DNA of 27,000 nucleotides, taken from positions 1 through 27,000 of IMG/VR virus record IMGVR_UViG_3300049489_000573. One strand, written 5' to 3'. The DNA comes from a virus. The notes under the pieces were generated by a model. The model did not search any database and was not told the DNA's origin. It saw only the letters and a program-made list of their open reading frames with translations. Shown here in pieces: positions 1-27,000 of the stretch. The position numbers and the translations under genes were made by a program. Within the stretch, counting starts at the first letter, position 1. Every line of letters starts with the position of its first letter.

Positions 1-165
1 ACTCACTTTTATATGCCGCATATTAAAACAATTCAGAGCGGCATCAAACTTCATCGACTGACGTTTTGCGCAGTCGAGAACAAGGGAGCATATAAAAGCT
101 CGGTTCATGTTAAGAAAGTGAACTGTAAGAATTGTTTGAAAGAAATTAAAAAACAGAGGAGATAA
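1..165 (+). CDS. Small Cys-containing (zinc-ribbon-like) phage protein, possibly 5'-truncated
   Basis: This frame is open from the first base of the window to a TAA at 163-165. The only ATG near the edge is at 13 and has no visible ribosome-binding site, so the true start may lie outside the window. The product is basic and ends with a CxxC pair (VNCKNCLKEI); an upstream Cys lies in RLTFCAV. Small phage proteins with a Cys-x2-Cys pair followed by a short basic helix are common and are usually taken as zinc-ribbon proteins of unknown role. The stop lies 4 bases before the next ATG, and the next gene's GAGGAGA Shine-Dalgarno lies within this gene's last codons, so the two are probably co-translated. 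The function is unknown; a treble-clef-like fold is an inference from Cys spacing only. Confidence 0.55.
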   Translation, partial: THFYMPHIKTIQSGIKLHRLTFCAVENKGAYKSSVHVKKVNCKNCLKEIKKQRR

Positions 166-169
166 AAAA

Positions 170-511
170 ATGGCATTAGAAACATTAAAAGACATTAAAA
201 ATATTGGTGGGTTTGAGGTGACTGGCGGAGTTTCTAATTTTTCAGATAACAGGCCCATTCTTATACACCTTCAATCAAATCAAATTGCATTTCAAATTCA
301 GAATGGTCCAGTCAAAGAATCTGGAATTAATGGCTGTCAAGTCGATACTATTATTGAAGCGGCCAAGCTAATTCTTGAAGGTTTAAATAAAAACGTTCCT
401 TGTCGTGAAACATCTTTAGCTATAACAAAACTTGAGGAAGCTTTACATTGGTTAGAACATAGAAGAAAAGATAGAGTTAAAAGAAACGTAGAAGGAACAC
501 AAAATGCCTGA
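170..511 (+). CDS. Acb2/Tad1-hairpin-like phage protein (candidate anti-CBASS/anti-Thoeris sponge)
   Basis: 113 aa, started by an ATG 5 bases after a strong GAGGAGA. The C-terminal third (about residues 76-100) holds CRETSLAITKLEEALHW. This resembles the S/C-R-E-x-S-L-A-x-T-K-L-E-E-A-x-x-W helical hairpin of Acb2 (anti-CBASS) and Tad1-related proteins, which bind cyclic di/trinucleotides or cADPR-type signals and so block CBASS or Thoeris effectors. Residues 28-60 look like a beta-rich extension (LIHLQSNQIAFQIQNGPVKE) ending in a GINGCQ loop, and the C-terminus (VEGTQ) is polar. Proteins with this N-terminal extension are common in phages and not all have been tested as sponges. The gene is first in a run of tiny accessory genes and overlaps the next by 8 bases. 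The hairpin match is seen in the sequence; an anti-defence role is inference. Confidence 0.6.
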   Translation: MALETLKDIKNIGGFEVTGGVSNFSDNRPILIHLQSNQIAFQIQNGPVKESGINGCQVDTIIEAAKLILEGLNKNVPCRETSLAITKLEEALHWLEHRRKDRVKRNVEGTQNA

Positions 512-770
512 TTCATATTTACTAATAATCGTCGCCCTAATTATTGCTAAAGTGTTTATGGACTTTTTATGCCTAAGACAGATTAAGCTGAATGGCGAAT
601 ATTATATGGATTCGTTTGAGAAATTTAAAAAGCACCAAGAGGAATGGCGGACTAAGTATGAAATAAAAATTACAGCAGAAATAATAAAAGGATTTGCTGA
701 TATGAAAATCGAACAATTAAAAAAGGAGACAAAAAATGATTCAAATCAAAAAACTGAAACGTCCAAATAG
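504..770 (+). CDS. Small single-pass membrane protein with coiled-coil-like tail
   Basis: 88 aa; the ATG overlaps the previous gene's end by 8 bases and follows GAAGGA. Residues 5-25 (SYLLIIVALIIAKVFMDFL) form one hydrophobic helix, and the rest is charged and mostly helical (KFKKHQEEWRTKYEIK, then a Lys/Glu-rich end). This suggests an N-terminal membrane anchor with a cytoplasmic tail. Holin or inner-membrane spanin is possible from size and topology, but no endolysin is present in this window to support it. I do not recognise the family. Its end overlaps the following 53-codon gene by 35 bases in another frame. Confidence 0.6.
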   Translation: MPDSYLLIIVALIIAKVFMDFLCLRQIKLNGEYYMDSFEKFKKHQEEWRTKYEIKITAEIIKGFADMKIEQLKKETKNDSNQKTETSK

Positions 771-897
771 AAAAAGTGGCAATGCACTGAAACCAGGAGA
801 AGTGTCAGAGATTAAATCGTGGGGCGTGTCGATTATTAATAATAGCAAGGAAACTTTATATGTTGACCGAGTGAGTAAAAAAAGAGAGAAAAAATAA
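736..897 (+). CDS. Small basic hypothetical protein (53 aa)
   Basis: ATG at 736 is preceded by AAAAGGAGAC at 721-730, one of the best ribosome-binding sites in this cluster. The frame runs 53 codons to TAA at 895-897, whose last A is the first base of the next gene's ATG (TAATG coupling). The product is Lys/Arg-rich at both ends (IKKLKRPNRKSG at the start, SKKREKK at the end), with a short central beta-like stretch (WGVSIINNSKETLYV). Size and charge would suit a nucleic-acid-binding or capsid-associated peptide, but the function is unknown. The strong Shine-Dalgarno and the perfect coupling are the reasons for calling it. Confidence 0.6.
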   Translation: MIQIKKLKRPNRKSGNALKPGEVSEIKSWGVSIINNSKETLYVDRVSKKREKK

Positions 898-1139
898 TGT
901 TTCATTGTTATAGCCACGGATGGTCGCATTTTGAACGCACCTGCCCTTTATGCTACGGCTTTGACACATCAACATCCGAATCAACCTCTGGATCAATTAA
1001 AATCATGTCTACAGAAATTGATTTAAGAACTAAAATTGATCACCTTGAAACTGAGCTTAAAATGATTAAAGCTGAACGGGATATGTTGTTTAAAAAGATT
1101 CAAGACATGATGGTTTTTAGGACTAAAACCAATGGCTAG
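897..1139 (+). CDS. Small zinc-finger-like protein with C-terminal coiled coil
   Basis: 80 aa, starting on the last base of the upstream stop codon. The first 20 residues carry a possible metal site: C4, H7, H11 and the pair C16-P-L-C19. After a Ser/Thr-rich linker (residues 24-35) the C-terminal half (about 40-72) is a Leu/Lys/Glu heptad-like helix (LRTKIDHLETELKMIKAERD), probably a coiled coil. The layout suggests a small oligomeric binding protein. The gene ends tail to tail with the minus-strand unit, overlapping its last coding bases at 1123-1139. Function unknown. Confidence 0.6.
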   Translation: MFHCYSHGWSHFERTCPLCYGFDTSTSESTSGSIKIMSTEIDLRTKIDHLETELKMIKAERDMLFKKIQDMMVFRTKTNG

Positions 1140-1383
1140 GTTCTTCGTTCTTTAAAATAATAACAGGTTCTTTTTTCTCTGGTCGCTTCGGGACATTTAA
1201 ACGATTTTCTAAATTCACTGAATAATAATCTCCACACAAACATTGTCCTCTGTTCTGATCATAGAATCCCGTCTGATATCTGTTCGAGCAGAAGCCTCGG
1301 CAATAGGAATCTAATTCGATTTTAGGCTCTATCGACATGATTGTTAGAATTATAAAGAGCACTTCTTTTTCTTTCTTTTCCAA
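1123..1383 (-). CDS. Small Cys-rich protein with N-terminal hydrophobic segment
   Basis: Reading from a TTG at 1383 gives 86 aa; an in-frame ATG at 1338 would give 71 aa. Neither start has a convincing Shine-Dalgarno. With the TTG start the N-terminus has a hydrophobic stretch (VLFIILTIMSI) that could be a signal or anchor. The body holds four Cys (CRGFC, then CLC) in a short Tyr/Gly-rich stretch, as in small disulfide- or metal-bound phage proteins. It is probably the last gene of the long minus-strand operon. The first 30 or so bases of the longer form overlap the 34-codon frame at 1350-1454. Function unknown. Confidence 0.45.
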   Translation of the reverse strand: MEKKEKEVLFIILTIMSIEPKIELDSYCRGFCSNRYQTGFYDQNRGQCLCGDYYSVNLENRLNVPKRPEKKEPVIILKNEEPSHWF

Positions 1384-1454
1384 TAAACAGATTCTAAATT
1401 AAAATCAGGTAACTCTTGCTCTAGTTCAGCGCAATCTACTCGTATGGCAACCAT
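1350..1454 (-). CDS. 34-aa hypothetical microprotein coupled to the phosphoesterase gene
   Basis: An ATG at 1452-1454 lies inside the last codons of the metallophosphoesterase gene (19-base overlap). The frame runs 34 codons to TAA at 1350-1352. The peptide is acidic in the middle (CAELEQELPDFNLESVYW) and ends with a basic cluster (KRKKKK). It fills the gap between the phosphoesterase stop and the next gene, as expected for overlapping phage genes, but no clear ribosome-binding site is visible. It could be a chance frame. Confidence 0.35.
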   Translation of the reverse strand: MVAIRVDCAELEQELPDFNLESVYWKRKKKKCSL

Positions 1455-2128
1455 ATCGGTGTAGCCCCTCCGTTTATGATTACACCCGCACCCAAACAGG
1501 GCTTGAATCTTGAGTCACGCCCGTACTTAAACGCATAAGAATCAACGTCAATCAGACAACCTACGTTCATACCCCACAAGCGTTGTCCTGCTGTGGAAAT
1601 GTGAGAGATTCCGGCGTGAGAATGTAAATGCCCGTGAACCAAACTCATTCCAGCGTCTAAAGCCGCTGTTCTGTGCGCCATTGCGCCACTATATCCCATC
1701 CCGTGAATCATCATGAAAGGGCTTTTAATCCCGTCAATCACCCACTTTTCCTTAAACCGCCATTCTTGCGGCATACCTAAAACTTCCCTGTAATCTCTGA
1801 TCATTTGGGATGGGATCTCACTCGCAGCCGCTTTCTTAAACCAGCGCATCCCGTGGTTAGAGATAGCTATTTTCATCTCAGGAAAAGCCTGTACCCACTC
1901 TGCAATCTTATATCTTGCGGTTTTTATTTCTCCGCAAGCAGTGTGCTTCGCGTCGGGATCTTTCGGGTAAAGCCCCCCGTGTAAGTTATCAACTTCATCT
2001 CCCACGCATAAAACGTTTTCATCAGGTACTTCAAAATGATTCTTTAAATACAAGCAAAAATCTAGCGCACGTTCCGCTTCAAAAGGAAGCTGTAGATCAG
2101 GAATGACTAAGTAGGTGTCATTATCCAC
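1436..2128 (-). CDS. Calcineurin-like metallophosphoesterase
   Basis: 230 aa from a GTG start; no ATG lies nearby in frame. The order of motifs is that of the calcineurin-like two-metal phosphoesterase fold: D11-L-Q13 (family DxH; the His is replaced by Gln here), G43-D-E-V-D47 (GDxxD), S90-N-H-G-M (GNH[D/E]), H142-G, and H165-G-H-L-H169 (GHxH). Such phage enzymes hydrolyse phosphodiesters or phosphomonoesters, and related ones act as DNA-end nucleases. The substrate here cannot be read from the sequence. It is downstream of the primase-helicase in the replication operon, with a 38-base gap, which suggests a DNA-processing role. The Gln for the first metal His is common in phage members and does not by itself imply inactivity. 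Confidence 0.85.
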   Translation of the reverse strand: MDNDTYLVIPDLQLPFEAERALDFCLYLKNHFEVPDENVLCVGDEVDNLHGGLYPKDPDAKHTACGEIKTARYKIAEWVQAFPEMKIAISNHGMRWFKKAAASEIPSQMIRDYREVLGMPQEWRFKEKWVIDGIKSPFMMIHGMGYSGAMAHRTAALDAGMSLVHGHLHSHAGISHISTAGQRLWGMNVGCLIDVDSYAFKYGRDSRFKPCLGAGVIINGGATPIWLPYE

Positions 2129-2166
2129 TACTTAAAAGGCTAAGGTCTTTTTCTTTTAAAGTAAAA

Positions 2167-4353
2167 TCAGCTATCCCATTCAATCTTATGATTCATAGTT
2201 AGCTCCCACGCTTCCCTACACTCTTTTAATGAGGGTATAACGTACACGTTTACTTTTCCCTCATCCGTTCTTTCTTGCGCGGATTTTATCTTAGCCCTTT
2301 TTCTTATTGATCTCCCAATACTTTCGGCGGAACCGCCGCCAAAAGTGTTCATACTGTTTTCCTTAAGATACCGCTGGAAAGCCCTTCTAAATCTATCTTT
2401 TGATATGTTTTTTTCAGGCCACTCATCATCAAAATCAGAGCAAATAATCCGGCCATTTGAAAGACATTCATACCAAAATTGGTCAAACGGACTTAAAGAA
2501 ACTAACTTCTGTTCCATCAAGCCTTTAGTAAGATACGCCTTGCTGATATCAAAATCTTCAATGTTATACTTTTGGAAGTAATCGAGCAAAAGGCCATACC
2601 CCCCACGCTCCATCCCTTCCCGCATCTCTCTAAAAAACTTAGTGTCTTGCTTCCGCCCATCACCCACGTTAAAGACTGTGTATCTTCTCTCATCATCTGA
2701 AGCTGGCACTAACCAGTCTTCGTTCCCTATGATGCAAACTCTAGTACAATTCTTGCTCTGAAAAGCTTCTCTTCCTTTTTGTTCAATGACGTGCTTATTT
2801 CCTGAAATTAAATTCTTTAGTGCACCTTCCGCCTGTTTATCGCCGCTCCAAAAAGCTTCGTCAAGCGCTATCAAAATGCACTGCTGAAGATGCGAATTGA
2901 AATTTCCAACTAAATACCTTTTATCAGCCGTCACTATGTAGTGAGAACCGAACAGTTTCCCCACCCTATCTACTAGCGCGTTCTTTCCTACGCCTTTTCC
3001 GCCTTTAAAAACGAGCGCTACTGTTGGCTTCTCCCACGGTTTTTGAATCATGTGCGCGAAGTAACTCATAAGCCAGTGGTTTAAATCTTTATCGCCGCAA
3101 CAAATGTTTTCTAAAGAGTGATTTAAAAACGCGGCTAAAGATTCTTTCGCTTCGTTAGATGCTTCTAGCTCGGATATAGGGCTGACAGACATCCCTCTCC
3201 AAGTATTGTAGTATCGCTTCGGTGCTCGGTTTGACGGATCAAAACACACTCCATCATAACTTCTTCTTTCTTTACTAGCCATCCACACTTTAGAAATGTT
3301 TTTAGTTTTATCGTCAAACACTAGCTTGTGTGGTTCAAATTTGTCATGGAAAGCCTGAACTCCAATGAAATTTGTATTCTTGTACCCTTCCGCATCTTCT
3401 GTTTCGTGTAAAATAGATGAGTGCCCACCCACAATTATGAAAGCATACTCTTTGTTTATCCGTTGGATTGGAGATAAAGCTTCATCATTTTCTTCTGCCT
3501 TTGGTTTGTCTTCAATCTTCGTGAATTGGTTTTCTGGAGCAGCCACACCTTTTTTCTCAGATCCATATCTGTACGCGTTTCTTACTTTTTGTGCTAGCTC
3601 TGTGTAGCTCCAAGGGGGACTACATTTATCGTTCCATAAAGAATACATCAGCTCGGTACAAGTGAACTCGCTCACTCCAATATCCTTAATCCTGCAAGCT
3701 ACCATGAAAGACGTTTGATCTCCGCCTACTCCTTGAACCGATACAGGCGCTTCTTTGGTTAAATATGATATCGCCCTAGCTATAGCCCTATCATCACTTA
3801 CGATAGAAGACTTGAGTGTTTCTTCTTCGTTTGTTTTTGGTTCGTCTCTTCGGCCACAGGCACTAATGATCCATTCAGGAGTGTCATGAATACCGGAATT
3901 GTCGTCCGTATAAATTCTTCCTTCGATAACTGAGCCGCTTCCAACCAAATACCCGCCGCTAGAGCGCACATCAATTCCTCTAGCGAGTACGTGTGCGCCT
4001 TGTCTAACTGGAAAAGGATTTCTGTAGATGAGATGCTTTCCCCCTGACACTGTTGTTTGTGTGAACGTTTTTGGGAAATCTTTTCCTTCAAGCTCAAGCC
4101 TGAGCGCTTCTTCACTGCCATGTGAATCTCCTTTATCGTCTAAATCTATAGCCACTAAAGCTTCCGCTTCTAAAAATTTTGAAGTGGAAATACCTATGTT
4201 TGCTTGCGGATTATTCTTCCACCATTTTTCTATGGTCGCAACGTCCCTTGTAGCTTTCGTAGGAAAATCTTTTATGAGCGGCTTTTTAGATCCTGGGATA
4301 AGGGGAAAAACGTGAAACCCAATAGCCGCTAATCTTTTTGCTTTTTCTATCAT
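2167..4353 (-). CDS. Bifunctional primase-polymerase (PrimPol) / VapE-D5-type helicase
   Basis: 728 aa. The N-terminus is an archaeo-eukaryotic-type primase-polymerase domain: a FPLIPGSKKP start motif (16-25), the metal-binding D70-L-D-D73, S103-G-G-K-H107, and GIDVRSSGGYLVGSGS (about 126-141). A linker follows (about 190-330). The C-terminal half is a superfamily 3-like/DUF5906 (virulence-associated E) ATPase with Walker A GGKGVGKN (about 449-456), Walker B LIALDEAF (about 493-500), a sensor-type Asn in IGNEDWLVPAS and the Arg pair in DDERRYTV. It should unwind DNA and make primers at the phage origin, working with the polymerase 5 bases upstream. The length is normal for fused phage PrimPol-helicases and all key residues look intact. 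ATG start, weak AGAAAG ribosome-binding site. Confidence 0.9.
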   Translation of the reverse strand: MIEKAKRLAAIGFHVFPLIPGSKKPLIKDFPTKATRDVATIEKWWKNNPQANIGISTSKFLEAEALVAIDLDDKGDSHGSEEALRLELEGKDFPKTFTQTTVSGGKHLIYRNPFPVRQGAHVLARGIDVRSSGGYLVGSGSVIEGRIYTDDNSGIHDTPEWIISACGRRDEPKTNEEETLKSSIVSDDRAIARAISYLTKEAPVSVQGVGGDQTSFMVACRIKDIGVSEFTCTELMYSLWNDKCSPPWSYTELAQKVRNAYRYGSEKKGVAAPENQFTKIEDKPKAEENDEALSPIQRINKEYAFIIVGGHSSILHETEDAEGYKNTNFIGVQAFHDKFEPHKLVFDDKTKNISKVWMASKERRSYDGVCFDPSNRAPKRYYNTWRGMSVSPISELEASNEAKESLAAFLNHSLENICCGDKDLNHWLMSYFAHMIQKPWEKPTVALVFKGGKGVGKNALVDRVGKLFGSHYIVTADKRYLVGNFNSHLQQCILIALDEAFWSGDKQAEGALKNLISGNKHVIEQKGREAFQSKNCTRVCIIGNEDWLVPASDDERRYTVFNVGDGRKQDTKFFREMREGMERGGYGLLLDYFQKYNIEDFDISKAYLTKGLMEQKLVSLSPFDQFWYECLSNGRIICSDFDDEWPEKNISKDRFRRAFQRYLKENSMNTFGGGSAESIGRSIRKRAKIKSAQERTDEGKVNVYVIPSLKECREAWELTMNHKIEWDS

Positions 4354-4358
4354 GCTTG

Positions 4359-6332
4359 CTACTTTCTGTATCTAAACCCGCTCCAGCCTTTAGCCTTTAT
4401 GGGAAGATCCTTAGCCCAATCTGGGGTTTGGGCCATAATACTTTCATAATCTTTTATTGAAACAGAATTTTTATTAACTTCAGAAACTATTTCATCATGT
4501 ACGTGCAAAACGATAGGAAACCCTGCCTTTTCAACACGTTTCATTGCGTCAGCCAGAATGTCCCTACTGACAGCTTGTGTTACGTTTTCAGCAAGAGAAC
4601 CCCCATACGTTTTGACACGCTTCCACTTCTGTAGCTCTTCTGTCATGTACGTTAGTCCTTCTTTTTGCCCACCCCAAGGTAGATCAATTGTCTGTATCTC
4701 TGGATATGGGTAACAAAGAACGCGGCTTGATGGGAGCTTACACCACAGGAAAGATCCTACTTTTTTAAAAGATATTTTTCCTTTTCCCGCCTTAAACTCT
4801 TGGTTTGGGTTTAACACAGCGTACATTGCTGCTTCTTCCAGTTCTTTCCATAAAAAAACCGTGTTTGGGTGAACTGTCCGCCACGCTTTCACGATGAAAC
4901 TTACTTGCTCTTCGGGTAAATTTATGCCGTAGTTTTTGCTCATGGATTTAAACGCGCCACTAGCCCCTTGATATCCTAAAGCTAAATCCGCTACTTTCCC
5001 TATTTGTCTTTGATCTTCAGTAACGTCTTGGATGGTTAGCTTTTTTCTTAAAATAAAACTAAAAATATCGGCGGCGGTTTGTTCATACAATTTCCCATGT
5101 CCATTAAATATATCTAAAACTTTCTTTTCTCCCGCAAGCCACGCTAAAACCCGCGCTTCGATGGCGTTTAGATCAGCACCAACCAACTCCATTCCTTCTT
5201 CCGCCACTAAAAAACCACGGAGACAGTCTGATAAAACTGAGAGCGGAGATCCATAGAAAAGGTCTATCTCTTCAGTTGCGTCTTTTTTCGGCAATATTTC
5301 AAATATTTTTTCAATATCTTTTTGTTTAGTTTTTGGCCGTGGAAAATTGTGTACCTGCACACCCCTTCCAGCCCATCTTCCCGTGTTTGCTCCACAAAAC
5401 TGCGTTGTACCTCTTATTCTACTATCACTTCCAGCTCTTGACGCCATGCTTGATAGTTTCGACGTTGAAGACTTTCCAGCCTCTTGTCTAATAAGAAGAG
5501 CAGTACGACACTCCACAGGCAAATCATTGCGATCAAGACAACCCAAAACGTCCTCTTTAGTAACACCTTCCACCTCTATTCCCTTAAATTTAAGCCACGA
5601 TTTTAGCTGCGCGGTAGCGTTACACGTCGCTACTCCATTATCTGTAACCGCTCTCATCCGCGCATCAAGCCTGTTTTTTTCATCAACCACTAGTTTTATA
5701 GCGCATCTAACGCTCTCCATGTCCAGCTTGATTCCGCGCCTATTGATCTTATAGTCTAAAAGCCACACCTCTCGCTCAGAAACTCCGTGATTAATCAAGC
5801 GTTTATGCAGCGCTCTTTCTACTTCAACGTCATTTTTGCAATACTTATACACTTCATTAAGTTTCTTAGCGCAATCCCACCACACTATATTCCCTTTTAA
5901 ATCGACGGATCTGGGCTGCGATACCTGAAGCATGATCCTGTTTCCAAACATATCTTTTTCATGCTTTAACCCGAAAGCGGGAGCCGCTTTTTCTAAAGAA
6001 CCTGGCATAGCCATTGAGTAACTAAGCGCCATAGTGCAAAACACTTTGTTGATATCAAGTGGCGGCCATCCATATTTCTTGACGCAAACGTGGTGCCAAA
6101 TAAGCATCTCAAAGTGTGCGTTGTGTGCATAAACGCTAGCGCCGTTCTTTATTGCATCTCTCAGTTCGTCAGGAAAAGGCTCTCCTAACTTCCACAATTT
6201 GACTTTTTCCTCCCCGATTGCATACCCCATACATAAAACATCAGTAGTTAAGTGCGCAGCGTAAACATCTGCTCCGGCTTCTTTGAGATTGCAAGCGGAT
6301 CTAGTTTCAAAGTCGATGTGAACTTTCAGCAA
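4359..6332 (-). CDS. Family A DNA polymerase (PolI-like) with 3'-5' proofreading domain
   Basis: 657 aa. I chose the TTG at 6332 because GGAG lies 6 bases upstream and the protein then begins MLKVHIDFET, directly at the exonuclease fold; the frame is also open a further 19 codons upstream without a better start. The exonuclease motifs are D7-F-E9 (Exo I), A69-H-N-A-H-F-E75 (Exo II) and Y164-CKN-D168 (Exo III). Polymerase motif A is GADLNAIEARVLAW (catalytic Asp near 387), motif B is RQIGKVADLALGYQ, and motif C is VLHVHDE (near 612). There is no 5'-3' exonuclease domain, as usual for phage enzymes. It is the replicative polymerase, transcribed between the SSB and primase-helicase genes, and its start overlaps the stop of a 27-aa membrane peptide. 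Confidence 0.93.
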   Translation of the reverse strand: MLKVHIDFETRSACNLKEAGADVYAAHLTTDVLCMGYAIGEEKVKLWKLGEPFPDELRDAIKNGASVYAHNAHFEMLIWHHVCVKKYGWPPLDINKVFCTMALSYSMAMPGSLEKAAPAFGLKHEKDMFGNRIMLQVSQPRSVDLKGNIVWWDCAKKLNEVYKYCKNDVEVERALHKRLINHGVSEREVWLLDYKINRRGIKLDMESVRCAIKLVVDEKNRLDARMRAVTDNGVATCNATAQLKSWLKFKGIEVEGVTKEDVLGCLDRNDLPVECRTALLIRQEAGKSSTSKLSSMASRAGSDSRIRGTTQFCGANTGRWAGRGVQVHNFPRPKTKQKDIEKIFEILPKKDATEEIDLFYGSPLSVLSDCLRGFLVAEEGMELVGADLNAIEARVLAWLAGEKKVLDIFNGHGKLYEQTAADIFSFILRKKLTIQDVTEDQRQIGKVADLALGYQGASGAFKSMSKNYGINLPEEQVSFIVKAWRTVHPNTVFLWKELEEAAMYAVLNPNQEFKAGKGKISFKKVGSFLWCKLPSSRVLCYPYPEIQTIDLPWGGQKEGLTYMTEELQKWKRVKTYGGSLAENVTQAVSRDILADAMKRVEKAGFPIVLHVHDEIVSEVNKNSVSIKDYESIMAQTPDWAKDLPIKAKGWSGFRYRK

Positions 6333-6409
6333 GTTAAACTCCAAAAAAACCAAGACGATACCGCCATACCTAAAACAAAACCTATCCAAAAATCTTCATT
6401 ATCTAGCAT
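6326..6409 (-). CDS. 27-aa membrane microprotein translationally coupled to polA
   Basis: ATG at 6407-6409; 27 codons to TGA at 6326-6328, whose bases lie inside the TTG-CTG start of the polymerase gene. The peptide is a single hydrophobic, Trp/Phe-rich helix (FWIGFVLGMAVSSWFFWSL) after an acidic start (MLDNED), typical of a one-pass membrane peptide. An AGAGAT sequence lies 9 bases upstream. Translation of this frame would deliver ribosomes to the TTG start of polA, so it may be a coupling leader as well as a membrane protein. Role unknown. The call rests on position, overlap and strongly membrane-like composition. Confidence 0.5.
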   Translation of the reverse strand: MLDNEDFWIGFVLGMAVSSWFFWSLTC

Positions 6410-6528
6410 AGATTTTAATCTCTTTTTTTGTGTGTCCGACGAAAGCCCCTCTTTTTAGTTGGTAAACCTTCGCCGGACATCTCATCACGTCTTAACCCTT
6501 GGAGAAGCAAAAGACGCGAAGCTTTCAA
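6410..6528 (-). other. Short spacer with two overlapping mini-frames
   Basis: Between the DUF2815 stop and the membrane microprotein, two minus-strand frames begin close together: ATG at 6485 (28 codons, ends 6399) and ATG at 6480 (21 codons, ends 6415; very basic, PTKKRGFRRTHKKR). An AAGGG lies 10 bases before the first ATG. Only one, if either, can be the main product. I see no terminator here, so the operon is probably continuous through the gap. Confidence 0.3.
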
Positions 6529-7098
6529 TTAGCCTAATAAATCAGAAGCAGATTCAGCTCCGCCTTCAATCGGCGCAAAATCGTCTTGCGCTTTAGTCTT
6601 CCCTGACAAAGCGTCTCCTTCAGCCACTTTCTGAATGTTCTGCAACCCAAAATTAACGCCTTTATTTCCGGCTTGGTCATACGCGTACACGCTGACAGTA
6701 GCTCTAGCCCAACAACCGGCATAAAATTGTGAAGAATCAATAATTTCTTCCACGTTCTCATCTACTAAACCTGGGCGGGAAGTGCTCTTTAGGTTCAAAT
6801 ATGCGTTCCCTTTCTCGTATCCGGCGGGTAAAAACTCCTTCCCCGTTTCTTCATCCGTCTTAGCTCTATCCCCTTGATCTCTGAAAGGGGTTCTAAGGTT
6901 CGGCGGCCATTTCTTTTTATCTTTACCCCACTTCTCTTCGATAGCGGCTTGCGCCGCAAGCTTTAGCATACTTAAATCCGCTCCTTTCGGGAAAAGAGCG
7001 ACTAAAGAATACTCATTCTTCTTGGATAATTCGTTAAATTTTGGTTGAAACACGTTGGGATAAGACACTCTAAATTTCGGGGTTAATACGTTTGCCAT
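6529..7098 (-). CDS. DUF2815 single-stranded DNA-binding protein
   Basis: 189 aa; the ATG follows AAGGAGAATGAA, a strong ribosome-binding site. The sequence fits the DUF2815 family (KFRVSYPNVFQP start; FPKGADLSML; KWPPNLRTPFRDQGD; QFYAGCWARATVSVYAYD; NKGVNFGLQNIQKV), a gp2.5-like OB-fold group of phage ssDNA-binding proteins. The C-terminus is acidic (EGGAESASDLLG), as in SSBs that recruit partners through their tail. It should coat ssDNA during replication and annealing, alongside the Cas4-like nuclease and SNF2 helicase upstream and the polymerase downstream. Confidence 0.9.
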   Translation of the reverse strand: MANVLTPKFRVSYPNVFQPKFNELSKKNEYSLVALFPKGADLSMLKLAAQAAIEEKWGKDKKKWPPNLRTPFRDQGDRAKTDEETGKEFLPAGYEKGNAYLNLKSTSRPGLVDENVEEIIDSSQFYAGCWARATVSVYAYDQAGNKGVNFGLQNIQKVAEGDALSGKTKAQDDFAPIEGGAESASDLLG

Positions 7099-7099
7099 T

Positions 7100-7372
7100 T
7101 CATTCTCCTTGTTTTTTCGGTTTTAAGTTATCACTGTGTTTTCTCAGAATATAAACGTTATTTTTCGCGTCTCTTTTAACTTCTGTTTTGTAATCACGTT
7201 TATCTTCGTGAGACTTTTGCGGAGTTTTATCGTTAAGTAACTCCATAATTCTACTTGAATACGCTTTAACATCATTACAGTGCCTACACTGCTTTACTTG
7301 CGGCCTAGCCTTGGCGTGAATGTGTATGAAAGATTCAATATAGCCTTTTTGGTTACACAAAGCACAAGCCAT
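7100..7372 (-). CDS. Small zinc-binding protein (two CxxC pairs)
   Basis: 90 aa from the ATG at 7372, chosen because GGAGAGTAGT precedes it directly and the DUF2800 stop lies 1 base upstream; the frame is open further upstream but only within that gene. Residues C3-A-L-C6 and C29-R-H-C32 form two CxxC knuckles about 22 residues apart, a typical zinc-ribbon arrangement, with His17 and His19 between them. The rest is strongly basic (about 55-90; Lys/Arg/Asp), which suggests nucleic-acid binding. Its position between nuclease and SSB genes suggests a replication or recombination accessory role, which is unproven. It ends one base before the SSB gene. Confidence 0.7.
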   Translation of the reverse strand: MACALCNQKGYIESFIHIHAKARPQVKQCRHCNDVKAYSSRIMELLNDKTPQKSHEDKRDYKTEVKRDAKNNVYILRKHSDNLKPKKQGE

Positions 7373-7373
7373 A

Positions 7374-8477
7374 CTACTCTCCATCACAAATAGCGCTAAA
7401 CTCAGCCAGCGCATCCGGTTTAACCGCGGGTCGCTTATCTGATTCTTCAACCAACGTTGCTCCAGAACTTTCTTTAATTGTTAATTCTTCTAATTCTTTT
7501 GCTCCATCTTTTCCGAGTAACTTTTCCACTTGGGCGGGACTTTTTAGCTTTCTCTCCCAATAACATTCTTGATCGGGCAACATACATTCTAAGGCTGAAG
7601 CCGTTTCTTCATCATCCATCTTCCATTTACGAGTAGCTCTTTTTGAAACCAGCTTCCATCCTGGGATCTTTCTCCCCTTTTGAATCTCATTGTATGCAAA
7701 TTCTCTAACGCTCTTTGACCAATCATTTAGAACAGGTAGCCAAGCCAACACCTCGGAGAGCTTAGATGCGTCGTAAGGAACGCTATCACTGAACTCCTGT
7801 TTAGCCACACTTACAGCTTTTTTATTTAGCTCAGGACAGAAAGCCGCTGCTGGGCAAAATCTGCAATGGTCCCCAGATGAAAGAGGCGCATTTGGGTCTT
7901 CTGTTTTTCTTGCGGCTTCAAGCGCATCCGCCGCAAAATCAAGTAAATCCACAGCGTTAAAAGCCCAGCGTCTAATTGGGCCTTCATTGTGGTGACATCT
8001 AGGCTGCGCGATAACCACTTCCACCTCATTACAAGGTAGATTAAGAGTCATCAAAGCGCCTAACGCGTAAAACTGTAGTTGTTTTGAATCAGTAGCTTCA
8101 ACAGGGATGCCAGCCCCATATTTCAAATCCCACACGCTTAGTTTCTTTTCGCTGCGCTTGTACCCCACAAAATCCGCTGTCCCAAACATCCCTGGAAACA
8201 GATCAGAGAGATCAAACTTGTGTTCTATGAAACTTTCATCGAACTTTTCAGCTTCAACAGAGTCAACATAAACTTGTAAATGAACTTTCGTCTCGACATC
8301 TATACCACCACACCACTTCCCGCTCTCAAGTCTCTTCGCCGCCAAATCGTGCGCTTTTGTTCCTTCATCCGCGTATTTTGACGGCGAAGTTTTAATCCCT
8401 TTTGATAGCCTTACTGAACCTGGACACGCGCTCCATCTATACATGGATGAAGCGCCGACAGTGGAATGTGCGCTCAT
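7374..8477 (-). CDS. DUF2800 Cas4-like PD-(D/E)XK nuclease
   Basis: 367 aa. Features of the RecB/Cas4-like DUF2800 family: C18 in SACPGS, D37-E-G-T with H43, G99-T-A-D102, the catalytic W116-D-L-K119-Y, Q133-L-Q-F-Y, and a C-terminal Cys cluster C205-x2-C208-x5-C214. The four Cys (18, 205, 208, 214) match an iron-sulphur cluster arrangement as in Cas4/AddB-type nucleases. Such proteins are thought to resect DNA ends for phage recombination and pair with an annealing or ssDNA-binding partner, here DUF2815 two genes on. The ATG overlaps the previous stop by ATGA at 8474-8477. All key residues are present. Confidence 0.9.
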   Translation of the reverse strand: MSAHSTVGASSMYRWSACPGSVRLSKGIKTSPSKYADEGTKAHDLAAKRLESGKWCGGIDVETKVHLQVYVDSVEAEKFDESFIEHKFDLSDLFPGMFGTADFVGYKRSEKKLSVWDLKYGAGIPVEATDSKQLQFYALGALMTLNLPCNEVEVVIAQPRCHHNEGPIRRWAFNAVDLLDFAADALEAARKTEDPNAPLSSGDHCRFCPAAAFCPELNKKAVSVAKQEFSDSVPYDASKLSEVLAWLPVLNDWSKSVREFAYNEIQKGRKIPGWKLVSKRATRKWKMDDEETASALECMLPDQECYWERKLKSPAQVEKLLGKDGAKELEELTIKESSGATLVEESDKRPAVKPDALAEFSAICDGE

Positions 8478-8992
8478 ATTTCCGTTACTCTTAGATTACA
8501 AAGGTCAATGAGCTTCTGATAATCTTCTTCTTTCACTTCGCCCATCCGCTGATAACCTAAATCTAGCAGCGCTTGACGTGCAGCGGGCAATCCTTTTTCA
8601 GAGTTTAAGTGAGTAAGTGCGGCTACAGCTTCTTCTTTAGTTGGTTGAGATCCGTCTGCCTTAGCTTCAGTTTCATTTAGCGATTCAAGAGCAGTGACGG
8701 GCGCTTTCTCTTCTGCTTCGGACACAGGCGCGGGTTTTAGGTCTTCTGTTTTCTTGGCAGTTTGTTTTAACTGCTTAGTTTTATCTTTCGCGGCGGGTTT
8801 ATTTTGCTTTGTAGCTAAAGGCAGTTCCATCTGGTTAGGATCTTTTTCAGGTGTGTCTTTAGTTTTCTCTTCTTCTTTTTTCTCGCAGTAAACACTTCCT
8901 CCAACGGACATAGCGCCTAATGCTTCTGTCATTTGGATCTTTAAATCTGTTACGTCTTTTGCTTTAATCGAAAATACTATCATGGTCTTCAT
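8474..8992 (-). CDS. Hypothetical Lys/Glu-rich protein in the replication operon
   Basis: 172 aa (or 169 from the ATG at 8983). Three zones are visible: an N-terminal folded stretch (about 1-37, VFSIKAKDVTDLKIQMTEALG), a long low-complexity Lys/Glu/Pro/Ala linker (about 38-115), and a C-terminal helical domain (about 116-172, EEAVAALTHLNSEKGLPAARQALLDLGYQRM). The C-terminal part resembles the small helical ends seen in many phage recombination-associated proteins, but I cannot name the family. It overlaps the SNF2 gene by 29 bases and the DUF2800 gene by 4, so it is made with them. It may be a scaffold or partner between helicase and nuclease (inference). Confidence 0.7.
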   Translation of the reverse strand: MKTMIVFSIKAKDVTDLKIQMTEALGAMSVGGSVYCEKKEEEKTKDTPEKDPNQMELPLATKQNKPAAKDKTKQLKQTAKKTEDLKPAPVSEAEEKAPVTALESLNETEAKADGSQPTKEEAVAALTHLNSEKGLPAARQALLDLGYQRMGEVKEEDYQKLIDLCNLRVTEI

Positions 8993-10475
8993 CCTCCAAG
9001 TTTGTGTTCGCGTTTGTTTCTGTTTTTACGCCTGCGTTTTTATTTCTTTCAACTTCATACTTGTTAATATGAAAAGTGTCATCCTCAAAAACCATAGTGA
9101 GCTGTCTTGTCTTAGCTTTTAACACCATCGAAACCCGCTCATCTATTGAATCTTCCAAAGAAAAGCACCTAACAAAAACTTTTCTTTTCTGTCCTATTCT
9201 GTGGCAGCGCATAACGGCTTGAGCATTATCCCCTACAACCCAACTCTGCTCCACAAAAGCCACTTGAGCGGCTGCTGTCAAATTAACCGCTGTTCCACAA
9301 GCTTGAATGTTACCAATAAAAACCCTGTATTTTGGGTTGTTTTGGAAATTATCAATGTGTGTTTGCCTTTTCTGATCTGGCGTCAATCCATACAGAGTTA
9401 CTGCTTTAAAATCTCTTAACTTCTTTCTTAAGCCTTCTATTACGCCTTGATGAATAGCGAAAATAACTATCTTGTCATAAACTTTATTAGCCAGCTCTTC
9501 GTAAATTAAATTACCGACAGCTTCAACTTTTTGAATCCCGATATATCTCCTCAAAGTAGAAACGCTTTTCGATATCGCTTCAATAGCCGCGTAACCATCG
9601 TGCGAATGGTCGCCAAACTTTGTAGCTTTCATAACGCTTCTGCATAACTCATCTTCGCGGCGTAAAATATCTTTTAACTCTTCTCTTCTGTCTGTAGGAA
9701 AAATGTATTGCGTGAAACTTGATTCGATATCCAAATCCACAACACCTGCTTGATCTTTAGGAATAACAACATCCGAATAAACAAGCTGGGGTAGCTGCGC
9801 TTGAACCTGAAATTTCTTTCTTCTGAGTGTGAATGCTTCAAACATAGACTTTAGTTCTGGTATATTCTTTTCATTAGTGCCTGTAATTTGCAAATACTTT
9901 CCTTTTCCGAACGTGCAAAACTTATCCACAAAAGCTTGATAACTTAGTTTTGTTGCTCCGAAAGAGTAAATCATCACCCACATCTCACCTGCATGATTTG
10001 GCATGGGGGTGCCAGTCAAACACCACACTCTATCTGCCATCCTGCAGACGCCTTCTTTCCCAAAAACAGCTTTAGTTCTTTTCGCATCAATGGATTTTAG
10101 ATAGTGGGCTTCGTCTAAGATCAGAACATCCCATTTCTCTTTTAAGTTGTGCCCGTGTGTGCTCATCCAATCGTAAGATGTAACGCACAATGATTGCAGC
10201 TCCGTTTCGTTCTTTTGGCCTTTTAATATCATCGACGAACGCGATAGCCTTGAGAATTTTGCGAACTCTCTCATCCAATTGACTCTTGCTATGGCTGGGC
10301 ATACGACCAATATAGACCGAGCTTTTATATCATCGCAAGCTCTTATCGCTTGAACTGTTTTCCCCAAGCCCATTTCATCTGCTAAAAGCGCAAGCCTTCT
10401 GCCAGCTAAAAACGCCGCGCCTTCGTTCTGATATGGAAAAAGTTTTATTTCACTCATGCTACTTGTGTTACTCAT
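8964..10475 (-). CDS. SNF2-family DEAD/H-box DNA helicase
   Basis: 503 aa. Helicase motifs in order: Q-motif region FPYQNEGAAFLA, motif I DEMGLGKT (33-40), Ia VVCPAIARVNW, motif II DEAH (121-124), motif III LTGTPMPN (153-160), then the C-terminal RecA lobe with VFIGNIQACGTAVNLTAA (motif V) and MRCHRIGQKRKV (motif VI, about 433-444). This is the phage SNF2/SMARCAL1-like architecture without accessory chromatin domains; it translocates on DNA and may promote branch migration or annealing. Two starts are possible (ATG 10475 or ATG 10457); neither has a good Shine-Dalgarno. It fits the recombination set with the DUF2800 nuclease, the SSB and the RuvC-like resolvase. Confidence 0.92.
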   Translation of the reverse strand: MSNTSSMSEIKLFPYQNEGAAFLAGRRLALLADEMGLGKTVQAIRACDDIKARSILVVCPAIARVNWMREFAKFSRLSRSSMILKGQKNETELQSLCVTSYDWMSTHGHNLKEKWDVLILDEAHYLKSIDAKRTKAVFGKEGVCRMADRVWCLTGTPMPNHAGEMWVMIYSFGATKLSYQAFVDKFCTFGKGKYLQITGTNEKNIPELKSMFEAFTLRRKKFQVQAQLPQLVYSDVVIPKDQAGVVDLDIESSFTQYIFPTDRREELKDILRREDELCRSVMKATKFGDHSHDGYAAIEAISKSVSTLRRYIGIQKVEAVGNLIYEELANKVYDKIVIFAIHQGVIEGLRKKLRDFKAVTLYGLTPDQKRQTHIDNFQNNPKYRVFIGNIQACGTAVNLTAAAQVAFVEQSWVVGDNAQAVMRCHRIGQKRKVFVRCFSLEDSIDERVSMVLKAKTRQLTMVFEDDTFHINKYEVERNKNAGVKTETNANTNLEDEDHDSIFD

Positions 10476-10518
10476 CGTGTTACTGCGACATGATTAACAC
10501 GACGGAAACAGGATCTAG

Positions 10519-10674
10519 CTAAACCCCCATTTCCGCTTCTTCAACTTCTGAAAAAGGATTAAGCACTATTATTTTTTCTTCAAGCTCTTTCACTTTTTTC
10601 AAAAGCAGATCGCGTTCTTTTTTAAGCAAGATGTTTTCTTCCGTCAGTTTAACTCTCAAACAGTCATAGCTCAT
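10519..10674 (-). CDS. Small coiled-coil protein (51 aa)
   Basis: The ATG overlaps the RuvC-like gene's TGA (ATGA at 10671-10674), and the frame runs 51 codons to TAG at 10519-10521. Residues 8-38 are an uninterrupted Leu/Lys/Glu heptad-like helix (VKLTEENILLKKERDLLLKK), most likely a dimeric coiled coil; the C-terminus is acidic (SEVEEAEMGV). Coupling and composition support a real gene. It may be a small partner of the helicase or resolvase, but the function is unknown. Confidence 0.6.
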   Translation of the reverse strand: MSYDCLRVKLTEENILLKKERDLLLKKVKELEEKIIVLNPFSEVEEAEMGV

Positions 10675-11240
10675 TTTAAAAACCCTCTAAAACTTCTGTA
10701 ACCAAAAACAGCGAGTAGCACAGCTTCTGCTCGCCCGTCATGTTTTTTTAGAGGCCACAAATGTTTTTGCAGCGGGAATAACTTTGTAGCTAAATCTAAC
10801 GAACCTTGCTTATTTGAACTCAGCCCCATTTTCAACTTCCAAATCGCGGGCTTAACAAAAACAATTGGAACTTGCAATGCTTCTAACACTCCAATAACCA
10901 CGCCAAATCCTTTTCCAAAAGCAAAAGACGCTGCTGCTCCTTGTCCTCTTACTTTCCCACTACTATCAACGTATGTCATCGCTGAAACGTCTTCTATAAC
11001 CGCGATTCGGATGGAATGCGCGAAAGGCGATATGGCGTGTGCTAAACCGCTGCCACTTACGTTTTTCTTAGTCCGCCCATCGCAGAGCTTTTCTGTAGTA
11101 AGAGGCATATCTTCTATAATTTTTATACTTTTTTCGCTGTCTAAAAAAGCCAGAGCGCCGTTTAGCCCTGGATCAATAGCTAAAACTATGTTTTCCGTCG
11201 CGTTTCTGGATAAAACTAGATTCGTGTTTAACCCTTCCAC
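10671..11240 (-). CDS. RuvC-like Holliday-junction resolvase
   Basis: 189 aa from the GTG at 11240, chosen because GGAG lies 7 bases upstream; GTG at 11264 would add 8 residues but lacks a ribosome-binding site. RNase H-fold catalytic acids are visible: D23 in VLAIDPGLNGAL, E83 in IAVIEDVSAM, and D168/E172 in KKHDGRAEAVLLA. GQGAAASFAFGKGFGVVIGVLEAL with VPIVFVKPAIWK is the typical middle of phage RuvC homologues. The enzyme should cut branched DNA before packaging. The gene overlaps the end of the small zinc-finger gene upstream and is coupled by ATGA to the coiled-coil gene downstream. Confidence 0.88.
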   Translation of the reverse strand: MEGLNTNLVLSRNATENIVLAIDPGLNGALAFLDSEKSIKIIEDMPLTTEKLCDGRTKKNVSGSGLAHAISPFAHSIRIAVIEDVSAMTYVDSSGKVRGQGAAASFAFGKGFGVVIGVLEALQVPIVFVKPAIWKLKMGLSSNKQGSLDLATKLFPLQKHLWPLKKHDGRAEAVLLAVFGYRSFRGFLK

Positions 11241-11374
11241 CAACGCGCTCCACACAACTGACACTCGAAAAGATCGTAATTTCTACCGTCATACCGGCTA
11301 ACCGTAAGGAGTGGGGGGTTAGTTTTATGTCCAAACTTCCAGCACTGAAACCACATCATGAATTTTTTAAACAT
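11228..11374 (-). CDS. Small zinc-finger protein (48 aa)
   Basis: ATG at 11372-11374 (an ATG-ATG pair 15-18 bases later is an alternative), 48 codons to TAA at 11228-11230. Residues C11 and H16 plus C38-Q-L-C41-G form a CxxxxH...CxxC metal site followed by an aromatic/basic end (ARWWKG). The form C-x4-H ... FECxxCG is a frequent small phage protein of unknown function. It overlaps the probable GTG start of the resolvase by 13 bases in another frame, consistent with coupling. No clear ribosome-binding site. Confidence 0.6.
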   Translation of the reverse strand: MFKKFMMWFQCWKFGHKTNPPLLTVSRYDGRNYDLFECQLCGARWWKG

Positions 11375-11418
11375 ATTTAATGATGAAACACGCTGGCTGC
11401 TGCTTTGACAAGTGTTTG

Positions 11419-11820
11419 TTAGGCTTCCTTCTTCTTTATAATGTCTGTGATCGGTAGCGGCCTTGGATCAAAATCTCTTGATGTTAAATAAATCCCTTCC
11501 ACCCGCGCCGCTCTTAATAAATCTTTATGCCTATGGCCTGGGATTACTCCGCCTGATCCTCCTTTTTCTTCAGGGAGTGACCATTTATAGACTGTAGTAA
11601 TGTGAGCGCCGAGGGATCTCGCAAGGTTACTTGCTCCGCCGAACTTATATATTAAACGCTCAAACTGAGTGAATTTATCGCGGCCACAGCTTGCGCCTAA
11701 CTCTCTTTTGAGCTTTGGGAGAGGAATGTTATCGTGTTGTTTTTTAAATCTCCTGCGAAAACAAGCCTTTGAACGATAGGGGTTTTTTTTACTTTTGAGT
11801 GGTGGGGGGTCTGTGGTCAT
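11419..11820 (-). CDS. YdaS/Cro-like helix-turn-helix regulator
   Basis: 133 aa from ATG 11820, chosen for the AAAGGG 6 bases upstream; the open frame extends 19 codons further, across the operator dyad, which argues against a longer start. The N-terminal 50 residues are basic and proline-containing (PPPLKSKKNPYRSK). Residues 52-95 (FERLIYKFGGASNLARSLGAHITTVYKW, then EEKGGSGGVIP) match the YdaS/Cro-like HTH group, with the recognition helix near 72-80 and the usual LLRAARVEGIYLTSRDFDPRP end. Such proteins repress or time phage early transcription. Two copies of a dyad lie 30-104 bases upstream, so autoregulation is likely (inference). First gene of the minus-strand replication operon. Confidence 0.8.
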   Translation of the reverse strand: MTTDPPPLKSKKNPYRSKACFRRRFKKQHDNIPLPKLKRELGASCGRDKFTQFERLIYKFGGASNLARSLGAHITTVYKWSLPEEKGGSGGVIPGHRHKDLLRAARVEGIYLTSRDFDPRPLPITDIIKKKEA

Positions 11821-11849
11821 AAAATGCCCTTTCTTCGATAATATCAGTA

Positions 11850-11871
11850 CACTAATTCTAAGAATTTGCCA
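11850..11871 (-). promoter_or_regulatory. Operator-like dyad, copy 1
   Basis: A 22-bp element centred on the near-perfect dyad ATTCT-A-AGAAT and followed by TTGCCA. The same 22 bp recur exactly at 11903-11924. On the minus strand it lies 30 bases before the HTH start codon. A TTGGCA (-35-like) at 11867-11872 spans its edge, with the dyad occupying the spacer region, so a bound repressor would block transcription. Repetition and symmetry are seen; the binding protein is inferred. Confidence 0.6.
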
Positions 11872-11902
11872 AATCACGAAAAGAAAGGAGACTAACCTAG
11901 TC

Positions 11903-11924
11903 CACTAATTCTAAGAATTTGCCA
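11903..11924 (-). promoter_or_regulatory. Operator-like dyad, copy 2
   Basis: Exact 22-bp repeat of the element at 11850-11871, with a centre-to-centre spacing of 53 bp (about five helical turns), which would place two bound dimers on the same face of the DNA. It lies at the left edge of the non-coding control region. Confidence 0.6.
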
Positions 11925-11990
11925 TAATCAGATAGAGTGCCAACAGAAAACCCGCGAATCAGGTTAAATTTTTGAAAAAAGGTATTAAAT

Positions 11991-12317
11991 TGTACCTGGT
12001 ACTCGGTTTTCTAAAAATCTTCAAAAAAAGGTGGTACTCCTAACCCATTGAAATTAAAGATTTGTACTTTGTACTAAGTGTACTATCTTTTTATATATAT
12101 ATATATATATTATATATAGGAATTATATAAAAAACCCTGGCAACTGAGAAATCACCAAGTACATATTCCACCGAGTACAAAAACGATAAGAATATGATAT
12201 TAAAGGGAAAAGCGATTTTTCCACCTGGTACAAAAAAAACACGAACCCTAGTACAGTGCCTGTAGTACCTTTATATTCGATTTGAGCGTTGTTTTTTAGC
12301 CGAAACATCCGAGTACA
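11991..12317. repeat. Array of twelve GTAC-centred boxes (iteron-like)
   Basis: GTAC occurs at 11992, 11999, 12034, 12064, 12071, 12080, 12159, 12175, 12228, 12251, 12265 and 12313: twelve in about 325 bp, where roughly one is expected by chance. Extended forms follow TTTGTAC[T/C]NGG, often with TGG after it. To the left of the A/T tract the boxes read mostly on the plus strand (ATTGTACCTGG, TTTGTACTTTGTACTAAG), while to the right they read on the minus strand (TTTGTACTCGGTGG, TTTGTACCAGGTGG, TATGTACTTGGTG). They therefore form two inverted arms around the tract. This fits initiator or repressor binding sites. Confidence 0.65.
12088..12118. other. Pure A/T tract, candidate DNA-unwinding element
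   Basis: 31 consecutive A/T bases, mostly alternating TA, in the middle of the GTAC array; a further A/T run follows after GG at 12121-12134. Alternating TA melts very easily and is typical of origin unwinding sites. It could also be a replication-slippage tract of no function. Confidence 0.5.
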
Positions 12318-12351
12318 AAAGGGATGCGGCGCGTAAAGGTAACGGGGTAAA

Positions 12352-12391
12352 GAGTTAGAGGTTTGAATCGCGGCAACAGGACATCTAACTC
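12352..12391. repeat. Inverted repeat with 8-bp arms
   Basis: Arms GAGTTAGA (12352-12359) and TCTAACTC (12384-12391) are perfectly complementary, with a 24-base loop. There is no long T-run on either side, so it does not look like a simple terminator. It lies just right of the GTAC array and may be a protein site or a structured element. Confidence 0.4.
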
Positions 12392-12563
12392 CGCGCAGCT
12401 CACTCCCAGTAAAGTGCAATGGAAATACATCCCACCTTTTTTGTTTTTGGTTTTAGGGCGGGGAAATTTTAAAAAGTTAAAAGTTGGTTGGTTGTGGAAG
12501 ATTCATAGGTGCCTGTTTTTTAAAAACCCGCGTTACTATCTGAAGTATCTATCAGGTCTAAGC

Positions 12564-12585
12564 CCTAGTCCTGCCCTAGTCCTGC
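12564..12585. repeat. 11-bp tandem repeat (CCTAGTCCTGC x2)
   Basis: Two perfect adjacent copies, with the start of a third (CC) after them. A related G-rich 12-bp tandem repeat in the opposite sense lies at 14118-14141. Non-coding; role unknown. Confidence 0.5.
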
Positions 12586-12655
12586 CCTTAAAAATAACTG
12601 AAGCTTCATTTTTAAAAGCGCCCCTGGCTTTCGATGTTCGTCTAAGGCGCGTTTT

Positions 12656-12691
12656 CTGCTGCCACTGCTGCCACTGCTGCCACTGCTGCCA
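12656..12691. repeat. 9-bp tandem repeat (CTGCTGCCA x4)
   Basis: Four perfect copies in a row, ending in CTGTTAAG. Read as protein this would give a His-Cys-Cys repeat, which is not credible, so I treat it as non-coding tandem repeat DNA. It sits between the GTAC array and the terminator. Confidence 0.7.
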
Positions 12692-12711
12692 CTGTTAAGC
12701 GGCTATAGGCC

Positions 12712-12745
12712 AAAAAAAGGATTGAAGCGCCGCGCCGCGCTTCAA
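12712..12745 (-). terminator. Rho-independent terminator, minus strand
   Basis: A 9-bp perfect stem (TTGAAGCGC at 12722-12730 pairing with 12737-12745) with a 6-base G/C loop. On the minus strand it is followed by CC and seven T (complement of the A-run at 12712-12718). It lies about 100 bases downstream of the minus-strand gene ending at 12843, so it should end transcription of the 12843-13408 pair before the control locus. Confidence 0.75.
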
Positions 12746-12760
12746 CCATTATCAACCATT

Positions 12761-12797
12761 CTATGTCATCCCTGACGCGGGGTTGAACCTGACATAG
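12761..12797. repeat. Inverted repeat with 8-bp arms (CTATGTCA / TGACATAG)
   Basis: Perfect 8-bp arms separated by 21 bases containing a G-rich core (CGCGGGGTTG). It lies between the terminator hairpin and the next inverted repeat. No T-run follows. It may be part of a structured RNA at the 3' end of the minus transcript, or a protein site. Confidence 0.45.
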
Positions 12798-12800
12798 CGA

Positions 12801-12829
12801 TCAAGCGACCAAAGGAAGTGTGCGCTTGA
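12801..12829. repeat. Inverted repeat with 7-bp arms (TCAAGCG / CGCTTGA)
   Basis: Perfect 7-bp arms with a 15-base loop. It is the third inverted repeat in 110 bp, directly downstream of the minus-strand gene ending at 12843. Confidence 0.4.
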
Positions 12830-12842
12830 AAGTGTTGATTTT

Positions 12843-13259
12843 TTAAGTTTCAATACATCTAAGTAAATCAAGGCCGTGTTTTTCCAGTAGGCGATTAACT
12901 CCTTTTCTGGAGTAAACACCGCCTTTTAAAATGAATGAATCTCTGCAATCCAATATTTCCCCGGTAACAGCGCAGCAAAACGAAGGGTGGGATTGAATTA
13001 AAGAGACTCTAATGATTTCTTGGTCTTTGTACCACGGGCATAATTTTAAAAGAACGGTAGGAGACTCCGGCATAAAACCCCTTTTAAGGTATTCAGGGTT
13101 TTTGTTTAGTCTGTCATTCATGTCTTTTAAAACAGCATTCATGCGCTTTGTCGCTTTTATTATTCGAGGAACACTATTTAAAAAATTAGTTTCTGCCAGT
13201 TTTTTAAACAGGAAGCCTATTTTTTCATAACGTTCTTTTGTTCTTCTTTTCGTTTTCAT
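12843..13259 (-). CDS. Hypothetical basic protein (138 aa)
   Basis: The ATG follows GGAG with an 8-base spacer, a good initiation site. The N-terminal half is basic and helical (MKTKRRTKERYEKIG; PRIIKATKRMNAVLKDMNDRLNK). The C-terminal half looks like a small alpha/beta domain with several Cys (about residues 74, 95-96, 105 and 135: LCPWYKD, SFCCAVTGEILDCRD, LLRCIE). I do not recognise the family. It is alone with a 36-aa membrane protein in a short minus-strand unit opposite the late operon and ends at its own terminator, which suggests separate regulation. A regulatory, host-takeover or exclusion role is possible but not shown. Confidence 0.65.
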   Translation of the reverse strand: MKTKRRTKERYEKIGFLFKKLAETNFLNSVPRIIKATKRMNAVLKDMNDRLNKNPEYLKRGFMPESPTVLLKLCPWYKDQEIIRVSLIQSHPSFCCAVTGEILDCRDSFILKGGVYSRKGVNRLLEKHGLDLLRCIET

Positions 13260-13261
13260 GG

Positions 13262-13281
13262 TTTTTTCTCCTTTGGTTTTT
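13262..13281 (-). repeat. Duplicated leader containing the ribosome-binding site, copy A
   Basis: TTTTTTCTCCTTTGGTTTTT on the plus strand (AACCAAAGGAGAA on the coding strand) is repeated exactly at 13410-13429. Each copy stands immediately upstream of a minus-strand start codon (13259 and 13408) and is followed on the plus strand by a GGGTTCA a few bases on. The two leaders look duplicated. Confidence 0.7.
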
Positions 13282-13297
13282 AATTGGGTTCAGTCAA

Positions 13298-13408
13298 TTA
13301 GTTTTTAATCATGCCGAAAATTAAGATCAGAATAGAAACGTAAGAAACTCCTAACCCAATTTGTGTGATGACTTGGGTTTGTTGAATCAAAATTATTAGA
13401 TTAGCCAT
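13298..13408 (-). CDS. 36-aa single-pass membrane protein
   Basis: The ATG at 13408 is preceded by AAAGGAGAAAAAAA, a very strong ribosome-binding site. A much longer frame is open upstream, but it runs antisense through terS and is not credible. The peptide is almost entirely hydrophobic, with a helix from about residue 14 to 33 (ITQIGLGVSYVSILILIFGM) and a short polar N-terminus (QQTQ). It ends 38 bases before the ATG of the 138-aa gene, and both share a 20-bp leader. The size would suit a membrane-active regulator, superinfection-exclusion peptide or toxin-like peptide; nothing in the sequence decides between them. Confidence 0.6.
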   Translation of the reverse strand: MANLIILIQQTQVITQIGLGVSYVSILILIFGMIKN

Positions 13409-13409
13409 T

Positions 13410-13429
13410 TTTTTTCTCCTTTGGTTTTT
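13410..13429 (-). repeat. Duplicated leader containing the ribosome-binding site, copy B
   Basis: Exact 20-bp match to 13262-13281, 148 bp away, upstream of the 36-aa membrane protein. It implies tandem duplication of an initiation region, or conservation of a regulatory mRNA site. Confidence 0.7.
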
Positions 13430-13478
13430 TGCGTCGGGTTCAATCGGCGCGTTATGGTTTTTAATAGAAGCAAGCGGG

Positions 13479-13559
13479 ATGCCAGAAATAAAAGCAATAA
13501 AATCAATGCGGGCTAGGAAAAAAAGCGTCGATCTTATTGACGAATGTATGAAAGTTTGA
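13479..13559 (+). CDS. Possible 26-aa basic leader peptide before terS
   Basis: ATG at 13479 opens a 26-codon frame (basic; MRARKKSVDLIDECMKV end) that overlaps the annotated terS start by 16 bases. There is no strong ribosome-binding site. It may be a translated leader coupling to terS, or chance. Confidence 0.25.
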   Translation: MPEIKAIKSMRARKKSVDLIDECMKV

Positions 13560-14095
13560 CAAGTTTTCAGGTCATGGCTTTTAAATTCAATCAAGAAATA
13601 TTTAAGAAAGTTATGTCGGTTTTCGACAACATAATAGATCAAAATAGCTCGCTCCGTAAGGCGCTGGAAACACAAGGAATCTCTGTTTCTACTTTTCATA
13701 GATACGTGTCCGAAGTACCCGAATGCGGTCAAGCCTACCTTCGCGCCAGCGACATAAGGGCGCATAACTTAGTTGATGAAATTATTGAGATATCCGACAC
13801 GGAACTTGATCCGCAAAGGGCGCGAAACATGATTGACGCAAGAAAATGGGTTGCGTCTAAACTAATGCCTCAAAAATATGGCGATCGGATCGACGTAAAC
13901 GTAACCGCCACCGTCGATTTAAGCGCCGCGTTGTCGGATGCGGTCAAGCGCGCTAAGTTTGTAGTCAATGAAGCGCCGCAACAAATTGAAGTCAATGAAG
14001 ATTATATGCGCCGCGTCACAGATACTGAATCAGCGGAGCGCGAATCAATTCCAGAAAAGACTAGCGAAAAGTTATTTAAGGCATTATTAGAATAA
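13544..14095 (+). CDS. terS: Terminase small subunit (Sf6-type)
   Basis: 183 aa; an internal ATG at 13574 (MAFKFNQEI) would give 173 aa, and neither start has a strong ribosome-binding site. An HTH-like segment lies at about residues 37-60 (LRKALETQGISVSTFHRYVSEVPE). After it come the central helical region and the characteristic RARNMIDARKWVASKLMPQKYGDR block (about 93-116) of Sf6-like small terminases. The C-terminus is acidic and probably binds the large subunit. The protein recognises phage DNA and forms a ring that loads TerL. First gene of the plus-strand late operon; 370 bases separate it from terL. Confidence 0.88.
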   Translation: MYESLTSFQVMAFKFNQEIFKKVMSVFDNIIDQNSSLRKALETQGISVSTFHRYVSEVPECGQAYLRASDIRAHNLVDEIIEISDTELDPQRARNMIDARKWVASKLMPQKYGDRIDVNVTATVDLSAALSDAVKRAKFVVNEAPQQIEVNEDYMRRVTDTESAERESIPEKTSEKLFKALLE

Positions 14096-14111
14096 TTCTA
14101 AGCCCTTAGAA
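14096..14111. promoter_or_regulatory. Perfect 16-bp palindrome after terS
   Basis: TTCTAAG-CC-CTTAGAA starts at the base after the terS stop codon. Its half-site TTCTAAG is the same as the core of the dyad operators at 11850, 11903 and 14247. There is no T-run, so it is more like a protein site than a terminator. Confidence 0.45.
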
Positions 14112-14117
14112 AGACCA

Positions 14118-14141
14118 GGGTAGGGCTAGGGGTAGGGCTAG
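14118..14141. repeat. 12-bp tandem repeat (GGGTAGGGCTAG x2)
   Basis: Two perfect copies just downstream of the palindrome. Similar in composition, but opposite in sense, to the CCTAGTCCTGC tandem repeat at 12564. Within the 370-bp terS-terL gap. Confidence 0.6.
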
Positions 14142-14246
14142 AATTTATCCCGTGTCCTCCCTGTAGCGGTATGGCCGCAAACAAATTATTGCGCTTGCGT
14201 TATATTTTTTTTAAAAAAATTTTTTTGATGAATTTTTATATTTATT

Positions 14247-14262
14247 TTCTAAGAATTTGCCA
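14247..14262 (-). promoter_or_regulatory. Third copy of the dyad element, possible minus-strand promoter
   Basis: 16 bp (TTCTAAGAATTTGCCA) identical to the core of the elements at 11850 and 11903. Read on the minus strand it gives ATGGCA, a 17-base spacer, then TATAAA (14235-14240), a fair sigma70-like promoter aimed leftward through terS. Equally it may be an operator controlling rightward late transcription. It is in an A/T-rich part of the terS-terL gap. Confidence 0.5.
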
Positions 14263-14326
14263 TATTTTTTATTTTCGCGGCTTCAAATCGAATATATGAG
14301 GTTTAAGCCTATCCCCGCCTTCCACA

Positions 14327-14395
14327 CTTTTTACCCTGTTTCCGCTCTTTACGAATCTCTCGCTCTTCACGCTTTTTACCCTGTTTCCGCTCTTT
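14327..14395. repeat. 24-bp direct repeat, 45-bp period, upstream of terL
   Basis: Two identical 24-bp pyrimidine-rich copies (14327-14350 and 14372-14395; core TTACCCTGTTTCCGC), with CTC-rich sequence between them. The pair lies 70-140 bases before the terL start, where packaging recognition sites are often found. The rest of the 14096-14465 gap has no gene that I can support. Confidence 0.7.
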
Positions 14396-14465
14396 GTTCC
14401 GTCCCCCTACTGTCTCTGTATTTTTGAAACTTTACTTTATCTGAGCGAAGCGTAATAAAAGTTTA

Positions 14466-16010
14466 ATGGCTAAAATCGTTTCCCCGTACAGACCTAAAGA
14501 CGAACAGAATTTAATGGCGCACATTTGGGATAAAACCCTTGCGGATGATCCGTTGGCGTTTGTCATGTTTATCTTCCCTTGGGGGAAGAAAGGCACACCG
14601 CTTGAAAAGTTTAAGGGGCCTAGAAAGTGGCAGCGTGAAGAGTTAAACAACATTAAGAATCACATTGCGGCCAATAAAAACTTAATCGCGCAAAAGAAAG
14701 CGCCTTTAGTTTACCAAAGCGCTACAGCTTCAGGGCGGGGTCCAGGTAAGTCTGCGCTTGTTTCTTGGCTGGTGTTGTGGGCAATGAGCACAAGATTAGG
14801 CAGTACGGCCATAGTTACAGCTAATACAGAGAACCAATTAAAAACGAGAACGTGGGCGGAGCTAGGGAAGTGGCACACGCTGGCTTTAAATGGACATTGG
14901 TTTGAAAGGTCGGCGCTGTCACTTAAACCCGCCGAATGGTTTGATGAGGCGCTTAAAAGGGATTTGAAGGTTGATACAGGTTATTACTATGCCAGCGCTC
15001 AATTGTGGAGCGAAGAGAACCCTGATGCGTTTGCTGGGGTTCATAACCATAACGGGATAATAGTTATTTACGATGAGGCGTCAGGTATTCCCGAAGCGAT
15101 TTGGAATGTTACTGAAGGGTTTTTTACAGAGCCGATACTTGATAGGTACTGGTTTGTTTTTTCTAATCCGCGAAGGAACACAGGGAGCTTCTTTGAGTGT
15201 TTTCATCGGTTCAGGGATTATTGGCGGAGAAGAAATTTAGACTCTAGGGATGTAGAGGGGACAGACAAAAACGTCTTAAATCAGATCATATCGAAACACG
15301 GGTTGGATTCAGATCCAGCAAGGATAGAGGTTTTAGGTCAATTTCCAAATACCGGAGATAGGCAATTCATAAGTAGGGATATCGTAGCGGCGGCAAGGCA
15401 GCGTGAGACTGAAGAAGATCAGTGGGCGCCTTTGATCATGGGTGTTGATCCAGCAAGGTTCGGAGATGATAGCACAGTGATTTGTTTTAGACAGGGGAGG
15501 AACGGGAGAGTCATCCCACACAAGAGGCTAAAGGGAGCGGATAACATGGCGGTGGCTAATGAGTGTGCGTTTCTCATTCAAAAATATAACCCAGACGCGG
15601 TTTGTATTGACGCCGGAAACGGAACAGGAATCATAGATAGATTAAGAGAGATGAAGTATAAAGTGCATGAGGTTTGGTTCGGACACGCCTCTCCTGAGCA
15701 AGAATACTCAAACTACAGAACGTACATTTGGGCTAAGATGCGAGATTGGCTTGGAGGGGGGTGCATTGAAAACAATCAAGAGTTAGTAGATGATTTAGTG
15801 GCGGTCGAATATAAATTCATGGGGGTTACAGATAAGTTAAGGCTTGAGACGAAAGAGGAGTTAAAAGCGCGTGGGTTTAGTAGTCCTGATTTTGCTGATG
15901 CTTTTGCTTGTACTTTTGCCGTCAATGTAGCTAGAAAAGATTTGAATGTGGCGGCGGGGAGAAGGAAAAACCACGTCGCAAGGGATTTAGATTATAACTT
16001 TTTTGGATAA
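14466..16010 (+). CDS. terL: Terminase large subunit
   Basis: 514 aa. ATPase domain: Walker A-like G90-R-G-P-G-K-S96, Walker B IIVIYDE ending D203-E204, and the coupling motif S233-N-P. Nuclease domain, RNase H-like: D328 (MGVDPARFGDDST), D382 (CIDAGNGTG) and D478 (SSPDFADAF). All catalytic residues are present. It packages DNA into proheads through the portal and cuts concatemers. The start ATG has only a weak upstream GAGCGAAG. The 3' end (codons for the last eight residues plus the stop) is duplicated immediately downstream. Confidence 0.95.
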   Translation: MAKIVSPYRPKDEQNLMAHIWDKTLADDPLAFVMFIFPWGKKGTPLEKFKGPRKWQREELNNIKNHIAANKNLIAQKKAPLVYQSATASGRGPGKSALVSWLVLWAMSTRLGSTAIVTANTENQLKTRTWAELGKWHTLALNGHWFERSALSLKPAEWFDEALKRDLKVDTGYYYASAQLWSEENPDAFAGVHNHNGIIVIYDEASGIPEAIWNVTEGFFTEPILDRYWFVFSNPRRNTGSFFECFHRFRDYWRRRNLDSRDVEGTDKNVLNQIISKHGLDSDPARIEVLGQFPNTGDRQFISRDIVAAARQRETEEDQWAPLIMGVDPARFGDDSTVICFRQGRNGRVIPHKRLKGADNMAVANECAFLIQKYNPDAVCIDAGNGTGIIDRLREMKYKVHEVWFGHASPEQEYSNYRTYIWAKMRDWLGGGCIENNQELVDDLVAVEYKFMGVTDKLRLETKEELKARGFSSPDFADAFACTFAVNVARKDLNVAAGRRKNHVARDLDYNFFG

Positions 16011-16039
16011 CAGATTTAGATTATAACTTTTTTGGATAA
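15984..16039 (+). repeat. 27-bp tandem duplication of the terL 3' end
   Basis: The last 27 bases of terL, including TAA (15984-16010), are repeated exactly at 16013-16039, separated by CA. The second copy is non-coding and runs into AAGGAG, the ribosome-binding site of the next gene. This looks like a recent slippage or recombination event. Confidence 0.9.
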
Positions 16040-16050
16040 GGAGATTCAAT

Positions 16051-16287
16051 ATGCCTAAATTTTTCGCTCAAGCCTTCGCTGGAAAAGCCGTAGCTGTTGC
16101 TCCCCCCACACCCACAGTTCCACTCCCCCCACCCACACCCGAAGAAGATCCAGAAACACAGAAGAAGATAGATAAAGCGCAAGAAGCTGCAAGAAGACCG
16201 AGAGGTCAAGCAGCAACACTGTTGACGGGCGGAAGCGGCGATATCAGTTCTGTCAGCAGCGCAAGAAAAACGCTTTTAGGGGCTTAA
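16051..16287 (+). CDS. Small proline-rich head-associated protein
   Basis: 78 aa after AAGGAGATTCAAT. A proline/threonine-rich segment (about 18-32, PPTPTVPLPPPTPEEDP) is followed by a charged helix and a C-terminal ARRPRGQAATLLTGG...ARKTLLGA motif. Small proteins ending in this type of (RG)xATLLTG...ARKTLLGA sequence are common between terminase and portal genes of podoviruses; the role is not established. It ends directly at the portal start (TAA-ATG). Confidence 0.7.
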   Translation: MPKFFAQAFAGKAVAVAPPTPTVPLPPPTPEEDPETQKKIDKAQEAARRPRGQAATLLTGGSGDISSVSSARKTLLGA

Positions 16288-17907
16288 ATGAATAAGCAAG
16301 AAACGAACAAAGCAGAAGAGATTCTAAGCGATTTAAATCGGATGGTGAGCGGTAGATGTGTGTGGGAATCCCATTGGAACGAGATTGCTCAAAGAATCCT
16401 CCCAGCGCAAGCTGACACTTTTGCAAGAGGATCTTTCAGAAACGCTGGACAGAAAAACACGCAGTTAGTTTTTGATGCAACAGCCGGAGTCGCGCTTTCT
16501 CGTTTCTCTGCTATACTGGATTCACTTTTAACGCCGAGGAATCAAACGTGGCATAGGGTGAAAGCAAGCGATCCGAAGCTAAATAAAAACCGTGAAGTGA
16601 GCCTGTGGTTTGAAGAAGTCAATCGTCAACTTCTTATGCACCGATACGCGCCTAAAGCGAATTTTGCTTCTCAAAACCAACAGAACTATAAAAGTTTAGG
16701 CGCTTTTGGAACGGGATGTTTGTTCGTTGATAACCTTCAGGGCGGAAAAGGTTTGAGATATAGGAACGTGCATTTAGGTGAAATATATTTTGAGGAGAAC
16801 CATCAAGGCATCGTAGATCACGCGATAAGGCATTTTCCTTTAACCGCACGTCAAGCGGTTCAGATGTTCCAAGATAGCTGCCCTGAAGAAATTAAAAACG
16901 CGCTAGCAAGTAGTCCCGATAAAGAATTTTATTTTGCTCATTGTGTGAAGCCTAATAAAGAGATGATGTACGGGAGAGAGGACTACAGGGGTATGCCTTT
17001 TTCTTCATATTATGTTTCTGTAGAAACTAAAAAGAAAGTGGCTGAGGGCGGTTTTCAAACTTTCCCCTACGCGATTTCTAGGTATGAGCAAGCTCCAGGT
17101 GAAGTTTATGGCCGTGGCCCAGCAATGGAGGTTTTGCCAGCGATCAAAACACTAAACGAACAAAAGAAGACAATGCTCAAGCAAGGTCACAGGGCAGTTG
17201 ATCCGGTGCTACTAGCGCACGACGATGGGATAGTAGACACTTTTTCCATGAAGCCAGGATCTATCAATTCAGGCGGAGTTACTGCTGATGGGAGAACGTT
17301 GGTTCACGCGCTACCTGTCGGCAATATATCAATGGGAAAAGAGATGATGGAAGAAGAAAGAAAGCTCATTAATGACGCTTTTTTAGTCACTATCTTTCAG
17401 ATACTAATAGACACTCCGCAAATGACAGCTACTGAAGTGATGGAGAGGACCAGAGAGAAAGGTATCCTTCTTGCGCCGACTATCGGGCGGCAACAGTCAG
17501 AGTATCTTGGTCCGATGATTGAAAGAGAGATTGATCTTCTTTCAAGACAAGGCATTTTACCACCTATGCCTCAGATGCTTTTAGAAGCTAAAGGTGAGTA
17601 CACGATTCAATATGATTCTCCGCTATCAAGAGCACAGCGAGCAGAAGAAGCAGCGGGTGTGATGCGATCCATAGAGATGACGCTTAATGTTGTGAATGTG
17701 ACTCAAAACATGGAACCGCTTGATTTTTATGACTGGGATACTATAGTCCCAGAAGTGAATGAAATTAATGCTGTTCCCGCCCGATGGATGAGAGATATCG
17801 AAGCGGTTAAAGCAATTAGAGAAGGAAGAGCTGAACAGATGCAAGCACAGCAGACAATTCAAGCGGCTCCAGCGGCGGCGGCTATGGTAAAGGCAATTAA
17901 GAAATAG
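16288..17907 (+). CDS. Head-to-tail connector / portal protein (T7 gp8-like)
   Basis: 539 aa, the usual length for the podoviral head-to-tail connecting protein family. Recognised segments: the N-terminal SGRCVWESHWNEIAQRILP, the TAGVALSRFSAILDSLLTPRNQTWH block, YKSLGAFGTGCLFVDN, AISRYEQAPGEVYGRGPAMEVLPAIKTLNEQKK, and the stem/crown region with TATEVMERTREKGILLAPTIGRQQSEYLGPMIEREI. The C-terminus is Ala/Gln-rich. It forms the dodecameric ring through which TerL pumps DNA and to which the tail tubular proteins attach. No gap from the gene before it. Confidence 0.93.
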   Translation: MNKQETNKAEEILSDLNRMVSGRCVWESHWNEIAQRILPAQADTFARGSFRNAGQKNTQLVFDATAGVALSRFSAILDSLLTPRNQTWHRVKASDPKLNKNREVSLWFEEVNRQLLMHRYAPKANFASQNQQNYKSLGAFGTGCLFVDNLQGGKGLRYRNVHLGEIYFEENHQGIVDHAIRHFPLTARQAVQMFQDSCPEEIKNALASSPDKEFYFAHCVKPNKEMMYGREDYRGMPFSSYYVSVETKKKVAEGGFQTFPYAISRYEQAPGEVYGRGPAMEVLPAIKTLNEQKKTMLKQGHRAVDPVLLAHDDGIVDTFSMKPGSINSGGVTADGRTLVHALPVGNISMGKEMMEEERKLINDAFLVTIFQILIDTPQMTATEVMERTREKGILLAPTIGRQQSEYLGPMIEREIDLLSRQGILPPMPQMLLEAKGEYTIQYDSPLSRAQRAEEAAGVMRSIEMTLNVVNVTQNMEPLDFYDWDTIVPEVNEINAVPARWMRDIEAVKAIREGRAEQMQAQQTIQAAPAAAAMVKAIKK

Positions 17908-17910
17908 TTT

Positions 17911-18192
17911 ATGCACGATTTTGATTTAGATGAGAAAACTAAGAAGACGCGGGATTTCTTATTTTCTAGGCAGCAAGCCTATCAACAGGTTTTCAATGAA
18001 GAGAGCGTTTTCGTGAAGACTTTGATGGAGGATCTTGCTAAATTTTGCAGGGCTAATGATTCAGCTTTTCACGCTGATGCGAGAATACACGCTACGCTTG
18101 AAGGCAGAAGAGAAGTGTGGTTAAGAATACAGAACCACTTAAAGCTGAAGCCTGAAGAGCTTTGGGAAAAATATAACGGGGGTAGAAAATGA
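17911..18192 (+). CDS. Bbp19-like phage protein
   Basis: 93 aa with aromatic and charged residues in the Bbp19-like order: a basic N-terminus with FLFSRQQAYQQVF, then VKTLMEDLAKFCRANDSAFH, then LEGRREVWLRIQNHLKLKPEELW. This domain is known from Bordetella podovirus BPP-1 and related phages, usually between portal and scaffold; its function is unclear (probably virion assembly). Its last codons overlap the next ATG (ATGA at 18189). Confidence 0.7.
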   Translation: MHDFDLDEKTKKTRDFLFSRQQAYQQVFNEESVFVKTLMEDLAKFCRANDSAFHADARIHATLEGRREVWLRIQNHLKLKPEELWEKYNGGRK

Positions 18193-19022
18193 GCGGCGCT
18201 GGAGAAGGAACAGGAACAGGAACAGGAACAGGAACAGGAACAGGAACAGGAACAGGAACAGGAACAGGAACAGGAGATTGGGTTTCTTCGCTCTCCCCAG
18301 AAATGCAAGGCTATGTAGGTAACAAGGGTTTTAAAGATCCAGGGATGGTAGTTGAATCGTATAAAAACTTAGAAAAATTAATGGGCGCTCCGAAGGAAAG
18401 ATTGCTCACTCTCCCAGAAAAAGCAGATGACTCCGCCGGATGGAACCAAGTTTTTGAAAAACTAGGAAGGCCAAAAGAGGCTAAAGAGTACGGCATTGAG
18501 GCTCCAGAAGGTTCAGATAAGGCGTTTGCTGAATGGGCAAAAAGCACTTTCTTTGAAGCGGGACTAACTAAAGCCCAAGCTGAAAAACTCGCAGCTAAGT
18601 GGGGTGAGTTTTCAAAAGGGTCTTTAGACGCGCAAGAGAATAGTAAGAAGGAAGCTATCGTTAAGGATGATCAAGCTTTGAGGGCTGAATGGGGTGCTGA
18701 TTTTGAGAAGAATAATGCTTTAGCGGATACGGCTATGCAGGCTTTTGGGTTAAGTACAGAGACACTTGTTAAGCTCAGAGATGCGATGGGGTTCTCAGGC
18801 GCAATGAAGTTTCTTCAACAGTTAGGATCTAAAGTTGGAGAAGCACAGTTCATGAGTGGAAACGGATCAAGCGGTTTCAATGGGGCTATGACTCCTAATC
18901 AGGCTATCGCTAGAATCCAAGCGCTGAAGACGGATCCTGATTTTACTAGGAAATATCTTGAAGGCAGGATCGAACAAAGAGACGAAATGGCGCGTTTGCA
19001 CAGCATAGCTTACGGCGCTTGA
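18189..19022 (+). CDS. Probable scaffolding protein with a Gly-Thr repeat N-terminus
   Basis: 277 aa. Position (between Bbp19-like and capsid genes), high charge and helical content (FAEWAKSTFFEAGLTKAQAEKLAAKWGEFSKG; DPDFTRKYLEGRIEQRDEM) fit phage scaffolding proteins, which shape the procapsid and are then lost. The N-terminus has eleven Gly-Thr dipeptides made by an 11-unit GGAACA repeat, followed by a short conserved-looking start (WVSSLSPEMQGYVGNKGFKDPGMVVESYKNLEKLMG). That segment matches the common phage YVxNKGxxxxxxxVxSYxxxEKxxG pattern, with KERLLTLPEK after it. The Gly-Thr run is probably a flexible arm. Confidence 0.75.
   Translation: MSGAGEGTGTGTGTGTGTGTGTGTGTGTGDWVSSLSPEMQGYVGNKGFKDPGMVVESYKNLEKLMGAPKERLLTLPEKADDSAGWNQVFEKLGRPKEAKEYGIEAPEGSDKAFAEWAKSTFFEAGLTKAQAEKLAAKWGEFSKGSLDAQENSKKEAIVKDDQALRAEWGADFEKNNALADTAMQAFGLSTETLVKLRDAMGFSGAMKFLQQLGSKVGEAQFMSGNGSSGFNGAMTPNQAIARIQALKTDPDFTRKYLEGRIEQRDEMARLHSIAYGA
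18207..18272 (+). repeat. GGAACA hexanucleotide microsatellite, 11 units
   Basis: Eleven perfect 6-bp copies near the start of the scaffold gene. Because the unit is six bases, gain or loss keeps the reading frame and only changes the length of the Gly-Thr arm. Perfect identity suggests recent or ongoing slippage. Confidence 0.95.
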
Positions 19023-19208
19023 CAGTTTTTAAAGATCATGATGCTATTTAGTTCATACTGATTTTTTAGGTAAGCTAGTAAGGCCCTAAATGACACGCGG
19101 AAAGACGCGCCTCTCAGCCTTGGGGATAAAGGCAGAAGCAAGCCCTGTGTAGTTTGCAGATAAGCTCTTCGCAAAACATGTTTAATAAACATAATTTTGG
19201 AGGACGCA
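19023..19208 (+). promoter_or_regulatory. Capsid leader region with several hairpins
   Basis: A 186-bp gap, the largest inside the virion operon. It contains CGCG/CGCG and GCCTT/AAGGC hairpin arms (about 19098-19140) and, next to the capsid ribosome-binding site, ATGTTT-AAT-AAACAT (19178-19192). There is no long T-run for a terminator. It may hold a promoter or an RNA structure that raises capsid expression. Minus-strand frames here are not credible genes. Confidence 0.35.
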
Positions 19209-20096
19209 ATGTCTGTAAATCTCCCGTCTTTATATGGTCAGCAGTTCGCTACTAACGTACAACTACTTCTTCAACAGAAAGGTTCAAAACTACGTCAAGC
19301 CGTCATGAGCGGTTCACACGTAGGGAAACAAGCTTCTCCTGTTGATCAGATCGGATCAGTTGAGATGCAGTCTGTATCCACCCGTTTCGCTCCTATGAGC
19401 AGGGTTGACGCTGCTGTGGATCGCCGATGGGTATTCCCCTCTGATTGGGATCTCCCACAATTGATTGACTCTTTCGATAAGCTTCGATTGCTTACTGATC
19501 CAACTTCTTCTTACGTTCAAAACGCGGTTTATGCTGCTGGACGAAAGATGGACGCGCTGATCATTGCGGCTTTGTTGGGCACTTCAAAAACAGGTGAAAG
19601 CGGATCTACTTCTACTGTGCTTCCTTCTGCTCAAAAAATTGCAGTGGGTTTTGGCGCTGCTGCTGATGTGGGTTTGTCTGTAGCTAAACTTAGAGAAGCA
19701 AAACGTTTGCTTATGAAAGCTAACGTGGACATCGAGAATGATCCTCTGTTTATCGCGGTAGGAGCGGATCAGCACGATAATCTTCTAGCCGAAGCTCAAG
19801 TCATTTCTCTCGATTTTAACGAGAAGCCTGTTCTAGCTGAAGGAAAGATTACTCGTTTCTTGGGAATCAACTTCATTCACACTGAGCTTTCTAACTCTAC
19901 TCTTGTAGCGGGTGATGCCACTATTCCTGTATGGGCTAAGAGCGGCGCATATCTAGGCTTGTGGAATGATATTTCCACGGATATCTCTCAGCGAAAAGAC
20001 TTACAAAGTTTACCTTGGCAGGCATACTGCTACATGACAGCAGGTGCTACTCGCTTGGAAGAAACTAAAGTAATTCAAATCGCTTGTAACGTTTAA
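19209..20096 (+). CDS. Major capsid protein
   Basis: 295 aa from ATG 19209, chosen because GGAGG stands 5 bases upstream; a TTG four codons earlier overlaps that ribosome-binding site. The fold is HK97-like: an N-terminal arm with repeated Gln (LYGQQFATNVQLLLQQKGSKL), SVSTRFAPMSRVDAAVDRRWVFPSDWDLPQLIDSFDKLRLL, a P-domain helix (VAKLREAKRLLMKANVD), and a C-terminal beta-rich region ending with the capsid-like SLPWQAYCYMTAGATRLEETKVIQI. This is the Phage_capsid_2-type family of podoviruses. Its codons look well adapted (few rare codons), as expected for the most abundant virion protein. Confidence 0.88.
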   Translation: MSVNLPSLYGQQFATNVQLLLQQKGSKLRQAVMSGSHVGKQASPVDQIGSVEMQSVSTRFAPMSRVDAAVDRRWVFPSDWDLPQLIDSFDKLRLLTDPTSSYVQNAVYAAGRKMDALIIAALLGTSKTGESGSTSTVLPSAQKIAVGFGAAADVGLSVAKLREAKRLLMKANVDIENDPLFIAVGADQHDNLLAEAQVISLDFNEKPVLAEGKITRFLGINFIHTELSNSTLVAGDATIPVWAKSGAYLGLWNDISTDISQRKDLQSLPWQAYCYMTAGATRLEETKVIQIACNV

Positions 20097-20115
20097 TAGT
20101 TAAAGGAGAATAAAA

Positions 20116-20613
20116 ATGGCTGTTGCAAATACAAAGTCTAATCACATCACTAACGCGGATGCAGATCCGGTAGTGTTAGTCAATTCAATCGAAAACGGAG
20201 GCTTCGTTCGTGAAGCAGCGGGAACAGTTGAAACTCTCGCCGCTGATGACGCTCTTTCTGTTTACCGATTATGCCGAGTACCATCGAACGCACGTATATC
20301 TTCAATTCTTTTAGCAAGTGATGCGATTACGGGCGCTTCTGCTTCTGACGTTGGCGTTTATCAGACAGCGGCTAACGGCGGAGCAGCGGTAGATGATGAC
20401 TTCTTCGCGACTAACGTTGATATCAGTTCAGCTATCGCTTTCACTGAAGTTTTGTTGGAAGCTACTGCTACTGATATCGCTAAATGCGATATGCCTTTAT
20501 GGGAGCTACTGGGTTTGAGTGCAGATTCAAAGCGTGATTACGACATTTGCGTAACTGTAAATGACGTAACCGCCGCTGGCACTATTTCCATGAAAGTAAA
20601 ATACGTGGTCTAA
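20116..20613 (+). CDS. Probable head decoration/cement protein
   Basis: 165 aa with a strong AAAGGAGAATAAAA ribosome-binding site 19 bases after the capsid stop. Beta-rich and acidic; the middle holds VSxxYRLCRVPSNARISSILLASDAITG and DVGVYQTAANGGAAVDDDFFATNVDIS, a pattern often seen in the gene directly after the capsid gene in podoviruses and siphoviruses. The position before a strong terminator suggests high expression with the capsid protein. A decoration role is inferred from context, not from a characterised homologue. Confidence 0.65.
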   Translation: MAVANTKSNHITNADADPVVLVNSIENGGFVREAAGTVETLAADDALSVYRLCRVPSNARISSILLASDAITGASASDVGVYQTAANGGAAVDDDFFATNVDISSAIAFTEVLLEATATDIAKCDMPLWELLGLSADSKRDYDICVTVNDVTAAGTISMKVKYVV

Positions 20614-20622
20614 TGTTCCAAG

Positions 20623-20664
20623 AAGAGCGGGGTGAGAACGGAAGCTCACTCCGCTTTTCTTTTA
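20623..20664 (+). terminator. Rho-independent terminator after the capsid/decoration genes
   Basis: Stem AGCGGGGTGAG (20626-20636) pairs with CTCACTCCGCT (20645-20655), 11 bp with one G-U, plus three more outer A/G-T pairs. The loop is 8 bases, and TTTTCTTTTATTT follows. It should limit expression of the downstream tail genes compared with the capsid. Confidence 0.85.
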
Positions 20665-20693
20665 TTTAGTGCTTAGTTAAAGGAGAAAATACA

Positions 20694-20879
20694 ATGGCTA
20701 ACAGATACTACGGTTTAGATAGAGGACATCAAGGCTACGTCAGTGAAGATTCATCTACCACGTCTAAAGATGTTGAAGTGGTTGTGGATCTCTCGGCCAA
20801 TATGCTTAAGAGCGAAGTTATCATAAAGTTACAAGAGATTATTAACTACATTGTAAAAGGAAACTGGCCTCCCGCTTGA
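20694..20879 (+). CDS. Small conserved-type phage protein (61 aa)
   Basis: TTAAAGGAGAAAATACA precedes the ATG. Acidic; begins with an aromatic/basic motif (NRYYGLDRGHQGYVSED), then STTSKDVEVVVDLSANMLKSEVIIKLQEI and an Asn-Trp-Pro-Pro end. Small proteins with this start and a GNWPPA-like end occur in podovirus structural operons. Possibly a minor virion component; function unknown. Confidence 0.65.
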   Translation: MANRYYGLDRGHQGYVSEDSSTTSKDVEVVVDLSANMLKSEVIIKLQEIINYIVKGNWPPA

Positions 20880-20894
20880 TAAAAAGGAGATTCT

Positions 20895-21188
20895 ATGGCT
20901 TTTGGAAATAAGATTATAGACGGTTATCTAGCTCCGGCGGGGTACACACAGGTTACTAGCTTGAGCGCAGCTACGGGTTTAGGGACTATTCCAGATGGAA
21001 CGCAGCTAGCTTTGATCCAGCCTGAATCGCAAGATATCAGATGGAGAGATGATGGGTCTAATCCCACCACTTCCGTTGGAATGGTTTTGAGTGCGGGGAG
21101 CACACTTTTTTACAATGGGAATATGTCAGCTTTCAAAATGATTGAAGTTACAGCTACAGCAAAAGTGAATATCAGCTTTTACAAATAA
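20895..21188 (+). CDS. Small beta-rich virion protein (97 aa)
   Basis: ATG after AAAAGGAGATTCT. The sequence has IPDGTQLALIQPESQDIRWRDDG, then a hydrophobic beta block (VGMVLSAGSTLFYNGNMSAFKMIEVTATAKVNISFY). Proteins with the ALIQxExQxxRWRDDG pattern are frequent in phage head/tail operons and are beta-sandwich-like; their role is uncharacterised. The gene is followed closely by the lectin-like gene. Confidence 0.7.
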   Translation: MAFGNKIIDGYLAPAGYTQVTSLSAATGLGTIPDGTQLALIQPESQDIRWRDDGSNPTTSVGMVLSAGSTLFYNGNMSAFKMIEVTATAKVNISFYK

Positions 21189-21197
21189 GGGTGCAGC

Positions 21198-21920
21198 ATG
21201 AAACAAAACTTCTCTCTTGTAGCTCCGTTTGAACCCAGGCTAGGCCACTATTTTTATGAAGAGTGGGATGCAGGTGCTAACACAGGTAGAAACACTTGGC
21301 TTGCAACAGCCAGCGGCGCGGGAGCCGGAGCGGGTTCTGGTACTCCAGCGGCTAACAGACCTGGGATACTTCTTTTAACTACGGGAACTACGGCTACAGG
21401 GTATTCGTTACGCACCACAGGGGCAGGGGCTTCTCACTTTTTCGGTGGAGGGCAGTTTGTTGCCGAAACAAGCTTGAAGTTTACGGCGTTATCTACAGCT
21501 TCAGAAGAGTTCGCTTTCAGGGGTTTGATGGGCGATTCCACTACAGGGGCTGATCATACGGACGGGGTTTACTTCATTTATGACAGGGCTGTTTCTGGCA
21601 ACTATTGGGTAGCGTGTACGGCGAGTAACGGTGTTAGGACTACTACAGTTTTGGACGGAACGGCGGGGAACCCAACTAACGCAGTTGTAGCGGGAACGTG
21701 GTATAGGCTTACAGCCGCTGTTAACGCCGATGGGACGAGTGTAGTGTTTCAAATAGATGGCGTTACAGTAGCCACACACACAACTAATATACCCACAACG
21801 TCCGCAAGGCTGTGTGGGGCTTCGCTTCAGATAGTTAAAACTGTATCCGTTGGGAGCACTGGAAGCACAGTTGATATTGATTATTATTATTTGAGACAAG
21901 TTTTTACTACGCCTAGATAA
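21198..21920 (+). CDS. Lectin-like (beta-jelly-roll) virion protein 1
   Basis: 240 aa. Ser/Gly/Thr-rich start (GAGAGSGTPAANRPG), then alternating strands with an all-beta, concanavalin-like look (FRGLMGDSTTGADHTDGVYFIYD, SGNYWVACTASNG, WYRLTAAVNADGTSVVFQIDG). The NADGTSVxFxIxG...THTTNIPTTSAR stretch recurs in the next protein. Probably a receptor-binding or head-fibre protein; no chaperone or peptidase motif is seen. Confidence 0.65.
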   Translation: MKQNFSLVAPFEPRLGHYFYEEWDAGANTGRNTWLATASGAGAGAGSGTPAANRPGILLLTTGTTATGYSLRTTGAGASHFFGGGQFVAETSLKFTALSTASEEFAFRGLMGDSTTGADHTDGVYFIYDRAVSGNYWVACTASNGVRTTTVLDGTAGNPTNAVVAGTWYRLTAAVNADGTSVVFQIDGVTVATHTTNIPTTSARLCGASLQIVKTVSVGSTGSTVDIDYYYLRQVFTTPR

Positions 21921-21931
21921 AGGGGTGATGA

Positions 21932-22972
21932 ATGAAGATAACTACAGTGGGAGGGGGGGGAGGAGCTGCATCTAACTCTTTCGCTATTATTCAGCCCATC
22001 ACGGGTACTTCACCCGCTGCTGATTCTTCAACAGATACACTTACATTAGAATCGTCTGACAGTAGTATAGGGATAGCGGGAGATAGCGCGTTAGATAAAA
22101 TAGACTTCTCAGTGGGAAACCACTCAGCGGCTAAAATTACTTCAGGGACACTCCCCGAAGCTAGGGGAGGGACTAACCATTCCACGTATGCAACAGGCGA
22201 TATCCTTTACGCTTCAGCCAGTAACACGCTTTCAAAGTTATCAGCCCCATCAGCACGAAAAAATCAGGTCCTCAAGTGTAATACAGGCGGATCTCCTTCG
22301 TGGAGAGATGTACTAGAGCCATCAAAGTTTGTGGACATCACAGAGCACTTCATGGGGTACACAGGCCCATTACAGGTAGCCTTTAATAGCTCAGGTCCAG
22401 CGTACTCGGGCATTGATGCCACAGCTTCGGTGCCAGATGGAAATCACCCAGGCATAGTTAAGGTAACGCTAAACGCCGCCACAGATTATTTAGTTGTATC
22501 TCCCACTACAGGGGGAGCAGTGAGTATGGCTTTTGGAGTGGGGTATGCAATTCACGAATGTTGGTTTTATTTAGGACAACTTAGTGATGCCACGAACACT
22601 TTCACGATTAGGTCTGGATTTGGAAACGTTATCACGGGCGCGGCTGTAACAGACGGCGCATACATGAGTTACACACATGGATCTAATTCCGGCCAATGGC
22701 AATTGATCACTACATCTAATTCTGTATCTACCACAACCAACACAGCTACAGGGGTCGCTACTGGGTGGAACAAGTGCACAGTGGCTTGTAACGCTGACGG
22801 AACGAGCGTTGAGTTTTTTATAAACGGGACATCATTAGGTACAAACACAACTAACATACCACTCGCCTACGCTAGACGAACGCAGCCTTTCTGGAGTTTT
22901 GCCCAGACTGTCGGGACGGGGAACGTGTACTGTGTACTAGATTACTGGCATTATTATCAGGAGCTTCCATAA
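21932..22972 (+). CDS. Probable tail-fibre/lectin-like protein 2
   Basis: 346 aa with AAAGGGGTG before the ATG. The N-terminus (about 1-100) is a glycine tract (GGGGG at 7-11) followed by fibre-type repeats (SVGNHSAAKITSGTLPEARGGTN), a pattern found at the shaft of phage fibres. Residues about 135-346 are a lectin-like beta domain related to the preceding protein (ACNADGTSVEFFINGTSLGTNTTNIPLAYAR). Likely involved in host binding. The eight-G run at 21953-21960 makes codons 8-10 a possible slippage site. Confidence 0.65.
   Translation: MKITTVGGGGGAASNSFAIIQPITGTSPAADSSTDTLTLESSDSSIGIAGDSALDKIDFSVGNHSAAKITSGTLPEARGGTNHSTYATGDILYASASNTLSKLSAPSARKNQVLKCNTGGSPSWRDVLEPSKFVDITEHFMGYTGPLQVAFNSSGPAYSGIDATASVPDGNHPGIVKVTLNAATDYLVVSPTTGGAVSMAFGVGYAIHECWFYLGQLSDATNTFTIRSGFGNVITGAAVTDGAYMSYTHGSNSGQWQLITTSNSVSTTTNTATGVATGWNKCTVACNADGTSVEFFINGTSLGTNTTNIPLAYARRTQPFWSFAQTVGTGNVYCVLDYWHYYQELP
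21948..21963 (+). repeat. G-rich tract with G8 run at the fibre gene start
   Basis: Sixteen bases that are all G except A at 21952 and 21961, with eight consecutive G at 21953-21960, coding Gly residues 7-11. Such a homopolymer is prone to length change; one base gained or lost would shift the frame and end the protein early. Confidence 0.8.
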
Positions 22973-23328
22973 TGAACATAGCAGTTAAACTTCAAAAAGA
23001 TAATCCAAATAAACACCCAACTATGCCTGATGAATGGCCGTGGGATTGCAGAGAAATAGGCGAAGAGACTAAGTACGAAAAAGAAGGCGCGGGATGGGTA
23101 GTTATGGACGCCGCATCATACAAAAGGTATCTCACCGAAAAACTACCACTTTATGAGGCGCATAAGAGTTCTTTACCCATTGAACCGCTTCCTATCCCAG
23201 AGGCAGAGAAAGAAAAAATAAAATTAAAAGAAGATTTAGAAAAAGCTAGCGCGGATATAGGATCTCTGATTAGTAGGCTTGAGGCGCTAGAAGTAGCTGT
23301 AGCTGAGTTGAAAGGTGTTCAGAAATGA
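22972..23328 (+). CDS. Hypothetical protein with C-terminal coiled coil
   Basis: 118 aa; the ATG shares its first A with the stop of the fibre gene (TAATG). The N-terminal half has tryptophans in MPDEWPWDCREIGEE and GWVVMDAASYKRYL, resembling small phage proteins that pair with fibres as assembly chaperones. The C-terminal half (about 75-115) is a Lys/Glu/Leu coiled coil (KEKIKLKEDLEKASADIGSL). Direct coupling to the fibre gene supports a fibre-associated role, unproven. Confidence 0.6.
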   Translation: MNIAVKLQKDNPNKHPTMPDEWPWDCREIGEETKYEKEGAGWVVMDAASYKRYLTEKLPLYEAHKSSLPIEPLPIPEAEKEKIKLKEDLEKASADIGSLISRLEALEVAVAELKGVQK

Positions 23329-23729
23329 AAAACGTGTGGGTTTTTACATCAAATAATGCGAGAATGGTGAAAGTCCATGATCACGTTTTAAAGGATTTTA
23401 TGGACGCTAACCCCACGGCTTTACTTGATCCAGACCTAAGTAAAGTAAAACACGTTCCGCTTCACTTATGGAAGAATGTTGGGGGTTTGATTGAGCCGAT
23501 GACAGCGGGAGAGGCTAAAATACGTGAAGAGCATTTACTACGTTTTGGAGCTGATAATAATGTTTTTTATAATATTAGCGAGCGTGGAAGTTTCCCTGCC
23601 ACACAGAGTCCTTCGGACGTTCATAGGGCAATAGTTTTGGACGTGAAGACTTCTATCAAGCGATACCTTTACAGTTTATACATCAGAACGGTTCTTTGGG
23701 TTAGGGGGGTTGTATGGCGAGTTCTGTAG
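23325..23729 (+). CDS. Hypothetical virion-operon protein (134 aa)
   Basis: Overlaps the preceding gene by ATGA and the tail tubular A gene by 16 bases. N-terminal part VWVFTSNNARMVKVHDHV..., central HVPLHLWKNVGGLIEPM, then a basic, aromatic C-terminal helix (SIKRYLYSLYIRTVLWVRGVVW) that could lie on or in a membrane. I do not recognise the family. A structural or membrane-contact role is possible. Confidence 0.6.
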   Translation: MKNVWVFTSNNARMVKVHDHVLKDFMDANPTALLDPDLSKVKHVPLHLWKNVGGLIEPMTAGEAKIREEHLLRFGADNNVFYNISERGSFPATQSPSDVHRAIVLDVKTSIKRYLYSLYIRTVLWVRGVVWRVL

Positions 23730-24286
23730 AAATATGTAATAGGGCTTTACAGAAGTTAGGTGCTAAAAGGATAGTTTCTTTATCTGACGATTCAGTGAAC
23801 GCTAGGGCGTGTAACACTGCTTACGAGCCTTGTAAGCTTTCGCTTTTAAGATCCCATTTCTGGAATTTTTCAATAACTAGAGCAGAGCTTGCGGCTGACT
23901 CTCCAGCTCCAGATTGGGGGAGGGCTAACGCTTATCCGCTTCCTTCTGATTTTATTAAACTAGCGCCGGATTACAGCGAAGATAATTCTAATTCAAAAGA
24001 CTGGCAGATTGAAGGAAGAAAGATTTTATCAGATGACGCTGATCCGATTTACATAAGATACGTCTATGATGTTACAGATCCTAATGAAATGGATTCTCTT
24101 TTTAGGGAAGCGCTATCATCTTTGATTGCGGTAGAATTATGCGAAGAATTAACACAATCGAACACTAAGCTTGCGTCTTTAAAAGAAAGCTACAAAGACA
24201 TAATAAAAGAAGCTAGAAAAGCTAATGCTTTTGAAAACGTTTCAGCAACACCACCCGAAGATGAGTGGATTTCTGTGAGGACGTAA
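23714..24286 (+). CDS. Tail tubular protein A (T7 gp11-like)
   Basis: 190 aa. Begins with the family-typical VEICNRALQKLGAKRIVSLSDDSVNARACNTAYEP, then the SLLRSHFWNFSITRAELA block, YPLPSDFIKL, and the helical end SLFREALSSLIAVELCEELTQSNTKL. It forms the ring below the connector that joins the tail nozzle. Length agrees with gp11 (about 190 aa). It is 1 base from the tail tubular B gene, as usual. Confidence 0.9.
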   Translation: MASSVEICNRALQKLGAKRIVSLSDDSVNARACNTAYEPCKLSLLRSHFWNFSITRAELAADSPAPDWGRANAYPLPSDFIKLAPDYSEDNSNSKDWQIEGRKILSDDADPIYIRYVYDVTDPNEMDSLFREALSSLIAVELCEELTQSNTKLASLKESYKDIIKEARKANAFENVSATPPEDEWISVRT

Positions 24287-24287
24287 A

Positions 24288-26771
24288 ATGCCAAAAGTCT
24301 CGCCACTACAGAGTAATTTCGGATCAGGCGAGTTTAGTCCGCTTCTTTTCGGTAGGGTAGATTCGGAGCGATATAAAACGGGGTTAGCTACGTGTTTGAA
24401 CTACATACCTACTTTACAAGGGGGTTTGGCTAGGAGATCGGGGACAGAATTTATAGCTGAAGTTAAGCACAGTTCAAAGTCTACTAGGCTAGTTAGATTC
24501 GAGTTTTCAACTACGCAAGCTTACATAATCGAGTTTGGGGATTTGTATTGTAGGTTTTTCAAAGATAACGCAATCATAACTAACACAGCGACTAACATCA
24601 CGGGAGCTACAGCAGCTAACCCCGTTGTTATAACTAGCGCTGCACACGGATACTCTAACGGAGAGAGAGTTATAATTTCAGGTGTTTCAGGAATGGTTCA
24701 GTTAAACAACAGAGAGTTTACAGTGGCTAACGTAACCGCCAACACTTACGAGCTTTCAGGGATTAATGGAACCACGTACACTGCATACAGTTCTGGCGGA
24801 ACGGCGGCGAAGCCTTATGAAGTCGTAACCACTTTTGCTGAAGCAGATTTATTTCAGCTAAAATTTACTCAGAGTGCAGATACTCTTTACATAGTACACC
24901 CATCCTACGCTCCAAGGAAATTAACCAGAACCGCGCACACAAGCTGGACGCTTTCAACTATAACTTTTTTGGATGGTCCATATCTTCCTATAAATGCATC
25001 TACAACCACGCTAACCCCATCGGCTACTACGGGTAATGGTGTAACGATAACAGCGTCTGCTGCTACGTTCACTGTTACTTCTGACATCGGGAGATTTGTG
25101 CGAATGAAGCATGGCAGTACGTGGGGATACGCTAAAATAACAGCTACCGCGTCTTCCACTTCAGTTACTGCTGACGTTAAAAGTGATTTCGGAGGAACGG
25201 GAGCTGTCACTACTTGGCGGCTTGGGGTTTGGTCTACTACTACGGGATTTCCAGGGAGTGTAGTGTTTCACGAAGACAGGCTGTGTTTCGCTGGGGTTAC
25301 TAACTACCCACAAAGGATAGACGGATCTAAAACAAGTGACTATGAAAACATGGCACCTACTGACACGGCTGGGGCTGTAGCGGATGATAACGCGATCAGC
25401 TTCACCATGAACTCAAATGACGTTAACGTTACTAGATGGATCACAAGTGATGAAAAAGGTTTGCTAGCGGGAACGGTTGGGGGTGAATGGGCTGTTAAGC
25501 CATCTAATCAAGGTGAAGCTTTAACTCCATCAAACATAACAGCCAAGAGAGCTTCTGCTTACGGTAGTGCTAACATTGCTCCAGTTCAAGCAGGTAAAGC
25601 TACCATATTTGTTCAGCGTTCAGGACGTAAGATCAGAGAGATGACTTATTTTTATGACGTGGACGGTTTTAGATCGCCCGATCTTTCCCTGTTATCTGAG
25701 CACGTTTTAAGCAGCGGGATAGTAGAGCTTGCTTTCCAAAGGGAACCCCAGCCTATTATCTGGGGGGTTCGAGATGACGGCGTTTTAGTTTCCATGACGT
25801 ATGAAAGGGAAAGCGAAAGCCTTAAAGTGGGGTGGGCTAGACATATCTTGGGAGGAGAAGGCACTTCAGCGGGGGGAGATGCGGAAGTGGAGAGTGTGGC
25901 TGTTATCCCATCTAGCGACGGATCTAGGCAAGAAGCATGGGTTGTAGTTAAACGCTATATAAACGGAGCCACTAAACGATATGTTGAGTACATCACTAAA
26001 ACTTTTGAAGAAGAAGATCAGCAGAGAGACGCGCTGTTTTTGGATTGTAGTTTAACGTATGATAGTCCGAAAAATATTTCTGGCGCTACTCAGGCTAACC
26101 CTGTCGTCATTACTTGTAATGCTCATGGTTTTTCTAATGGTGATAGTGTCAACATTAGTGAAGTCGTAGGGATGACAGAATTAAACGGGAATAACTACAC
26201 TGTGGCTAATTCCACAGCGAACACTTTTGAGTTATCAGGCATAAACGGAACAGCGTACACCGCTTACATTTCGGCGGGGGAAGCCAGAAAGAACGTTTCG
26301 AGTGTATCAGGTCTTTGGCATTTAGAAGGCCAAACTGTTTCTATTTTAGCTGACGGAGCGGTTCATCCTGATGTTACTGTAACTTTAGGATCTATAACAC
26401 TTTCAGATCCAGCGGCGATAATTCATATCGGTTACAATTACAACAGCGACGGTGAGCTTTTGCGATTAGAAGCCGGATCTCAGGACGGTACAGCTCTCGG
26501 AAAAACAAGACGAACGCACAGAGTTGGAATGTTAGTTCACAGGTTGTTAGGTATGAAGATCGGAATGGATTTTGATGATTTAGATACTCTCACGTTTAGA
26601 ACAACAAGCGATCCGCTGACACGCGCTCCAGGTCTTTTTAGTGGTATACTATCAGAGACGATTCAAGCTGACTATGACTTTGAGAATCAATTTTGTTGGA
26701 GACAAGATCAGCCGCTTCCAGGGACTATTTTAGCTGTTATGCCTCAAATGCACACACAGGATAGGGGGTAG
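24288..26771 (+). CDS. Tail tubular protein B / nozzle-like protein with two inserted FCCH-like beta domains
   Basis: 827 aa, close to T7 gp12 (about 794). The N-terminus (NFGSGEFSPLLFGRVDSERYKTGLATCLNYIPTLQGGLARRSGTEFI) is typical of the phage nozzle family, as is PGSVVFHEDRLCFAG around 320-340. Two copies of a beta domain, about residues 103-172 and 597-666, read (I)xGATxANPVVIT...HG(Y/F)SNG...(V/I)SGINGT.YTAY and resemble the ubiquitin-activating-enzyme E1 FCCH-like domain often found in phage tails. It forms the hexameric tail nozzle. Gene start is 1 base after tail tubular A. Confidence 0.85.
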   Translation: MPKVSPLQSNFGSGEFSPLLFGRVDSERYKTGLATCLNYIPTLQGGLARRSGTEFIAEVKHSSKSTRLVRFEFSTTQAYIIEFGDLYCRFFKDNAIITNTATNITGATAANPVVITSAAHGYSNGERVIISGVSGMVQLNNREFTVANVTANTYELSGINGTTYTAYSSGGTAAKPYEVVTTFAEADLFQLKFTQSADTLYIVHPSYAPRKLTRTAHTSWTLSTITFLDGPYLPINASTTTLTPSATTGNGVTITASAATFTVTSDIGRFVRMKHGSTWGYAKITATASSTSVTADVKSDFGGTGAVTTWRLGVWSTTTGFPGSVVFHEDRLCFAGVTNYPQRIDGSKTSDYENMAPTDTAGAVADDNAISFTMNSNDVNVTRWITSDEKGLLAGTVGGEWAVKPSNQGEALTPSNITAKRASAYGSANIAPVQAGKATIFVQRSGRKIREMTYFYDVDGFRSPDLSLLSEHVLSSGIVELAFQREPQPIIWGVRDDGVLVSMTYERESESLKVGWARHILGGEGTSAGGDAEVESVAVIPSSDGSRQEAWVVVKRYINGATKRYVEYITKTFEEEDQQRDALFLDCSLTYDSPKNISGATQANPVVITCNAHGFSNGDSVNISEVVGMTELNGNNYTVANSTANTFELSGINGTAYTAYISAGEARKNVSSVSGLWHLEGQTVSILADGAVHPDVTVTLGSITLSDPAAIIHIGYNYNSDGELLRLEAGSQDGTALGKTRRTHRVGMLVHRLLGMKIGMDFDDLDTLTFRTTSDPLTRAPGLFSGILSETIQADYDFENQFCWRQDQPLPGTILAVMPQMHTQDRG

Positions 26772-26772
26772 C

Positions 26773-27000
26773 TTGAACAGTAAAATAAGCATCAGAGAGT
26801 ACAGAGAGAGGGACTATGATGTTTTATGTTCGTGGTGGAAAGCGCACAAATGGTCCCCAGTTCCAAGAGATGCGCTATCGGACACAGGTTTCGTAGCTAT
26901 TTATGATGAAGTGTTGATCTGTTCTGGGTTCGTATATCTATCTAACTCATCTATCGCTTGGCTAGAGTGGCTGCTTATGAACCCTAAAGCTCCGAAAGAG
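26773..27000 (+). CDS. GNAT-type acetyltransferase-like protein, cut by window edge
   Basis: TTG at 26773 with AGGGGG 5 bases upstream; 76 codons are visible and the frame is open at the edge. The start ISIREYRERDYDVLCSWWKAHKWSPVPRDAL, then GFVAIYDEVLICSGFVYL and SSIAWLEWLLMNPKAP, matches the N-terminal half of the GNAT-like phage protein often found in this position of podovirus operons (probably no proven substrate). The cofactor-binding part lies beyond the window. Confidence 0.65.
   Translation, partial: MNSKISIREYRERDYDVLCSWWKAHKWSPVPRDALSDTGFVAIYDEVLICSGFVYLSNSSIAWLEWLLMNPKAPKE

Follow-up and report, generated by a model that had tools for sequence, protein, structure and literature searches.

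An inverted GTAC box array around an A/T tract as a candidate replication origin in a phage whose relatives carry arrays of other words

A noncoding region of the phage DNA analysed here (27,000 nucleotides, hereafter the window) carries twelve GTAC tetramers at 11992-12316, where 1.2 are expected locally, in two inverted arms around a pure A/T tract. This array is a real, non-random element, and it is judged probable (roughly 60%) that it forms the core of an iteron-type phage replication origin. That reading draws on the anatomy of the array, nucleotide skew, the presence of arrays at the syntenic place in relatives, the DnaA boxes that adjoin some of those arrays, and the precedent of SaPI, SCC and lambda. 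The initial annotation had described the region as a candidate origin or switch; an origin is the best-supported reading, although it is reached indirectly, and a switch is kept as its rival.

The left arm (11992..12083, plus strand) has six boxes, at 11992, 11999, 12034, 12064, 12071 and 12080, all of which scored as pointing rightward, toward the A/T tract. The tract itself (12088..12118) is exactly 31 bp long, as originally stated, is the longest pure A/T run in the window, and is a candidate DNA-unwinding element. Six further boxes form the right arm (12159..12316, minus strand; 12159, 12175, 12228, 12251, 12265 and 12313), and five of them point left toward the tract, the box at 12265 having a weak flank score. 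By flank score, therefore, 11 of the 12 boxes are oriented inward, including all nine that score at least 4. The initial annotation had extended forms pointing inward from both sides, and this stands for orientation but not for the exact form: TTTGTAC[C/T]NGG occurs in three copies, confined to the right arm (12171, 12224 and 12309), while the extended boxes of the left arm are one-mismatch versions (11989, 12061 and 12068). With up to one mismatch allowed, the 27 kb hold eight extended boxes, seven of them inside the array and the eighth at 13026, inside a 138-aa open reading frame (ORF). Two marks of an iteron origin are thus present in the window, namely short boxes repeated beyond chance and a pure A/T run between the arms.

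Counts along the 27 kb searched, a check that the annotation had proposed, showed a local clustering: GTAC is not enriched over the whole window (61 observed versus 55 expected), and it is the most clustered tetramer locally, with 12 copies per 336 bp. In Markov simulations of the window (n = 300), no 336-bp stretch held more than 6 copies, and simulations of the local sequence (n = 2000) gave a mean of 1.2 and a maximum of 7. The earlier count of twelve in about 325 bp against about one expected is confirmed by these figures. An artefact of chance or low complexity could be suspected from the simple sequence of the A/T-rich centre, but box count and orientation are far from random expectation, and the simulations refute this reading, which is given a negligible probability.

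The window comprises a leftward replication operon (HTH protein, RuvC-like protein, SNF2 helicase, exonuclease, SSB, PolA and PrimPol-DUF5906) and a rightward packaging and structural block that starts with terS and terL. The array occupies the stretch that separates this operon from the divergently oriented packaging genes; it is upstream of the HTH gene, and no gene is supported there, in agreement with the original description of gene-free DNA adjoining the replication operon. Three candidate readers of the box are encoded in the window. The HTH protein (11419..11820, minus strand), the first gene product of the leftward operon, has weak similarity to P22_Cro and YdaS; its ORF extends to 11877, though the ATG at 11820 is the likelier start. 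The PrimPol with its DUF5906 helicase (2167..4353, minus strand) is a relative of the NrS-1 polymerase and is a candidate either for reader or for the helicase that is loaded. The 138-aa ORF (12843..13259, minus strand), for which no known relatives were found, lies between the array and the small terminase gene terS (13544..14095, plus strand), upstream of which is the syntenic place of the relatives' arrays. Several other repeats were noted in the window. Four copies of CTGCTGCCA occur at 12656-12694, in the noncoding stretch to the right of the array; the second-longest pure A/T run (27 bp, 14200-14226) lies between terS and terL; an exact 29-bp tandem duplication (1.9 copies, 15984-16039) spans the end of terL; and eleven perfect copies of AGGAAC at 18206-18275, in a scaffold-like gene, encode a Gly-Thr repeat and are possibly a variable tract.

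The position just upstream of the HTH gene and between divergent operons would also suit a regulatory switch: a phage repressor or Cro-like HTH protein would use the boxes as a multi-operator and control both operons, binding cooperatively around promoters within the A/T-rich centre. Diverging words in operator arrays would be in line with superinfection immunity, and a promoter-like match lies on the minus strand within the array (12150-12122), although such sites are no commoner than chance. However, the HTH gene has a nearer candidate operator, suggested by its sequence: two AATTCTAAGAATT palindromes (11854 and 11907), each within a copy of a 26-bp direct repeat (two copies, 11846-11924) upstream of the gene. 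Twelve boxes and a 31-bp A/T tract also exceed the usual needs of an operator, DnaA boxes adjoin the arrays of relatives, and an HTH_3 search of 25 relatives, mostly fragments, gave no protein above the cut-off and one weak match (L066). A switch is consequently held to be rather unlikely, while retaining an appreciable probability.

For an origin, a minimum of cumulative GC skew would be expected nearby. The minimum falls at 11570, close to the array, and the curve is flat to about 14.5 kb; this fits a replication start and is suggestive, but skew in the window is confounded with gene direction. In the relative MW202898, third-position skew changes sign within co-directional genes, being negative up to and including PolA and positive from 13 kb onward, and therefore does not merely follow gene direction there; the change lies 2.5-5 kb away from an array-like cluster. 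Third-position skew in the complete relatives was mostly uninformative.

Among 75 group B relatives, the array side (184 kb) has 20 copies of the perfect DnaA box TTATCCACA, at 15 loci, and the PrimPol genes of these relatives (172 kb) have none. Near the array of the window itself, no DnaA box was found. Sites similar to the IHF consensus WATCAANNNNTTR (e.g. AATCAATGACTTA) adjoin arrays or A/T-rich tracts in L110, L112, L032 and L033, and no IHF-like site was found in the array region of the window. If the array is an origin, a phage-encoded dimeric or multimeric initiator would bind the boxes of both arms, the initiator complex would open the A/T tract between them, and the PrimPol-helicase would be loaded and would prime in both directions between the leftward replication and rightward packaging operons.

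Arrays occur at the corresponding place in many relatives recognised by TerL. The most clustered hexamer upstream of terS was required to exceed all of 20 shuffles, and it did so in 35 of the 56 TerL relatives with enough upstream sequence, compared with 0 of 46 matched control stretches downstream of terL; about 40% of the TerL relatives fell below the threshold. The array is kept at its place in many relatives, and the word is not. The word of the OR003940 group is ACCCNNNGGGT, and others include TTGTCCACA, TTGCCCACA, TGACCCA, GACGTC, GCCAACA, TTATACACA and CCGTAACA; many start with TTTGT, and several have GTGG. Given the differing words and a TerL identity of only about 50% with most relatives, the homology of the window array with these arrays is inferred from position. 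In the distant relative L116, the boxes begin at the end of PrimPol. Some loci have a second array (ACTAAC) nearer terS; for instance, regularly spaced GTTAGT...ACTAAC inverted pairs lie between the main array and terS in L110, L112, L121, L123 and L161, and this word is common to phages whose main words differ. The relative G005 (L033 1486-1870) has many ATTCTA words arrayed in an A/T-rich region, ATTCTAAGAAT among them. In the open-access literature, no paper was found that describes such family arrays in its title or the start of its abstract; the word "repeat" is absent from the main text of the paper on the relative DSL-LC05.

The location of the relatives' arrays directly upstream of terS also raises the possibility of a packaging (pac) site read by the small terminase. 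This is extremely unlikely: the array of the window is 1.2 kb from terS, and in the relatives near-identical TerS proteins go with different words (97% identity for L113/L123 and 93% for L109/L115), which excludes TerS as the reader there. The word thus does not track TerS DNA-binding specificity in the relatives.

The relatives nearest to the window are MW202898 (TerL 71%) and the virus contig G001 (TerL 68%), whose gene sets are common with it. G001, a truncated contig, is the only relative that keeps the GTAC word: five GTAC, in boxes of the window's form, fall within its final 112 bp, and its central TTTGTAC pair adjoins the A/T-rich end at which the contig stops. MW202898, the replication operon of which runs opposite to that of the window, has no GTAC cluster as large as the window's. 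Its densest AGTTG clusters are upstream of terS (15.5 kb) and upstream of the HTH gene (4.05 kb), and such clusters of one word at both the HTH promoter and the terS region are a point in favour of the switch. The terS region of MW202898 is flanked by a weakly HTH-like protein annotated as a regulator. This protein, together with the clustering of short boxes near DNA-binding genes, would be in keeping with a partition (centromere-like) site of a phage able to live as a plasmid, but none of the window proteins scanned was recognised as a member of a ParA or ParB family, and an origin is the better match for the A/T tract and the inward orientation; a partition site is thus regarded as very unlikely.

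Neither a DNA search among phages nor scanning genome contigs for TerL found anything. A pattern scan of viral contigs for GTAC arrays gave no closer relative either, but yielded two unrelated virus contigs, L151 (1915-2190) and L152 (2997-3290), with 12 and 9 GTAC boxes, respectively, of the form TTTGTACA. These boxes stand in two arms around A/T-rich DNA, a parallel in favour of the origin reading although the gene content is other than that of the window; the L151 array is directly 3' of a helicase-like gene, which we take to be DUF927-like.

According to the initial annotation, the boxes of related phages should be conserved while spacers drift. This expectation was not borne out, as the word differs in all relatives except G001 and some close pairs of distant relatives changed boxes more than spacers. 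For instance, identity between L123 and L161 is about 91-93% in the flanking DNA and 98% in PrimPol, yet at alignable places one has GTGGGTCA where the other has GTTGGC. Column identity in changed pairs was 59% for boxes versus 74% for spacers in L161, and 40% versus 65% in L113 (small sample); in a pair with the same word (L164), it was 100% for boxes and 95% for spacers (also a small sample), and in the mixed boxes of L163, L165 and L121 the box and spacer differences were about equal. Boxes are thus sometimes rewritten between close relatives within a recognisable scaffold. Because the word is a different one in most relatives, the specificities of origin and reader appear to shift jointly, and the reading protein seems to change its target often. 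A wider proposal, put forward as a tentative possibility, is that the origins of a widespread phage family keep part of a common scaffold, while a change of specificity rewrites every box at once; close relatives would then have mutually exclusive initiator-origin pairs, with the GTAC array as one of the alleles. Such rewriting could be driven by competition or incompatibility among phages infecting the same cell, or by evasion of elements that attack the origin or exploit it, and the boxes may be read by a new class of initiator.

The reader itself was sought among several proteins. The HTH protein is the nearest DNA-binding candidate in the window and has another palindrome, AATTCTAAGAATT, at its own promoter. 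The C-terminus of the window PrimPol has a predicted winged-helix-like fold; the model is confident in that part but not as a whole (mean pLDDT 60), and it gave no significant structural match. In many group B loci, the wing loop of this C-terminus follows the word: GRVASGD/GRVASSD occurs with TGACCCA, and GRLKSREFD/GRLKSRRHD with TTGTCCACA. The association (partial rank correlation 0.28, permutation p 0.015) is based on partly hand-curated words and partly reflects shared ancestry. The wing is not the sole determinant, since L161 and L123 have identical wings and different words. A small protein family adjoining PrimPol (57 loci) showed no clean association with the word. A Bac_DnaA_C search of 25 relatives gave one match over the cut-off, in MW202483 (L010 31423-31719), a 98-aa protein that is almost only a DnaA C-terminal DNA-binding domain (PF08299, E 1e-17); the array of this phage reads TTTATGTAAACA.

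The closest solved relative of the PrimPol helicase part by sequence is the NrS-1 polymerase (entries 6k9c/6k9e, which are presumably this enzyme). The two proteins have the same architecture, and the boxes could be template motifs that PrimPol reads directly to start primers, as in the NrS-1 polymerase; the TTTGT start of many relatives' words and the GTGG of several would agree with this. Nevertheless, the NrS-1 motif has only two copies (PMC7102993), TTTGTAC is without GTG, and the words of L161 and L123 differ despite their near-identical PrimPols. Direct reading by PrimPol is accordingly considered improbable.

The surprising aspects are the turnover of words across relatives and the missing reader. 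For most environmental phages, no origin has been mapped. Should the arrays be origins, the dozens of natural word variants at one syntenic place would offer a ready library from which to identify the reader, work out its recognition code and ask what makes origin specificity change so quickly, and origins could be predicted in a large group of uncultured podovirus-like phages.

Among known systems, mycobacteriophage L5-type stoperators likewise consist of many copies of a short asymmetric site; these are spread over the genome, whereas the extended boxes of the window are nearly confined to one place (seven of eight in the array, 27 kb searched). In SaPI and SCC elements, the Rep and Cch2 helicases read iterons, and some of these helicases have a primase domain or partner (PMC7581432). 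Like the window, SaPI and SCCmec combine short boxes repeated in noncoding DNA with a replication protein that is a helicase or primase-helicase, but the known origins are directly downstream of the helicase gene, and the window array is 7.6 kb from the PrimPol gene rather than directly downstream of it. The lambda origin has O iterons beside an AT-rich tract (PMC7466680), so that repeated boxes adjoin an A/T-rich tract in both. However, the iterons of lambda, 4 in number (6 in Stx phages), lie to one side of the tract and within the O gene, while the window has 12 boxes in two inverted arms in noncoding DNA rather than within an initiator gene, and no lambda O homologue was recognised in it. 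The NrS-1 polymerase, a related PrimPol-helicase, starts at a specific template motif, TTTGGTTA or GTGG (PMC8718748), and its recognition site is present in two copies, on both strands, in the middle of the genome (PMC7102993); two 8-nt sites thus contrast with the twelve-box array, and the motif differs. Overall, the window departs from SaPI and lambda origins in positional features, and in its working parts it resembles SaPI, SCC, lambda and NrS-1.
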